Under the pieces are notes generated by a model. It did not search any database, was not told where the DNA came from, and saw only the letters and a program-made list of their open reading frames with translations. Below, one piece after another: positions 1 through 64,000 of a stretch of DNA of 64,000 nt. This stretch comes from Herbaspirillum aquaticum (lineage in GTDB: Bacteria > Pseudomonadota > Gammaproteobacteria > Burkholderiales > Burkholderiaceae_D), in NCBI RefSeq assembly GCF_002213425.1, contig NZ_NJGV01000025.1, positions 1-64,000 of the forward strand, read 5' to 3'. Position numbers and translations under genes: made by a program. The first letter of the stretch is position 1. Each line of letters starts with the position of its first letter.

Positions 1-1
1 G

Positions 2-76
2 CAGGATCAGGGCAGCGCTGTTCTGCTGCAAGTGAAGTCATGGATGCAGCTTAAATTCTGGCAAACGCTGTCTTGA
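2..76 (+). CDS. possible 3' end of an upstream phage-type gene (partial)
   Basis: One frame is open from the window edge to a TGA at 74-76 and encodes about 24 residues ending in a Trp/Lys-rich tail. Its stop overlaps the TTG start of the next frame (TTGA), a coupling common in phage gene clusters. The fragment is too short to assign a family, so the call rests only on the overlap and the phage-like context. Confidence 0.25.
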   Translation, partial: QDQGSAVLLQVKSWMQLKFWQTLS

Positions 77-378
77 CGGATGGGTCCACTTTAGCCTCCC
101 AATCGCCAGCAGTGGTGCAGCCTGGTGCCGTAACCGATTACGGTACCAAAGAGACAGCGGTGGCGCAGCCGGTGGCGGATGAGCGGGATGCGGAACGCTT
201 GGAATGGGTCAGCCACGCATGGGGTGGCCAGCGCCATGACTATGCCAACCACGTGCTTTCGCGTGGTGGCGATGGCGACCTGAGCGACATCCGCACCTTC
301 ATCGACAAGCATCTGCCCGCCCGCGCCGCACTTTGCCAGCCAGCAGAAGAAGAAGAAGAAGAAGAAGGGAAATTGTGA
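73..378 (+). CDS. hypothetical phage-type protein, 101 aa, with Glu repeat tail
   Basis: The frame opens with TTG at 73 and encodes 101 residues. A central segment of the type DAERLEW...DIRTFIDKHLP resembles small accessory proteins of tailed phages and integrated elements, in which an R/L/E/W helix is followed by a DIR-x-x-ID segment. The C-terminus is a run of seven Glu encoded by a pure GAA repeat, then GKL. No enzymatic motif is visible. The non-ATG start, the lack of a strong ribosome site and the odd tail make the exact limits uncertain. The phage origin is inferred from neighbours at 665-1557. Confidence 0.4.
   Translation: MTDGSTLASQSPAVVQPGAVTDYGTKETAVAQPVADERDAERLEWVSHAWGGQRHDYANHVLSRGGDGDLSDIRTFIDKHLPARAALCQPAEEEEEEEGKL
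346..366 (+). repeat. (GAA)7 trinucleotide microsatellite
   Basis: Seven perfect GAA triplets lie near the 3' end of the 73-378 reading frame and encode Glu7. Copy-number change would alter the length of the acidic tail but not the frame. Confidence 0.9.
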
Positions 379-380
379 GC

Positions 381-626
381 CTAATCCAGACCCACCTTAT
401 TCGTTTGAATCAGCTCAAGTCCATGCTGATACGCTCGTGCAATTGCGTCAGATTCACTTTGAAACCGAATTTCACGAGTGATGTGCCTTATGCTCGGAAT
501 GATCGAACTATCTTGATCCGATTTTCTTTCAAAAATTACGCTGCTTTCCCACTCTCCATTTCCCAAATGGGTGGCCATACAGTAGAGGAGATATCCATCC
601 TCTTCAAAAAAAGTGGTGCGCAGCAT
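381..626 (-). CDS. conserved hypothetical protein, 81 aa
   Basis: An ATG-initiated reverse-strand frame of 81 residues starts LRTTFFEEDGYLLYC and contains an aromatic/acidic core (GNGEWESSVIFERK) and a C-terminal helix (ESDAIARAYQHGLELI). This pattern matches small single-domain proteins found in phage islands and Burkholderiales accessory DNA: a bulky beta-sheet start and an 'AIARAxxxGxxxI' terminal helix. It runs opposite to its neighbours and converges on the 73-378 frame. The function is unknown. Its composition is AT-richer than the core genes downstream, consistent with acquired DNA. Confidence 0.5.
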   Translation of the reverse strand: MLRTTFFEEDGYLLYCMATHLGNGEWESSVIFERKSDQDSSIIPSIRHITREIRFQSESDAIARAYQHGLELIQTNKVGLD

Positions 627-664
627 GGTCTCCCTCGATTTTCAAATCTAAAGGGCATCCTAGC

Positions 665-1351
665 ATGAAAGTGCGCCCGATCCTTTTCAGCGCGCCGATG
701 GTGCGCGCCATCCTGGGTGGTGGCAAGACGCAGACCCGGCGTATTGCAAAAAACGTGATCGATGTGCATACCCGTACCGGTGAGCCCCTCGCCGGTATCG
801 ACAGCGCAGGGCCGCGCGTGCCCTGCCCATATGGCCAGGTGGGCGACAGGCTGTGGGTGCGCGAATCATTCTGGATCGAGCACGACAGCGATTCACATGA
901 AGGCAGTGGTGCGTTTGACTGCGGAATCGATCTGAAAACCGGCGACTGGGCGAGCGTTTGCTATTGCGCTGACCAGGATGCGGCTGGGACTTGGATTGGA
1001 CCAGACCAGTATTACCACGAACGTACCTTTGTTCCCTGGGGCGAAGAAGGCTTCTTGGTGCCTGAGTTCTTCTCTAAGCGCCCGAACATCCACATGCCGC
1101 GCTGGGCATGCCGCATCCTGCTGCAAGTCACCGGCGTGCGCGTGGAGCGCCTGCAGGACATCAGCCAGGCCGACGCCTATGCCGAAGGCGCGATGTCATG
1201 GGCGCAGGAGCAGGAACCACCGATCAAAGACCTGAACGGCGGCGATGATCGCATCGCCTTCATGGCCCTATGGGAGAGCATCGAGGGTGCTGGCAGCTGG
1301 GATGCAAACCCGTGGGTATGGGTAATCGAATTTAGGAGAATCGAAGCATGA
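665..1351 (+). CDS. phage-associated ASCH/PUA-like protein, 228 aa
   Basis: The N-terminus (KVRPILFSAPMVRAILGGGKTQTRR) is the hallmark of a family of lambdoid and Burkholderia phage proteins that begin with a fold related to ASCH/PUA RNA-binding domains. 'KTQTRR' is the usual signature near residue 20. The rest has the typical W-rich segments (GDRLWVRESFW at about 60, MPRWACRI at about 145, NPWVWVIEF at the end). The biochemical role is not established; ASCH-like folds suggest nucleic-acid or modified-base binding. The stop overlaps the next ATG by four bases (ATGA), so the two genes are probably co-translated. Full length and apparently intact. Confidence 0.75.
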   Translation: MKVRPILFSAPMVRAILGGGKTQTRRIAKNVIDVHTRTGEPLAGIDSAGPRVPCPYGQVGDRLWVRESFWIEHDSDSHEGSGAFDCGIDLKTGDWASVCYCADQDAAGTWIGPDQYYHERTFVPWGEEGFLVPEFFSKRPNIHMPRWACRILLQVTGVRVERLQDISQADAYAEGAMSWAQEQEPPIKDLNGGDDRIAFMALWESIEGAGSWDANPWVWVIEFRRIEA

Positions 1352-1557
1352 CAATTATTTCCAAAGTGCCTGAGGTCAACGGCCCACTGCTGTATCGCAT
1401 CAATGTAGCTGAGGCCAAGTTGGGGGTGTCGCGCGCAACGATCTATCGCTTGGCCAAAGAAGGCACCCTGGAGCTGGTCAAGATCGGCAAGCGGTCCAGT
1501 GGCATCACCGCCGCAAGCATCGCCGCCATGATCGAGAAGAACAAGGTCAGCCGCTGA
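1348..1557 (+). CDS. excisionase-like / AlpA-type helix-turn-helix protein, 69 aa
   Basis: This small protein has a MerR/excisionase-type winged HTH: 'AEAKLGVSRATIYRLAKEGTLELVKIGKRSSGI' at about residues 20-52. The family (Xis, AlpA, HTH_17) binds repeated sites next to attachment sites and steers recombination or activates the integrase. It overlaps the preceding phage gene by ATGA and is the last gene before a tandem-repeat sequence and core gene xthA, as expected for the edge of an integrated element. No integrase gene lies in the window; it may lie upstream or be lost. Confidence 0.7.
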   Translation: MTIISKVPEVNGPLLYRINVAEAKLGVSRATIYRLAKEGTLELVKIGKRSSGITAASIAAMIEKNKVSR

Positions 1558-1608
1558 TGCTATAGTGGCGCCTTAGCAACACTTTGCGCGCACGTCCAAG
1601 CCTTCGAG

Positions 1609-1653
1609 GGTGGGTAGCTAGGTGGGTAGCTAGGCAGATTTTCCAGCTACCCA
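1609..1653. repeat. tandem 12-bp repeat plus inverted copy, probable element boundary or Xis/Int site
   Basis: GGTGGGTAGCTA occurs twice back to back (1609-1620, 1621-1632), and its core returns inverted as AGCTACCCA at 1645-1653. The cluster lies between the excisionase-like gene and xthA, exactly where an attachment site or recombinase/excisionase binding sites would be expected. The identity as an att site is inferred; the matching copy at the other end is outside the window. Confidence 0.45.
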
Positions 1654-1694
1654 TACCGCGTAAAGCCGCACCGCATAAGGACTTCGCATATACC

Positions 1695-2462
1695 ATGAAA
1701 ATCGCCACCTGGAACGTCAACTCCCTCAAGGTCCGCCTGCCGCAAGTACTGAAATGGCTGGAAGAAAACCCGGTCGACGTACTCTGCCTGCAGGAAACCA
1801 AGCTGACCGACGACAAGTTCCCCGCCGCCGAAATCGCCGCCGCCGGTTACCTGGTTGAGTTCTCGGGCCAGAAGACCTACAACGGCGTGGCCATCCTCTC
1901 GCGCCATCCGATGACCGACGTGGTCAAGAACAATCCGCTCTTCCCCGATGAACAGCAGCGCATCATCGCTGCCACCATCGAAGGCGTGCGCTATGTCTGT
2001 GCCTATATTCCCAACGGCCAGTCGCTGGAATCCGAAAAATATCCCTACAAGCTCAGCTGGCTGGCCGCCCTGCACGAATGGCTGGCCCAGGAAAAGGCGA
2101 AGAACCCGCGCCTGGCCCTCTTGGGCGACTACAACATCGCCCCCGAAGACCGCGACGTGCACGACCCGGTCGCCTGGCAAGGCCAGGTGCTGGTCTCGGA
2201 ACCGGAACGCGAGGCCTTCCGCAAGCTGCAGGCCCTCGGCCTGACCGATTCCTATCGCCTTTTCGAACAACCGGAAAAGATGTACAGCTGGTGGGATTAC
2301 CGCCAGATGGGCTTCCGCCTCAACCGCGGCCTGCGCATCGACCATATCCTGCTGTCCGAAGAACTGGTACCCCGCTGCACGGCCTGCGTCATCGACAAGG
2401 TCCCGCGCAAATGGGAACAACCCTCGGACCACGCACCGGTGATCGCAACCCTGGCGGACTGA
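1695..2462 (+). CDS. xthA: exodeoxyribonuclease III
   Basis: A 255-residue AP endonuclease / 3'-5' exonuclease of base-excision repair. Family motifs are complete: WNVNS at residues 6-10 (Asn7), LQETK with metal-binding Glu34, LLGDYNIAP, and the catalytic SDHAPV at the C-terminus (His246). Length equals the usual ~255-270. The ATG at 1695 is chosen because family proteins begin M-K-I-A-T-W-N; an upstream in-frame start at 1584 would add 37 residues coded by the repeat-rich junction. It reads away from the phage-like segment, so insertion of that element replaced or abuts its natural upstream region. Followed directly by a strong bidirectional terminator. Confidence 0.96.
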   Translation: MKIATWNVNSLKVRLPQVLKWLEENPVDVLCLQETKLTDDKFPAAEIAAAGYLVEFSGQKTYNGVAILSRHPMTDVVKNNPLFPDEQQRIIAATIEGVRYVCAYIPNGQSLESEKYPYKLSWLAALHEWLAQEKAKNPRLALLGDYNIAPEDRDVHDPVAWQGQVLVSEPEREAFRKLQALGLTDSYRLFEQPEKMYSWWDYRQMGFRLNRGLRIDHILLSEELVPRCTACVIDKVPRKWEQPSDHAPVIATLAD

Positions 2463-2483
2463 GGCGCAAGCCACGCCAGCCAT

Positions 2484-2525
2484 AAAAAAACGGCAAATGA
2501 TTTATATCATTTGCCGTTTTTCATC
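2484..2525. terminator. bidirectional intrinsic terminator containing an 18-bp AT palindrome
   Basis: CGGC-AAATGATTTATATCATTT-GCCG forms a long perfect hairpin flanked by A7 on the left and T5 on the right, so it can stop xthA transcription (+) and the convergent 2543-2833 gene (-). The inner 18 bp (2495-2512) recur at 12031 and, imperfectly, at 14121. Confidence 0.85.
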
Positions 2526-2542
2526 GAACTGCGTACCAGAGA

Positions 2543-2833
2543 CTATTCAACGCCACTTTCAGGTGGCGTTTGCTCTTTCTTGTTGCGCATGTTCTTCTCG
2601 AACTGCACATCCAGCTTGCTTACCCGCTTGGCCTTCTGCGGCCCCTGGGCATTGACGAAGCGCACGAAGTCATCCAGCTCCATGGCCTCGTTGAGCTTCT
2701 CCAGCGGCTGCCCGGCCACGCGCCGGGTCAGGATGAAACGTTCGTCGGAGGTGCGCAGCATGGAATATTCGCGCGATTCGGTGCGTTCGTTCAGGCGCTC
2801 GATGGCGCTGGCGGCTCGGGTCGATCTCATCAT
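2543..2833 (-). CDS. conserved hypothetical protein, 96 aa
   Basis: A charged, soluble 96-residue protein with no signal peptide or membrane segment. The N-terminal half is Arg/Glu-rich (SAIERLNERTESREYSML) and is followed by 'SDERFILTRRVAGQPLEKLNEAMELDDFVRFVNAQG', and the tail is basic. The segment around residues 25-65 could form a small alpha/beta fold, but I do not recognise a domain. Its start overlaps the stop of the upstream acetyltransferase gene (ATGA), so the two form a translationally coupled operon, and it ends at the shared terminator with xthA. The coupling supports a real gene. Confidence 0.6.
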   Translation of the reverse strand: MMRSTRAASAIERLNERTESREYSMLRTSDERFILTRRVAGQPLEKLNEAMELDDFVRFVNAQGPQKAKRVSKLDVQFEKNMRNKKEQTPPESGVE

Positions 2834-3333
2834 TGGGCCTCTTGCAGTTTGAGTTGCCAGTATCCCACGTCGATCCAGCGCCCCATCTTGTAGCCCACTT
2901 CCGTAAACACGCCGCAGTGCACGAAGCCCACGCTCTCATGCAGCGCCACGCTGGCCGGATTGGGCTGGGCAATGCCGCCGATGACCAGGTGCACGCCCAG
3001 GGGCTTCAACTGCGCAATCAATTCACGATAGAGCTGTTTGCCGATGCCGCGTCCACCGGCATCGTGGCGCAGGTAGACCGAGCTTTCCACCGAGTGCCGG
3101 TAAGCCGCGCGCGGCTTCCACTTGCTGGCATAGGCATAGCCCAGCACCTCGCCCTGCTCTTCAAAGACCAGCCAGGGGAAATCGGCCTGCACGTCGGCGA
3201 TGCGTGCGGCCATGGTCTCGGCACTGACCGCTTCGGTCTCGAAGCTGATGGCGGTGGTCTGCACGTAGTGGTTGTAGATACCGCAGAGGGCGGGAGCATC
3301 GGCAGCGGTGGCCGGGCGGATGGAGGGCGACAT
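2830..3333 (-). CDS. GNAT N-acetyltransferase, phosphinothricin acetyltransferase-like
   Basis: A 167-residue GNAT enzyme that transfers acetyl from acetyl-CoA to an amine. It has 'SIRPATAADAPALCGIYNHYV' (beta1-alpha1), the acetyl-CoA P-loop 'GGRGIGKQLYRELI' (about residues 94-107), and the late 'ASVALHESVGFVHCGVFTEVGYKMGRWIDVGYWQL' block typical of the Pat/YncA (MddA) subfamily. That subfamily acetylates phosphinothricin and methionine sulfoximine or sulfone, both glutamine-synthetase inhibitors. The native substrate here is not known. First gene of a two-gene unit with the 96-aa protein; the prpE stop is 112 bp upstream. Confidence 0.9.
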   Translation of the reverse strand: MSPSIRPATAADAPALCGIYNHYVQTTAISFETEAVSAETMAARIADVQADFPWLVFEEQGEVLGYAYASKWKPRAAYRHSVESSVYLRHDAGGRGIGKQLYRELIAQLKPLGVHLVIGGIAQPNPASVALHESVGFVHCGVFTEVGYKMGRWIDVGYWQLKLQEAQ

Positions 3334-3393
3334 GGGCAGGACGGAGTCGAGGAAAATCAGAAGCCCTCAGTGTAACCAAATTACGACGGGTAC

Positions 3394-3421
3394 GGCGCCC
3401 CTGCTCCGCTGCAGGGGCGCC
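3394..3421. terminator. GC-rich hairpin 3' of prpE
   Basis: GGCGCCCCTGC (3394-3404) pairs with GCAGGGGCGCC (3411-3421) across a 6-base loop, right after the prpE stop. There is no U-run on either strand, so it may stabilise the 3' end or assist Rho rather than act as a classical terminator. Confidence 0.45.
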
Positions 3422-3445
3422 CTACCTCGGCGAGAGCAGCGCGAG

Positions 3446-5332
3446 TCAGCCCTTGATGACCGCGCGCACCTGCTCCAGCGCTGCCGGATCCTCGATGGTG
3501 GGCAGGTCGCCCGGATCGCGTCCTTCACAGATGGATTGGATGGCACGGCGCAAGAGCTTGCCCGAGCGCGTCTTGGGCAAGCCGCTGACGAAGAACACCC
3601 GCGCCGGCCGGCCCACTGCACCGATCTGCTTGTCCACCACGCCCATGATTTCGGCTTCCAGCGCGCGCCGACCCTCAGGCGTGGCAATCGCATCAGCCTG
3701 CTTGGCAATGGCGAAGGCAATCGCGACCTGTCCCTTGAGCTTGTCTTCCACACCGACCACGGCCACCTCGGAGACGTTGGGATGACTGGAGATGCTCTCC
3801 TCGATTTCGCGCGTGCCCAGGCGGTGGCCCGCTACGTTGATGACGTCGTCGGTGCGGCCCAGGATGAAGTAGTAACCATCCTGGTCCTTGATGCCCCAGT
3901 CGAAGGTCGAGTACACCTCGCGCGGCAGGCTGCGCCAGTAGGTGTTGACGAAGCGCTCATCGTCGCCATAAACGGTCTGCATGCAGCCCGGCGGCAGTGG
4001 CCCTTCGATGGCAACCACACCCTTCTCGCCCGCCGCGCAAGGCGCGCCGGTGGCCTCATCGAGAATGGCCAGGCGGTAGCCCGGCATCGGCACGCCAGGG
4101 CTGCCCAGGCGCGTGGGCTTGTCGCTGATGCCCTTGGCGATCGAGATGATGGGCCAGCCCGATTCGGTCTGCCAGTAGTTGTCGATGACCGGCACCTTCA
4201 GCGCACCCGAGATCCAGCTCGACGTGGTTTCATCCAGCGGCTCGCCGGCCAGATACAGGGCCTTGAGCGAGGACGTGTCGTAGCGCTCCATGCATTCGGC
4301 CGGCTGCTTCTTGAGCACGCGGATGGCCGTGGGCGCGGAAAACATGCGCGTCACCTTGTATTTCTCGACGATGCTCCACCAGATGCCCGCATCGGGCCGG
4401 ATCGGCAGCCCCTCATAGAGCACCGTCGACATGCCCGCAATGAGCGGGCCATAGACGATATAGGAGTGGCCCACCACCCAGCCGATATCCGAAGTGCAGA
4501 AGTAGGTCTCACCCGGCTTGCCGCAGAAGATGTGCTGCATCGATGAGGCCAGCGCCACTGCATAGCCGCCCACGTCGCGCTGCACGCCCTTGGGCTTGCC
4601 GGTGGTGCCGGAGGTATAGAGCACGTAGCTGGCCTCATTCGACTCCAGCCAGGCAACCGGCACCGGCTGGTCCAGGTGCTGCTCACGCAAGGGCGCGTAG
4701 TCGACGTCGCGTTGTGCCGTGCGCGCCATCTCCGCCAGGCCACGATCCACCAGCAAGACCTTCTGCGGCTTGTGCTGCGCCAGGTTGATGGCTTCGTCCA
4801 GCAAGCCCTTGTAGGGAATCACCTTGCCGCCACGCGAACCGGCATCGGCCGAGACGATCAGGGTGGGCTGTGCATCATCGATGCGCGAGGCCAGGCTGTT
4901 GGAAGCAAAGCCGCCGAACACCACCGAATGCACCGCGCCGATGCGGGCGCAGGCCAGCATGGCGAAGACCGCTTCGGCGATCATCGGCATGTAGATCAGC
5001 ACGCGGTCGCCGCGCCGCACGCCCAGGGACAGCATGCTGGCCGCCATGGCCTGCACTTCGCGATGCAGCTCGGCGAAGTCGTAGACGCGTTCGCTGTTGG
5101 TCTCGGTGGAGATGGCAATGAGTGCCGCCTGTTTGCCGCGTTCGCCCAAGTGGCGATCCACAGCATTGAAGCAGAGATTGGTGGTGCCGCCGATGAACCA
5201 GCGTGCGAAGGGCGCGCGGGAATAATCGAGGGTGCGGGTGAAGGGCTTGTCCCAATGGATGCGCTGCGCTTCTTCTGCCCAATAGGCCTCAGGCTGCTCG
5301 ATGGAACGGCGGTGGAAATCTTCGTATTGCAT
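3446..5332 (-). CDS. prpE: propionyl-CoA synthetase (propionate-CoA ligase)
   Basis: A 628-residue AMP-forming acyl-CoA synthetase. It starts with an ACAS_N domain (YEDFHRRSIEQPEAYWAEEAQRIHW). The AMP-binding loop YTSGTTGKPKGV lies at about 240. The TES/GD motif follows (NYWQTESGWP), and the C-terminal acetylatable Lys592 sits in GLPKTRSGKLLRR. PrpE is the first step of propionate use, making propionyl-CoA for the methylcitrate cycle. AGGAG lies eight bases before the ATG. It is separated from prpBC by a lipoprotein gene and about 320 bp, so it probably has its own promoter; no sigma-54 match was found immediately upstream. Confidence 0.95.
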   Translation of the reverse strand: MQYEDFHRRSIEQPEAYWAEEAQRIHWDKPFTRTLDYSRAPFARWFIGGTTNLCFNAVDRHLGERGKQAALIAISTETNSERVYDFAELHREVQAMAASMLSLGVRRGDRVLIYMPMIAEAVFAMLACARIGAVHSVVFGGFASNSLASRIDDAQPTLIVSADAGSRGGKVIPYKGLLDEAINLAQHKPQKVLLVDRGLAEMARTAQRDVDYAPLREQHLDQPVPVAWLESNEASYVLYTSGTTGKPKGVQRDVGGYAVALASSMQHIFCGKPGETYFCTSDIGWVVGHSYIVYGPLIAGMSTVLYEGLPIRPDAGIWWSIVEKYKVTRMFSAPTAIRVLKKQPAECMERYDTSSLKALYLAGEPLDETTSSWISGALKVPVIDNYWQTESGWPIISIAKGISDKPTRLGSPGVPMPGYRLAILDEATGAPCAAGEKGVVAIEGPLPPGCMQTVYGDDERFVNTYWRSLPREVYSTFDWGIKDQDGYYFILGRTDDVINVAGHRLGTREIEESISSHPNVSEVAVVGVEDKLKGQVAIAFAIAKQADAIATPEGRRALEAEIMGVVDKQIGAVGRPARVFFVSGLPKTRSGKLLRRAIQSICEGRDPGDLPTIEDPAALEQVRAVIKG

Positions 5333-5653
5333 GACGTCTCCTCATGTCTTTCGAATTGAAAACCGCTGTCGGCCTTGCACGGCGTGGCTTGCAGGCCGAT
5401 GGTCGCGTGGCTCTGGAGCATGTGCAAAAAGCGTCTTTGCCATGCGTGGCCCTCATGCGACGATGAAACCAGTCTTGCACCTGAATCTTACGAGGGGCTG
5501 AATCCGTCGCTTGCGCAAGCGATCTTGGATGATTCAAATCAAGCAGGAGCGATACCGACAGCAAGACGCCATCGGCATGACAAGGGAGGAAGGAATGCGA
5601 GGTGGAAAGAACGCGCCGGCGTCAGGCCTTCACGACGGCGCGGCGCTGCAATG
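5333..5653. other. 320-bp intergenic region with a 16-bp perfect palindrome (5507-5522)
   Basis: Non-coding stretch upstream of prpE. It contains the perfect palindrome TCGCTTGCGCAAGCGA at 5507-5522, which could be an operator or a hairpin between the lipoprotein gene and prpE. No convincing promoter boxes or small gene were seen. Confidence 0.4.
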
Positions 5654-6103
5654 TCAGCGCGTGCGGCAATCGTTGGCCAGCTGCTGCCCGACCTTGGAAT
5701 TGAGCAGCATGGACTTCGACGGGATCTGGATCCACACCAGGCCTTCGCCCTTGTTCTCCAGACGCACTGCACCGGTCGAGGTGCTGACCGGGTTCATCAT
5801 GTAACTGCTGCCCTTCCACACCAGCGTGACGCCATCGGTTACGCGGCCATCCATGCGGATTTCGACCTTGTTGCCCATCTCGCAGCTGAAGGCACCGGTC
5901 TTGAGTTGCGTGGCCCAGCTCGGCTGTGTGGCCGCAGGCGATTGCAGCAGCTGCGGCAGCACCGGCTTGGTCTCGGTGACCGGTACGGGCGTGGATGAAC
6001 AAGCGGACAGTGCAACGGCCACGGCAGCGGCCAGTGCGAAGGAAGTCAGGGGCAATGCGGAAAGACGGCGGGAAACGATGGCAGCAATCATCGGATGATC
6101 CAT
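5654..6103 (-). CDS. MliC-like lipoprotein (lysozyme-inhibitor family)
   Basis: A 149-residue lipoprotein with a basic n-region (SRR), a hydrophobic h-region and a lipobox LSAC (cleavage before Cys at about 35). The mature part contains FSCEMGNKVEIR...VTLVWKGSSYMM...STSTGAVRLENKGEGLVWIQIPSKSMLLNS...NDC, which follows the MliC/PliC beta-barrel pattern: paired cysteines, the S-x-S/T-G-A loop that blocks the lysozyme active site, and the 'G..W...G..A.L' strand. The likely role is protection of the envelope against C-type lysozyme. Start may be 6103 or the internal ATG at 6091. It sits between prpC and prpE with no obvious metabolic link. Confidence 0.7.
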   Translation of the reverse strand: MDHPMIAAIVSRRLSALPLTSFALAAAVAVALSACSSTPVPVTETKPVLPQLLQSPAATQPSWATQLKTGAFSCEMGNKVEIRMDGRVTDGVTLVWKGSSYMMNPVSTSTGAVRLENKGEGLVWIQIPSKSMLLNSKVGQQLANDCRTR

Positions 6104-6181
6104 GGAGAGTCAGGGGGTGGACGCGGGGGCGGAAAAGATCCGACCGCATCTTAGCAAGTTATTGCACCTGACTCGACCACA

Positions 6182-6197
6182 TGTAACGCTTGTTACA
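6182..6197. promoter_or_regulatory. palindrome TGTAAC-N4-GTTACA
   Basis: TGTAACGCTTGTTACA is a perfect 6-4-6 inverted repeat about 80 bp upstream of the lipoprotein start, between it and prpC. Its symmetry and position suggest a dimeric repressor or activator site; the cognate regulator is unknown. Confidence 0.35.
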
Positions 6198-6354
6198 AAT
6201 CTGCCTGCGCACTGCCATTGTCCCCGGGGAATGGGGCGGCCGACACGCGCCAGCCGCCGCTTCCTTCTTCTTGCTGCGCCCTCTCCCTCTCTTGCCCCTC
6301 ATGCCCGCGCCATCGCGCCATCGGCTCATGACGCAACTGCGCGGGCGCTTGCTC

Positions 6355-7509
6355 TTACTTGCGCTTGCCGATCGGCACGAACTTCAGGTCTTCCGGGCCC
6401 ACGTAGTTGGCCGAGGGACGGATGATCTTGTTGTCGATGCGCTGTTCGATGATGTGCGCAGCCCAGCCCGAGGTACGGGCGATGACGAACAGCGGCGTGA
6501 ACATCGCCGTCGGCACACCCATCATGTGGTAGGACACGGCCGAGAACCAATCCAGGTTGGGGAACATCTTCTTGATGTCCCACATGACCGTTTCCAGGCG
6601 TTCGGCGATGTCGAACATCTTGGTCGAGCCGGCTTCCTTGGAGAGCTTGCGCGCCACTTCCTTGATGACCTTGTTGCGCGGGTCGGAGATGGTGTAGACC
6701 GGGTGGCCGAAACCGATCACCACTTCCTTGTTCTCGACGCGGCGGCGGATATCGGCTTCGGCTTCGTCGGGGTTGTCGTAGCGCTTCTGGATCTCGAAGG
6801 CCACTTCATTGGCACCGCCGTGCTTGGGGCCGCGCAGTGCGCCGATGGCGCCGGTGATGGCCGAATACATGTCCGATCCGGTACCGGCAATGACGCGGCC
6901 GGTGAAGGTGGAGGCGTTGAATTCGTGTTCCGCGTACAGGATCAGCGAGGTATGCATGGCCTTCTCCCAGGCCTCGGAAGGTTTCTCACCGTGCAGCAGG
7001 TGCAGGAAGTGCGCGCCGATGGAATCATCATCGGTCTCGACCTCGATGCGGTTGCCGTTGTGGCTGTAGTGGTACCAGTACAGCAGCATGGAACCGAGCG
7101 ACGCCATCAGGCGGTCGGCGATGTCGCGCGCACCGGGTGTGTTGTGGTCATCCTTCTCGGGCAAGACGCAACCCAGCGCGGAGACGCCGGTGCGCATCAC
7201 GTCCATCGGATGCGAGGCTGCAGGCAGCCATTCCAGCGCCGCCTTGACGTTGGCCGGCAGGCCGCGCAGGGCCTTGAGCTTGGCCTTGTACGCGCGCAGT
7301 TCGGCGGCGGTGGGCAGCTTGCCATGCACCAGCAGGTGGGCGATTTCCTCGAACTCGCAGCTGTCGGCCACATCCAGGATGTCGTAGCCGCGATAGTGCA
7401 GGTCATTGCCGGTCTTGCCGACGGTGCACAGGGCGGTGTTGCCGGCGGTCACGCCGGAGAGGGCAACGGATTTCTTGGGCTTGAAACCGGGGGTTTGCTG
7501 ATCGCTCAT
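6355..7509 (-). CDS. prpC: 2-methylcitrate synthase
   Basis: A 384-residue citrate-synthase family enzyme that condenses propionyl-CoA with oxaloacetate. The catalytic residues are in the expected motifs: His in '[14 protein letters not shown]', the '[10 protein letters not shown]' loop, [12 protein letters not shown]-type '[13 protein letters not shown]', the 'IGFGHPVY' His, and Asp in the C-terminal '[14 protein letters not shown]'. The short length and lack of the N-terminal extension of hexameric TCA-cycle GltA favour PrpC. It lies 76 bp downstream of prpB and is probably cotranscribed from the sigma-54 promoter at 8581. Confidence 0.94.
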
Positions 7510-7585
7510 CGTGTTCTCCTCGTAGTCTGTATTAGGTCAAAGCTAATTATCGGAAGCGGGTATTCAGTTTTGCGTTGATGTCGTC

Positions 7586-8476
7586 TTACTTGTTCTTCTG
7601 CTGTGCAAACAGCGCATCCAGACGCTGCTCGTAGCTGTGGTAATCGATGCGGTCGTACAGTTCCATGCGGGTCTGCATGGTGTCGACCACGTTCTTCTGG
7701 GTGCCGTCGCGGCGGATCGCCTGGTAGACGTTTTCGGCCGCCTTGTTCATGGCGCGGAAGGCCGAGAGCGGATAGAGCACCAGGCCCACATCGGCACCCT
7801 TCAGTTCGTCGACGGTAAACAGCGGAGTGGAGCCGAACTCGGTGATGTTGGCCAGGATCGGCACCTTCACCGCATTGGCGAACTGCTTGTACATGGCCAG
7901 GTCGGTGATGGCTTCCGGGAAGATCATGTCGGCACCGGCCTCCACGCAGGCCACGGCGCGCTCGATGGCGGCGTCCAGTCCTTCGACGGCCAGTGCATCG
8001 GTGCGCGCCATGATCACGAAGTTCTCATCGGTGCGGGCATCGACGGCGGCCTTGATGCGGTCCACCATTTCCTGCTTGCTGACGATTTCCTTGTTGGGAC
8101 GATGACCGCAGCGCTTGGCGCCGACCTGGTCTTCGATGTGCATGGCGGCCGCGCCGAACTTGATCATGGACTTGACCGTGCGCGCCACGTTGAAGGCCGA
8201 GGCACCAAAGCCGGTATCGACGTCCACCAGCAGCGGCAGGTCGCAGACGTCGGTGATGCGGCGCACGTCAGTGAGCACGTCATCCAGGTTGGAGATGCCC
8301 AGGTCGGGCAGGCCAAGCGAACCCGCGGCCACGCCGCCGCCGGACAGGTAGATCGCGCGGAAGCCGGCCCGCTTGGCCAGCAGGGCGTGATTGGCGTTGA
8401 TGGCGCCGATGACTTGCAAGGGGGATTCTTCCTGAACGGCCTGGCGGAACGCTGCGCCTGCGGAGTGGAGAGCCAT
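7586..8476 (-). CDS. prpB: 2-methylisocitrate lyase
   Basis: A 296-residue ICL/PEP-mutase family lyase that splits 2-methylisocitrate into pyruvate and succinate. Signature KRCGH at residues 121-125 holds catalytic Cys123. Metal ligands are DVDTGFG at 85-91 and the HIEDQ segment at 113-117. The ATG at 8476 gives the normal family start [11 protein letters not shown]; a 55-residue upstream extension would run back over the promoter. First gene of prpBC, controlled from the divergent prpR side. No prpD, acnD or prpF is found in the window, so methylcitrate dehydration must be encoded elsewhere. Confidence 0.95.
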
Positions 8477-8580
8477 GGTGGACACCTTCTCGATGAGGTT
8501 GGAATGCTGGAAAGTCGGATGGTCTGGCTGCGACCGGGCGGGAAACACAGCACCCGCCCTGCGACACATGCGTTCATCAT

Positions 8581-8596
8581 TGCAACGGCCGTGCCA
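8581..8596 (-). promoter_or_regulatory. sigma-54 promoter for prpBC
   Basis: On the minus strand the sequence reads TGGCAC-GGCCG-TTGCA, an essentially perfect match to the -24/-12 consensus TGGCACG-N4-TTGCW, about 105 bases before the prpB start. PrpR is a sigma-54 activator, so promoter and regulator agree. Confidence 0.92.
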
Positions 8597-8740
8597 TCGC
8601 AGTGCAGCATTGCTTGGCGCAAGGCCTGAAGAAACCTTCATATCGCCTGGAACCGCCGTGGGACAAGGCTTGCAGGCTGCCCTTCCGATGCCCTTGACAG
8701 AGGTGCTGCACCTCTTCCCCCTTGATGTACCGCAACCGGG

Positions 8741-8794
8741 GGCGTTTCATCAGTGTTACATTAACGTTTCACTGAAACGCCGCAAACACCTGTC

Positions 8795-8804
<10 letters not shown>
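8741..8804. promoter_or_regulatory. cluster of PrpR-like half sites (GGCGTTTCA / TGAAACGCC)
   Basis: GGCGTTTCA at 8741-8749, the palindrome CGTTTCACTGAAACG at 8765-8779 (extending to TGAAACGCC at 8773-8781), and TGAAACGCC again at 8796-8804. They lie 145-220 bp upstream of the prpB -24 element, the correct range for an enhancer. The last half site overlaps the prpR start codon, which would allow autorepression. Assignment to PrpR is inferred. Confidence 0.65.
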
Positions 8805-10477
<1,673 letters not shown>

Positions 10478-10559
10478 GTCTGCATGCACGGGAAACGAGA
10501 AAATGATTTCGCAAAACCAGCTGTGCGTCCTGCCTCCTGATAATCCCCCGCACTGCGCC

Positions 10560-10589
10560 TTGACAGTGCCGCATCGCGCCGCCTATCCT
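10560..10589 (+). promoter_or_regulatory. candidate sigma-70 promoter for the MHS transporter
   Basis: TTGACA (10560-10565), 18-bp spacer, TATCCT (10584-10589), 130 bp upstream of the transporter start. The -35 is perfect and the -10 is moderate. It suggests expression independent of prpR. Confidence 0.45.
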
Positions 10590-10719
10590 CGCCCGCTGTA
10601 ACGGCCCCGGCCGTCACAGGGAGCCCACAACCAACCATACACAGCCAGGCAGCCTCCTGCCCCGCCAGGGTCAGAACGGCGTGCTGCTCCTCCATCCACG
10701 TATCCATCAGGGAGTCTCC

Positions 10720-12003
10720 ATGACCAGCAACACCACGGCGCCAGGCGCCGGCACCACGCATCCGCAGGCGCGGCGTGCGATCATCTCGTCCTCCATCGGC
10801 AATGCGCTCGAATGGTTCGACATCCTCATCTATGGCGCCTTTGCCGTCGTCATCGCCAAGCAGTTCTTCCCCACGGGCGACGACAGCGTCTCGCTGCTGC
10901 TGACCTTTGCCACCTTCGGCGTGTCCTTCTTCATGCGTCCGCTGGGCGCGGTGGTGCTGGGCGCCTACTCCGACCGTGCAGGCCGCAAGGCGGCGCTGAT
11001 GCTGTCCATCATGCTCATGACCATCGGCACGGCCATGATCGCCTTCATGCCCAGCTATGCCAGCATCGGCCTGCTGGCACCGGCCGGCATCGCGCTGGGC
11101 AAGATGATCCAGGGCTTCTCCGCCGGTGGCGAATTCGGCAGCTCCACCGCCTTCCTGGTGGAACACGCCCCGCATCGCCGTGGTTTCTTCTCCAGCTGGC
11201 AGGTGGCCAGCCAGGGCATCAGCCTGCTGCTGGCGGCCATCTTCGGCGCCGTGCTCAACAACATGCTCACCCCCGAGCAACTGGCCTCCTGGGGCTGGCG
11301 CGTGCCCTTCATCTTCGGTTTGCTGATCGCACCGGCCGGTATCTACATTCGCCGCCACCTGGATGAAGCGCCCGAGTTCAAGGAATCGAGCGAAAAGACC
11401 GATGCGCCGCTGCGCGATACTTTCGCACACCAGAAGATGCGCCTCTTGATCGGTGCCGGCAGCGTCATCATGGCCACCGTCTCGGTGTACCTGTCGCTGT
11501 ACATCCCGACCTATGCGGTCAAGCAGCTGGGCCTGCCAGCCTGGTCCTCGTTTGCCGCCATGTCGGTGGCCGGCCTGATCATGTTCATCGGCTCGCCGCT
11601 GGTGGGCGCCCTGTCCGACAAGATCGGCCGCACGCCCTTCATGATCAGCAGCAGCGCGCTCTACATCGTGCTGACCTATCCGATGTTCGTGTTCCTGACC
11701 AACTCGCCGGGTTTCCTGCAACTGCTGTTGCTGCAGACCGTCATCGGCGTGCTCATGACCATGTATTTCGCCTCCATGCCAGCCCTGCTGGCCGACATCT
11801 TCCCGGTGGCCACGCGCGGCACCGGCATGTCGCTGGCCTATAACATCGCCGTGACCATCTTCGGCGGCTTCGCCGGCCTGATCATCACCTGGCTGATCGA
11901 CTTCACCGGCAACAAGCTGTCGGTGAGCTACTTCGTCATCTTCGGCGCGGTACTGAGCCTGATCGCCACGCTGGCGGCGCGTTTCGTGCTGCGCCTGCGC
12001 TGA
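10720..12003 (+). CDS. MFS transporter, metabolite:H+ symporter (MHS) family
   Basis: A 427-residue, 12-segment secondary transporter of the MHS/ProP-CitA group. It starts with SSSIGNALEWFDILIYGAFA (TM1 signature) and carries the loop 2-3 motif GAYSDRAGRKAAL, the 'GEFGSSTAFLVEHAP' segment in TM5 typical of dicarboxylate/tricarboxylate symporters, and the repeat motif GALSDKIGRTPF in the second half. The ATG at 10720 follows GGGAG, preferred over the upstream start at 10681. Location after prpR suggests uptake of a C3/C6 carboxylate (citrate, tricarballylate or a methylcitrate precursor), but the substrate cannot be read from sequence. Confidence 0.9.
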   Translation: MTSNTTAPGAGTTHPQARRAIISSSIGNALEWFDILIYGAFAVVIAKQFFPTGDDSVSLLLTFATFGVSFFMRPLGAVVLGAYSDRAGRKAALMLSIMLMTIGTAMIAFMPSYASIGLLAPAGIALGKMIQGFSAGGEFGSSTAFLVEHAPHRRGFFSSWQVASQGISLLLAAIFGAVLNNMLTPEQLASWGWRVPFIFGLLIAPAGIYIRRHLDEAPEFKESSEKTDAPLRDTFAHQKMRLLIGAGSVIMATVSVYLSLYIPTYAVKQLGLPAWSSFAAMSVAGLIMFIGSPLVGALSDKIGRTPFMISSSALYIVLTYPMFVFLTNSPGFLQLLLLQTVIGVLMTMYFASMPALLADIFPVATRGTGMSLAYNIAVTIFGGFAGLIITWLIDFTGNKLSVSYFVIFGAVLSLIATLAARFVLRLR

Positions 12004-12030
12004 CCGGAAACAGCCCGGTGCCACAAATCA

Positions 12031-12048
12031 AAATGATATAAATCATTT
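12031..12048. repeat. 18-bp AT-rich palindrome, copy 2
   Basis: AAATGATATAAATCATTT, 28 bp after the transporter stop. It equals the palindrome at 2495-2512 except for swapped A/T at the centre (AAATGATWTAWATCATTT). A related imperfect copy lies 25 bp after the next gene's stop at 14121. Confidence 0.8.
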
Positions 12049-12116
12049 ACTGCTGTTGAACGGATCGAGTGTCGCTGCGACAGCGACTCCCGCTCCGTCC
12101 GTGGCACACCCGCCCG

Positions 12117-12149
12117 ATGGCCAGGATCCCGCGATCCTGGCCATTTTTC
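12117..12149 (+). terminator. intrinsic terminator after the MHS transporter
   Basis: ATGGCCAGGATC-CCGC-GATCCTGGCCAT followed by T5. A near-identical stem (GGCCTGGATC) forms the terminator at 14166. Confidence 0.85.
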
Positions 12150-12464
12150 TTGATGAAATCCTCATTGCCTGCGCACGAGGCAATTTGTCAGCTTTGATCG
12201 ATATGCTGTGCACTTCGATCAACTTGTTGCCAATGTATGTTTATGCTTTGACATGCATAATTTGAATAGTGTTTCTGTTTGGCCTCATCCCGTCAAATTC
12301 ATCTTGAATTTGGGCAAGACTGCCATTACAGTTCAAGGCGCTTCCCCCGGAGCTCATCCTGACGGCCTTGCCGCTCTCCCTTGCAGGCCTTGCGCCTGCG
12401 CCGGAATCATCATCCACCCTTTGTCTGCCGTCCGTGGCGGCAGGCCAGCCCCCAGAGGGACATC

Positions 12465-14096
12465 GTGAATTTCAGACAGACCAAAGTTGCCACCCAGCTT
12501 ATGTTGGGTTTTTCCGTTTTGATCCTCTTCATGGCCGTGCTTGGTGCAGCGGCCTGGTACGGACTCAATACCGTCGAAGCACAGCTCAGCGAAGTGCAGA
12601 CCAACCTGATGCCCAGCGTGGCCACGGCCAAGACCATGCAGGCCGAGATCCGCGCCTTCAACCTGGCCCAATATCGCGCGCTCACGGCCAATGATGCGCA
12701 ACGCATGCAGGACGCCCGCACGCGCCTGACTGCCTCGCTGGGGCGCTACACCAGTGCCGCCGATCAGTATCGTCCGCTCATCCATACGTCCGAGGAGCGA
12801 GCCGCCTACGACGAACTGCAAGCCCTGCTGCCGAAGTACCTGGCCGTGAGCCAGCAGATGCTGGCCGCACTGGAGCAAGGCCGGCAGGAGCAGGCGGTGG
12901 ACATCATGAAAGATCAACTCTTCCCGCTGCGCGCGGCGATGGAAGTGCAGATCCAGCGTCTCATCACCGTCAACGAAAAGGGCGTCGCCGAAGCCGCCAC
13001 CAACGCGCGCGACGCCTATGCCAGCAGCCGCATGCTGATCATCGGCCTGACCCTGGCGTCGGCGCTGATCGGCCTGCTGATCGCGCTGCTGATCAGCCGC
13101 CGCCTCACGCGCCAGCTGGGTGGCGAGCCGGCCGAAGCGATGTGGCTGTCGGCCCAGATCGCCGCCGGCAACCTGACCGCGCAACTGCAACTGCGCAAGG
13201 ATGACCGCGCCAGCCTGATGCATTCGCTCATGACCATGCGCGAACAGCTGGCCGGCCTGGTCGGCCAGATCCAGCAGGCCAGCGGCGCCATCCACGTGGC
13301 TGCACGCGAAATCGCCCAGGGCAATACCGATCTCTCGCAGCGCACCGAAGAACAGGCCGCCTCGCTGGAGGAAACTGCCTCCAGCATGGAACAACTGACC
13401 AGCACCGTGCAGCAGAATACCGACCACGCCCGCAAGGCCAGCCACGTCGCCAGTGCCGGTGCCGATGTGGCCCGCCGTGGTGAAACGGAAATCGCGCAAG
13501 TGGTCAGCACCATGCGCGAGATCGCCGTCAGCTCGCACCAGATGTCGGACATCATCACTGTCATCGAAGGCATCGCCTTCCAGACCAATATCCTGGCCCT
13601 CAATGCCGCCGTGGAAGCGGCACGCGCCGGCGAGAACGGTCGCGGTTTCGCCGTGGTAGCCACCGAAGTGCGCGCGCTGGCCCAGCGCAGCGCCGGTGCC
13701 GCCAAGGAAATCAAGGGACTCATCGAAGGTTCGGTCAGCCGCATCCGGAGCGGCACGACACTGGTGGAAACGGCCGGTGGCACCATCGCCGAAGTCATGC
13801 GCGCCTCGGTCGATACCACCCGCATCATCAGCGACATCGCGCATGCCTCGGAAGAGCAAAGCGCCGGCATCACGCAGATCAACGCAGCCATCCTGCAGAT
13901 GGACCAGGTCACGCAGCAGAACGCCGCGTTGGTGGAACAGGCCGCCGCTGCCGCCCAGGCCATGATGCAGCAGGCCGAACAATTGACGGCGGCGGCATCG
14001 GTGTTCCACATCGATGCGCAGCTCCTGCATGCCGCACCGCTCATGCCCGCCCTGGGCACGAATGGCCAGCCGCCCATGCCGCGCCTTGCCATGTGA
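12465..14096 (+). CDS. methyl-accepting chemotaxis protein (4HB type)
   Basis: A 543-residue chemoreceptor with GTG start at 12465, eight bases after AGAGGGA; the residue order (M/V)[15 protein letters not shown] is the normal family start. TM1 (about 10-30), a helical periplasmic domain, TM2 ([25 protein letters not shown], about 185-210), then a HAMP and a long cytoplasmic coiled coil follow. The hairpin tip is [35 protein letters not shown]. Unlike the two other receptors in this window it lacks the DWEEF tail, so it must rely on neighbours for methylation enzyme recruitment. The ligand is unknown. Confidence 0.93.
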
Positions 14097-14120
14097 ACGC
14101 GCCCTCTTGCTGAATCAGCC

Positions 14121-14147
14121 AAATGATTTAAATTTTATAAATCGTTT
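14121..14147. repeat. imperfect copy of the AT palindrome
   Basis: AAATGATTTA (14121-14130) and TAAATCGTTT (14138-14147) form a 10-bp inverted repeat with one mismatch. Placement just after a stop codon and before a GGCCTGGATC hairpin mirrors the arrangement at 12031-12149. Confidence 0.6.
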
Positions 14148-14165
14148 ATCGGCAGCAGCAATAAA

Positions 14166-14204
14166 AATGGCCTGGATCTCGCGATCCAGGCCATTTCCTT
14201 TTTT
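14166..14204 (+). terminator. intrinsic terminator after the chemoreceptor
   Basis: AATGGCCTGGATC-TCGC-GATCCAGGCCATT followed by a T-rich tract (TTCCTTTTTT). It separates the chemoreceptor from the convergent ntrC. Confidence 0.88.
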
Positions 14205-14289
14205 GTGGCCGCCGCCTCTTCCCCTTGCTGATCCTGCCCACGCGGCGGCTCGCGGGCAGGCCTCCCCTGCTTGATGGTGTCGCTGCGCG

Positions 14290-15789
14290 TCAGTCGTCTT
14301 CCGCGCCGCCGATGCCCAGTTCCTGGATCTTGCGGGTGATGGTGTTGCGACCGATGCCCAGGCGCACGGCAGCATCGTTCTTGCGGCCGTGGGTGTGTTT
14401 CAGGGCGATCTTGATGAGCGCCGCTTCGAACTGGCGACCAAGGATGTCCATCACCTCGGGCTGTTCGGAGGCCAGCATCTGCGCGGCCTCCACTTCCAGC
14501 AGCGAGATCCAGTTGCCGGCCGCCGCTTCGGCGGGTGCGGCAGCAGCCGCCGGATCGGCATACGCCACCGGGGCGGCCACGGCAGCCGCCGAGGCGGGCG
14601 CGGAGACGGTCTGCGCCGGTTGCGGTGCATGCACGCGTTCTTCCACCAGGTCCTGCGGCAGGTCCTTGATCTCGACCGTCTGGCCCGGGGCCATCACGGT
14701 GATCCAGTTGCACAGGTTTTCCAGCTGGCGCACGTTGCCGGGGAACTCCAGTTGCGACAGGAACTGCATGGCCTGCGGCGACAGGCGCTTGGCTTCCACG
14801 CCCAGCTGGCGCGCGCTCTGCGCCAGGAAGTAGCGGGCCAGGATGGGAATGTCTTCGCTGCGTTCGCGCAGGCTGGGCAGGCGCAGGCGGATCACGTTCA
14901 GGCGATGGTACAAGTCCTCGCGGAACAAACCTTCACGTACACGCTGCTCCAGGTTCTGGTGGGTGGCCGCAATGACGCGAACGTTGGCCTTCAGCGATTG
15001 ATGGCCGCCCACGCGATAGAAGTGACCGTCGGAGAGCACCCGCAACAGGCGCGTCTGCAGGTCCAGCGGCATGTCGCCGATTTCATCGAGGAACAGCGTG
15101 CCGCCTTCGGCCTGCTCGAAACGGCCACGGCGCATGGCTTGCGCGCCGGTGAAAGCGCCGCGTTCATGGCCGAACAGTTCGGATTCCAGCAGGTCCTTGG
15201 GGATGGCTGCGGTATTGAGCGCCACGAAAGGCTGGCTGGCGCGCGGGCTGTGCTTGTGCAGGGCACGCGCCACCAGCTCCTTGCCGGAACCGGATTCACC
15301 GGTGATGAGCACCGTGACATTGGATTGAGACAGGCGGCCGATGGCGCGGAACACGTCCTGCATGGCCGGGGCTTGCCCGAGGATTTCGGGGGTCTGGGCA
15401 GCGCCCTGTTCGATGTCGGTTTCGCGCAGGCTCTCGTCGAGCGCGCGGCGGATCAGTTCGACCGCCTTGTCGACGTCAAAAGGCTTGGCCAGGTATTCGA
15501 AGGCGCCACCCTGGAAGGCGGAGACCGCCGAATCCAGGTCCGAGAAAGCGGTGATGATGATCACCGGGATGCCGGGGTGCTTGGCCTTGATGGTCTGCAG
15601 CAGTTCCAGGCCGGAGGCGCCTGGCATGCGGATGTCGGACACCAGCACTTGCGGCGTGCCGTTCTGCAGGGCTGCCATCGCATCGCGTGCGCTGGAAAAA
15701 CTCTGCGTGGCGAGATTTTCTCGGGCCAGGGCTTTTTCGAGCACCCAGCGTATCGATTCGTCGTCGTCAACAATCCAGATTGGCTTCAT
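14290..15789 (-). CDS. ntrC: nitrogen regulation response regulator NtrC
   Basis: A 499-residue sigma-54 activator. REC domain with phospho-acceptor Asp52 in VLVSDIRMPG. AAA+ domain with Walker A GESGSGKE (about 165), GAFTGA loop and GGTLFLDEIGDMP. Ala/Pro-rich linker (about 415-450). Fis-type HTH at the C-terminus (NDAAVRLGIGRNTITRKIQELG). Activates nitrogen-limitation genes, including glnA through the boxes at 18839-18924. Order glnA-ntrB-ntrC on one strand is the classical arrangement. A 137-bp gap separates it from ntrB. Confidence 0.96.
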   Translation of the reverse strand: MKPIWIVDDDESIRWVLEKALARENLATQSFSSARDAMAALQNGTPQVLVSDIRMPGASGLELLQTIKAKHPGIPVIIITAFSDLDSAVSAFQGGAFEYLAKPFDVDKAVELIRRALDESLRETDIEQGAAQTPEILGQAPAMQDVFRAIGRLSQSNVTVLITGESGSGKELVARALHKHSPRASQPFVALNTAAIPKDLLESELFGHERGAFTGAQAMRRGRFEQAEGGTLFLDEIGDMPLDLQTRLLRVLSDGHFYRVGGHQSLKANVRVIAATHQNLEQRVREGLFREDLYHRLNVIRLRLPSLRERSEDIPILARYFLAQSARQLGVEAKRLSPQAMQFLSQLEFPGNVRQLENLCNWITVMAPGQTVEIKDLPQDLVEERVHAPQPAQTVSAPASAAAVAAPVAYADPAAAAAPAEAAAGNWISLLEVEAAQMLASEQPEVMDILGRQFEAALIKIALKHTHGRKNDAAVRLGIGRNTITRKIQELGIGGAEDD

Positions 15790-15926
15790 AAATAACTTCT
15801 TCCTGCGTTGGTCATGCTGTTAATGCTCCCGCGATCCACGGCGCTTCTGGCGCCCTGTCCGCAGCCCCCTTGGTGGACCGGATGCCCGGCATCCACTCGG
15901 CTTTGGCGCGCCGCCTGCGGCCATGC

Positions 15927-17027
15927 TCACGGCAGCGGTATAAGTATTCTGAAATCGGTACAACCGGGCCGGCTGTCGCATTCGATGACACCCATGTGCT
16001 GATGCACGAAGGTTTGCGCCAGGGTCAGCCCCAGTCCGCTGCCTCCCTCGCGCCCCGACACCAGCGGATAGAAGATTCTTTCCTGGATGTCGGGAGGAAT
16101 GCCCGGACCGTTATCGATGATATGCAAGTCTAGTGCCAGCCGGTATCTGACCTTGGATAGCGTCACCTGGCGCGACACGCGCGTGCGCAGGATCAGCTCG
16201 CCATCCCCGGCGCGGATGCGGTCGGCCAGTGCTTGTGCAGCGTTGTGCACGATGTTCAATACGGCCTGGATCAGCTGTTCCTTGTCGCCACGGAATTCGG
16301 GGATCGACAAGTCATAGTCGCGCTTGATGGTGAGCCCCTGCGGGAATTCGGCCATCACCAGGCTGCGCACGCGTTCGCAGACTTCGTGGATGTTGACGTC
16401 GCCGACGATGTGCGGATGGCGGTGCGGGGCCAGCAGGCGGTCCACCAGGGTCTGCAGGCGATCGGCTTCCTTGATGATGACCTGGGTGTATTCGCGCAAT
16501 TCCTTCAAGTGCCGCTCTGGCAGTTCCAGCTCCAGCAGCTGGGCTGCGCCGCGGATGCCGCCCAGCGGATTCTTGATCTCGTGGGCCAGGTTGCGGATCA
16601 GTTCCTTGTTGGCCTGGCTCTGGTCGAACATGCGCTCTTCACGGTCCAGCTTGAGTTGCTGGACGTTCTCGCGCAGCTCCAGCAGCACCGGCCAGTCGGT
16701 GCTGTCCAGGGGCGTGACGATGGTGTGGACCTGCAGCGGCTCGCGGTTGGCGCGTTCCAGTACCAGGTCCAGGCGCTTGTCGGCGAACTGGTGCTCGATG
16801 GCCTGGTAGAACAGCGCGGTCAGCTCCTTGCCATTGAGGAAGAGCTCCGAGAGCTTCTGTTGCGAGAGCACCTTGAAGGAACTCTCCAGCAGGTTCTCGG
16901 CGGCGGCATTGGCGTAGACGATGCCGCCATTGGCATCGAGGATGATGACGGCCGAAGCCAGCAGGTCGAGGCCATCGAGGGATGGAAGCGGTGTCTTCAT
17001 GGGAGGATTCTTGATGCCTGGGGTCAT
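15927..17027 (-). CDS. ntrB: nitrogen regulation sensor kinase NtrB
   Basis: A cytoplasmic two-component kinase/phosphatase that phosphorylates NtrC under nitrogen limitation and is controlled by PII. Sequence shows an N-terminal PAS domain (ASAVIILDANGGIVYANAAAENLL), the H-box LAHEIKNPLGGIRGAAQLLE, the N-box QAVLNIVHNAAQAL, and ATP-binding G boxes DNGPGIP and GREGGSGLGLTLAQ. The start is ambiguous: ATG 17027 (used) or ATG 17000, which gives MKTPLPSLDGLD; neither has a strong ribosome site. No membrane segment is present, as expected. Confidence 0.94.
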   Translation of the reverse strand: MTPGIKNPPMKTPLPSLDGLDLLASAVIILDANGGIVYANAAAENLLESSFKVLSQQKLSELFLNGKELTALFYQAIEHQFADKRLDLVLERANREPLQVHTIVTPLDSTDWPVLLELRENVQQLKLDREERMFDQSQANKELIRNLAHEIKNPLGGIRGAAQLLELELPERHLKELREYTQVIIKEADRLQTLVDRLLAPHRHPHIVGDVNIHEVCERVRSLVMAEFPQGLTIKRDYDLSIPEFRGDKEQLIQAVLNIVHNAAQALADRIRAGDGELILRTRVSRQVTLSKVRYRLALDLHIIDNGPGIPPDIQERIFYPLVSGREGGSGLGLTLAQTFVHQHMGVIECDSRPGCTDFRILIPLP

Positions 17028-17157
17028 GTCGTCTCGTGCCGGTCTGGCTGACTCTTGCAAACGCTTGCAAAGGCTTGCAGCGGCGTATGTTGTTCTGGAT
17101 CTTCCTTGACTAGCAATTTTCGGGCGCACTGCCCTGCACCGGGAGGCGCGCCGCGCA

Positions 17158-17190
17158 TAAAAAAAGGGGAAGCAAGCTTCCCCTTTTTCT
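17158..17190. terminator. bidirectional-looking terminator between glnA and ntrB
   Basis: GGGGAAG-CAAG-CTTCCCC (17166-17183) flanked by A- and T-runs. On the minus strand it ends most glnA transcripts, leaving ntrBC to read-through or its own promoter. Confidence 0.85.
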
Positions 17191-17206
17191 CCGGATGCGG
17201 ATTCGA

Positions 17207-18622
17207 TTACAGCGAGTAGTACATGTCGAATTCGATCGGGTGCGTGGTCATGCGGAAGCGTTGGACTTCCTGCATCTTCAGCTCGATGTAGGCATCGATC
17301 ATGCTGTCGGTGAACACGCCGCCACGGGTCAGGAACTCGCGGTCCTTGTCCAGGTGCTCCAGGGCTTCATCCAGCGAAGCACAGACGGTCGGGATCAGCT
17401 TGTCTTCTTCCGGCGGCAGGTGGTACAGGTCCTTGGTAGCCGCTTCGCCCGGGTGGATCTTGTTCTGCACGCCATCCAGACCGGCCATCAGCAGGGCCGA
17501 GAAGCACAGGTACGGGTTGGCCAGGGGATCCGGGAAACGGGTCTCGATGCGGCGGCCCTTCGGGTTGGCCACGTGCGGGATACGGATCGAGGCGGAACGG
17601 TTGCGGGCCGAGTAGGCCAGCTTGACCGGAGCTTCGAAGCCGGGGACCAGACGCTTGTACGAGTTGGTGCCGGGGTTGGTGATGGCGTTCAATGCCTTGG
17701 CGTGCTTGATGATGCCGCCGATGTAGTACAGCGCGAACTCGGACAGGCCGGCATAGCCGTCGCCAGCGAACAGGTTCTTGCCATCCTTCCACACGGACTG
17801 GTGCACGTGCATGCCGGAGCCGTTGTCGCCAACCAGGGGCTTGGGCATGAAGGTCGCGGTCTTGCCGTAGGTGTGGGCGACGTTCCAGATCACGTACTTC
17901 AGGGTCTGGGTCCAGTCAGCGCGCTCGACCAGGGTCGAGAACTTGGTGCCCAGTTCGTTCTGGCCAGCGCCAGCGACTTCGTGGTGGTGCACTTCGACGG
18001 GGATGCCCAGGGATTCCAGGATCAGGGACATTTCCGAACGCATGTCCTGGAAGCTGTCGACCGGGGGAACCGGGAAGTAGCCGCCCTTGACGGTCGGACG
18101 GTGGCCGGAGTTGCCGCCTTCGATCTTGGCGCCGGTGCTCCAGGAAGCTTCTTCGGAGTCGATCTTGACGAAGGAACCGGACATGTCGGCACCCCAACGG
18201 ACGCCGTCGAAGATGAAGAATTCGGGTTCCGGACCGAAGTAGGCGGTGTCGCCCAGGCCGGAGGACTTCAGGTAGGCTTCAGCGCGCTTGGCGATGGAGC
18301 GCGGATCGCGGTCGTAGCCCTTGCCGTCGGACGGCTCGATCACGTCACATTGCATGAAGAGGGTGGTCTCTTCCATGAACGGGTCGATGTTGGCGGTGTT
18401 CGGGTCCGGGATCAGCAGCATGTCGGAGGCTTCGATACCCTTCCAGCCGGCGATCGACGAACCGTCGAAGGCGTGACCGGATTCGAACTTGTCGATGTCG
18501 AAATGCGAAACAGGCACGGAAACGTGCTGTTCCTTGCCACGGGTGTCAGCGAAACGGAAGTCGACAAACTTGACTTCGTTGTCCTTCACCATCTTCAAAA
18601 CCTCTGCGGCCGTCCTTGCCAT
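17207..18622 (-). CDS. glnA: glutamine synthetase type I
   Basis: A 471-residue GSI-beta enzyme, ATP-dependent amidation of glutamate. Motifs: beta-grasp start with [26 protein letters not shown], the ATP/metal segment [10 protein letters not shown], and the adenylylation site [10 protein letters not shown] with Tyr400, so GlnE control is expected. The C-terminal '[11 protein letters not shown]' is canonical. Transcribed from a sigma-54 promoter at 18735-18750 with NtrC boxes about 100 bp further upstream. Confidence 0.97.
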
Positions 18623-18734
18623 GCGAATCTCCTAAAACGAGGAAGTAGTATAAATTGGGGTGTTGAGCCGTTTTCTGCGACTGGATCTTTGCATTTGATA
18701 CAACGGTCTTGCGCCGAACTCAGTCGCGGATGAT

Positions 18735-18750
18735 AGCAGATTCCATGCCA
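18735..18750 (-). promoter_or_regulatory. sigma-54 promoter for glnA
   Basis: Minus strand TGGCAT-GGAAT-CTGCT keeps the invariant GG (-24) and GC (-12) with correct spacing. It lies about 115 bp before the glnA ATG and about 100 bp from the first NtrC box. Confidence 0.88.
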
Positions 18751-18838
18751 CCAACCTTTCGGGTGCGCCAATAATGGAAGTTTTTAGGGAGGTCGCGCCA
18801 GTTGGGGCGCTGCGCGCGGTGCAGAGCGCGCACCAGTA

Positions 18839-18924
18839 TGCATTGTTTTGGTGCAATTTCATCCAAATGCACCAACAAAATGCATATATTGGACAGACGA
18901 TGTGAATTGCACCGATTGCGTGCA
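18839..18924. promoter_or_regulatory. three NtrC-like enhancer boxes upstream of glnA
   Basis: TGCATTGTTTTGGTGCA (18839-18855), TGCACCAACAAAATGCA (18868-18884) and TGCACCGATTGCGTGCA (18908-18924) each fit the 17-bp NtrC pattern TGCACY-N5-GGTGCA with one or two deviations. Centres are 29 and 40 bp apart. The first two are near mirror images. Confidence 0.85.
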
Positions 18925-19117
18925 TGCGCCGTGTTGGGGCATGCGGCCGCCTGAGGGAAATCCGTGCACCGGCTTGGGAAAATTACCCAACTGTTTATAT
19001 TGTTTAAAATCATCTCCCTTGGGGCGCGTTGAGCAGATTGCGCTTCATGGGCTTTTACTGGCATTCCTGCGCGCGCCTGAGCGCGCTTCTTTCTTATCAA
19101 GACAAGAGACTTTTCCC

Positions 19118-19579
19118 ATGAGCAACGATTCGATTCTCAGCACTGCCACCCAACGTGCCGCCGACGGCCAGCTCCCCTACGCCGGCGCCGTGACCCCGCA
19201 GGAAGCACTGGCCCTGCTGCAGTCCGATCCCGCCATCAAGCTGGTCGATGTGCGTACCCGCGCCGAACGCGACTGGGTGGGCGTGGTCCAGATCCCGGCG
19301 GCGCAGCACCTGGCGGTGCAGTGGAATCTCTACCCCGAAGGCAAACCCAATCCGCAATTCCTGGAGCAACTGCAGCAAGCCGCGCAGCCGGGTGAGGTGC
19401 TGCTGTTCCTGTGCCGCTCGGGCGTGCGTTCCAAGCATGCCGCCAAGCTGGCTACGGAGAACGGCTATACACGCTGCTTCGACATCCTCGAAGGGTTCGA
19501 GGGCAACAAGGACGCCAACGGCCACCGCAAGACCATCGAGGGCTGGTGCAAGGACGGCCTGCCCTGGCTGGGCGCCTGA
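19118..19579 (+). CDS. rhodanese-like sulfurtransferase domain protein
   Basis: A 153-residue single-domain rhodanese. Active-site loop LFLCRSGVRS with catalytic Cys99, and the N-terminal KLVDVRTRAERDWVG (CH2A-like) motif. ATG 19118 is preferred over longer starts, which would read through the glnA control region. Probably moves sulfane sulfur between small thiols or proteins in the cytoplasm. Divergent from glnA over 495 bp that carries the NtrC boxes; nitrogen control of this gene is possible but not shown. Confidence 0.88.
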   Translation: MSNDSILSTATQRAADGQLPYAGAVTPQEALALLQSDPAIKLVDVRTRAERDWVGVVQIPAAQHLAVQWNLYPEGKPNPQFLEQLQQAAQPGEVLLFLCRSGVRSKHAAKLATENGYTRCFDILEGFEGNKDANGHRKTIEGWCKDGLPWLGA

Positions 19580-19595
19580 GACGAGCGTCGAGCGC

Positions 19596-20324
19596 TCAGG
19601 CCTGCAGGCTGCGCGCCTGCAAGGCACTGCCCAGCGACTGCAGCAGCAAGCCGATGGCTTCCTGGCCATCGGCGTCGGCGCGCAGCGCTTCTTCCATGCA
19701 ATCGAGCAAGGCCACGATCTCCAGCCGTCCCATGGTGAGGGCGGCGCCCTTCATGCGGTGTGCCAGCTGTACCATGCGCACGCGGTCGGCTGACAGGCTG
19801 GCCTGTTCCAGGGCCTGCAGGTCATTGCGGGTGGTCTGCAGGAACAGCTGGTCCAGGTCGCGGCTGTGTTGCTCTTCGGCCGTGGCGGCGTCCCCCTCAT
19901 CCTCACTCTCGTGATCGCACCAGAGCGCCAGCAGGCGGCGGATCGCCTGGGTCTGCAAGGGCTTGCCCAGCATCCCGTCCATGCCGCTGTCCAGGCAGCG
20001 CTGCACGTGCTGGGCGTCGGTCTCGCCGGAGATGCCGATCAGGGGCGTGTAGGGGCGCTGCGGATCCTGCTGCTCCATGTGGCGTACCTGGCGCGCAACT
20101 TCCTGGCCCGGCATGTCAGGCAGGAAGCAATCCAGCAGGACCAGGCCATAGGGCCGCGCCCGGATGGCGGCCAGCGCGGCGGCGCCATCGGCCACGCAGT
20201 CGACCTGGCAGCCCAGCCGCTGCAGGCGGTTCTGGATGGCGTAGCGGATGGTGGCCGAATCGTCGACCAGCAGCACGCCGGGCACTTGCGGCTGGGTGTG
20301 GGCGCTTTGCATCGGGTGCGGCAT
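19596..20324 (-). CDS. response regulator with C-terminal HPt domain
   Basis: A 242-residue REC-HPt protein. The receiver domain has the acidic pocket VDDSATIR, phospho-acceptor Asp65 in LVLLDCFLPDMPG, and Lys in GMLGKP. The C-terminal helical domain holds the phosphotransfer histidine His189 in QLAHRMKGAALTMG. Such proteins relay phosphate between a hybrid kinase and a final regulator. Its ATG directly follows the TAA stop of the upstream LuxR-type regulator (no spacer), so the two are made together. No cognate kinase is in the window. Confidence 0.9.
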   Translation of the reverse strand: MPHPMQSAHTQPQVPGVLLVDDSATIRYAIQNRLQRLGCQVDCVADGAAALAAIRARPYGLVLLDCFLPDMPGQEVARQVRHMEQQDPQRPYTPLIGISGETDAQHVQRCLDSGMDGMLGKPLQTQAIRRLLALWCDHESEDEGDAATAEEQHSRDLDQLFLQTTRNDLQALEQASLSADRVRMVQLAHRMKGAALTMGRLEIVALLDCMEEALRADADGQEAIGLLLQSLGSALQARSLQA

Positions 20325-21050
20325 TTACAGCTCCTTGATCTGGTATTCGATCTTGAACAATTCGTTGTCGCTGCGTACGCCCAGCTTGCGGAAGGCCGAT
20401 TGCTTCTGTCCGCTGATGGTCTTGACGCTGCGGGCGAATTTTTCGGCGATCTCTGTGACCGACATGCCATCCAGGCAGCAGCGCAGGACTTCACGTTCTC
20501 GCGGCGAGAGGCTGGGCATATCCGAGAGCGTATCGGAGGACACCGTCGCGCTGCGCGTGCGACGGGGCGGCGGACGGACCTCGGGCTGGCTGCGCGCGGC
20601 CGCCTCGGCGGCCTGCATGGCGGCCAGTTCGCGGGCCATGGCACTGTTGAGATATTCACGTCCGCGGGTGACGATGCGAATGGCCTGGATCAATTCGGTC
20701 AGTTCCTGCGACTTGCCCACGAAACCGCGCGCACCCGCCTTCATGGCCATGGCCACGGTAGCCGGGCTGCTGTGGGCCGAGCTCACCAGGATCTTGCTGC
20801 GCGGGAAGCGCACCCGCAGCGCGCGGATCAGGTTCAGGCCATCGATGTCGTTGCTGCCCAGTGAATAATCGATGAGCAGCAAGTCGGCGGGCGAGGCGCG
20901 CAGCGCCGCCATGAGCTCCTTGCTGGTGGCGAATGCGCCGATGACGGCAAAGTCCGGCTCCTCGGCCAGGCGCTTGGCCAGGCCATAGCGCACCACGGCG
21001 TGGTCATCCAGCAAGGCGATGCGCGTCGCCGATGCCAAGGTCCATGTCAT
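20325..21050 (-). CDS. LuxR/FixJ-family response regulator, RcsB-like
   Basis: A 241-residue regulator. REC domain with DDH (15-17), phospho-acceptor Asp61 in LLLIDYSLG and Lys in FVGKSQE. C-terminal HTH SLSPREREVLRCCLDGMSVTEIAEKFARSVKTISGQKQSAFRKLGV, which follows the RcsB/BvgA type pattern (TEIA..L.RS.KTIS.QK.SA..KLGV). Start ATG 21050 follows GAGAGGG; longer frames extend upstream without a ribosome site. Coupled to the REC-HPt partner, so a phosphorelay is likely. Targets are not identifiable. Confidence 0.9.
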   Translation of the reverse strand: MTWTLASATRIALLDDHAVVRYGLAKRLAEEPDFAVIGAFATSKELMAALRASPADLLLIDYSLGSNDIDGLNLIRALRVRFPRSKILVSSAHSSPATVAMAMKAGARGFVGKSQELTELIQAIRIVTRGREYLNSAMARELAAMQAAEAAARSQPEVRPPPRRTRSATVSSDTLSDMPSLSPREREVLRCCLDGMSVTEIAEKFARSVKTISGQKQSAFRKLGVRSDNELFKIEYQIKEL

Positions 21051-21424
21051 GCGCCCTCTCCCAAGAATTCTGATGTGATGAAGCTGCTGCAGTGCGTAAT
21101 CCGGCATGCAGGTCGTGCACACTGGCAAAGGCGCTATTGTGGTCGAGTGCCGCCGATGAGCGCATAAGAATCGTCTGAAAAACCGCGACAAATCGCAATG
21201 TTCCACACTTTACAGCGCTTGCCGGAAGCTGACGAACGCGTCAGCTTTGTAACACCCTGTATGAAGCTTGATGCTTGCTGCGCTACAGTGGCGCGCGTCT
21301 GCCCGGCACACCGCATTACACTTTATTACAGCCCGCCTGCAGGCCCCTGACCATACTGGCCTGACGCCGTCACCCGGCGTTGCACTCCAGTTCAGCACTG
21401 TTCCCGATCTCACGAGGCACCTCG
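21051..21424. other. 374-bp divergent intergenic region
   Basis: Between the RcsB-like regulator and the DUF1800 gene. It is locally AT-richer (about 21180-21330), so both promoters probably lie here, but no boxes could be assigned with confidence. Confidence 0.4.
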
Positions 21425-22966
21425 ATGCAAGCGACACCCAGGCGAACCCCGCCGTTACCTTCAACACTGCTGATGCTGGCCGTGCTGGCCTGCACCTTGG
21501 GGCAGATGCAGCCGGCCACCGCCGGGGGCAACAACATGCCGCTGTCGGACCAGGAGCGCGCCCTGCATGTACTGAACCGCCTGGCCTACGGGCCCCGCCC
21601 CGGCGACCTGGAACAGGTCGAACGCATGGGCGTCAAGCGCTACATCGACCAGCAGCTGCATCCCGAGCGCATCGCGCTGCCAGAGGACTTGCAGGCGCGG
21701 CTGGCGGCCCTGCCGGGGCTGCAGATGACGCCTGCACAATTGTTTGTCGACTATGGCCCGCCGTCCTTCGACCGCAGCGCCAGCAAGGAGCAACAGCAGG
21801 CCGCCCGCCAGCGTGCAGCGCGCGAGCTGACTCCGCAAGTGCACATGGCGCGCTTGCTGCAAGCCACCGAGAGCCCGCGCCAACTGGAAGAGGTGATGAC
21901 CGAATTCTGGGCCAATCACTTCAACGTCTTCGAAGGCAAGGAGTGGGTGCGCTACTGGGTGGGCGACTATGAAAAGAACGCCATCCGTCCCTATGCACTG
22001 GGCAACTTCCGCGACCTGCTGGGTGCGGTGGCGCATCATCCGGCCATGCTCTACTACCTCGACAACTGGCTCTCCAGCGGGGCCGGCACGCCCGGTGCAC
22101 GTGGGCGCTTCAAGGGCCTGAACGAAAACTACGCACGCGAGCTGATGGAACTGCATACCCTGGGAGTGGATGGTGGCTACCAGCAAGCCGACGTGATCAC
22201 GCTGGCCCGCATCCTCTCCGGCTGGACCATTGATCTGGATGCGATGAAAGCGGGCGCTGCACCCTTCCGCTTCGTCGCCCAGCGGCACGACAACGACCCC
22301 AAGGTCTTCCTTGGAAAACCGCTGCAGGCCAGCGGCTACCAGGAAGGCGAGGCAGCACTGGACATCCTGGCCAATCATCCTTCGACAGCACGCTTCATCT
22401 CGACCCAGCTGGTGGAGTACTTCGTCTCGGACCGTCCCGATCCGGCGCTGGTGGCCAAGCTTTCGCAGAAATTCCTGGCCACCGGTGGCGATATCCGCGC
22501 AGTGTTGCAGACGCTGTTCGACAGCCCGCAATTCTGGGCCCGCAGCAACTACCAGACACAGTTCAAGACGCCCTACCAGTTCATGGTCTCGGCCCTGCGC
22601 GCGGGTGATATTACGGTACGCAATGCCAAGCCGGTCAATGGCGAACTGGGGCAATCCGGCATGCCGCTCTATGGCTGGCTTACGCCCGAAGGCTACAAGT
22701 ATTCGGAGGCGGCCTGGCTCAACCCGGGGGCGCTGCTGCGGCGGATCAACCTGGCGGGCAACCTGGCCAGCGGCAAGTCGCCGATTGCGCGGCCCGAAGG
22801 GACGCCCGCCCCTTCCAATGCCGAGGCGCCGCCGCTGGATCCGCAGCAATTGCTGCGCACGCTGGGCCCGGCGATCACGCCACAGGCCAGCGCCCAGATC
22901 AACGCCGCGCCGGAGAACCAGCGCGCCGGCCTGATCCTGGGCAGTCCCGATTTCATGAAACGCTAA
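21425..22966 (+). CDS. DUF1800 exported protein
   Basis: A 513-residue member of the DUF1800 family. It has an N-terminal signal-type segment (PSTLLMLAVLACTLGQMQPATAG) and the family core: 'ALHVLNRLAYGPRPGDLEQVERMG' at the start, 'EEVMTEFWANHFNVF', 'NENYARELMELHTLGVDGGY' and 'LVEYFVSD'. The start ATG 21425 follows ACGAGG. Function is unsettled; these proteins are almost always followed by a DUF1501 protein, as here 16 bp later, and are exported together. Intact length. Confidence 0.9.
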   Translation: MQATPRRTPPLPSTLLMLAVLACTLGQMQPATAGGNNMPLSDQERALHVLNRLAYGPRPGDLEQVERMGVKRYIDQQLHPERIALPEDLQARLAALPGLQMTPAQLFVDYGPPSFDRSASKEQQQAARQRAARELTPQVHMARLLQATESPRQLEEVMTEFWANHFNVFEGKEWVRYWVGDYEKNAIRPYALGNFRDLLGAVAHHPAMLYYLDNWLSSGAGTPGARGRFKGLNENYARELMELHTLGVDGGYQQADVITLARILSGWTIDLDAMKAGAAPFRFVAQRHDNDPKVFLGKPLQASGYQEGEAALDILANHPSTARFISTQLVEYFVSDRPDPALVAKLSQKFLATGGDIRAVLQTLFDSPQFWARSNYQTQFKTPYQFMVSALRAGDITVRNAKPVNGELGQSGMPLYGWLTPEGYKYSEAAWLNPGALLRRINLAGNLASGKSPIARPEGTPAPSNAEAPPLDPQQLLRTLGPAITPQASAQINAAPENQRAGLILGSPDFMKR

Positions 22967-22982
22967 TCCTGCCGAGGCTCGC

Positions 22983-24302
22983 ATGAACCGCCGCCATTTC
23001 CTCCGATATCTGGGCGCTGCCGGTAGCGGCGCCATCCTGATCCCGATCGGCCTGTCCGGCTGCGCCGTCGTGCCGGCTGGCGACCAGACCATCAGCCGTG
23101 CCAGCCACACTCCCGGCAAGGTCGGCTATGGCTCCCCTACCCCGCGCGCGCATGCCCAGGGCGATGGCGCGCCGCGCATGGTGGTGGTATTCCTGCGCGG
23201 GGCCGTCGACGGGCTCAACGTGGTGGTGCCGCATGGCGATGCGCTGTATTACCAGGCGCGCCCGACCATTGCGGTGGCACGTCCCGGCCAGGCCAATGGC
23301 GCACTGGACCTGACCGGTTACTTCGGTTTGCATCCGGCGCTGCAGCCGCTGATACCGTACTGGGAGAGTGGCCAGCTGGCCTTCGTGCATGCATCGGGTT
23401 CGCCCGATGGCTCGCGCTCGCACTTCGAAGCGCAGGACTATATGGAAACGGGTACCCCCGGCCAGCACAGCACGCGCGATGGCTGGCTCAACCGGGTGAT
23501 GGATTACCTGCCGCCGGCCGAGTCGCCGCTGCAGGCCATCAACGTCGGCAGCGCCACGCCACGCATCCTCAGCGGCCACAACGTGGCGGCCAACCTGCAG
23601 ACCGGGCGCGATGCAACGCGCCCGAGCATGATCGACCAGACGCGCTGGAGCCAGGTCTTCGACCCGCTCTATGGAGGCGATGATGCGCTGGGCAAGGCCT
23701 ATCGCGACGGCATGGCCGCGCGCAAGCAGCTCATGGCCGAGATCAACAGCCAGGAGCAGCAGATGGCCAACAATGGCGCACCGCTGCCCAATGGTTTGTC
23801 CATGGACACGGCGCGTTTGGGCCGGTTGATGCGGCATGATCCGCGCATCCGCCTGGCCTTCCTGGCCGTGGGTGGCTGGGACACGCACATCGCGCAAGGC
23901 AACGGCACCGGTCAGCTGGCCGGGCGGCTGTCGCCGCTGGCCACCGGCCTGGCTACGCTGGCACGCGAACTGGGGCCGGCTTTCAATGACACGGTCATCG
24001 TGGTGATGTCCGAATTCGGCCGCACCTTCAAGGAGAATGGCAACGGCGGGACCGATCATGGCCACGGCAATGCGATGTGGCTGATGGGGGGCAATCTGCG
24101 CGGCGGCAAGATTTATGGACAGTGGCCGGGGCTGAACCAGACGGCCTTGAACGAAGGGCGCGACCTGGCGATCACGACCGATTTTCGTGCGGTCTTGTGT
24201 GCGCTGTCAGAGCGGCATATGCGCATCCCGGATCAGGCATTGGAGAAGATTTTTCCGCAATATGCTGCGGGTACAAGACGAACTCCTGATCTCTTCATCT
24301 GA
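22983..24302 (+). CDS. DUF1501 protein with Tat/lipoprotein-type signal
   Basis: A 439-residue DUF1501 (sulfatase-fold related) protein. The N-terminus NRRHFLRYLGAAGSGA is a twin-arginine motif followed by a lipobox-like GLSGC at about 25-29, so Tat export and lipidation are possible. The core has 'VVFLRGAVDGLNVVVPHGD', 'HPALQPLIPYW', 'FVHASGSPDGSRSHFEAQDYME' and 'VVMSEFGRTFKENGNGGTDHGHGN', the alkaline-phosphatase-like metal region. The partner is DUF1800. The gene ends at a bidirectional terminator shared with iscX. Confidence 0.92.
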   Translation: MNRRHFLRYLGAAGSGAILIPIGLSGCAVVPAGDQTISRASHTPGKVGYGSPTPRAHAQGDGAPRMVVVFLRGAVDGLNVVVPHGDALYYQARPTIAVARPGQANGALDLTGYFGLHPALQPLIPYWESGQLAFVHASGSPDGSRSHFEAQDYMETGTPGQHSTRDGWLNRVMDYLPPAESPLQAINVGSATPRILSGHNVAANLQTGRDATRPSMIDQTRWSQVFDPLYGGDDALGKAYRDGMAARKQLMAEINSQEQQMANNGAPLPNGLSMDTARLGRLMRHDPRIRLAFLAVGGWDTHIAQGNGTGQLAGRLSPLATGLATLARELGPAFNDTVIVVMSEFGRTFKENGNGGTDHGHGNAMWLMGGNLRGGKIYGQWPGLNQTALNEGRDLAITTDFRAVLCALSERHMRIPDQALEKIFPQYAAGTRRTPDLFI

Positions 24303-24334
24303 TATTTTGCAGAGATCGCAGATACGTCAGACGT

Positions 24335-24366
24335 AAAAAAACCGCATCGAATCGATGCGGTTTTTC
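24335..24366. terminator. bidirectional intrinsic terminator
   Basis: AACCGCATCGA-ATCGATGCGGTT flanked by A7 and T5, between DUF1501 (+) and iscX (-). Confidence 0.9.
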
Positions 24367-24387
24367 GCTAGCGCAGCAGGTGTCCGA

Positions 24388-24582
24388 TCACTCCGCCTCG
24401 GCAATCCAGGCCGCCTGAATCGCTTCCAGAATGCGCTCACCAGAGCGATTGGGATCATCCTCGAATCCCTCCAGCTCCATTACCCAGCGATGCAGGTCGG
24501 TAAAGCGGATGGTCTTGGGATCGACCTCGGGAAACTTGTCGTAGAGTTCCTCGGCGATCTGCTGGGTGTCAGTCCATTTCAT
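24388..24582 (-). CDS. iscX: Fe-S assembly protein IscX
   Basis: A 64-residue acidic helical protein matching IscX (YfhJ): 'MKWTDTQQIAEELYDKFPEVDPKTIRFTDLHRWV' then 'ELEGFEDDPNRSGERILEAIQAAWI'. It binds IscS and iron and tunes cluster assembly. Last gene of the isc operon, 45 bp after fdx. Confidence 0.95.
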   Translation of the reverse strand: MKWTDTQQIAEELYDKFPEVDPKTIRFTDLHRWVMELEGFEDDPNRSGERILEAIQAAWIAEAE

Positions 24583-24627
24583 GTCAGTCTCCCCGGTGCC
24601 ATGGCACCGAACGTGAAGCCCGGACGA

Positions 24628-24966
24628 TCAGTGATTTTCCGAGGCGTGGTTGATGGTGTACTTGGGGATTTCGACGGTCAGGTCGTCTTCGCCCAGCACC
24701 ACCTGGCAAGACAGGCGGGACGTCGCTTCCAGGCCCCAGGCCATGTCCAGCAGGTCCTCTTCCTTGTCGGTCGGGTCCCCAAGGGTCTCGAAGCCTTCGC
24801 GGATGACGACGTGGCAGGTGGTACAGGCACAGGATTTCTCGCAGGCGTGCTCGATGTCGATGTCGCTGTCCAGCAGCGCATCGCACAAGGTCTTGCCGGC
24901 GGGGGCATCGATCACCGAGCCTTCAGGGCAGAGGACCGGATGGGGGAGGATGACGATCTGGGGCAT
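24628..24966 (-). CDS. fdx: ISC-type [2Fe-2S] ferredoxin
   Basis: A 112-residue adrenodoxin-type ferredoxin. Cluster ligands are in HACEKSCACTTCHVV and a distant Cys (SRLSCQVVL). It delivers electrons for cluster assembly on IscU. Lies between hscA and iscX as in other isc operons. Confidence 0.95.
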   Translation of the reverse strand: MPQIVILPHPVLCPEGSVIDAPAGKTLCDALLDSDIDIEHACEKSCACTTCHVVIREGFETLGDPTDKEEDLLDMAWGLEATSRLSCQVVLGEDDLTVEIPKYTINHASENH

Positions 24967-25020
24967 GGTGGCTCTCGTGTTTTCTCTATCGTGTCTACAG
25001 TGTGCGGGTGACGCAATCGC

Positions 25021-26886
25021 TTACGCGACTTCGTCGAGCTTCTTGCCAGCCAGCGCGGCGTGGACGCTGCGGTCCATGCGCCGTGCGGCGAATTCTTCCG
25101 TGCCATGCGCCAGCGCATCCACCGCCGCCTTGATGGCCAGGTGGTCGGCACCTTGCGCGGCGACGGTCACGGCGTCGATCTGCGCTTCGATGGCCACGCG
25201 CTCCTCTTCCGACAGCAGCGCGGCATCGGCCTGCAGGGCCGAACGCGTGGCCAGGACGATGCGCTCGGCTTCGACCTGCTCTTCGCGCAGGGCGCGGCGT
25301 TGCATGTCTTCATCGGCCGAGCTGAAGGATTCCTGCAGCATGCGGGCGATTTCATCGTCACCCAGGCCATACGAAGGCTTGACGGTAATGGACGCTTCCA
25401 CGCCCGAGGTCATCTCGCGCGCCGACACGGCCAGCAAGCCATCGGCATCGACCTGATAGGTCACGCGGATGCGCGCCGCACCGGCGGCCATGGGCGGGAT
25501 GCCGCGCAGTTCGAAACGGGCCAGCGAACGGCAGTCAGCCACCAGTTCGCGCTCGCCCTGCACCACGTGGATCGCCATGGCGGTCTGGCCATCCTTGAAG
25601 GTGGTGAATTCCTGCGCACGTGCACAGGGGATGGTGGAGTTGCGCGGGATGACCTTCTCGGCCAGGCCACCCATGGTCTCGATACCCAGCGACAGGGGGA
25701 TCACGTCCAGCAGCAGCCAGTCGTCGCCCGGCGCACGATTGCCGGCCAGCAGGTTGGCCTGCACGGCCGCGCCCAGCGCCACCACCTTGTCGGGGTCGAT
25801 GTTGGACAGCGGATTGGTCTTGAAGAACTCGCCCACCGCGCGGCGGATGTGCGGCATGCGGGTCGCACCACCGACCAGCACCACGCCATCGACATCTTCC
25901 ACGGTCAGGCTGGCGTCGCGCAGGGCCTTGCGTACCGGCGCCATGGTCTTGGCGACCAGGTGCTGGGTGATTTCATTGAATTGTGCGGCGGTAATCGACA
26001 GGTGCACTTCTTCGCCGGACTTGAGCACGGCATCGATCTGCACTTCATCCTTGGTCGAAAGCAGTTCCTTGACCTCGCGCGCCTTGACCATCAAGAGGCG
26101 CGTGTCTTCATCCGACAGCGGCTGCAGTTGTGCTTCGTGGCTGATCCAGCAGAACAGGCGATGGTCGAAGTCATCCCCGCCCAGCGCCGAGTCGCCGCCC
26201 GTGGACAGCACTTCGAAGACGCCGCGCGTGAGCTTGAGGATGGAAATATCGAAGGTACCGCCGCCCAGGTCATAGACCGCGAAGATGCCTTCGGAGGCAT
26301 TGTCCAGGCCGTAGGCGATCGCGGCCGCCGTCGGTTCGTTGAGCAGGCGCAGCACGTTGAGACCGGCCAGTTGCGCCGCGTCCTTGGTGGCCTGGCGCTG
26401 GGCATCGTCGAAGTAGGCCGGCACGGTGATGACGGCGCCCACCAGGTCGTCACCCAGGGCATCCTCGGCGGTCTGGCGCAGCGTGGCCAGGATCTGGGCC
26501 GACACTTCCACCGGACTCTTCACGCCCGCCACGGTCTTGATCTGCACCATGCCAGGCTGGTCCTGGAAGTCGTAGGGCATGTTCTCGGCATGGGCGATGT
26601 CCTTGAGGCCACGCCCCATGAAGCGCTTGACCGAGACGATGGTATTGCGCGGATCGATGGTCTGCGCGGCCTGGGCCTTGTAGCCGATGTTGGCATGGCC
26701 GTTGGGCAGGTAGCGCACGATCGAGGGTAGCAGCACGCGGCCGTCATCATCGGCCAGGACTTCGGGAATGCTGTTGCGCACGGTCGCCACCAGCGAATTG
26801 GTGGTACCCAGGTCAATGCCGACGGCCAGACGACGCTGGTGTGGCGCGGTGGACATGCCCGGTTCGGAAATCTGCAGTAAAGCCAT
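25021..26886 (-). CDS. hscA: Fe-S assembly Hsp70 chaperone HscA
   Basis: A 621-residue specialised Hsp70. The start [10 protein letters not shown] is typical of HscA, followed by the nucleotide-binding signature [24 protein letters not shown] and [12 protein letters not shown]. The substrate domain is shorter than DnaK and lacks the EEVD-like tail. Works with HscB to release clusters from IscU. It is separated from hscB by a lysE-type gene, a break in the usual hscBA pairing. Confidence 0.96.
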
Positions 26887-26931
26887 AAGGTGTGGACTCG
26901 TCGTGGAGCGTTGGGGCGAAGTGACTCGCTG

Positions 26932-27558
26932 TTATTCGGGTAAGGCCATCCGGATGCCCAGGCCGATGAAGGCACAGCCTGCCAGGCGATTCAGATGGAC
27001 GGAAGCGGAAGCGCGACGGCGGAAAACTGCACCGACGGCACCGGAAAAAAGCGCAATGGCGCTGAAGATGACGAAGGCCTGGGCGATGAACACCAGCGCC
27101 AGTACCAGCATCTGCAGGGCTTCATGGCCAGCCTCGCGCTGCACGAACTGCGGCAGGAAGGCAATGAAGAACAGCGTCACCTTCGGGTTGAGCATATTGG
27201 CCAGCACGCTTTGCCAGTAGATGCGGCGCAGCGGGACGGCAGCTGTGCCCTGCCCGCCTGCGGCCAAGGCAATACCGCTGGAAGCCGAGCGCAATGTCCG
27301 TATGCCGAGATAGGCGAGATAGGCCGCTCCCGCATATTGCAGCGCGTGGTAAGCCGGCGGATAGGCCTTGATGAGCGCAGCGAAACCCAGCACCGCCAGC
27401 AGCGTATGAAAGATCAGGCCTGAACAAAAACCCGCCGCAGCCACCAGCCCGGCCTTGCGCCCTTGGGCGATGCCGCGCGTGAGCACATAGATGTTGTCCG
27501 GACCCGGCGCCAGGGTCAGCGTCATCGCGGCCAGCAGGAACAGGAACAGATCGGGCAT
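26932..27558 (-). CDS. LysE/RhtB-family exporter inside the isc operon
   Basis: A 208-residue six-segment membrane protein. LysE signature at the start: 'LAAMTLTLAPGPDNIYVLTRGIAQGRKAGLVAAAGFCSGLIFHTLLAVLG'. Later helices include 'YAGAAYLAYLGIRTLR' and 'NPKVTLFFIAFLPQFV' (the conserved N-P-K). It should export an amino acid or related small molecule; the substrate is unknown. It starts 13 bp after hscB and ends 45 bp before hscA, so it is likely cotranscribed, but it has no known Fe-S role. Confidence 0.9.
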   Translation of the reverse strand: MPDLFLFLLAAMTLTLAPGPDNIYVLTRGIAQGRKAGLVAAAGFCSGLIFHTLLAVLGFAALIKAYPPAYHALQYAGAAYLAYLGIRTLRSASSGIALAAGGQGTAAVPLRRIYWQSVLANMLNPKVTLFFIAFLPQFVQREAGHEALQMLVLALVFIAQAFVIFSAIALFSGAVGAVFRRRASASVHLNRLAGCAFIGLGIRMALPE

Positions 27559-27571
27559 CGTGCGTCTCCGG

Positions 27572-28087
27572 TCAGCCTTCGATCAGGGCGAAAGCATCGC
27601 CGATCTCGGCGCCGAACTTGTCGAGGAACATCAGCTGGCGTACCAGCTTGCCGGCACCTGCGTAGTCGCCCGCGTCCAGCAGCGCTTCGATGCGCGCTAT
27701 CTCGGCTTTCTTCTCGCTCAGCAGTTCGGTGTTGAGCTGCTCCAGGGCGTCGATGTCCTTGCCGGCCTTGGCGTCGTCCAGTGTCTCGCGCCATTCCATC
27801 TGCTGCATCAGGAAGGCCGGGGCCATGGCGGTGTTGGATTCGGTCTGCAGATCCACGCCGTGCAGTTCGCACAGGTAGCGGGCGCGCTTCAAGGGATTCT
27901 TCAGCGTCTGGTAAGCCTCGTTGGCCCGTGTGGCCCACTGCATGGCCACGCGCTTCTCGGCGTCGCTGGCGTGGGCGAACTTGTCCGGATGAGCCTGGCC
28001 CTGCACGCTGTGGAAAGCCTGCTCCAGCGCCTTCTGGTCGATGGCGAAGCGTTGCGGCAGCTGGAACAGGTCGAAGTGGTTTTGCAT
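27572..28087 (-). CDS. hscB: Fe-S co-chaperone HscB
   Basis: A 171-residue J-domain protein: 'NHFDLFQLPQRFAIDQKALEQAFHSVQGQAHPDKFAHASDAEKR' with the HPDK motif. The C-terminal helical bundle binds IscU. Recruits IscU to HscA. Its start is directly preceded by an intrinsic terminator, so expression depends on read-through from iscRSUA or on another promoter. Confidence 0.94.
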   Translation of the reverse strand: MQNHFDLFQLPQRFAIDQKALEQAFHSVQGQAHPDKFAHASDAEKRVAMQWATRANEAYQTLKNPLKRARYLCELHGVDLQTESNTAMAPAFLMQQMEWRETLDDAKAGKDIDALEQLNTELLSEKKAEIARIEALLDAGDYAGAGKLVRQLMFLDKFGAEIGDAFALIEG

Positions 28088-28090
28088 GGC

Positions 28091-28127
28091 TGAAAAATAA
28101 AAAGCCTGTCGGACTGCAACAGGCTTG
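28091..28127 (-). terminator. intra-operon intrinsic terminator upstream of hscB
   Basis: On the minus strand AAGCCTGT-TGCAGTCCG-ACAGGCTT is followed by TTTATTTTT, just before the hscB start (28087). It would attenuate hscB-lysE-hscA-fdx-iscX relative to iscRSUA. Confidence 0.75.
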
Positions 28128-28272
28128 GCACATCAGGGACAGCGGACGGTGACCGGGTCGGCCCCGCGCGGAGCGATCACGAGGCAGTCAGGCTATCACG
28201 ATCCGGCTAAGCACTGGCCGCCTGCACCGCAAAGCCGGTGCGACGGCATCGACAAGAACTTGAAAATGCAGC

Positions 28273-28596
28273 TCAGATGCGGAAGCTTTCGCCGCAGCCG
28301 CACTCGTCCTTGACATTGGGGTTCTGGAACTTGAACCCTTCATTGAGTCCTTCACGCGCGAAGTCCAGCTCGGTGCCATCGATGTAGGGCAAGCTCTTGG
28401 GATCGACGAAGACGCGCACGCCATGCGACTCGAAGACGGTGTCTTCGGACGATTGTTCATCCACATACTCCAGCTTGTAAGCCAGGCCGGAGCAGCCGGT
28501 GGTGCGCACACCCAGGCGCAGGCCGATACCCTTGCCACGGCGCTCCATGTAGCGGCTGATGTGTTTTGCTGCCTTCTCTGTCAACGTGATTGCCAT
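28273..28596 (-). CDS. iscA: A-type Fe-S carrier IscA
   Basis: A 107-residue A-type carrier with the three cluster-binding cysteines: one in [13 protein letters not shown] and the pair in ECGCGESF. Accepts clusters from IscU and passes them to apo-targets. Lies 54 bp downstream of iscU. A 185-bp gap with a terminator follows before hscB. Confidence 0.95.
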
Positions 28597-28650
28597 GATG
28601 CTTGCCTTACGAAATCGAAAACGGCCTTGCTGTCTTGCCCGTCAAGCCGC

Positions 28651-29049
28651 TCAGGCGGCTTGCTGCTGTTCGCCGTGCTTGGCCTTGTAGTCCTGCACGG
28701 CGGCCTTGATGGCGTCTTCGGCCAGGATCGAGCAGTGGATCTTCACCGGCGGCAGCGCCAGTTCTTCGGCGATCTGGGTGTTCTTGATGGACAGTGCTTC
28801 GTCCAGGGTCTTGCCCTTGACCCATTCGGTCACCAGCGAGGACGAGGCGATGGCCGAACCGCAGCCATAGGTCTTGAACTTGGCATCCTGGATGACGCCA
28901 TCCGCGCCGACCTTGATCTGCAGCTTCATCACGTCGCCGCAAGCCGGAGCGCCGACCATGCCGGTGCCCACGGTGTCGTCGCCCTTTTCGAAGGCGCCGA
29001 CGTTGCGGGGGTTTTCATAGTGGTCGAGTACTTTTTCGGAATAAGACAT
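28651..29049 (-). CDS. iscU: Fe-S scaffold IscU
   Basis: A 132-residue scaffold: YSEKVLDHYENPRNVG start, cysteines in GAPACGDVMKLQ, KTYGCGSAIASSS and the third in PPVKIHCSILAEDAIKAA, plus the HscA-recognition LPPVK motif. Assembles [2Fe-2S]/[4Fe-4S] clusters from IscS sulfur. 80 bp downstream of iscS. Confidence 0.96.
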   Translation of the reverse strand: MSYSEKVLDHYENPRNVGAFEKGDDTVGTGMVGAPACGDVMKLQIKVGADGVIQDAKFKTYGCGSAIASSSLVTEWVKGKTLDEALSIKNTQIAEELALPPVKIHCSILAEDAIKAAVQDYKAKHGEQQQAA

Positions 29050-29129
29050 GTTCTTTGCTCCCTAGATGATGGTTTCGACCATCGCCCTGCCCTGCTGCGG
29101 CTGCTGGCGATGGCTGGCAGAATCCTGGT

Positions 29130-30383
29130 TTAGTGGGCCGCCCACTGGATGGTGGACAGGTCCACGCCGTCCTTGTACATGTCCCACAGCGGGGACAGCT
29201 CGCGCAGCTTGCCGACCTTGCTCTTGATCAGCTCGATGGTGAAATCGATGTCTTCCTCGGTGGTGAAGCGACCAATGGTGAAGCGAATCGAGCTGTGTGC
29301 CAGTTCGTCGCTGCGGCCCAGGGCGCGCAGCACGTAGGACGGCTCCAGGCTGGCCGAGGTGCAAGCCGAACCGGACGAGACGGCGATGTCCTTGATGGCC
29401 ATGATCAGCGATTCACCTTCCACGTAGTTGAAGCTCACGTTCAGGTTGTGCGGCACGCGGTGATCCATGTCGCCGTTGATGTAAGTTTCTTCGATCTCTT
29501 GCAGGCCCTTGGCCAGGCGGTCACGCAGCGCGCGGATGCGGGACAGTTCGCTGTCCATTTCTTCACGCGCCAGGCGGAAAGCTTCACCCATGCCCACGAT
29601 CTGGTGCGTGGCCAGGGTGCCCGAACGCAGGCCGCGCTCGTGGCCACCGCCGTGCATCTGCGCTTCGATGCGTACACGCGGCTTGCGGCGCACGTACAGG
29701 GCACCGATGCCCTTGGGACCGTAGCTCTTGTGGGCCGAGAAGCTCATCAGGTCGACCTTCCAGTTCTCCAGGTCGATCTTGACCTTGCCGGTCGCCTGGG
29801 CGGCGTCGCTGTGGAAGATGATGCCCTTGGAGCGGCAGAACTCGCCAATCTCCGGCACCGGCTGGATCACGCCGATTTCATTGTTCACCAGCATGACCGA
29901 GACCAGGATGGTATCCGGACGCACGGCGGCAGCGATCTGCTCGACCGTCACCAGGCCATTGTCCTGCGGCTGCAGGTAGGTGGCTTCGAAGCCCACGCGC
30001 TCCAGCTCGCGGAAAGTATCCAGCACCGCCTTGTGCTCGGTCTTGACGGTGATGATGTGCTTGCCCTTGGACTTGTAGAACTGCGCCGCGCCCTTGATGG
30101 CCAGGTTGTTGCTCTCGGTGGCGCCGGAGGTCCAGATGATCTCGCGCGAATCCGCGTTGACCAGCTTGGCCACTTCTTCACGCGCCTCTTCCACGGCCTT
30201 TTCAGCGGTCCAGCCGTACATGTGGCTGCGCGAAGCGGGGTTGCCGAACTGCTCGCGCAGGTAAGGGATCATCTTGTCGGCCACGCGCGGATCGACCGGG
30301 GTGGTCGCCGAGTAGTCCATGTAGATCGGGAAGTGCGGAGCCTTGATGGTCTCCAGCAGGCTTTTTTCCAGGGGTGCGTTCAT
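29130..30383 (-). CDS. iscS: cysteine desulfurase IscS
   Basis: A 417-residue PLP enzyme that converts cysteine to alanine and enzyme-bound persulfide. '[25 protein letters not shown]' start, PLP Lys in [20 protein letters not shown], active-site Cys loop [24 protein letters not shown] 30383 after AAGGA is used; an upstream open frame (to 30554) would overlap iscR. It has ~12 extra N-terminal residues compared with the 404-aa enterobacterial protein. Confidence 0.96.
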
Positions 30384-30400
30384 AAGGTCCTTGCTCCAAA

Positions 30401-30895
30401 TCAGGCTGCGGCTTGCGGGCGGTGCATCACCACCACGCTCTGCGAGTCGGCGGCACGGTGCTCGGCCGCCTTGGGTTCTTTTTGCTGGTCCACCAGGTCC
30501 TGGAGGGATACCGAATCCAGGTATTCGACCATCTTCTCGTTCAGGGTGGACCACAGCTCATGCGTCATGCAGCGTGCGCCGCCGGGATGGGCCGCGCTGT
30601 GGCAATTTTCCTTGCCACCGCACTGGGTTGCATCCAGGGGTTCGTCCACCGCGATGATGATGTCGGCAACCGACACGTCGGCCGCCTTGCGGGCGAGATT
30701 GTAACCACCGCCAGGCCCCCTCACGGACTCGACGATCTGGTGACGCCGCAACTTGCCGAACAACTGCTCCAGATATGATAAAGAAATTTCCTGGCGCTCG
30801 CTGATGGCCGACAGCGTGACGGGGCCCTTGCCCTGGCGCAAAGCCAGGTCAATCATCGCAGTCACGGCAAAACGGCCTTTGGTGGTAAGACGCAT
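30401..30895 (-). CDS. iscR: Fe-S regulator IscR (Rrf2 family)
   Basis: A 164-residue Rrf2 repressor/activator. N-terminal winged helix ([21 protein letters not shown]...[32 protein letters not shown]). Cluster ligands: [10 protein letters not shown] followed by a third Cys in GARCMTH. ATG 30895 is chosen because family proteins start MRLTTKGR; a longer frame reads into the promoter. First gene of the isc operon, autoregulated through boxes at 30943-30995. Cys spacing is slightly longer than in E. coli (AAHPGGA insert before the third Cys). Confidence 0.95.
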
Positions 30896-30942
30896 GAAGT
30901 TCGCTCCAGAAACAAATGCACCGGCGGGGCCGGTTACCCTGA

Positions 30943-30995
30943 ATTCCCGAATATTTGAGTCAAGTATAGCAAACCCGAGTAATTCTGTCAGGTAC
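30943..30995 (-). promoter_or_regulatory. isc promoter with two tandem IscR type-1-like boxes
   Basis: On the minus strand the 25-bp stretches 30967-30943 and 30995-30971 match the type-1 IscR consensus at 22/25 and 21/25 positions. A sigma-70 promoter lies across them: CTGACA (30991-30986), 17-bp spacer, TATACT (30968-30963), so IscR binding would block RNA polymerase. Predicted start near 30956, about 60 nt before iscR. Confidence 0.85.
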
Positions 30996-31233
30996 CCTGC
31001 CTTTTCCTTCATATCGACCAAAACCTGGCCTGGCGCAAGCCGCCGAAAAATTCACTTGAAACTTGTCTGACCTCTTGCGCAAAGTGCGCTACTCTCACGG
31101 CTACGGCTGGTCCTGGCGTCGTGGCAGCTTATCGATCTGGTAAGATGGCGCGACTATGTTCACCCCGCCTGATGCGGACCGATCACAACCATTCACAATC
31201 CGGTCTGCCAGCGCTCCCGAGAAATAAAACGAT

Positions 31234-32001
31234 ATGGATGTAAGCGATACCCCCAACCCGCTGCTGCGCCCGCGCCGCAAGCCCCAGAGCCTGTCGCAGG
31301 AAGTGGTGGCGGCGCTGACCGCAATGATGAGCAGCGGCAGCCTCAAGCCCGGCGACAAGCTGCCTACCGAATCCGAGATCATGCAGACCCAGGGCGTGTC
31401 GCGCACCGTGGTGCGCGAAGCCATCTCGCGCCTGCAGGCGGCCGGACTGGTGGAAACGCGGCACGGCATTGGCACCTTCGTGTTGGAAGCCAAGAAGGGT
31501 TCCAACATCAACATCGACCCGGCCACCATCACCACCATGCGCGACCTGCTGGCGCTGCTGGAGCTGCGCATCAGCCTCGAGACCGAGACCGCCGGCCTGG
31601 CCGCATCGCGCCGCAGCGATGCCCAGCTGCAGGAAATCCGCGAGGCGCTGGACCTGTTCCATGCCAACCAGAAAAGCGGCGGTGACACCGTGGGCCCGGA
31701 TTTCCGCTTCCACTTCGCCATCGCCAACGCCACCGGCAACCGATATTTCATCGAGATCATCAGCCATCTGGGCATGGGGGTGATCCCGCGCAAGCGCATC
31801 AATACCGCCGAGCTGGCGCATGACCAGCAGGCCAGCTACCTGGAGCGGGTGCAGCGCGAGCATGAAGACATCTATGAAGCCATCGCGCGGGGCGACACCG
31901 AAGCGGCCCGCGCGGCCATGCGCAATCACCTCACCAACAGCCGCGAGCGCCTGCGCCGCGCGCAGCAGGAAGCCGAATCGGGTACGGCGGCCAACGCCTG
32001 A
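31234..32001 (+). CDS. GntR-family (FadR/FCD) transcriptional regulator
   Basis: A 255-residue regulator. N-terminal GntR winged helix ([64 protein letters not shown]) and C-terminal FCD ligand domain ([20 protein letters not shown]...[14 protein letters not shown]), the type that binds sugar acids or their derivatives with a bound metal. It is followed 278 bp later by kdgD on the same strand, so control of aldarate catabolism is likely. No strong ribosome site precedes the ATG. Confidence 0.9.
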
Positions 32002-32175
32002 CCGCCTTCAAGCCCCACCGGTCCGTGCTGCACGGACCGGCCCCCTCTGCTACTTCTCTCCCTCTTCAGCAAGCACGCACCAGCCGGCGATCGCGTCGCC
32101 CGGGCTCGCCGCCAATCCCCTCCTCCATCCCTGCGCAAAACGTCATAACAAATTGCTGGCTTTCTGAAATCTTAT

Positions 32176-32206
32176 GTTGTACGATGACTGATATCCTAAT
32201 TGGATA
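32176..32206 (+). promoter_or_regulatory. candidate operator upstream of kdgD
   Basis: GTTGTACGATGAC (32176-32188) is followed by the inverted repeat TATCC-TAATT-GGATA (32192-32206), 75-105 bp before kdgD. The GTTGTAYG half site recurs at 38207 and 39751 upstream of other aldarate genes. Confidence 0.5.
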
Positions 32207-32279
32207 CAAGAAGACCAGAGACAACATTCATCCTAATGCCTCGTTTTCCAACCCATTCCTAACGGCGTCGAGCGAAACC

Positions 32280-33200
32280 ATGTCCCAGTACACACCCCAA
32301 GACCTCAAACAGATCCTCTCTTCCGGCCTGCTGTCATTCCCGCTGACGGACTTCGATGAGCAAGGCGATTTCCGCCCCAAGACCTACATCGAACGCCTGG
32401 AATGGCTGGCCCCCTATGGCGCCAGCGCACTGTTTGCCGCCGGTGGCACGGGTGAGTTCTTCTCGCTGGTCCCGGGTGAATATTCGGACATCATCCGCAC
32501 CGCCGTCGACACCTGCCGTGGCAAGGTACCCATCATCGCCGGCGCCGGCGGTTCCACCCGCGCGGCCATCGCCTACGCCCAGGAAGCCGAGCGCCTCGGA
32601 GCCCATGGCATCCTGCTGATGCCCCACTACCTGACCGAAGCCAGCCAGGACGGCATCGCCGCCCACGTGGAAGCGGTCTGCAAATCGGTCAATTTCGGCG
32701 TCATCATCTACAACCGTGCGGTCTGCAAGCTCAACGCCGAGACCCTGCAACGCCTGGCTGACCGCTGCCCCAACCTGATCGGTTTCAAGGACGGCATCGG
32801 CGAGATCGAACCGATGGTGCATATCCGCCGCAAGCTCGGTGACCGCTTCACCTACCTGGGCGGCCTGCCGACCGCGGAAGTCTACGCCGCCGCCTACAAG
32901 GCGCTGGGCGTGCCGGTGTACTCCTCGGCGGTCTTCAACTTCATCCCCAAGACCGCCGTCGAGTTCTACCAGGCCATCGCCAAGGAAGACCACGACACCG
33001 TGGGCAAGCTGATCGATGACTTCTTCCTGCCCTACCTGGCCATCCGCAACCGCAAGGCCGGTTACGCCGTCTCCATCGTCAAGGCCGGCGCCAAGATCGT
33101 CGGCCACGATGCCGGCCCGGTGCGTACGCCCCTGACCGACTGCACGCCGGAAGAGCACGAAGAGCTGGCTGCGTTGATCAAGAAGCTGGGCCCGCAATAA
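32280..33200 (+). CDS. kdgD: 5-dehydro-4-deoxyglucarate dehydratase
   Basis: A 306-residue DHDPS/NAL-superfamily aldolase-type enzyme that dehydrates and decarboxylates 5-keto-4-deoxy-glucarate to 2-oxoglutarate semialdehyde. Motifs: GGTGEF at 55-60, catalytic Tyr144 in VIIYNRAV, Schiff-base Lys170 in [13 protein letters not shown] 32280 is chosen ([13 protein letters not shown] is the usual start); upstream in-frame sequence covers the operator. The gene sits with the aldarate dehydratase and transporter at 36.6-39.6 kb, a complete route from galactarate/glucarate to central metabolism apart from a semialdehyde dehydrogenase, which is not in the window. Confidence 0.93.
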
Positions 33201-33227
33201 CGCGCGTCTGATCTGGTCGGAGCAATC

Positions 33228-33270
33228 AAGGAAGGGGGGCCGCAGGACACTGCGGCCCCCCTTCCTTTTT
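33228..33270 (+). terminator. intrinsic terminator after kdgD
   Basis: A long stem, AAGGAAGGGGGGCCGCAG paired with CTGCGGCCCCCCTTCCTT, followed by T5. Confidence 0.92.
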
Positions 33271-33303
33271 GGGCGATATGAAAGAAAGTGCAGGCGCTGT
33301 CCG

Positions 33304-33340
33304 AAAAAAAACCTCCGTGGCCCAAGCGACGGAGGTTTTC
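33304..33340 (-). terminator. intrinsic terminator after the DWEEF chemoreceptor
   Basis: On the minus strand AAAACCTCCGT...ACGGAGGTTTT followed by T-run, 20 bp after the chemoreceptor stop. Confidence 0.88.
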
Positions 33341-33360
33341 GTGAAGCAAAGCACCAACAA

Positions 33361-35130
33361 TCAGAACTCTTCCCAATCCTGTGCATCGTCCTTGATGCGG
33401 CTGCTCGGGGCAGGCGGCGCGGCCTTGGCAGGCGGCAACTTGGGAGCAACCTTCGGTGCCGCCGCCGCAGCGGGCGCGGGCGGCGCCGGCTTCAAGGCAG
33501 GTGCAGCGGGTGCAACCGGGGCCGGCGGCGGTGCCATCGGTGCCGGACGCGGCTTGGCCGCCGGGCTGCCGACCTGGTGCGCATCGATCTTGAAGATGCT
33601 GACCGCACCGACTAGGTTGGTCGCCTGGGCCTGCAGCGATTGGGCCGCAGCGGCCGCTTGCTCCACCAGTGCGGCGTTCTGCTGGGTCACTTCATCCATC
33701 TGGGTGATGGCGCGGTTGACCTGTTCGATACCGGTGCTCTGCTCGCGGCTGGCTTCGGCGATCTCGCCCACGATGTCGGTCACGCGCTGCACGCTGGCGA
33801 CCACTTCGCTCATGGTGGCACCGGCCTGCTCCACCAGCTGGCTGCCGGCTTCGACCTTCTCCACCGAATCATCGATGAGCGACTTGATCTCCTTGGCAGC
33901 CGCCGCCGAACGCTGGGCCAGCGAGCGCACTTCGGACGCCACCACCGCAAAGCCGCGGCCCTGCTCACCGGCGCGCGCGGCTTCCACCGCCGCGTTGAGC
34001 GCCAGGATGTTGGTCTGGAAGGCGATGCCGTCGATCACGCTGATGATGTCGACGATCTTGCGCGAGGATTCATTGATGGCCTGCATGGTATCGACCACCT
34101 GCGCCACCACTTCCCCGCCCTTGCTGGCGGTGGAGGAGGCCGAATGCGCCAGCTGGTTGGCCTGCAGGGCATTGTCGGCATTCTGCTTGACGGTGCCGGT
34201 CAGTTCCTCCATGGAGGCGGCGGTTTCTTCCAGCGAACTGGCCTGCTGCTCGGTACGCGAAGACAGGTCCATGTTGCCGGCGGCGATCTCCTTGGCGCTG
34301 GTGTCGATGCTGTCCGAACTGCTGCGCACGCGCGAGACGGTGGTCAGCAAACCCTGCTGCATGCTGCGGATGGCCGAGAACAGGCGGCCGATTTCATTGT
34401 TGTTCTTGACCTCGACCTTGGTGCTCAGGTCGCCATTGGCGACCAGGTCCAGCAGGTGCACGGCGCGGTTCAGCGGCGTGAGGACGATGTTGCGCAGCAG
34501 GAAATGCACCCCCACGACCAGGAACATGGCGCCGATCAGACCGGCCACCACCAGCCACACCACCAGGTTGTATTCGCGCTGGCGCTCGGCCGTAGCCTTG
34601 TCATTGAGTTCCATGGCGCGCTTTTGGTACGCCTCCAGCGCCGTGGAGAAACGCGCCCCGCCCTTGCTGATGAAATTGTTGTTGAGCTGGGAGTAACCCT
34701 GCGCATCACCGGCCTTGAGGGTGTCGGTCGCCTTCTTGAGGATCTCGTTCAAGGCCTTGGCCGATTCGATCAGTTCGGTCTTGATGGCCGGATCCTGGCC
34801 TTCCACGTCGGGCAGCTTGGCGTAATCGTCCAGGTACTTGAGGCTGCGGTCATAGGTCATCTGGGCGCTCTTCAAGGCGGACTCGATGACGGCCGCATCG
34901 CCCTTCTCCATCAGCGTCGAATAGATGCGCCCATGGGCGGCCCGGGTACGGGTAGTGTCCTTGTAGGCATCATTGATCAGCAAGGTGCGCTGGGTGATCT
35001 CGTGGACGTACTCGGTGGATTGGTTGGCCCGGCCCAGTGCAAAGATGCCTACGCCAGCCCCCACTACGATCATGCATGAAAACAGCGCAAGCGCGCTCAT
35101 CAGGCTGAAGCGAACCGTCAGATTTCGCAT
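33361..35130 (-). CDS. methyl-accepting chemotaxis protein (4HB type) with DWEEF tail
   Basis: A 589-residue chemoreceptor: TM1 (LMSALALFSCMIVVGAGVGIFALG), four-helix periplasmic domain (about 35-190), TM2 (VVWLVVAGLIGAMFLVVGVHFLL), HAMP, then a signalling hairpin with tip [35 protein letters not shown]. The tail is a Pro/Ala-rich linker (about 535-575) ending in DDAQDWEEF, a CheR/CheB docking pentapeptide. ATG 35130 follows GAGAGAGGGA. It sits inside the aldarate region, so it may sense a sugar acid, but this is inference from position. Confidence 0.94.
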   Translation of the reverse strand: MRNLTVRFSLMSALALFSCMIVVGAGVGIFALGRANQSTEYVHEITQRTLLINDAYKDTTRTRAAHGRIYSTLMEKGDAAVIESALKSAQMTYDRSLKYLDDYAKLPDVEGQDPAIKTELIESAKALNEILKKATDTLKAGDAQGYSQLNNNFISKGGARFSTALEAYQKRAMELNDKATAERQREYNLVVWLVVAGLIGAMFLVVGVHFLLRNIVLTPLNRAVHLLDLVANGDLSTKVEVKNNNEIGRLFSAIRSMQQGLLTTVSRVRSSSDSIDTSAKEIAAGNMDLSSRTEQQASSLEETAASMEELTGTVKQNADNALQANQLAHSASSTASKGGEVVAQVVDTMQAINESSRKIVDIISVIDGIAFQTNILALNAAVEAARAGEQGRGFAVVASEVRSLAQRSAAAAKEIKSLIDDSVEKVEAGSQLVEQAGATMSEVVASVQRVTDIVGEIAEASREQSTGIEQVNRAITQMDEVTQQNAALVEQAAAAAQSLQAQATNLVGAVSIFKIDAHQVGSPAAKPRPAPMAPPPAPVAPAAPALKPAPPAPAAAAAPKVAPKLPPAKAAPPAPSSRIKDDAQDWEEF

Positions 35131-35209
35131 TCCCTCTCTCCGCTTAGTATTTGTACAACACGTGAAATGAACAACATGGCACAGACGATACATCAGCGAG
35201 TCACGCTTC

Positions 35210-35240
35210 ATATCGGCGGCAAACCAACCAAAACTCCCCC
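35210..35240 (-). promoter_or_regulatory. candidate sigma-28 (FliA) promoter for the chemoreceptor
   Basis: Minus strand GCCGATAT at 35217-35210 matches the flagellar -10 GCCGATAA at 7 of 8 positions, about 80 bp before the ATG. The -35 (GGGAGTTT-like) is weaker and slightly mis-spaced. Confidence 0.4.
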
Positions 35241-35352
35241 AATTCCCGGTTAGGGCGGTCAGCAAATGTCGGCTTTCGCATTGTGCACCGGCAACACCCC
35301 GGGGCTGGCTGTTTTGGATCAAGCCAACTTCATATGACGAGGCCCAGATGTG

Positions 35353-35390
35353 AAAAAGCTTGCCGGAATGACATCCGGCAAGCTCGAAAA
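35353..35390 (-). terminator. intrinsic terminator after the lactonase gene
   Basis: AGCTTGCCGGA...TCCGGCAAGCT (35357-35384); the minus strand continues into a short T-run. Confidence 0.8.
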
Positions 35391-35434
35391 ACAACATATC
35401 AAGGCTTCGGCAGGTGAAGCAAATCCCTTCAGGA

Positions 35435-36553
35435 TCAGCGCACGCCGGGCAGGTCGATGATCTCGACCCAATTCGGATTGCGCCCCAGGGTGTAGCGGAA
35501 GACCGGGGTAAGTGCCCCGCTGTCGCGGTCGATGGCGTAGCTGGTCAGGCCGGCCTTCTGGCCGACAGCCAGCAAATAGCGCCCTTGCGGATCGATGTTG
35601 AAACCGCGCGGCTGGGTTTCGGTGGGAACGTTGAGGATGCGGGTCAGCTTGCCGCTGGCCGGCTCCACGCGATAGCCGGTGAGGGTGTTGGAGGTGCGCT
35701 CGGTGGCATAAAGAAAACGACCATCCGGGGTCAGGTGCAGGTCGGCGGCGGCCAGCTGTTCGCTGGTCTTGAAGCCATCGGGCAAGGCCGAGTCGCTGCC
35801 CTGCAGGGCCAGGGTGCCGGACTGGCGGTTGTAGGCATAGGTGTTGACGGTGGCATCGAGCTCGTTGGTCGAATAGACGAAGCGCTGGTCCGGCGAGAAC
35901 ACGAAATGGCGCGGCCCGGCACCGGTCTTGGTGGCGACTGACGGTGGGGTGTTGGGCGCAAGCGCGCCGGTGGCCGCGTCGAAGCGGTATTGCAGGATCA
36001 CGTCGCTGCCGAGGTTGCTGGCAAAAACGAAGGCATTGTCAGGCGAAACCTGCACGCAATGCGCGTTCTTCCCGGTCGGGATCACTGCCAGCGGCGCTGA
36101 CTGCACGGTGCCGTCGGCCCCGATGGCATTGACCGAGATCTTGTTGCCCGAGTAGGACGCCGCCAGCAGGTAACGGCCGCTGCGGTCGGTGGCGATGTTG
36201 GCCATGTTGTCGGCCAGTGGCGCCTTGGACAAGGCCTTGAGCTTGCCGCTCGCGGGATCGATGGCATAGCTCACTACCGAATAGGGCTGGCCACGCAGCG
36301 CGGCGTAGAGGAATTTGTGGTCCGGGCTCAGGGCCAGCGGCATCACGGTGCTGCCCGTATCGACCTTGTCGATCAGGTTGACGCTGCCATCGCCATTGAG
36401 CTGGAGCACGTAGATGTCCTGGCTGTCGGCATTGGAGACGTAGGCGACGGTGGCCGCACCGGCATGCGTGGCGGCCAGGCTGAGGGCGGAAGTGGCGATC
36501 AAGGTGGCGAGGCGCGAAGAAGGTGAAGAAGGGGAAGAAAGGGTGTTGCTCAT
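35435..36553 (-). CDS. exported seven-bladed beta-propeller lactonase
   Basis: A 372-residue lactonase_7 / YbhE-Pgl family protein with a signal peptide (LATLIATSALSLAATHAGAA, cleavage near 34). Blades repeat motifs of the type 'SPDxRFVYxxN' (LSPDHKFLYAA, VSPDNAFVFASN, FSPDQRFVYSTN, LTPDGRFLYATE, IDPQGRYLLAVG). Cytosolic relatives hydrolyse 6-phosphogluconolactone. The signal peptide and the neighbouring aldarate genes suggest a periplasmic enzyme opening aldaro- or aldono-lactones before uptake. It is on the same strand as garD, but a terminator lies between them. Confidence 0.85.
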   Translation of the reverse strand: MSNTLSSPSSPSSRLATLIATSALSLAATHAGAATVAYVSNADSQDIYVLQLNGDGSVNLIDKVDTGSTVMPLALSPDHKFLYAALRGQPYSVVSYAIDPASGKLKALSKAPLADNMANIATDRSGRYLLAASYSGNKISVNAIGADGTVQSAPLAVIPTGKNAHCVQVSPDNAFVFASNLGSDVILQYRFDAATGALAPNTPPSVATKTGAGPRHFVFSPDQRFVYSTNELDATVNTYAYNRQSGTLALQGSDSALPDGFKTSEQLAAADLHLTPDGRFLYATERTSNTLTGYRVEPASGKLTRILNVPTETQPRGFNIDPQGRYLLAVGQKAGLTSYAIDRDSGALTPVFRYTLGRNPNWVEIIDLPGVR

Positions 36554-36597
36554 GCTGTCTCCTGGCGAATCATCTTGTTGTTGGCATCACGATGGAA

Positions 36598-36623
36598 CAA
36601 AAAAAGGCCCGCAAGCGGGCCCC
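36598..36623 (-). terminator. intrinsic terminator after garD
   Basis: GGCCCGC-TTGC-type hairpin (36606-36621) followed on the minus strand by T7. Confidence 0.88.
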
Positions 36624-36632
36624 AAGGGAGGA

Positions 36633-38201
36633 TCAGGTCACGGGTGCCGGATTGAACAGGGTCAGCGCGTTGTGCAGCTTCCATTGTTCGGCCCAGGTGC
36701 GCTTCTTGCCGCTGGCCACGTCCAGCATCAGCTGGAACAGCTCCCAGCCGACCTGCTCGATGGTGGCTTCGCCGCTGGCGATGCGCCCGGCGTTGACGTC
36801 CATCAGGTCATGCCAGCGCCGCGCCAGGTCATTGCGGGTGGCGACCTTGATGACCGGCACGGCCGCCAAACCATAGGGCGTACCCCGGCCCGTGGTGAAG
36901 ATATGAAGATTCATGCCGGCCGCCAGCTGCAAGGTGCCGCAGATGAAGTCCGAGGCCGGCGTGGCCGCATAGATCAGGCCCTTCTGCTGCAGCTTGTCGC
37001 CCGGCGAGAGCACGCCCGAAATCGGGCTGGAGCCGGACTTGACGATGGAGCCCATGGCCTTCTCGACGATGTTGGCCAGTCCGCCCTTCTTGTTGCCGGG
37101 GGTGGTGTTGGCACTGCGGTCGACGCCGCCTTGCTTGAGGTAATTGTCGTACCAGTCCATCTCGCGGATCATGGCCTGGGCCACTTCCTCGTTGACGGCG
37201 CGAGAGGTCAGCTGGTCGATGCCGTCGCGCACTTCGGTCACTTCCGAGAACATCACCGAGGCGCCGGCGCGCACCAGCAGGTCGGTTGCAAAGCCCACTG
37301 CCGGGTTGGCCGTCACGCCCGAGAAGGCGTCGCTGCCGCCGCACTGCACGCCCACCACCAGGTCCGAGGCCGGGCAGGTTTCGCGACGGCGCTTGTCCAG
37401 TTCGGTCAGGCGCGCCTCGGCCATCTTCATGATGGAATCGATCATGGAGTTGAAACCGACGTGCTCCGCATCCTGCAGGCAGACCACGTAGGGCTCGCCG
37501 GCCTTGTGGATGGGGATCATGTTTTCCGGCAGCAGGCGGTTGGGCTGGAGCTTTTCGCAGCCCAGGCTCACCACCATGGCCTGGCCGCCGAAGTTGGGGT
37601 TCAGGCTGATGTTGCGCAGGGTGCGGATGGGGATGCCGGCATTGGGCGCATCGATGGCCACGCCGCAGCCGTAGGTGTGCTCCAGCGCCACCACATCTTC
37701 CACATTGGGATACTTGGGCAGCAGTTCGGCGCGGATGCGCTTGACCGCATGCTCCACCACCCCGGCCACGCATTGCACGGTGGTGGTGATGGCCAGCAGG
37801 TTGCGCGTGCCCACCGAGCCATCGGCGTTGCGGTAGCCCTCGAAGGTATAGCCTTCCAGCGGCGGCTGCGGCGCCGGCTTCCTGGTGGCGATGGGCAGGT
37901 TGTCGAGTTCGCGCGCCGGCGGCATCTGCACCAGCGATTCCTCGATCCAGCTGCCCTTGGGGATGTCGCGCACGGCGTAGCCGATGGCCACGTCATAACG
38001 CACGATGGCTTCGCCCTGCTTGAGGTCGCGCAGCGCGATCTTGTGGCCATGGGGAACGCGGTCGACCAGGGTCAGGCCATCGGGGAAGACGGTGCCGGCC
38101 GGCAGGCCGCCGTCATTGACGACGATGGCGACATTGTCGGTGTCGTTCATCATGATGTAGCGCGGAGTGAATGCCTGGCTGGCGGCGGTATCGGTGCTCA
38201 T
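36633..38201 (-). CDS. garD: galactarate dehydratase (UxaA/GarD family)
   Basis: A 522-residue (from ATG 38201) UxaA-family dehydratase. N-terminal SAF domain ([38 protein letters not shown]...[11 protein letters not shown]) and C-terminal SAF_2/UxaA catalytic part with [38 protein letters not shown] and GRGTPYGLA, with metal-site Cys/His residues. Converts galactarate to 5-keto-4-deoxy-glucarate, the KdgD substrate. An alternative ATG at 38213 lacks a ribosome site. 76 bp downstream of the MFS gene and probably cotranscribed with it. Confidence 0.9.
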
Positions 38202-38206
38202 GCTAA

Positions 38207-38218
38207 GTCCCATACAAC
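38207..38218 (-). promoter_or_regulatory. GTTGTATG half site upstream of garD
   Basis: GTTGTATGGGAC on the minus strand, just before garD, shares GTTGTAYG with the kdgD and transporter operators. It overlaps a possible alternative start codon, so it may be coincidental. Confidence 0.3.
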
Positions 38219-38277
38219 AGAGTGCTGCAATTCAAATGAAGGGCGGCCACTGCAACAGCGGCCGCCGGCAAAACGGA

Positions 38278-39618
38278 TCAGGCGTCCTTGAGTTCGACGC
38301 GCTTGATTTCCTTGACGATGACAAGATAGCTGATCACGGTCACCAGCGCATTGATGCCCACGAAGACCAGGGCACCGGAGAAGGAACCGGTTTCCTTGAC
38401 GATGTAGCCGATCACGATGGGAGTGGTGATACCGGCCACATTGCCGAACATGTTGAAGAGACCACCGGAGAGGCCCACGATCTGCTTGGGCGCGGTATCG
38501 GCCACCACCGCCCAGCCCAGCGCGCCCACGCCCTTGCCGAAGAAGGCCAGCGCCATGATGCCCACGACCATCCACTGCGCGTCGACGTAATTGCACAGGA
38601 TCATAGTCATCGACAGCAGCATGCCGCCCACGATGGGGATCTTGCGCGACCAGGTGACCGACATGCCGCTCTTGATGAGACGGTCCGAGATCAGGCCGCC
38701 GACCACGCCTCCGATGAAACCGCACACCGCCGGGATCGAGGCCACGAAACCGGCCTTGAGAATGGACATGCCACGCTCCTGCACCAGGTACACCGGGAAC
38801 CAGGTCAGGAAGAAATAGGTGATCACGTTGATGCAGTACTGGCCGATGTAGACGCCCAGCAGCATGCGGTTGGACAGCAGCTGGCGGATGTAGCCTTTGC
38901 CCTTGGTGGAAGGTGCGGCGACCTTCTTGTTGTCCATGTCGACCAGGCCGCCCCCGGATTCGATGTGCTGCAGTTCAGCCGCGTTGATGCGCGGATGATC
39001 CTTGGGGCTGTAGATGATCTTGCCCCAGACCATGGCCAGAAGGATGCCGACCACGCCCATGACGGTAAACACATGGTGCCAGCTGTAGGTATGCACGATC
39101 CAGGCCATCAGCGGCGTGAAGATCACGGCGGCGAAATACTGCGCCGAATTGAAGATGGCCGAGGCCGTGCCGCGTTCCTTGGTCGGGAACCAGGCCGCAA
39201 CGATGCGGCCATTGGCCGGGAAGGACGGCGCTTCAGCCAGGCCCACCATGAAGCGCAGCAGGAACAGCGCGATCACGGCTGCGCCCGTGCTCATCCAGGT
39301 CACACCGGCCTGCAGGAAAGTGAAGAAAGACCACAGGGCAATGCTCCACATGTAGATCTTCTTGGAGCCGAAGCGATCCAGCAGCCAGCCACCCGGCAGC
39401 TGCGCCAGCACATAGGCCCAGCTGAAGGCCGAGAAGATGTAGCCCATGGTGACCGGATCCAGCGACAGCTCGGTCTTCATGGCCGAACCGGCGATGGACA
39501 GCGTGGCACGGTCAGCGTAGTTGACGGTGGTGACGACGAACAGCAGGAACAGGATCAGGTAGCGGATATGGGTCGGCTTGCCGGCCGCCGCGCCGCTGGG
39601 GGTGTTGCTTTGCGCCAA
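38278..39618 (-). CDS. MFS glucarate/galactarate-type transporter
   Basis: A 446-residue, 12-segment anion:cation symporter (ACS) family transporter. 'VNYADRATLSIAG' (TM1), 'GGWLLDRFGSKKIYMWSIALWSFFTFLQ', 'GLAEAPSFPANGRIVAAWFPTKERGTASAIFNSAQYF' and 'GLSGGLFNMFGNVAGITTPIVIGYI' are hallmarks of the D-glucarate/D-galactarate (GudP/GarP) group. The start is a TTG at 39618 preceded by GGAG; in-frame sequence upstream of it does not look coding. Operon order transporter-garD, under a palindromic operator at 39751. Confidence 0.9.
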   Translation of the reverse strand: MAQSNTPSGAAAGKPTHIRYLILFLLFVVTTVNYADRATLSIAGSAMKTELSLDPVTMGYIFSAFSWAYVLAQLPGGWLLDRFGSKKIYMWSIALWSFFTFLQAGVTWMSTGAAVIALFLLRFMVGLAEAPSFPANGRIVAAWFPTKERGTASAIFNSAQYFAAVIFTPLMAWIVHTYSWHHVFTVMGVVGILLAMVWGKIIYSPKDHPRINAAELQHIESGGGLVDMDNKKVAAPSTKGKGYIRQLLSNRMLLGVYIGQYCINVITYFFLTWFPVYLVQERGMSILKAGFVASIPAVCGFIGGVVGGLISDRLIKSGMSVTWSRKIPIVGGMLLSMTMILCNYVDAQWMVVGIMALAFFGKGVGALGWAVVADTAPKQIVGLSGGLFNMFGNVAGITTPIVIGYIVKETGSFSGALVFVGINALVTVISYLVIVKEIKRVELKDA

Positions 39619-39750
39619 TTGGTTTCTCCAGGTCTCTCGCCATCCGCTCCGCCAGCCTGCCCCGGAAGCGCCGCCGCAGGAACGCGGACGGAGTGGCGTC
39701 GGGACTTGCCGGAGGTGTCTCTTGGCGTATTGTTGTGTGTTGAGGTGATT

Positions 39751-39770
39751 GTTATAAGACGTCATACAAC
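39751..39770 (-). promoter_or_regulatory. palindromic operator upstream of the aldarate transporter
   Basis: Minus strand GTTGTATGACGTCTTATAAC is a near-perfect 10+10 inverted repeat (8 of 10 pairs) about 135 bp before the TTG start. It shares GTTGTAYGA with the kdgD site, consistent with a common GntR-type regulator. Confidence 0.55.
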
Positions 39771-39950
39771 AGCAAGCGCAGTATAACAGGACGCGAAGCG
39801 GACGCAAGCGGTGAATGTGAAGGAATCTGCACTTCAGGCTGGTTCCGGCGCGGCCAGGTTGTCTGACATGTCCCTCTGGCGCACTGACGAAGTGGCGCGC
39901 CGCAGGTATGATGCGCGCACTCTCCTACTCCGTGACCACCCGATATCCCC

Positions 39951-41009
39951 ATGACATTCTCTTCCTCCGCCTCGCGCGGCTCTTCTGCCTGGCTCAAGCC
40001 GCTGCTGTTCGTCCTGGTGGCGGCCATCGGCCTCTACTATGTGAAGTGGTCGCCCTACTACCTGAAATCCTTCGTGGCCGCCGACAAGCACAGCATTGGC
40101 GGCTCCATCCTGGCCAATGCACCCACCGCGCCCTGGTCGGCTGCGCTGGAATATGCCACGGTCTACTTCCTGGCCATCTGGAAAGCCGCCGTGCTGGGCG
40201 TGCTGCTCGGCTCGCTGGTGCAGGTGCTGGTGCCGCGCGACTGGCTGCTGCGGGTATTCGGCCGCGCCGGCCTCGGCTCGACCCTGCGCGGCGGCCTGTT
40301 CGCCTTGCCGGGCATGATGTGCAGTTGCTGCGCCGCGCCGGTGGTGGCGGGCATGCGCCGCCAGCAAGTGTCGGTCGGGGCCGCCCTGGCCTTCTGGATC
40401 GCCAACCCGGTACTCAATCCGGCCACGCTGGTGTTCATGGGCTTCGTGCTGGGATGGGATTTTGCCGTGCTGCGTTTGCTGGCGGGCGTGCTGCTGGTCG
40501 TCGGCGTCTCACTGATCGCACAACGTGTGGCACAGACGGAAACCCTGCCACAGGCTGCTTTGGACGCAGTGGCTGCCGCCGAATATGAACCGATGGACGA
40601 TGGCCGACATTTCCTGGTGCGCTGGGGCAGCAAGCTGTGGCAACTGTTCTGGACCACGGCACCGGTCTATATCGTGGTGGTGCTGGCACTGGGTGCGGCA
40701 CGTGTGTGGCTGTTCCCGCAGGTCGATGCCAGCATGGGCAACAGCCTGCTGTGGATCGTGGCCCTGGCGGTGGTGGGGACGCTCTTCGTGATCCCGACGG
40801 CGGCCGAGATCCCCATCGTGCAATCCATGCTCTCGCTGGGCATGGGCGTGGGTCCGGCCGTGGCGTTGCTGATGACCCTGCCCAGCATCAGCTTGCCTTC
40901 GTTGCTGATGCTGCGCACATCCTTCACACCGCGCGTGCTCATGACCGTCACGCTGCTGACCATGCTAGTCGGGGCGGTCAGCGGGCTGGTGGCGGTGGTG
41001 TTGCTGTAA
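39951..41009 (+). CDS. ArsP-like permease
   Basis: A 352-residue permease with eight or more membrane segments of the DUF318/ArsP (COG0701) family. Conserved core: 'GGLFALPGMMCSCCAAPVVAGMRRQQVSVGAALAFWIANPVLNPATLVFMGF', with a CSCC motif in a membrane helix, repeated in the second half as 'VGTLFVIPTAAEIPIVQSMLSLGMG'. ArsP relatives export trivalent organoarsenicals; others have undefined roles. No ars gene is nearby. An extended -10-like AGGTATGAT lies about 35 bp before the start; the ribosome site is weak. Confidence 0.85.
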   Translation: MTFSSSASRGSSAWLKPLLFVLVAAIGLYYVKWSPYYLKSFVAADKHSIGGSILANAPTAPWSAALEYATVYFLAIWKAAVLGVLLGSLVQVLVPRDWLLRVFGRAGLGSTLRGGLFALPGMMCSCCAAPVVAGMRRQQVSVGAALAFWIANPVLNPATLVFMGFVLGWDFAVLRLLAGVLLVVGVSLIAQRVAQTETLPQAALDAVAAAEYEPMDDGRHFLVRWGSKLWQLFWTTAPVYIVVVLALGAARVWLFPQVDASMGNSLLWIVALAVVGTLFVIPTAAEIPIVQSMLSLGMGVGPAVALLMTLPSISLPSLLMLRTSFTPRVLMTVTLLTMLVGAVSGLVAVVLL

Positions 41010-41015
41010 ATTGAT

Positions 41016-42107
41016 TCAGGGCCGGTACTGTCGCAGGAAGCTGACCACCTCGGTCTGCTGCCCTGCGAACAGCAGGCGGGAGCGCTTGGACTCCCGCTGG
41101 AAGGCATAGATGGGATCGTAGTATTCCGCCAGCAAGGCATCGATCCAGGCACGGTGCAAGTCGACCACGCCGTCTTTCTCCTGGCGCGCCAGCGCCGTTT
41201 CCATCATCTGCAGCAGGCGGCGGTAGCGCTGGTCGCCCAGGCGCTTGACCAGCTTGCCCAGGGCAGCCAGCAGATGGGCGCGATACCGCTCAAAACCGTG
41301 GCGCGGATCCAGCGCCACGTACTCCTCGCTCAAGCCACTGACGTAATCGCGCAGGATGCGCTCCACGCGCCCTTCCCGGCTGTCTTCCAGCCATACCATG
41401 GGCAGGCTCTGCATGCGCTGGTGCAAGGCCAGCGGCAAGGCGCAGGCACCGATGAGGCGGCTCTCGTCTTCCAGCGCAAACCATTGATGGCCTTGCGCCT
41501 GCAATTTGATGAGGGCAATGGCCAGGCGGTGCTCGAAGTCGATGGGCGCAGGCTGCGGGCTGGCGCGCTTGCCGAAGCTGGAGCCGCGATGATTGGCGTA
41601 GGCTTCCAGGTCCAGCGCGTTGTCGAGCTGCAGCAGCACGTCGGTCTTGCCGCATCCGGTCATGCCGCCCACCACCACGAAAGCGCAGTCGGCCAAGGCC
41701 TGGTCGATGGCTTCCATCAAGAAGTGGCGCAGCGCCTTGTAGCCGCCAGCCACGCGGGGATAGGCAATGCCGGCCTCGCTCTTCAACCACTGCTGGGTGA
41801 TCTGCGAGCGCAGGCCGCCGCGGAAGCAATACAGGCAGCCTTCCGGATGCGCCCGTGCGAACTCGGCCCAGGCCGCAATGCGTTCTTCCTTCACCGATCC
41901 GCTGACCAGTTGATGACCCAGTTCGATGGCGGACTGCTGGCCCTGTTCCTTGTAGCGCAGGCCGACCTGATGACGCTCGCTGTCATTCATCAGCGGCAGG
42001 TTCACCGCCGTCGGGAACGCCCCCTTGCCGAACTCCACCGGCGCCCGCGCATCCAGCATGGGCGTATCGGCGAGGAAGAGCGCGCGGCTGGGCTGCAGAT
42101 CGGCCAT
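41016..42107 (-). CDS. mnmH: tRNA 2-selenouridine/geranyl-2-thiouridine synthase
   Basis: A 363-residue SelU/MnmH protein with an N-terminal rhodanese domain ([11 protein letters not shown], Cys91 and catalytic Cys94) and a C-terminal P-loop domain ([10 protein letters not shown] at about 140). It swaps sulfur for selenium at the wobble uridine of certain tRNAs using selenophosphate made by SelD. ATG 42107 overlaps the selD stop (ATGA), so translation is coupled; a much longer open frame reading into selD is not used. Confidence 0.95.
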
Positions 42108-43141
42108 CAAAGCACCTCGACCGCGTAGCGCTGTCGTTCCACCAGTTCGCCGATGGGCGCCAGTTCCAGTCCGAGGGCGGCGGCGGTGGCGAGGAATTCC
42201 GGATTGGCTTCCGGCCGCACCGCCACCAGCAGGCCGCCGCTGGTCTGGGGATCGCAGAGCAGATGCTTCTGCGCTTCGCTGAGCGGACTGATCTTGCTGC
42301 CGTAGCTCTCGAAATTGCGTCCGGTACCCCCTGGCACGCAGCCTTCGGCCAGGTAATAAGGCACGCCCGGCAGGCTGGGCACCAGCGCGTGCTGGACCCG
42401 TGCACTCACGCCGCTGCCTTCGCACATTTCCACCAGATGGCCCAGCAGGCCGAAGCCGGTCACATCCGTCATCGCAGTCACGCCCGCCAGCTTGCCGAAG
42501 CGGCTGCCGGGCTGGTTGAGCTGGCACATCCAGTCGCGCGCCGTGCCAACATCTTCAGGGCGCAGCTTGCCCTTCTTTTCTGCGGTGGTGAGGATGCCGA
42601 TGCCCAGCGGCTTGGTGAGGTACAACAGGCAGCCGGCGCTGGCGGTGTCGTTGCGCTTCATGTGGCGCTTCTCCACCACACCGGTCACGGCCAGGCCGAA
42701 GATGGGTTCCGGGGCATCGATGGAATGGCCACCGGCCAGCGGGATGCCAGCCGCATCGCAGGCCGCGCGGCCACCGCGCACCACTTCGCGCGCCACCTCG
42801 GGCGGCAGCACGTTGACCGGCCAGCCGAGGATGGCGATGGCCATGAGCGGATCACCGCCCATGGCGTAGATGTCGCTGATGGCATTGGTGGCGGCAATGC
42901 GGCCGAAGTCGAAGGGATCATCGACGATGGGCATGAAGAAATCGGTGGTGGAGACCACACCGCGCTCTTCATCGATGGCATAGACGGCCGCATCATCGCG
43001 GGAGGCATTGCCGACCCAGAGTTTGGGATCGAGATGCTGGGCGCCGCTGCCGGCCAAGATGACGTCGAGCACCTGCGGCGAAATCTTGCAGCCGCAACCG
43101 GCGCCATGGCTGTATTGGGTCAGACGAATGGGGTCGCTCAT
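42107..43141 (-). CDS. selD: selenide, water dikinase (selenophosphate synthase)
   Basis: A 344-residue AIRS/PurM-fold enzyme. N-terminal Gly-rich loop [10 protein letters not shown] with Cys16, Cys18 and Lys19 (Cys replaces Sec seen in some homologues). Further motifs: [32 protein letters not shown] and LAGGHSID. Forms selenophosphate from selenide and ATP for the MnmH reaction. No selA/selB or tRNA-Sec lies in the window, so a tRNA-only selenium pathway is possible. Confidence 0.95.
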
Positions 43142-43232
43142 GGGAAAGTCCTGGCTGGTCGGGGGGATGCCGATTCTAGCAGCGATTGCGGCGCCGGGAT
43201 GGGCCCATGCCTCTGAATGGGCAGCCAGTCAA

Positions 43233-43633
43233 TCACGACAGGCGTTCCAGCACCTCTGCGCAGCGAATCACTTGCAGGCCGAGATCTTCAGTCACCTCGT
43301 CACTGCCCTCGTATCAAAGCCATTGCGAACATCATGCGCCCGTGCGAGCAAGCGCCAGACGTCGGGACCGACCTCCAGCGTGTGAGGCAGGCACTGGAAC
43401 ACCACATAGCGGCTGGCGGGCCGGAAACCCTGGCGCCGCAAGGCGGCCAGCGAGAACGCATACGCCGCGCTGTAGCCGAGGAGGAAACGGCCGGATAATG
43501 AAAGTCCTGGTGCCGAGGCATCTTTGAGCCGATCCCGGCCACTTTGGAGATGGGTATCGATTTCGGCCGCCGAAGGAGGCTCCGGCTTCAGTTGCCCCAA
43601 CCTGAGGAGATTTTCAAGCTCATTGCGCCCCAT
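43233..43633 (-). pseudogene. HEPN-type partner of the MNT protein, frameshifted near its 3' end
   Basis: The intact frame runs 113 residues (43633 to the stop at 43292). Family members continue after the catalytic HEPN motif 'RN-x-x-x-Y-E-G'. Here, after Arg103-Asn104-Gly-Phe, the continuation 'YEGSDEVTEDLGLQV...CAEVLERLS' is found in another frame (43313 to a TGA at 43233). Restoring one base near 43314-43316 (GATAC to GAATAC) joins both parts. The read frame instead ends DTRAVTR. HEPN domains are usually RNases; the shift removes the last helix and the motif Tyr. It overlaps the MNT gene by 14 bp. A sequencing error is the alternative. Confidence 0.75.
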
Positions 43634-44201
43634 CCTGTGCTCCGATCAATTCGATTTTCGGACCAGCCATCACGGAAACCAGAAAATGATTCCGTGCCGC
43701 GATCTTTTTCCGGAATTCAGCGGGGCGATACACCGTCAGGGAAATCTTCCTGCCCAGTCTTGCCTCCAGCGCCACCAGCTCGGGGTAGAGATCGGCACTG
43801 CCAAGGTCATCCGCCAGCACCAGCAAATCAATGTCACTGGCCGCCGTATCCAAACCCTTGGCAACCGACCCATACAAGAAGGCGCGCTCGATGCGTTCCG
43901 AAAAAGGCAGCAGCATAGCCTTGATGGTGTCGGCCACGCCAAAGGTCTTGCGAATAATGGCGCTCAGTTCCGAAAAAATTGGAGAGTCCGGATTGGGCTT
44001 GTAGAGCAAGACGCGCCCCACCTCTTCCCGCAGCAACAGCCCGGCCTCGGTCAATTTGCCAAGGTCGCGCTGAGCCGATGCAGAACTGATGCCGGTGCGG
44101 CTCATCAGTGCGCGCAGGTGCATCCCTTCCGGCCGCAGGAACAGCTGGCCGAGAATGGCTTGGATGGATTTGGAGAAAAGGGCGTCACTGAGGGTGCTCA
44201 T
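43620..44201 (-). CDS. winged-helix/minimal nucleotidyltransferase (MNT) protein
   Basis: A 193-residue fusion of an N-terminal ArsR/MarR-like winged helix (residues ~10-75, LRALMSRTGISSASAQRDLGKLTEAGLL) with a pol-beta nucleotidyltransferase. The NTase motif is complete: LYGSVAKGLDTAASDIDLLVL, with Gly111-Ser112, Asp123 and Asp125. In MNT-HEPN toxin-antitoxin modules this protein is the antitoxin and AMPylates the HEPN RNase. The HTH suggests it also binds its own promoter (repeats at 44204-44237). Its partner gene is broken. Confidence 0.85.
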   Translation of the reverse strand: MSTLSDALFSKSIQAILGQLFLRPEGMHLRALMSRTGISSASAQRDLGKLTEAGLLLREEVGRVLLYKPNPDSPIFSELSAIIRKTFGVADTIKAMLLPFSERIERAFLYGSVAKGLDTAASDIDLLVLADDLGSADLYPELVALEARLGRKISLTVYRPAEFRKKIAARNHFLVSVMAGPKIELIGAQDGAQ

Positions 44202-44203
44202 GC

Positions 44204-44237
44204 GCTCAATTCTAGCTCAATTGCGCTAAATTTGAGC
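44204..44237. promoter_or_regulatory. repeats upstream of the MNT gene, possible autoregulatory operator
   Basis: GCTCAATT occurs at 44204-44211 and 44215-44222, and the inverted TTGAGC at 44232-44237, ending three bases from the start codon. The arrangement fits binding by the HTH domain of the encoded protein. Confidence 0.45.
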
Positions 44238-44275
44238 ACAAGCAAACAGAGGTGATGCCTGGCAGGGCCAAAAAC

Positions 44276-44305
44276 AAAAAAGCCCCGCAAGAAACTTGCG
44301 AGGCT
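44276..44305 (-). terminator. terminator after tRNA-Asn copy A
   Basis: AGCCTCGCAAG-TTT-CTTGCGGGGCT followed by T-run on the minus strand. Confidence 0.85.
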
Positions 44306-44314
44306 TTCGTATTC

Positions 44315-44390
44315 TGGCTCCCCGACCTGGACTCGAACCAGGGACCTGCGGATTAACAGTCCGTCGCTCTACCGACTGAGCTATCAGGGA
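44315..44390 (-). tRNA. tRNA-Asn (GTT), copy A
   Basis: A 76-nt cloverleaf with CCA encoded. Acceptor TCCCTGA / TCGGGGA, D-arm with TAGCTCAGTCGGTAGAGC, anticodon loop CTGTTAATC with anticodon GTT, T-arm GGTTCGAGTCC. Identical to copy B, 256 bp away. Confidence 0.97.
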
Positions 44391-44531
44391 TCAATTGAGG
44401 GCGCGATTATGAACGATTTTTTTCAGATTTACCAGAGCGGAAAACGAAAATTTTTTACATCGTTCTGCATCGTGGCGGCATAGCCCTGCCGCCCTTCGTG
44501 AGAGACCAAAACACCAGCCTCACACTAATTG

Positions 44532-44560
44532 AAAAGGCCCCGCAATTGCTTGCGAGGCCT
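44532..44560 (-). terminator. terminator-like hairpin after tRNA-Asn copy B
   Basis: GGCCTCGCAA-GCAA-TTGCGGGGCC followed by a short T-run on the minus strand; a sister of the hairpin after copy A. Confidence 0.75.
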
Positions 44561-44570
44561 TCGCATTCTT

Positions 44571-44646
44571 TGGCTCCCCGACCTGGACTCGAACCAGGGA
44601 CCTGCGGATTAACAGTCCGTCGCTCTACCGACTGAGCTATCAGGGA
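44571..44646 (-). tRNA. tRNA-Asn (GTT), copy B
   Basis: Same 76-nt sequence as copy A. Tandem duplication of tRNA plus terminator. Both read toward selD. Confidence 0.97.
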
Positions 44647-44774
44647 ACAGCTGAGAAAAAGATTATGACGCGATTTTTACTTCATGTCAAAACTTTTTTC
44701 AGGGAAAGGCGCATTTTTTCATAGGAGAAAACGCCCTGCGCGACCCCATCCGCAGACGGGGCCGTGCATGCCAA

Positions 44775-45992
44775 TTACAGCACCTTGGCGATGGCGTCGA
44801 CCACCACGTCGATGTTCTTGGTGTTGAGCGCAGCCACGCAGATGCGGCCGGTGTCGACGGCGTAGATCGAGAACTCGTTGCGCAGGCGTTCCACCTGGGC
44901 CTTGGTCAGGCCGGAGTAGGAGAACATGCCGCGTTGCTTGATGACGAAATCGAAATCATGACCAGGCGCCTTTTCCTTCAGCTTGGCCACCAGCAGCTGG
45001 CGCATTTCGCGGATGCGCACGCGCATCTCGGCCAGTTCGTCTTCCCACAGCTTGCGCAGTTCAGGCGATGCCAGGGCGGTTGCGACCACCTGGCCACCGT
45101 GGATCGGCGGGTTGGAGTAGTTGGTACGCACCACGCGCTTCAGTTGGGACAGCACGCGGGCGGCTTCTTCGGCGCTGGCTGCGGCGATGGACAATGCGCC
45201 CACGCGTTCGCCATACAGCGAGAAGGACTTGGAGAACGAGTTCGACACGAACAGCGGGCCGCCAGCTTCGGCGAAGCGGCGCACCACCTGGCCGTCTTCG
45301 GCGATGCCGTCGCCAAAGCCCTGGTAGGCCATGTCCAGGAAGGGAACCAGGCCGCGCGAGGTCACCACTTCAATGACTTGCGTCCACTGGTCGTCGGTCA
45401 GGTCGGCGCCGGTCGGGTTGTGGCAGCAGGCGTGCAGCAGCACGACCGAGCCGGTCTTCATGGTCTTCAAGGCTTCCAGCATGCCGGCGAAGTTCACGCC
45501 ACGGGTGGCCGGGTCATAGTACGGATAGGCGTTGACCTTGAAGCCGGCCATCTCGAACAGGGCGCGGTGGTTTTCCCAGCTCGGGTCGCTGATCCAGACT
45601 TCGGTACCGGCCGGCGAGAAGTGCTTGAGGAAGTCGGCACCCAGCTTCAGCGCGCCAGTGCCGCCCAGGGCTTGCACGGTGATCGCACGCTTCTCGGTCA
45701 CCACGGCGCTGCCGGCGCCGAAGACCAGCTCCTGCACTGCGCGGTCATAGGTGGCCAGGCCGTCGATGGGCAGGTAGGTACGCGGGGCCAGCTTGGCTGC
45801 CAGTTCCGCCTCGGCTTTCTTCACGCATTCCAGCAGGGGGACCTTGCCGTTGTCGTCGTAGTACACGCCCACGCCCAGATTGGTCTTGGCCGGATTCTGG
45901 TCGGCGTTGTAGGCTTCGGTCACGCCCAGGATGGGGTCGCGCGGCGCCATTTCGATGGCGGAAAACAGGGAGGCGGAGACAGGTGCGTTCAT
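44775..45992 (-). CDS. tyrB: aromatic amino acid / aspartate aminotransferase
   Basis: A 405-residue class I PLP aminotransferase of the AspC/TyrB group: 'MAPRDPILGVTEAYNADQNPAKTNLGVGVYYDDNGKVPLL', 'HACCHNPTGADLT', PLP Lys in SNSFSKSFSLYGERVGAL, and 'QRGMFSYSGLTKAQVERL'. Uses 2-oxoglutarate with aromatic and dicarboxylic amino acids. Assignment to tyrB rather than aspC is moderate. The ATG at 45992 gives a normal length; a longer frame to 46211 crosses a leader hairpin. Confidence 0.88.
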   Translation of the reverse strand: MNAPVSASLFSAIEMAPRDPILGVTEAYNADQNPAKTNLGVGVYYDDNGKVPLLECVKKAEAELAAKLAPRTYLPIDGLATYDRAVQELVFGAGSAVVTEKRAITVQALGGTGALKLGADFLKHFSPAGTEVWISDPSWENHRALFEMAGFKVNAYPYYDPATRGVNFAGMLEALKTMKTGSVVLLHACCHNPTGADLTDDQWTQVIEVVTSRGLVPFLDMAYQGFGDGIAEDGQVVRRFAEAGGPLFVSNSFSKSFSLYGERVGALSIAAASAEEAARVLSQLKRVVRTNYSNPPIHGGQVVATALASPELRKLWEDELAEMRVRIREMRQLLVAKLKEKAPGHDFDFVIKQRGMFSYSGLTKAQVERLRNEFSIYAVDTGRICVAALNTKNIDVVVDAIAKVL

Positions 45993-46425
45993 CGTGATAA
46001 CATGAAAAGTTAGCTGCAACAAAGCGCTGCAGAAGGAAATGGGTGCACAGGGAGAGATTCGGATGTGCACCTTTTTGCAACACTGCATTCTAACAAATGT
46101 GGATGGCCAATCACAGACACAGACAGGCCCAATTGCCTGCTGAATCTGCATGACACCATGTTCTATCGACATAACCCCGATCTGCACCCACCCAGCGCCA
46201 GGCAGCCCCACCCAGTGGATGAGCTGGCTGCTGACGCGGCTTTGCGTCCGGTTTTGCCGGCTGGACAGGCGCAGATTGTGTCTTGAACTTCAGCATCCCG
46301 ACAGCATTTGATGAATATTCACGCCTCCACCTTGCCTGTGTGCAACGCCCCGCTTGCGGGCGTTGCCGGTTCTTCCTGCACCGTGGCGGCTCACCGGAAC
46401 CCGCGCGACAAAAGCAACCCAGACC
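45993..46425. other. 433-bp divergent intergenic region tyrB / uvrB
   Basis: Contains the hairpin above and a -10-like TAGAAT on the minus strand near 46095. No clear LexA (SOS) palindrome ahead of uvrB was found, and no additional gene. Confidence 0.4.
46042..46076. promoter_or_regulatory. hairpin in the tyrB leader region
   Basis: GGTGCACA (46042-46049) pairs with TGTGCACC (46064-46071), followed on the plus strand by T5. For tyrB (minus) it lies 50-85 nt upstream of the start, probably in the leader. For plus-strand transcription it is terminator-like, but no plus-strand gene ends here. Confidence 0.45.
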
Positions 46426-48507
46426 ATGGCTGAACTGACCCCCATCAATACCGAGCTGGACGAGAGCAAGTTCGTCACCTTCCCCGACTCGCCCTTCAAG
46501 CTCTACCAGGTGTTTCCCCCGGCGGGCGACCAGCCGTCAGCCATCGACAAGCTGGTCGAGGGCGTTCACGACGGCCTGTTCTACCAGACCCTGCTGGGCG
46601 TGACCGGCTCGGGCAAGACCTACACCATGGCCAACACAATTGCCCGCCTGGGCCGACCGGCCATCGTGTTTGCCCCCAACAAGACACTGGCGGCACAGCT
46701 CTACAGCGAGTTCCGCGAGTTCTTCCCGCACAATGCGGTGGAATATTTCGTCAGCTACTACGACTACTACCAGCCCGAAGCCTACGTCCCCCAACGCGAC
46801 CTGTTCATCGAGAAGGATTCCTCGATCAACGAGCACATCGAGCAGATGCGCCTGTCCTGCACCAAGTCGCTGATGGAACGGCGCGACGTGGTGATCGTGG
46901 CGACCGTCTCGGCCATCTACGGTATCGGTAACCCGAATGAATACCACCAGATGATCCTGACCCTGCGCGCCAAGGACAAGGTCTCGCAGCGCGACGTCAT
47001 CGCCCGCCTGATCCAGATGCAGTACACCCGCAATGAAGTGGACTTCGGGCGCGGCACCTTCCGCGTGCGCGGCGACACCATCGATGTCTTCCCTGCCGAA
47101 CATGCCGAACTGGCCGTGCGCATCGAGACCTTCGACGACGAGATCGACAGCCTGCAACTGTTCGATCCGCTGACGGGCCGCGTGCGCCAGAAGATCCCGC
47201 GCTTCACCATCTATCCCGGATCGCACTACGTGACGCCACGCTCGACCGTGCTGCGCGCCATCGAGACCATCAAGGAAGAACTGGCCGAGCGCCTGGAATT
47301 CTTCCGCAAGGAAAACAAGCTCATCGAAGAACAGCGACTGGAACAGCGCACCCGCTTCGACATCGAGATGATGACCGAGATCGGCTTCACCAAAGGCATC
47401 GAAAACTATTCGCGCCATCTCTCCGGCGCCAAGCCGGGCGACCCGCCACCGACGCTGGTGGATTACCTGCCCAAGGACGCCATCATGTTCCTGGACGAAT
47501 CGCACGTGCTGATCGGCCAGTTGAACGGCATGTACAACGGCGACCGTGCGCGCAAGGTGAACCTGGTGGACTATGGTTTCCGGCTGCCCTCGGCGCTGGA
47601 CAACCGGCCGCTGAAGTTCGACGAATTCGAAAAGAAGATGCGCCAGACCATCTTCGTTTCGGCCACGCCGGCGGACTATGAAAACACCCATGGCGACCAG
47701 GTGGTGGAACAGGTGGTGCGCCCGACCGGCCTGGTGGACCCCATCATCGCCGTGCGTCCGGCCACCACGCAGGTGGATGACCTGATGCAGGAGATCCACG
47801 ACCGCATCGCCAAGGACGAGCGCGTGCTGGTGACTACGCTGACCAAGCGCATGGCCGAGCAGCTGACCGAATTCCTCTCCGACAACGGCATCAAGGTGCG
47901 CTACCTGCACAGCGACATCGATACGGTCGAGCGCGTGGAAATCATCCGCGACCTGCGCCTGGGTACCTTCGATGTGGTGGTCGGCATCAACCTGCTGCGC
48001 GAGGGCCTGGATATTCCCGAGGTCTCGCTGGTGGCCATCCTGGATGCGGACAAGGAAGGTTTCCTGCGTTCCGAGCGCAGCCTGATCCAGACCATCGGCC
48101 GCGCCGCCCGCAACTTGAACGGCATGGCCATCCTCTATGGCGATGTGGTGACCGATTCCATGCACAAGGCCATCGGCGAGACCGAGCGCCGCCGCGCCAA
48201 GCAGCTGGCCTTCAATGCCGCCAATGGCATCGTGCCGACCGGTATCAAGAAGGAGATCCGCGAACTCATCGACGGCATCTTCAACCCGGCCCAGGCGCGC
48301 ACCGAAATGATGGTGGCCGAGGAGAAGCGCAACTACGAATCCATGAGCGAGAAGCAGATCAGCAAGGAAATCAAGCGCCTGGAAAAGCAGATGCAGGAAC
48401 ACGCCAAGAACCTGGAGTTCGAAAAGGCAGCCGCCGCGCGCGACCAGCTGCAGCTGCTCAAGCAGCAGCTCTTCGGCGCATCGGGCAGCGATTCGGCGGT
48501 CGCCTGA
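46426..48507 (+). CDS. uvrB: excinuclease ABC subunit B
   Basis: A 693-residue damage-recognition helicase of nucleotide excision repair. Walker [11 protein letters not shown] (near 58-67), beta-hairpin [16 protein letters not shown]-like DESH, YAD/RAD51-like [26 protein letters not shown] (motif VI), and the C-terminal UVR domain ([29 protein letters not shown]). ATG 46426 is used; the family start is near [24 protein letters not shown]. Confidence 0.97.
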
Positions 48508-48583
48508 TCCTGCGGGGAGCCCGGCCGGGCGGTATACAATGCCGCCACTTCATTCAACCGGCCGTGCTTCCCCTTCACTTTCC

Positions 48584-49381
48584 ATGTCTTCCGTTGCCCC
48601 CCTCCCCGCTGCCCTGCTGGACCTGATCCACACCGCCCATCCCTCCTGGCATGCCGCCCTGCGCGCCGGCCTGCAGGCGATCCAGCAAGCCGATCCCGCT
48701 TATCTGCCCACCCTGGCGCAGGACGATTACCTGCCCACCGAAGGACGCCTGTTTGCCGCCTTCATCCAGCCCATGGACGCGGTGCGCTACGTGCTGATCG
48801 GCGAGGGCCCCTATCCGCGCGCGGCCAGTGCTACCGGCGTGTGCTTCATGGATGGCGCAGTGGGTTCGCTGTGGTCGGAAAAGGGCTTGTCCAAGCAGGT
48901 CAATCGCGCCACCTCGCTGCGCAATTTCATGAAGATGCTGCTGGTGGCCGAGGGCGCGCTGCAGGCGGGCCAGACCAGTGGCGATGCGCTGGCCGGTATC
49001 GCGGCGCAGGCCCAGGCGGATGTGGAAGGCAGCATCCAGACCCTGGCCGACCTGCAGGACAACCTGACTGCGCAAGGCTTCCTGCTACTGAATGCCAGCC
49101 TGGTGTTCCGCAGCCATGTGGCACCGGTCAAGGATGCCAAGGGCTGGAAACCCTTCTTTGAAACGGTATTGCGCGCCTTGGCCGAGCATGGCCAGGCACA
49201 GGACAAGTCCCTGCCCACGCTGGTGCTGTGGGGGAAGATCGCCGAGCAGCTGAGCGGCCTGCCGCTGGTGGCGCAATTCCCGCGCGCGGTGGCCGAGCAT
49301 CCCTACAATCTCAGCTTCATCGAGCACAGCGGCATGCAGCAATTGTTTGCACCCATGCAGCTGCTCAAGAAGCGGGCCTGA
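48584..49381 (+). CDS. divergent family-1 uracil-DNA glycosylase homologue
   Basis: A 265-residue protein colinear with family-1 UDG. Motif A is GEGPYP at 73-78 in place of GQDPYH, so the catalytic Asp (equivalent Gly75) and following His are absent. The rest is kept: SATGVCFMD, SLRNFMKML, LLLNASLVFR (Asn retained), LPTLVLWGKIAE and EHPYNLSF (His retained in the Leu-loop region). It follows uvrB after a putative -10 (TATACAAT near 48532). It may have altered specificity or be non-catalytic. Confidence 0.82.
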   Translation: MSSVAPLPAALLDLIHTAHPSWHAALRAGLQAIQQADPAYLPTLAQDDYLPTEGRLFAAFIQPMDAVRYVLIGEGPYPRAASATGVCFMDGAVGSLWSEKGLSKQVNRATSLRNFMKMLLVAEGALQAGQTSGDALAGIAAQAQADVEGSIQTLADLQDNLTAQGFLLLNASLVFRSHVAPVKDAKGWKPFFETVLRALAEHGQAQDKSLPTLVLWGKIAEQLSGLPLVAQFPRAVAEHPYNLSFIEHSGMQQLFAPMQLLKKRA

Positions 49382-49417
49382 GGCGGCCCGCTTCGTTTTC
49401 CTCGCTCAGAACATTGC

Positions 49418-51433
49418 TCAGAACTCTTCCCAGTCGTCGCCACCGCTGCCCTTGGGCGGCGCCTTCGGGGCGGCTTTGGGCGCGGCAGGCGCAGCCGCTT
49501 CGGCCGGTAGCGCCGGCTTGCTGGCGGGCTTGGCCTTCAGCGGCGCCGGCTTGGGCGTGATGTTGACCGGTGCCGGACGCGCTGCTGCAGCCGGCGGCGG
49601 GGCCGCATGATGAACCGGCGGCGGCGTGATCGGTGCGGCTCCGCCGCTTTCATCGAGCTTGAAGCCCGCCACCACCGCGGCCAGATGAGCTGCTTGCTCC
49701 TGCAGGGATTTGGCCGCGGCGGCCGCCTCTTCCACCAGCGCGGCGTTCTGCTGGGTCGCCTCATCCATCAGGGTCACGGCATTGCCGACTTCGGTGATGC
49801 CTGCGCTTTGCTCCTGGCTGGCTGAACTGATCTCACCCACGATGTCAGTCACGCGGCGCACGCTGGAGACCACTTCATCCATGGTCGAACCGGCCTGGGC
49901 CACCAGTTGGCTGCCCGCTTCCACCTTCTGTACCGAATCATCGATCAACTGCTTGATCTCCTTGGCGGCCGTGGCCGAACGCTGCGCCAGGGAACGCACT
50001 TCGGAGGCCACCACCGCAAACCCGCGTCCCTGCTCACCGGCTCGCGCCGCTTCCACCGCGGCGTTCAAGGCCAGGATATTGGTCTGGAAGGCGATGCCAT
50101 CGATGACGCTGATGATGTCGACGATCTTGCGGGAAGACTCATTGATGGAGCTCATGGTGCTGACCACCTGGCCCACCACGGTACCGCCATGCACCGCCAC
50201 ATCCGAGGCCGACACCGCCAGCTGGTTGGCCTGGCGTGCATTGTCGGCGTTTTGCTTCACGGTGGAGGTGAGTTCTTCCATCGCCGATGCGGTTTCTTCC
50301 AGCGAACCGGCCTGCTGTTCGGTGCGTGCGGACAGGTCCATGTTGCCGCTGGCGATCTCGCTGGAAGAAACTTTCACGGACTCGCTGGCGCGCCGGATAT
50401 CGAGCAAGGTGCGCGAGATCTTGTCGGCAAAGTGATTGAAGGCGCGCGATATCTGCGCCAGTTCATCCTTGCCGCTGGTGTCGAGCCGGCGCGTCAGGTC
50501 GCCGTCGCCCGAGGCGATTTCTTCCATGGCATTGCGCACCACGCCCAGGCGGCGCAGCAGGCGCGTGATGGTGAAGCTCAGCAGCAATGCCGCCGCGACG
50601 ATGGCCACCACGGCCAGGATCACCGCCAGCGCCATGAGCGCACCCACCGCATGCGTGGCCTCCCGATAATCCAGCGCCACCACCAGCGACCAGTCGGTGT
50701 TGTCGATGGGTTGCGTAAAGAGCAGATAGGGGACGCCGCCGATGGTCGCGCTGCCGCCCTGCTTCATCCCGGCCAGCGTGGCGGCGGAGAGATTCTGGTC
50801 CAGCGCCGACACCGGCTTCAAGGCCAGCTCCTTGTTGGGATGGGTGATGATGAGGCCATCCCTGCCGACGATGAAGGCAAAGCTGGATGGCGTGGGCTTG
50901 ATGCCGGCCACGGTGCGCACCACGTTGTCCAGCTGCACATCCGAACCCAGCACAGCCTGCAGGGTCCCCTTGTCGCTGACCGGCTCGGCGAAGGTCACCA
51001 CCAGCTTGCCGGTGGTGGCGTCCACATAGGGGGCGGTGAGCACGGGCTTGCCGGCATCGACCGCCTGCTTGTACCAGGGCCGTGCGGTCGGATCGTAACC
51101 GGCCGGCATCGGGTGCAGGGCCAGCATGCGTTTGTCGGGATAGCCGATGTAGGCGTCGTCGAAGGAACCGGCCTCCTGGGCCGCCGCCACGATGGGCAGG
51201 ACATCGCTTTGCTTCAAGGCCTGCTTCATGGCGCCGGTGATGATGCGCTTGCTGCGCACCCACTCGGTGATGTTGGCAGCGTAGCTTTCGGTGAGCTGGC
51301 GGGTCTGAGTGGAGATGCCCTCCAGCGTATCGCTGCGGACGGTGTAGATGTTGGCGCCACTGAGAACGATCATGGCTACCGCCACGATCAGTACGCATAT
51401 GACGATCAGCCGGGCACGAAGTGAAGACAACAT
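49418..51433 (-). CDS. methyl-accepting chemotaxis protein with dCache sensor and DWEEF tail
   Basis: A 671-residue chemoreceptor. TM1 ([22 protein letters not shown]), a periplasmic dCache_1 domain (about 35-275; [31 protein letters not shown] is the Cache core, ...[10 protein letters not shown] at the end), TM2 ([22 protein letters not shown]), HAMP, signalling tip [35 protein letters not shown]. Pro/Ala-rich linker and C-terminal GGDDWEEF docking tail. dCache receptors often bind amino acids or carboxylates; the ligand is unknown. ATG 51433 follows AGGGGAG. Confidence 0.94.
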
Positions 51434-51932
51434 GGCGAACTCCCCTGTAAGAAGCAAAGACGCGAAACCTGCACGAACGGCAACATGTTTTATTTCCCCG
51501 ACAACAAATATAGCAGCGCTGCACTACCGTGCGATGTCATTTTTGTTAAGAGGATCAAGAGGAAACTGTCCAGGGAGGCAAGCCGGCATGGCTTTTCAGA
51601 CATTGCGCCCGTAAACGGCAAATCCCCGCAACAGCGGGGATGGAGGTGTTCAACGCAGCGTGCGCCTGGCCATGTTGGGGGCGCTGTCGGCCATGAGGCC
51701 GCCGTTGCGGGTGATACGGGTAATACAGGTATTGCGGGGCGTGACGGGTCAAGCGGGTGATGCGTCGGGCAGGGTCTGCCTCTGTGGGCGACTGCTGGCT
51801 GCCTACTGCGGCCCCGAACACGCGGAGCCGGTCTCTTCATCATCGTTCTTCAGGCGCATCGGGCCTGGTCCTGCCGGGTATTGCGGTACTTCAGTGCTGC
51901 GGGTGCTGCCATCAAGCTGGCCGCATCGGCAT
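51434..51932. other. 500-bp region without a convincing gene
   Basis: Upstream of the Cache receptor and downstream of the small 51933 gene. Contains the hairpin at 51622-51641 and a short G-rich direct repeat (GCGGGTGATACGGG / GCGGGTGATGCGTCGGG). Open frames are short and without family features. Confidence 0.4.
51622..51641 (-). terminator. candidate terminator of the 51933-52187 gene
   Basis: ATCCCCGC-TGTT-GCGGGGAT on the minus strand, followed by a weak U-rich tail (TTGCCGTTT). Confidence 0.4.
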
Positions 51933-52187
51933 TCAGATCTGCGATTGCAGCTTCCAGACAGCGTGCAGGTGGCTGTGGTCCAGCTGGCGCAGGCGCACTT
52001 CCATTTCGAAATGGTCGGTCACGCCTTCGAAGTAGGCAGCATCATGCAGGTCGGTGGCATCGTTGCGCACGGGCTTCAAGGCGTGGGCGGCGATGACTTG
52101 CTGGACAGCAAACTTTGCCAACTCGACCAAGGAGCGCAAATTGTTAGAAAAACCGGCATCTTTTGCAAATATACTGACGTTGTTCAC
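51933..52187 (-). CDS. small conserved-looking hypothetical protein, 84 aa
   Basis: The frame from GTG 52187 (AAGGA nine bases upstream) encodes 84 residues: 'NNVSIFAKDAGFSNNLRSLVELAKFAVQQVIAAHALKPVRNDATDLHDAAYFEGVTDHFEMEVRLRQLDHSHLHAVW'. It is soluble, with one amphipathic helix (about 17-36) and a His/Asp-rich C-terminal half. No family recognised. Divergent from the LysR gene with 104 bp between starts, so it may be that regulator's target. Confidence 0.5.
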   Translation of the reverse strand: MNNVSIFAKDAGFSNNLRSLVELAKFAVQQVIAAHALKPVRNDATDLHDAAYFEGVTDHFEMEVRLRQLDHSHLHAVWKLQSQI

Positions 52188-52290
52188 GATGAATTCCTTC
52201 TGTTTGACGTTTGGGTGATTGAAGAATAAGGTCGCCCCTGCCTTTTGCAAAGCAACATTTTCCGTCACCTCTATAAGTTTTTCTTACAGC

Positions 52291-53229
52291 ATGTCTTCAT
52301 CCTTACCCTCGCTCAAGGCCCTCAAGGTGTTCGAAGCGGCAGTCCGGACGCGGAGTCTGACGCTGGCAGCCCATGAACTTTTCATCACCCATAGTGCGGT
52401 CAGTCAGCAGATCAAAACGCTGGAGGAGTATTTCGAACAACCGTTGTTTTTACGCCAGTCGCGTGGCGTGGAACCCACAGAAGCGGCCCTGGCCTTCTAT
52501 GCCGAGGTCAAGGCCAGCCTGGATCGCATTGCCCTGGCGGCCGAACAGCTGTCCCTGGCCGGCAAGAGCCGCGTGGTGCGCCTCATTGCCGCCCCCTCGG
52601 TGGCAATGCGCTGGCTGATTCCGCGCCTTTCGCAGTTCCAGATCGACAACCCCCGTATCGAGGTGCGGGTCACCACCACCATGTCGGAGTATTTCGAGGA
52701 TGTGAAGGATCCTTTCGACGTCATCATCTGGCGCAGCCCGCTGGAGCGCAGCGGCTATGACTGCGTGCGCTTCCTGGATGACGTGTCGGTACCGCTGGCT
52801 TCGCCGCACTTCCTGGAGACGCACCCGATCCGGGTGCCGCGCGATTTCGTGGAGGTGCCGCTGATCCACCTTTCCAGCCGTTCAGCGGCATGGTCGCAGT
52901 GGCTGGGCAAGGCCGGGGTGGCGGTGCGGCGCAAGATGCCGGGGACGGTCTATGAACATTCCTTCCTGAGCCTGCAAGCGGCGGCCACTGACCAGGGGGT
53001 GGGCATGGGCACGCTGGCGCTGGTCGATGACGATCTGGCCGCAGGCCGGCTGGTGCGGCTGTTTCCGGAGGTCGTGCTGCACGGGGAGGGTTACCACATG
53101 CTCTATCGCAGCAGCGCCGACACCAATCCGGCACTGAAGACCTTCATCACGTGGTTGAAGCAGATGGGCCAGGCATCTTCATTCGATCCGCAACAGACCT
53201 GGCCGGCGGATTTTCCTGGCGAATATTGA
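52291..53229 (+). CDS. LysR-family regulator, GcvA-like
   Basis: A 312-residue LysR-type regulator. N-terminal winged HTH 'LPSLKALKVFEAAVRTRSLTLAAHELFITHSAVSQQIKTLEEYFEQPLFLRQ' followed by a periplasmic-binding-type effector domain (about 95-300). The 'LPSL.AL..FEAA.R..S...AA.EL..THSAVS.QI..LE' pattern is GcvA/AmpR-like. Start ATG 52291 is chosen; an earlier in-frame ATG at 52219 overlaps the divergent promoter. The target is probably the divergent small gene. Confidence 0.92.
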   Translation: MSSSLPSLKALKVFEAAVRTRSLTLAAHELFITHSAVSQQIKTLEEYFEQPLFLRQSRGVEPTEAALAFYAEVKASLDRIALAAEQLSLAGKSRVVRLIAAPSVAMRWLIPRLSQFQIDNPRIEVRVTTTMSEYFEDVKDPFDVIIWRSPLERSGYDCVRFLDDVSVPLASPHFLETHPIRVPRDFVEVPLIHLSSRSAAWSQWLGKAGVAVRRKMPGTVYEHSFLSLQAAATDQGVGMGTLALVDDDLAAGRLVRLFPEVVLHGEGYHMLYRSSADTNPALKTFITWLKQMGQASSFDPQQTWPADFPGEY

Positions 53230-53274
53230 GGGAGTCCGTCCCCGCGCCGGGCACGGGGACGACAGCGGCGAGGA

Positions 53275-53592
53275 TCAGTCCGCAGACTTGAGCACATGCA
53301 CCTTGCGGTCCGCGATCAAATCCTTGGACTTCTCGCGGTAGTCGGTCATGTGCGGCAGGGTGAAGTGCAGTTTCAGCGCTTCTTCGTCCTTCCACTTCTC
53401 GACGAAGGCGAAGGTATCCGGCCCCAGGGGGGCCTGGTTCGGGCCGAAGCCATCCACATCCACCACCAGTCCATACTCGATGCAGCCTTCCTCGGCGCGC
53501 ACGGCAGCCAGGTTGGCGCGCGCGATGGCCAGCAGCGCTTCGCGCTGGCCGGGCTTGGCGGTGATGATGGCGACGACGGTAACGGTGCTCAT
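53275..53592 (-). CDS. antibiotic biosynthesis monooxygenase (ABM) domain protein
   Basis: A 105-residue ferredoxin-like alpha-beta dimer protein: 'VTVVAIITAKPGQREALLAIARANLAAVRAEEGCIEYGLVVDVDGFG...FAFVEKWKDEEALKLHFTLPHMTDYREKSKDLI'. This is the YgiN/quinol-monooxygenase type without metal cofactor. The physiological substrate is unknown. Convergent with LysR, 80 bp from znuA's stop. Confidence 0.9.
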   Translation of the reverse strand: MSTVTVVAIITAKPGQREALLAIARANLAAVRAEEGCIEYGLVVDVDGFGPNQAPLGPDTFAFVEKWKDEEALKLHFTLPHMTDYREKSKDLIADRKVHVLKSAD

Positions 53593-53672
53593 GCGGGAAT
53601 TCTCCTATGCAAGGTGACAGGCACCGCCAGGGCGACGGTGCGGGGCCACCAGCATACGCGATTTGTCCGCCC

Positions 53673-54605
53673 TCAGTTCAGACGGATCTTTTCCAGCAAT
53701 TGCGTGATGTTGTAGCGCATCAGCGAGAGGTAGTCCGCAGCCGGGCCGTCCGCCTTGGACAGCGCATCGGCATACAGCTTGCCGCCTGCTGCCGTGCCGG
53801 ATTCGCGGGCGATCTGCTGCAGCAGCTTGGGGTTGCTCATGTTCTCGAAGAACAGGGCCTTGATCTTCTCGCTGCGGATCTGGCGAATCAGCGCAGCCAC
53901 ATCACGGGCACTGGGTTCGCTATCGGTCGACACACCCTGCGCGGCCAGGAAGCGCACCTTGTAGCGGGCACCGAAGTATTCGAAGGCGTCATGCGAGGTG
54001 ATGACCTTGCGCTTGGCATCCGGGATCTGGCTGAACTGGCGTGCAGCCCAGGCGTCCAGGTCCTGCAGCTTGGCGACATAGGCCTCGCCATTCTTGCGGT
54101 AGACCTCGGCACCGGCCGGGTCCAGCTTGGCCAGGGCGGTGACGATGTTGCGGGTGTAGACGATCACGTTCTGCGGGTCCTGCCAGGCGTGCGGATCGTC
54201 CTTGCCGTGATGTTCATGTCCTGCACCGTGGGCGTGATCGTCCTCGTCTTCACCCACGCGCTCGCGCGCCTTGATGCCGGCCGAGGCCACCACGATGGGA
54301 CCGCGGTAATTGGCCGACTGTGCCAGGCGCTCCATCCAGCCTTCGAAACCGAGGCCATTGACCACGATCAGCTTGGCACGCGAGACGGCCTTGATGTCAT
54401 CCGGGGCCGGCTGGAAAACGTGCGCATCTTCATCTGGGCCGACCAGGGTGGAGACGGCGATGCGCTCGCCGCCGACATTGGCGACGACATCGCCCAGGAT
54501 GCTGAAGCTGGCCAGCACGGGAATGCGCTCGGCAGCGGACGCCGGCAGGCTCGCCGCCACGGCCAGGGCCGCCAGCAGCGCAGAGAGGGGACGAAACAGT
54601 TTCAT
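53673..54605 (-). CDS. znuA: zinc ABC transporter substrate-binding protein
   Basis: A 310-residue cluster A-I metal-binding protein with a signal peptide (PLSALLAALAVAASLPASA). Metal ligands: His in DAHVFQP, a His-rich loop (about 140-157, DDHAHGAGHEHHGKDDPH) and SHDAFEYF. The His-rich loop is a mark of zinc rather than manganese binders. Third gene of znuC-znuB-znuA, 69 bp after znuB. ATG 54605 follows GGAG. Confidence 0.9.
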   Translation of the reverse strand: MKLFRPLSALLAALAVAASLPASAAERIPVLASFSILGDVVANVGGERIAVSTLVGPDEDAHVFQPAPDDIKAVSRAKLIVVNGLGFEGWMERLAQSANYRGPIVVASAGIKARERVGEDEDDHAHGAGHEHHGKDDPHAWQDPQNVIVYTRNIVTALAKLDPAGAEVYRKNGEAYVAKLQDLDAWAARQFSQIPDAKRKVITSHDAFEYFGARYKVRFLAAQGVSTDSEPSARDVAALIRQIRSEKIKALFFENMSNPKLLQQIARESGTAAGGKLYADALSKADGPAADYLSLMRYNITQLLEKIRLN

Positions 54606-54674
54606 GGACACTCCGGGGAAAGAGAAGCAGAAGAAAGCGGCAATAAACAGCAATAGACGGGGGAAAGTGAAGCC

Positions 54675-55562
54675 TCAGGCCTGCAGGTGCGGTCGCCGCA
54701 ACAGGCGCGGCAGCCAGCCGCGCGGGGCCAACAGCAGCGAGGCGGCATACAGCACCCCCGCGCAGACGATGATGACGGGGCCGGACGGCACCGAGGCGTA
54801 ATACGAGATCAGCAGCCCCGCATACCCGGCCAGCGCGGCCTGCAACACGCTGTTGCACAACTGTGCCGGCAAGGTGTCGTGCCACAGCCGCGCCGAGACC
54901 GCCGGCAGCATCATCAGGCCGACCGCCATCAGCGTGCCCAGGGTCTGGAAGGAGGCCACCAGGTTCATCACCACCAGCATCAGGAACACCTGCTGGTAGA
55001 TCGCCCCGCCGCTGCGTCCGCCGCCCACGGCCATGTAGGAAGGATCGAAACTCTCCAGCAGCAGTCCGCGATAGAGCGCGGCGATGCCCAGTACGCTGGC
55101 GCTGGCCACACCGGCGATGAGCACCAGGCCTTCGCTGTCCACGCCCAGCACGTTGCCGAAGAGGATGTGCAGCAGGTCGAGCTGGGTGCCGTGGCGCGAA
55201 ATCAGGATCACGCCCAGCGCCAGCGCCACCACGTAGATGGCGGCCAGGCTGGCATCTTCCTTCAGTTCGGTATGGCGGCTGATCCAGCCGGCCACGGCCA
55301 CCACCAGTACCCCGGCGGCGAATCCGCCGATGGACAGCGCCGGCAGCGACAGGCCGAAGAAGATGAAACCTACGGCCACGCCCGGCAGCACGGCGTGGCT
55401 CAAGGCCTCACCGAACAGGCTCATGCGGCGCAGGGTCAAGAGCACGCCCAGCGGGGCACTGCCCAGCGCCAGGGCAAAGGCAGCCACCAGTGCGCGGCGC
55501 ATGAAGGAAAATTCCAGGAACGGCGCAATCGCCAGGCTCTGCAAGGTCGAGAGTGCGCTCAT
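54675..55562 (-). CDS. znuB: zinc ABC transporter permease
   Basis: A 295-residue ABC-3 family permease with about eight membrane segments; 'GEALSHAVLPGVAVGFIFFGLSLPALSIGGFAAG' is the family signature. Overlaps the znuC stop by four bases, so they are coupled. Confidence 0.93.
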   Translation of the reverse strand: MSALSTLQSLAIAPFLEFSFMRRALVAAFALALGSAPLGVLLTLRRMSLFGEALSHAVLPGVAVGFIFFGLSLPALSIGGFAAGVLVVAVAGWISRHTELKEDASLAAIYVVALALGVILISRHGTQLDLLHILFGNVLGVDSEGLVLIAGVASASVLGIAALYRGLLLESFDPSYMAVGGGRSGGAIYQQVFLMLVVMNLVASFQTLGTLMAVGLMMLPAVSARLWHDTLPAQLCNSVLQAALAGYAGLLISYYASVPSGPVIIVCAGVLYAASLLLAPRGWLPRLLRRPHLQA

Positions 55563-56389
55563 GCCCGGCCTCCCGGGGTGGCGGCATGGTGCGTGTGGGA
55601 ATGCCCATGTGAATGTTCATGCTCATGCGCCCGCGACAAGGCCAGCACCTCCGCCTCGCTCACTTCGCACACGCCGGCGTGCTCATCAACTGCCTCGGCC
55701 ATGGCCCGGGCGCGCTGCAGGTTCTCTTCGCACATGACCTCGGCAGTCTCGCCCCAGGCCACCACGTTGCGCGCCAGCAGCAAGGTCTGCGGGAAGGCGC
55801 GGCGCACCTGGTCGTGGTCGTGCAGCACCGCGATCACGGTACGGCGTTCCGCATGCCAGGCCGAGATGATGCGCAACAGGTCGCCGGTGGTGCGGGCGTC
55901 GATGGCATTGAAGGGCTCATCGAGCAGGATCACCTCGGCATCCTGCAGCAGGATGCGGGCAAACAGCACGCGCTGGAACTGCCCCACCGAGAGGCTGGAG
56001 ACCGGACGCCCGGCAAAACCGTCCAGCCCCACGGCCGCCAGTGCCTGCACCGCACGCTGGCGCATGGCGGCGTCGATGCCGCCCCAGTTGCCCTTGGCCT
56101 GCCAGTAACCCAGTTGCACGCAGTCGATCACCGTGATGGGGAAGCTGCGGTCAATCTCGGCCTGCTGCGGCAGGTAGGCGATGCGGCGCGCATCCACATG
56201 GGTATGCACGCGCCCGTCATTGCAGCGGACCAGCCCCAGCATGGTCTTGAGCAAGGTGCTTTTACCCGCCCCGTTGGGGCCGACGATGGCCGTCAGCGAA
56301 CCGCGCGCAAAGGCGCCATTGACGTGGTGCAGGGCCGGATGGCGGCGATAGCTGACGGTGAGGTTGTCCAGCGAGATGGCAGCATCCAT
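55559..56389 (-). CDS. znuC: zinc ABC transporter ATPase
   Basis: A 276-residue ATPase: Walker A GPNGAGKST, signature LSVGQFQRVLFARIL, Walker B VILLDEPFNAID. The C-terminus has a His-rich stretch (HEHEHSHGHSHTHH) that could sense or store zinc. Preceded by a 43-codon membrane protein gene with one base between. Confidence 0.95.
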   Translation of the reverse strand: MDAAISLDNLTVSYRRHPALHHVNGAFARGSLTAIVGPNGAGKSTLLKTMLGLVRCNDGRVHTHVDARRIAYLPQQAEIDRSFPITVIDCVQLGYWQAKGNWGGIDAAMRQRAVQALAAVGLDGFAGRPVSSLSVGQFQRVLFARILLQDAEVILLDEPFNAIDARTTGDLLRIISAWHAERRTVIAVLHDHDQVRRAFPQTLLLARNVVAWGETAEVMCEENLQRARAMAEAVDEHAGVCEVSEAEVLALSRAHEHEHSHGHSHTHHAATPGGRA

Positions 56390-56390
56390 G

Positions 56391-56522
56391 TCAGCCCTCC
56401 CCCAAGGCCCAGTGCACGCCCAGCCACAACAGCAGGATCACGGGCGCAACGGCCAGCACACGCTGCCACCAGGGGCTGGCGAGCACGCCTTGCTTCAACA
56501 GGAATCGAGAGAGAAACGACAC
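56391..56522 (-). CDS. small single-pass membrane protein upstream of znuC, 43 aa
   Basis: A GTG-initiated frame of 43 codons that ends TGA-C-ATG into znuC. Basic N-terminus (SFLSRFLLKQG), paired Trp (PWWQR), then one hydrophobic helix (VLAVAPVILLLWLGVHWAL). The tight junction to znuC, one predicted membrane segment and a Trp-rich boundary support a real gene. The ribosome site is weak, so the exact start (GTG or the in-frame TTG three codons earlier) is uncertain. Function unknown; perhaps a transporter accessory subunit. Confidence 0.65.
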   Translation of the reverse strand: MSFLSRFLLKQGVLASPWWQRVLAVAPVILLLWLGVHWALGEG

Positions 56523-56633
56523 GGCAGGCAATCTGAGAAGAAGCAACCCGGACACCGGACAGCGCGGCCAGCCGGGCTGGCAAGAGCGCGCTTGCCCGTT
56601 GGCGCAACCAAGTTGCAGAAACAGGAAAAGCAG

Positions 56634-56667
56634 GCATTATAATGCAACCCTGTTGCAGAATGTAACA
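56634..56667. promoter_or_regulatory. palindromes in the znu/zrg divergent region (Zur-like)
   Basis: GCATTATAATGC (56634-56645) contains TATAAT on both strands, and TGTTGCAGAATGTAACA (56651-56667) is an imperfect 7-3-7 inverted repeat. They sit between the divergent zinc uptake operons, as expected for Zur control. Confidence 0.5.
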
Positions 56668-56811
56668 ACACTGCAAATCTGTCCGCGGTCCGGGGCACAA
56701 TGCGGCTCTCAGGGCGGATTTTCTGCCCTGGTTTGCAGTCTGTATCCTTGCGTTGCCGGTTTGCCGCCCCCTTGAACTCCCTTTACAACAAGCACAAGAA
56801 AGAAGCCGCCC

Positions 56812-57405
56812 ATGTTCCGATTCCGTCCATCGTTGCGCCTGATTCCTCTCGTCCTGCTGTCCGTTGCCAGCCTGCCTGCGCTGGCCGCCGATGAAGGCCA
56901 TGACCATCATGGCAACCACCCCGCGCACGTGCACGGCGTGGGCAAACTGGACGTGGCCCTGGAAGGCAACACCCTGACCCTGCACCTGGACAGCCCGCTC
57001 ATCAACCTGGTGGGCTTCGAGCACGCTGCCAGCAGCGGCAAGGACAAGGACACCGTGCGCGCCGCCGTCAAGAACCTGCGCGAAGTCAACCGCATGTTCG
57101 CCACCGATGCGGCCGCCCAGTGCAAGCCGGCCGAAGTGCAACTGGAGTCGGCCGTGCTGACACCGGCCCTGCTGGGTGAAAAGACGCCCGCCAGCAGCGC
57201 ACCGGCGCCAAACGACGGCCATGCCGACCTCGACGGCGATTTCACCCTGGTGTGCGCCAGCCCCGGCGCGCTCAATACGGTGGATGTGAGCGGCCTGTTT
57301 GCAGCCTTCCCCGGCTTCCAGCGCATCGACGTACAACTGGCCACGCCCAAGAAGCAAGGCGCGGTGCAACTGGTGCCGGGCAGCGCCCTGATCCCGCTGA
57401 ACTGA
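56812..57405 (+). CDS. zrgA: ZrgA-like zinc uptake protein (DUF2796)
   Basis: A 197-residue exported protein with a signal peptide (LIPLVLLSVASLPALA) and a mature N-terminus rich in His (GHDHHGNHPAHVHGVG). The rest matches the DUF2796 pattern 'KLDVALEGNTLTLHLDSPLINLVGFEHAA' and the Cys pair (AQCKPA, LVCASP). ZrgA in Vibrio is a periplasmic zinc-binding protein of an ABC-type zinc importer. First gene of a four-gene plus-strand cluster, divergent from znu. Confidence 0.82.
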   Translation: MFRFRPSLRLIPLVLLSVASLPALAADEGHDHHGNHPAHVHGVGKLDVALEGNTLTLHLDSPLINLVGFEHAASSGKDKDTVRAAVKNLREVNRMFATDAAAQCKPAEVQLESAVLTPALLGEKTPASSAPAPNDGHADLDGDFTLVCASPGALNTVDVSGLFAAFPGFQRIDVQLATPKKQGAVQLVPGSALIPLN

Positions 57406-57527
57406 TGTTCCGATCCGCCGGGGCCACGCGCCCTGGCGAGGCAAGTCAGGCCAATGACAGGCGCAGGCGCTATGATCGGCCGTGCTGCCCAGCTTCGGCG
57501 CCTTCCGCGCTTTTCCTTCATGTTGTC

Positions 57528-58258
<731 letters not shown>

Positions 58259-58262
<4 letters not shown>

Positions 58263-59527
58263 AGCTGCTCCTGCGCCTGGCCGCGCGCAGCGCCTGGAAC
58301 CGGCGCTTCACGCTGGGCCTGATGTTGCTGGCCATTGCCCTGTCTACTACCATGCTGCTGGGGATCGAACGGGTGCGCCATGAGGTGCGGGCCGGATTCT
58401 CGCAATCGGTCTCCGGCACGGACCTGGTGGTCGGTGCGCGCACCAGTCCGATCCAGCTGATGCTGTACGCCATCTTCCGCATCGGCGGCGCCACCAACAA
58501 CATGGGCTGGGACAGTGCCCAGGCCCTGGCGCGCAATCCGGCGGTAGCCTGGACCATCCCGATCTCGCTGGGTGATTCGCATCGCGGCTTCCCGGTGCTG
58601 GCCACCAATGGCGATTACTTCACCCATTTCCGCTACGGCAGCGGCCAGTCGCTCAAGCTGGCCCAGGGCCAGCCTTTTGCCGGTGTCTTCGATGCCGTGC
58701 TGGGGGCCGACGTGGCCGACAAACTGCACTACCACCTTGGTGACGTCATCGTGCTGGCCCACGGCATGGGCGGCATGGGCCTGACCCAGCATGCCGACAA
58801 ACCCTTCAAGGTAGTCGGCATCCTGGAGCGCACCGGCACTCCGGTGGACCGCACGGTACATATCGGGCTGGACGGCATGCAGGCCATCCACCTGGACTGG
58901 GAAGGCGGCGCCCCCTTGCCGGGAGTGCATATCCCCGCCGAATTCGTGAAGAAATTCAACCTGACGCCCACCAGCATTACCGCCGTCCTGGTGGGATTGA
59001 AGAGCCGCGCTCGTGTCTTCGCCGTGCAGCGCGCCATTGCCGATGGCGATGGCTTCAAGGAGCCCTTGATGGCCGTGCTGCCGGGCGTAGCGCTGGATCA
59101 GCTGTGGGACGTGGTCGGCATCGGCGAGAACGCCTTGCTGGTGGTCTCGGGCATGGTGGTGGTGGTCGGACTGGCCGGGCTGGTGGCGGCCATCCTGGCC
59201 AGCCTGGGCGAACGGCGGCGTGAACTGGCCATCCTGCGCTCGGTCGGTGCGCGTCCGCTGGATGTGCTCTGGCTGCTGTGCGTGGAAGGATTGGGCGTGA
59301 TGCTGTGCGGCGTGCTGGCGGGGCTGTTGCTGCTCAGCGCCCTGGCCTGGGCCTTGGGACCGATGCTGGCCGCGCAGTTCGGCATCGCCTTGCATGCCAC
59401 GTGGCCAGCCGCAGGGGAATTACAATTGCTGCTCTGGACCGTGCTGGCCGGGCTGGTGGCCAGCCTCTTGCCGGCCTGGCGCGCGTACCGCCTGAGCCTG
59501 TCGGACGGCCTGACCCCAAGAATCTGA
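58259..59527 (+). CDS. FtsX/MacB-type ABC permease of the Zrg cluster
   Basis: A 422-residue permease with an N-terminal helix (FTLGLMLLAIALSTTMLLGI), a large periplasmic domain (about 45-280) and three C-terminal helices ending in ALLP-type 'SLLPAWRAYRLSLSDGLTPRI'. The layout is MacB/LolC-like. Coupled to the ATPase gene by ATGA overlap. Confidence 0.9.
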
Positions 59528-59547
59528 TCTGATTTGGATGCATTGAT

Positions 59548-60324
59548 ATGAAGTCTCTTTACTGGATAGGCGGCATCGTCGCCGCCGGCCTGCTGGTAGG
59601 CAGCGGCGTTCGCCTGCTGGCCCACGGCGATGCCCAGGCGGCCCCGGCGACTGCCGCTGCGCCTGCTGCGGCCGCCGCTGCCCCCACCGGCGCCCCGCTG
59701 GCCGGCGCAGTTCCCGCCGTGACCGCACGCGCTGATGCCGGCAGCACCGTGGCCGGCGTGGCCGCCGCCTCCAACGGCCCCTACAAGGTCGGCGACCAGC
59801 TGCAACAAAGCCCCGCCGTCACCGACAAGCCCTACCAGGCCTCGGGCAAGATGGTGAACGGTTTCCAGGAGATCGCCTGGGAATCCCTGATCCCCAAGGA
59901 CTGGGATCCGATGGCACCCTTCAAGGGACTCAAGCTGGACCAGATGACCGATGACGATCCGCGTGCCGATGCGGCGCTGTGGAAGGCCAAGAAGTACTGG
60001 AAGGATGCGCCCGTCGATCCGGCCATGGAAGGCAAGGCGGTACGCCTGCCGGGCTTTGTGGTGTCGCTGGATCGCGAAGGCGAGGCCCTCAAGGAATTCC
60101 TGCTGGTCCCCTACTTCGGCGCCTGCATCCATGTGCCGCCGCCCCCTGCCAACCAGATCATTCACGTCAAGAGCGCCAAGGCCGTCAAGAATGTGCGCAC
60201 CATGGATGCGGTGTGGATCAGCGGCGTGCTCAAGGTGGAACGCTCGGACTCTTCCATGGGCGCATCCAGCTACAGCATGAAGGCAGTCAGCGTTGAACCT
60301 TACAGCGCACCGGACAAAGGTTGA
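59548..60324 (+). CDS. DUF3299 protein of the Zrg cluster
   Basis: A 258-residue protein anchored by an N-terminal helix (LYWIGGIVAAGLLVGSGVRLL), with an Ala/Pro-rich low-complexity segment (about 30-70) and the DUF3299 core 'EIAWESLIPKDWDP...RLPGFVVSLDREGEALKEFLLVPYFGACIHVPPPPANQIIHV'. Cys and His in GACIHVPPPP form a probable metal site. Usually lies with ABC genes of the zrg type. Last gene before the repeat array. Confidence 0.82.
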   Translation: MKSLYWIGGIVAAGLLVGSGVRLLAHGDAQAAPATAAAPAAAAAAPTGAPLAGAVPAVTARADAGSTVAGVAAASNGPYKVGDQLQQSPAVTDKPYQASGKMVNGFQEIAWESLIPKDWDPMAPFKGLKLDQMTDDDPRADAALWKAKKYWKDAPVDPAMEGKAVRLPGFVVSLDREGEALKEFLLVPYFGACIHVPPPPANQIIHVKSAKAVKNVRTMDAVWISGVLKVERSDSSMGASSYSMKAVSVEPYSAPDKG

Positions 60325-60392
60325 TTGCACACACCGGACTGCTTATCCCCAATTTCCCCTCCTCCGCTTCCAAGGCCTGCCGCGTGCAGGCC

Positions 60393-60460
60393 TTATCCAC
60401 ATTTTACGGGGGCAAGCTTGTGGACAAGGCTTTGACAAGCCACCCAAGCCCTTGATTCTT
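60393..60460 (+). repeat. DnaA-box-like repeat unit 1
   Basis: First box TTATCCACA at 60393-60401 (exact TTWTNCACA); second, inverted, TGTGGACAA at 60419-60427 (one mismatch). Starts 26 bp apart. Conserved downstream segment TTTGACAAGCCACCC...CTTGATT. Confidence 0.85.
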
Positions 60461-60554
60461 CAGCGTTTTTTTCTCCCGCCTCGGCTGCGCGCATTCGTGG
60501 TGCAGGCCGCTGCCGCGCGTCACCCGGCCAGGACTTGTCCCCGTCACCTGGCCG

Positions 60555-60622
60555 GATATCCACATTTTTTGGGAGCAAGCCTGTGGAGAAGCGCTGGGCA
60601 AGTCAGGCAAGGCCTTGATTGC
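60555..60622 (+). repeat. DnaA-box-like repeat unit 2
   Basis: ATATCCACA at 60556-60564, TGTGGAGAA at 60582-60590; starts 26 bp apart; core TTTTTTGGGAGCAAGCC. Unit tail CAAGGCCTTGATT. Confidence 0.9.
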
Positions 60623-60704
60623 AAAGGACTTTCCTCTACCGAGGCAGCAGGAGGCAAAAAACGGGCAGTCCGCTGCTTCCAACAAGCGTTGCACCACGCG
60701 CAAC

Positions 60705-60770
60705 GATATCCACATTTTCTGGGAGCAAGCTTGTGGAGAAGCACTTGACAAGCCACTCAAGCCATTGATT
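60705..60770 (+). repeat. DnaA-box-like repeat unit 3
   Basis: ATATCCACA at 60706-60714, TGTGGAGAA at 60732-60740; 26 bp; tail CTTGACAAGCCACTCAAGCC. Confidence 0.9.
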
Positions 60771-60887
60771 CGAAACAACTTTTCAATATCGCAACAGCGG
60801 CTGGCAAACGTCGTCAAAACAGGTGCGACCGAGGCTTTTCAGCTTGCCGCGCGCCCGAAAAGCCGCCTTGCCTGCCGCTTCACGCAG

Positions 60888-60953
60888 GATATCCACACAT
60901 TTTGGGAGCAAGCCTGTGGACAAGCTCTTGACAAGACACCCAAGCCATTGATT
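60888..60953 (+). repeat. DnaA-box-like repeat unit 4
   Basis: ATATCCACA at 60889-60897, TGTGGACAA at 60915-60923; 26 bp; core ends GGGAGCAAGCC. Confidence 0.9.
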
Positions 60954-61048
60954 AAAAAGGAAAAACCCCGCCAGACGCAAACCCGGGCAGTTTTTTGGCG
61001 AACCTGGCCATCCGCCGCAAAGCCGCGCCCAGACTGGCCGAGCGGGGT

Positions 61049-61114
61049 GATATCCACACTTTTTGGGTGCAAGCCTGTGGAAAAGCCTTGGACAAGCCAC
61101 TCAAGCCCTTGATT
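61049..61114 (+). repeat. DnaA-box-like repeat unit 5
   Basis: ATATCCACA at 61050-61058, TGTGGAAAA at 61076-61084 (exact TTWTNCACA on the reverse strand); 26 bp; core TTTTTGGGTGCAAGCC. Confidence 0.9.
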
Positions 61115-61178
61115 ATCAAGGGTTTTATGAAAAATGACGCGACATGGGCAGCAGCCTGTCCCTGGCACCGCTTGCATG

Positions 61179-61244
61179 GATATCCACATTTTTTGGGAGC
61201 AAGCCTGTGGAAAAGCGCTGGGTAAGCAGACCAAGTCTTTGATT
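61179..61244 (+). repeat. DnaA-box-like repeat unit 6
   Basis: ATATCCACA at 61180-61188, TGTGGAAAA at 61206-61214 (exact on the reverse strand); 26 bp; tail more diverged (GGGTAAGCAGACC). Confidence 0.9.
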
Positions 61245-61508
61245 GCAAAGGGAAATCACTGCCAGGGCAGCAGATGGGCAAGCAGGGGAAAAGACAGGGA
61301 AGGTACAGAGCGAAGAAAGCGATGGGCAGGCCCCGGTGACGGAGCCTGCCCTGAAGGGAGGGACGCACCCCGCGCCGCGCACCGGCAAGCTTGCGCCTGA
61401 CGGGAAGGGAGGACCGCGGCTTCCATCACGTGTGCGACCTGCCGGGTTACGACGCCACTGTCCGGCCTGGGCGTGAAGCATGAAGCGAGGAGAACTGGCT
61501 GCCCGGGA

Positions 61509-61551
61509 AAAAAGGCCTGCGACGCGCTCGCATCGCAGGCAACAACATCTG
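61509..61551 (-). terminator. intrinsic terminator, minus strand
   Basis: GCCTGCGA-TGCGAGCGCG-TCGCAGGC followed on the minus strand by CTTTTTT. It lies 295 bp beyond the DUF2026-like stop, so it may end that transcript or an unannotated minus-strand RNA in between. Confidence 0.8.
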
Positions 61552-61749
61552 CACCGAGTCAGAGGAGACAGGCGCAAGTCTAGTGGCAGCGTATGACCGC
61601 GCCATGACAGTGCACTGGCATATGAAGGAAAAAGCGGGAGAGGAGGCTGAAGGGGAAAAGTGATACTGAAAATGTCATGAAGCCGTCATAACGGCGCACT
61701 ATAGTGTGAACCTTAGTGCGGTACATGCAACCGATATGCATGATCGCAT

Positions 61750-61801
61750 GGTGTGTTGGACATCTGTCCAGCACACCCTCCTCTCGGAGGCGTTCGCCTC
61801 C
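61750..61801. other. two adjacent strong hairpins (possible structured RNA)
   Basis: GGTGTGTTGGACA/TGTCCAGCACACC (61750-61777) and GGAGGC-GTTC-GCCTCC (61786-61801). No U-run follows on either strand. They could be the 3' end of the DUF2026-like mRNA or part of a small RNA; the palindrome CACTATAGTG at 61699-61708 is a possible promoter remnant. Confidence 0.4.
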
Positions 61802-61845
61802 ATGACATTCCCGGAATAAATTGCTGAAGAAAAACGACGAACGTC

Positions 61846-62514
61846 TTACCAGACGCCTTCGATGGCCGTGGCCTGCAGCTTGATGCGCGAGACTTCGCCA
61901 TCGGCGCCTTGCAGGGCCAGGTCGTCCGGCATCGCCTTGGGCGGCTTGCGGAACCATTCCAGGCACAATTGCGACAGGTTGGTCAGCGCCTTCTTGGCCA
62001 TGAACTGCTGCAGCAGCTCGCGCGTCAGTTCCAGGTTGGAGGCAAGGTAGAAGTCTCCTGGCTTGGCCAGCGCCTGCACATCCGCGCTCATGCGCTGCAG
62101 GTCCTTCTGGAACATCTGGCGCGGCACCGGCAAGGGGTGGCCAGCCGAGACCAGCAGCTCCTGGAACAGCGGCGCCATGAAATCGAGCGCATAGCCGTCG
62201 CACTGCACCCAGGCGTGGAAGGCATCCTGGTGGCTGGTCACGCTCTGGCCGTCATCCCCCAGCGAACCGAAGGACAGTGCGCCACCGCCATCTTCGCGAA
62301 TCAGGTAGAACGCCGCACCGGCGACGGGGAAGGCATTGCGCTTGTAGAACTTCTTGAGGATCTGGGCGGCGGTGACGGAAAAGAAGAAACTGGCGGCCGG
62401 AATGTCCGCTTCCACGCTGTGCAGCACGGAATGGATGACGCGGAAGATGCGTTGGTAATCGGCCAGGGGAATCAATGGGCGCAGGTTCTGCGCGGAGGAA
62501 TGTGAGCTTTGCAT
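61846..62514 (-). CDS. DUF2026-like protein, 222 aa
   Basis: A soluble 222-residue protein: 'LIPLADYQRIFRVIHSVLHSVEADIPAASFFFSVTAAQILKKFYKRNAFPVAGAAFYLI', a 'HAWVQCDGYALDFMAPLFQEL' segment with H-x-W..D..DFMAP, and a C-terminal helical half. This resembles DUF2026; the AaFYL/HaWve/DFMaP pattern also recalls cysteine-peptidase-like folds (Cys65-type residues are not obvious here). Start ATG 62514 gives the family-like N-terminus. Function unknown. Read from the assignment as tentative. Confidence 0.65.
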   Translation of the reverse strand: MQSSHSSAQNLRPLIPLADYQRIFRVIHSVLHSVEADIPAASFFFSVTAAQILKKFYKRNAFPVAGAAFYLIREDGGGALSFGSLGDDGQSVTSHQDAFHAWVQCDGYALDFMAPLFQELLVSAGHPLPVPRQMFQKDLQRMSADVQALAKPGDFYLASNLELTRELLQQFMAKKALTNLSQLCLEWFRKPPKAMPDDLALQGADGEVSRIKLQATAIEGVW

Positions 62515-62959
62515 GGGCGCTATTTTCGCATGGAAAAGAACGGGCAAGCCGCTAGGCCGCTTCACGGGATTGCCGGACTGCACACACCCGTTGCGTGACG
62601 CGCTTTGGAACAAAAGCGGCATCACGACTTGCCGTTCCACCCTCAAGACATGTTTGCTGCGCAAAACTCTACTGCTACTGCTACTGCTACTACTTCTACC
62701 GCTACTTCAACTGCTGCTACGCACTGCAACTGCAACTACGACTGCAAATCAATTGCAAAACGAAACGACATTGGCTCACTGCTGTACTACGTACTAAGTA
62801 CTACTGACTGCTCACTGCTACTGCGGATACTTGCTGTTGTTGCAGGCACTACCCCTAATGCCACGCAACGGTACTACCTTTGCTGCTTCACTCCCCCTCA
62901 CTTCACTTCCCCTCACTTCCCCTACGATCCCTCGCCCCCAGGCACGTCTCCCCTGGTAT
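62515..62959. other. 445-bp low-complexity intergenic region
   Basis: No gene supported. Dominated by CTA/CTG/CTT triplets (62667-62840), a cluster of GTACTA motifs (about 62785-62805) and repeated CCCCTCACTT (62892-62922). Pyrimidine-rich on the plus strand; translated frames are poly-Leu or Ser/Thr and look spurious. Confidence 0.7.
62667..62720 (+). repeat. CTA/CTG trinucleotide-rich tract
   Basis: Alternating CTACTG hexamers (about four in a row) that decay into CTN triplets. Composition differs sharply from surrounding GC-rich DNA. Confidence 0.85.
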
Positions 62960-63271
62960 TCAATCCGGCTTCTTCGGCTCCTGCATGAAGCAGGTGCAAT
63001 CGACATCGTGATACTGTGCACAGTGCTGCAACGACGGCCGGGTCAGGCCATTGTTGAACAGGGAACGCTCCTGGGCATCCACCGCCACGTAGCGCAAGGC
63101 CGAAGCCATGACCTGCTGGTCGCGCTGGCCGACATCCTCCAGCGACACTTCCAGGCTGCCCCACTCCTTGTCGGTCTTGATGAAGAGATACATCAGCACG
63201 GTGCAGAAGACCAGGTAACTGATGAACATCAGGGTGATTTCACCCGGTACGGATTCGGTAACGAAATGCAT
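62960..63271 (-). CDS. small membrane-anchored hypothetical protein, 103 aa
   Basis: A 103-residue protein with one membrane helix near the N-terminus (EITLMFISYLVFCTVLMYLFI, about 10-30) and a soluble tail: 'KTDKEWGSLEVSLEDVGQRDQQVMASALRYVAVDAQERSLF', ending in a Cys/His-rich stretch (LQHCAQYHDVDCTCF). ATG 63271 follows TTGGAG. The family is not recognised; the three Cys and two His at the C-terminus could bind metal. Confidence 0.6.
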   Translation of the reverse strand: MHFVTESVPGEITLMFISYLVFCTVLMYLFIKTDKEWGSLEVSLEDVGQRDQQVMASALRYVAVDAQERSLFNNGLTRPSLQHCAQYHDVDCTCFMQEPKKPD

Positions 63272-63706
63272 GGCTGGCTCCAAAAGCAAGATACTTGGTC
63301 AAGGTCTTGCGTGCCAGTCGTGACCCCGCTGTATGGTCGGGGGTCCGGAGCACAGACCGTGTTTCATTGGTTCCCATGGTAGTGGCCCGACGTGATCGCG
63401 AACATCGGGGAATTCCTGACCCGGCAACGTCACTTGCCAGCTCGACAGCAGCCTGGGCTCGGGCTTTGCGGCGCATCAAGCTCTGCCATGCGCCGTGAAA
63501 GTTACGTGAATTTCAAGCCCGCATGCTGCAGGGAAACAGCCGAAAAAAAACCCGCCAGGCTTGCGCGTGGCGGGTTCAGGCTCGAATTGTCCAAGTCCAA
63601 GGACGTCTGAGGAGACGCCCTCAATGTACCGGGCCATGCACCTGCTGAAAACGAAGCATTCGTCATGCGCTTATGCTCGTGGCGCATAAGCCGCACGCTG
63701 CCGCTC
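63272..63706. other. 435-bp intergenic region
   Basis: Contains the amidohydrolase terminator (63543-63577) and a GCTTATGC...GCATAAGC hairpin near 63670-63691 just after the stop. No gene was supported. Confidence 0.5.
63543..63577 (-). terminator. intrinsic terminator of the amidohydrolase gene
   Basis: AACCCGCCA...TGGCGGGTT followed on the minus strand by T8. Confidence 0.88.
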
Positions 63707-64000
63707 TCAGCCGGCCTTGACGGGCAGCCAGCGCTCCACCAGCCGGGTCCAGAAGGCGGCGCCCACGGGGATGTTGGCATCATTGAAATCGTAGCCCGCG
63801 TTGTGCAGCATCGGCTGGCCCTGCCCGTTGCCTACGCGCAAGAAGCAGCCGGGACGCTGTTGCAGGAAGTAGGCAAAATCCTCGCTGCCGGCGATGGGAC
63901 CGAAGGGCGCGATCACCTTCTCCGCCCCCACCAGTTCTTCGGCCACGCTGCGGGCGAATTCGGTCTCTGCGTCGCTGTTGACCAGCACCGGATAGCCGCG
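63707..64000 (-). CDS. M20-family amidohydrolase (hippurate hydrolase-like), C-terminal part
   Basis: The last ~97 residues of an M20D peptidase/amidohydrolase; the gene continues past the window edge. Visible features: 'YPVLVNSDAETEFARSVAEELVG', 'PIAGSEDFAYFLQQRPGCFLRVGNG' (Glu/Asp metal-site loop GSEDFAYF) and 'LHNAGYDFNDANIPVGAAFWTRLVERWL' with the C-terminal metal His. Such enzymes release amino acids from N-acyl conjugates. The substrate cannot be told from this part. Confidence 0.9.
   Translation of the reverse strand, partial: RGYPVLVNSDAETEFARSVAEELVGAEKVIAPFGPIAGSEDFAYFLQQRPGCFLRVGNGQGQPMLHNAGYDFNDANIPVGAAFWTRLVERWLPVKAG

Follow-up and report, generated by a model that had tools for sequence, protein, structure and literature searches.

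Six copies of a unit containing two inverted DnaA-box-like sequences stand between two protein genes of Herbaspirillum aquaticum (draft genome of 5.42 Mb), raising the question of whether this array is a site for DnaA and what role it would have on the chromosome. Most of what is known of the sites at which DnaA is recharged or inactivated comes from E. coli. In the model given in PMC10380432 and PMC5742627, the DnaA molecules on boxes I and II of a DARS come together head to head and release ADP, with box III assisting; DARS2 is activated by IHF together with Fis. A passage of PMC10380432 mentions DARS-like sequences in many proteobacteria, and one of PMC5742627 a DARS2 spacing kept in beta- or gamma-proteobacteria near E. 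coli, so that DARS-like sites are to be expected in this group. The window referred to below is the whole stretch of 64,000 nucleotides that was analysed; it belongs to contig C16 of the genome.

An array of six paired DnaA-box-like sequences, each with an IHF consensus

The array consists of six 65-bp units, all on the + strand, at 60393-61244, as seen in the sequence and with a repeat finder. The flanking genes for a DUF3299 protein (+) and a DUF2026 protein (-) both have their ends toward the array. The features are as follows.

59548-60324, + strand: gene for a DUF3299 protein (PF11736, E 1.9e-46), conserved left neighbour of the array
60393-60457, + strand: unit 1, box I 60393-60401 (strict), middle element 60407-60415, box III 60419-60427, IHF site 60445-60457 (0 mismatches)
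60556-60620, + strand: unit 2, box I 60556-60564, middle element 60570-60578, box III 60582-60590, IHF site 60608-60620
60706-60770, + strand: unit 3, box I 60706-60714, middle element 60720-60728, box III 60732-60740, IHF site 60758-60770
60889-60953, + strand: unit 4, box I 60889-60897, middle element 60903-60911, box III 60915-60923, IHF site 60941-60953
61050-61114, + strand: unit 5, box I 61050-61058, middle element 61064-61072, box III 61076-61084 (strict), IHF site 61102-61114
61180-61244, + strand: unit 6, box I 61180-61188, middle element 61194-61202, box III 61206-61214 (strict), IHF site 61232-61244
61846-62664, - strand: gene for a DUF2026 protein (PF09641, E 2.4e-88), conserved right neighbour of the array

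Just past the start of the DUF2026 reading frame, a run of short CTACTGCTACTGC-type repeats occupies 62665-62830 of the window.

Each unit is composed, in order, of [AT]TATCCACA (box I), 5 bases, a middle element, 3 bases, the inverted box TGTGGAnAA (box III), 17 bases and a perfect YAANNNNTTGATW. Counted from the T of TATCCACA, the start positions are +13 for the middle element, which reads TGGG[AT]GCAA (CGGGGGCAA in unit 1), +25 for the inverted box and +51 for the IHF consensus. The unit starts are 163, 150, 183, 161 and 130 bp apart, the two boxes of a pair always start 26 bp apart (6/6 units), and of the twelve near-consensus DnaA boxes, all within 0.85 kb, three match TTWTNCACA strictly (60393, 61076 and 61206) and nine are one base off, all of which bears out what an earlier sequence-only reading had described. 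That reading had overlooked the IHF consensus, which is perfect in 6/6 units, the last one ending at 61244. The pattern YAANNNNTTGATW is the complement of the conventional WATCAAnnnnTTR, as given in a passage of PMC10380432; the E. coli form TAAnnnnTTGATW, given in passages of PMC8682772 and PMC4245941, misses all six sites of the window by their first base (C).

A genome-wide search for TATCCACA-N17-TGTGGA returned exactly six matches in 5.42 Mb, all in the array (reversed control, 0), and the 65-base unit used as a query against the whole genome (E up to 0.001) found the same six units and no others. A dispersed repeat, the finding that had been named as speaking against a function of the pairs, is therefore rejected for this genome.

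Box offsets shared with the E. coli DARS cores

The sequence-only reading had recognised no known family that fits. This needs correction. E. coli DARS1 and DARS2 have their boxes at the offsets seen in the array: TTATCCACT, TGTGGATAA and TGTGTATTA stand at offsets 0, 14 and 26 in DARS1, TTATCCCAG, TGTGGATAA and GGTGTAAGA at the same offsets in DARS2, and box I, middle element and box III at 0/14/26 in 6/6 units of the array, with the middle element (+13 from the T) occupying the position of box II. The DARS cores were assigned in E. coli by locus and by box order as in PMC5742627 and PMC8682772, and the former describes the box spacing as identical in both DARS, with box I opposite to II and III. 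A location far from the origin is also shared, and DARS2 also involves IHF.

The two kinds of site differ in that a DARS has one core, whereas the array has six tandem units, and in that box II of a DARS is a DnaA box head-to-head with box I, whereas the middle site of the array is degenerate and not recognisable as a box. It has 4 mismatches from TGTGGATAA in all six units of the window; of the nine relatives scored, eight have 4-5 in their main arrays and G001 has 2-3. In other genera the middle site is often, in many units, a good box by sequence. DARS2 has a reverse IHF site at +118 with one mismatch, whereas the array has a forward site at +51 in each unit; for DARS1, no IHF site was listed in the stretch scanned. 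The array was not classed as a DARS because its middle box is degenerate and its IHF site is off the DARS2 position. The earlier suggestion of a 'datA/DARS-like' element is thus favoured at the level of sequence, by the DARS1/DARS2 box offsets and by the IHF consensus of every unit, without amounting to membership of the class.

Conservation of the array in the genus

A check of synteny, which had been proposed together with the array, showed that the DUF3299 and DUF2026 neighbours are common to 20 relatives, comprising nine whose flanking proteins are ~57-98% identical to those of the window (G001, G005, G006, G009, G010, G011, G016, G031 and G033) and 11 more (G002, G003, G012, G013, G015, G019, G020, G023, G024, G025 and G027). 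In G014 and G026 only the left neighbour was seen within the stretch examined, and on the short contig of G004 neither. The 26-bp spacing, also proposed for comparison, is kept in relatives, and their main arrays have 1 to 7 units, the number differing between species. The unit profile matches at least one place in 34/34 genus genomes, with weak matches and matches at other loci included. Among 89 units from 19 loci, which were selected on the box pair plus a short word in the middle, with the IHF site ignored, 57 have the IHF consensus at +51 with 0 mismatches and 85 with at most 1; the same criterion applied at 50 other offsets gave 3 matches in all.

Base conservation was compared in the colinear six-unit arrays of five species (limits of 1 mismatch in the boxes and in the IHF site; 6/6 units passed in each genome and none was dropped). 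Box I was identical in 540/540 base comparisons and box III in 530/540, the nine fixed IHF bases were 98.5% identical (of 540) and the four free IHF bases 70% (of 240). Identity was 92% in the middle element, 80% in the 17-base linker, 73% in the 15 bases past the IHF site and 56.5% in the spacers over aligned bases (71% in spacer 4). Change is slowest at the bases that would be recognised by DnaA and IHF.

Further copies of the unit were seen elsewhere in the genus. G001 has an extra seven-unit array (L087 3127-4008) with a weaker box I and a one-off IHF site at +51 in 6/7 units. A second locus with two units of the same type is present in nine genus genomes (L088 4911-5105, L089 4692-4927, L090 4409-4613), with synteny checked in three of them; the window's own genome gave no profile match to this locus.

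Matched spacers change in length by helical turns

The spacers had been called unrelated, a description that has to be revised in that the unit spacings recur in five species despite sequence drift (163/162, 150, 183/162, 161 and 130/131/141 bp). Matchable spacers of the main arrays fall into the length classes 162/172/182-183/193, 150-152/161 and 130-131/141, and spacings of the two-unit second locus into 162/172/193-194/203; the first two main spacers show almost no length variation. The eight jumps in spacer length (21, 11, 10, 10, 11, 31, 21 and 10) are close to multiples of 10.35-10.5 bp. Compared with jumps spread uniformly over 4-35 bp, this gave p ~5e-6 (1e-5 on a finer grid), and p 0.001 for the five main-array jumps alone, using six spacer groups that were assembled by hand after the lengths had been seen. 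Five of these groups come from the main arrays of ten genomes (G000, G003, G006, G010, G011, G012, G020, G023, G026 and G033), in which both neighbours were seen except in G026 (left one only), and the sixth is the two-unit locus of nine genomes, with its synteny checked in three. Ten main arrays (G001, G002, G004, G009, G014, G019, G024, G025, G027 and G031) were omitted because their spacers are not matchable one to one.

Over all arrays the period is weak (36 unique spacings, Rayleigh p ~0.086), and the R of 0.61 over 96 spacings is inflated by relatedness; a common helical phase across all arrays is thus not established. The change of matched spacer lengths in helical turns argues that the units act together on the helix.

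A separate DARS2-like pair in the genus

A pair of three-box clusters with offsets 0/14/26 was found between priA and hemE (genes checked in G006). It has a strong middle box, and its two copies are about 365-376 bp apart. A reverse IHF site with at most one mismatch is present at +117 to +119 in 24/24 clusters listed, which represent twelve loci of ten genus genomes (two genomes counted twice) chosen because the pair showed. The window's genome has such a pair at L107 4728-5130 (C65 about 190727-191125), and G006 at L097 8459-8860. At the 30 loci of the class scan, the reverse IHF pattern (at most one mismatch) occurred 20 times in 630 positions at +105 to +125 and 52 times in 81,600 positions elsewhere. 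The pair is closer to DARS2 than the array is, and by its sequence it is a strong candidate for the DARS2 of the genus. A DARS2-like element therefore appears to exist beside the array, which would be related but distinct and may do something else.

The pair was also considered as oriC and rejected, the dnaA positions, gene content and GC3 skew being against it. Distances were therefore counted from dnaA, which stands in for oriC in the position figures, the origin being taken as near dnaA. A lone three-box cluster that lacks an IHF site at +51 is present in the window's own genome (L105 5121-5153, C25 about 58120) and in G006 (L106 5650-5682, 2.23 Mb). In E. coli K-12, a second cluster, with the offsets of a DARS core and, at +108, a reverse IHF site with one mismatch, lies 316 bp upstream of the DARS2 core (L044 637-672, about 2969136), which suggests that E. 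coli too may have a pair of clusters at DARS2.

Distribution and position on the chromosome

The exact unit pattern was found in 22 stretches of an 84,980-species collection, with titles naming Herbaspirillum, Noviherbaspirillum, Caballeronia, Burkholderia, Pandoraea and Candidatus Vallotia, genera that we take all to be Burkholderiales. The three-box geometry alone (one mismatch allowed) is present in 239 of 383 class genomes (reversed control, 2 genomes); the sites concerned may be DARS, origin or other sites. The order, family and class scans for the unit required the IHF site in the pattern, and so show distribution and give no independent proof of that site: the unit with IHF at +51 was found in 34 of 399 order genomes with 2 mismatches allowed (control 1), 13 of the 34 being among 17 genomes of the same family, at up to 3 mismatches in 49 of 50 family genomes that comprise one to three contigs (controls 0), and in 10 of 383 class genomes, 8 of them outside the order (controls 0). 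No forward IHF consensus was present at +45 to +57 in the 30 class-level loci examined.

Outside the genus, clusters were picked in 19 of 43 genomes from among the places listed, and these have 1 to 8 units (4 mismatches allowed, without a control). Neighbours are held in common by 18 of the 19, being in G209 an ExbB-type gene and xseA, and none of the 19 gave a match to the window's flanking ORFs. The other genera use one locus, so that there are in the main two placements and not nineteen.

The genus arrays lie 0.326-0.363 of the chromosome from dnaA in six of seven single-contig genomes and 0.447 in the seventh. For the other genera the distance is 0.275-0.382 in 14 of the 19 clusters and 0.078-0.215 in five, with the values for G047 and G092 (three contigs) resting on one contig. 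E. coli DARS1 is 0.329 from oriC, the oriC coordinate used for the DARS1 and datA distances being one that we assumed.

Proposed role of the array and alternative explanations

The array is read here, with a confidence that is about evenly balanced, as a DnaA-IHF array that works like a DARS. It would be a non-coding chromosomal element that controls replication initiation. Laid out like an E. coli DARS core, each unit would bind DnaA at its boxes I and III, and perhaps also at the degenerate middle site, and would be bent by IHF bound at +51. The helically phased units would assemble into a larger complex that, like a DARS, would strip ADP from DnaA, so that ATP could be reloaded before the next round. 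The geometry, the fixed IHF consensus, the base conservation, the synteny and the helical-turn length changes of matched spacers are the basis in hand, from which we infer DnaA and IHF binding, cooperation of the units and an effect that runs from ADP to ATP. Genes for IHF-alpha, IHF-beta and Hda are present, past the NCBIfam cut-offs. The weak point is the middle site: if DnaA is unable to bind there, box I lacks a nearby partner, and the pair could function only across its 26 bp or through contacts between units.

The main rival is a datA-like role, in which an IHF bend would join DnaA on neighbouring boxes and ATP-DnaA would hydrolyse its ATP after initiation. E. coli datA indeed has a strict DnaA box followed by a perfect IHF consensus in the array's orientation (L046 1745 and 1810; which datA box stands at 1745 is our assignment), and the IHF sites of the array fall between the DnaA boxes of successive units. 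However, a datA-like role is somewhat unlikely: the starts of box and IHF site are 52 bp apart in the array and 65 bp in datA, the datA boxes listed include no inverted pair at 26 bp, and the distance between array and dnaA is 0.326-0.447 of the chromosome, whereas datA is near oriC (0.10). When datA is relocated to terC, PMC5742627 reports, initiation in rich medium can take place at the wrong time. Simple titration, with the twelve boxes soaking up DnaA, is rather improbable: the density of boxes in 0.85 kb would suit it, and unit number differs between species as that of a buffer could, but titration requires no fixed IHF site, no fixed 26-bp pairs and no helical-turn spacer changes, and a titration study stresses boxes near oriC in E. 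coli, unlike the array's place (PMC12371093). The constancy of the two neighbours in 20 relatives would also agree with a local or nucleoid role, in which DnaA and IHF would regulate the flanking genes or organise the chromosome, as would the nature of IHF as a nucleoid protein and the 6 terminator-like sites in the region versus 2.2 expected. Such a role is nevertheless considered distinctly unlikely, given that both neighbour genes end at the array, that one weak promoter-like site only was seen (versus 0.5 expected) and that other genera hold arrays beside different genes.

Two further roles suggested by the sequence-only reading gained little support. Transcribed stem-loop repeats are very improbable, although box I and box III are complementary and the covariation score and paired-cell share were reached by only 19 and 21 of 500 shuffles: both sides changed in 2/366 cells, the pair count was reached by 147 of 500 shuffles, and the folding z-scores of the six units (0.20, 0.07, 0.08, -0.38, -1.87 and 0.25) leave five of them no stabler than shuffles. 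The covariation is slight, and two copies of one DNA site would give likewise. With a cut-off of E 1, an Rfam search matched nothing in the array; two sub-threshold matches stand at 63542 and 63720. A secondary origin is not supported by GC content or GC3 skew, there being no AT-rich unwinding element (GC of 150-bp windows nowhere below 0.493 over the array) and no GC-skew switch at the array; in G006 the GC3 skew is negative on both sides of it, and the best-fitting origin is near dnaA. The raw skew of G006 changes sign at 0.57-0.855 Mb and 3.1-3.4 Mb, which makes skew only a weak guide, and that of G005 is irregular.

Implications for Burkholderiales

In the freely accessible literature searched, no account was found of a many-unit form with IHF at +51, and nothing on DnaA boxes in Herbaspirillum or DnaA-reactivating sequences in betaproteobacteria. 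It is conceivable, though on balance doubtful, that the array represents a further type of element for the control of DnaA, next to datA and DARS. In it, several IHF bends and inverted DnaA pairs in helical register would form a single large nucleoprotein complex. Having arrived at two unrelated loci of one bacterial family, each roughly a third of the chromosome away from the origin, the element would be duplicated late in replication and would thereby time the next initiation. If the proposal of a DARS-like DnaA-IHF array is true, Burkholderiales would possess such a control site in a naturally multiplied form, each unit with an IHF site of its own, and the variable unit number in sister species, together with the two unrelated loci, would make the contributions of box geometry, IHF, phase, dosage and position to initiation timing testable.
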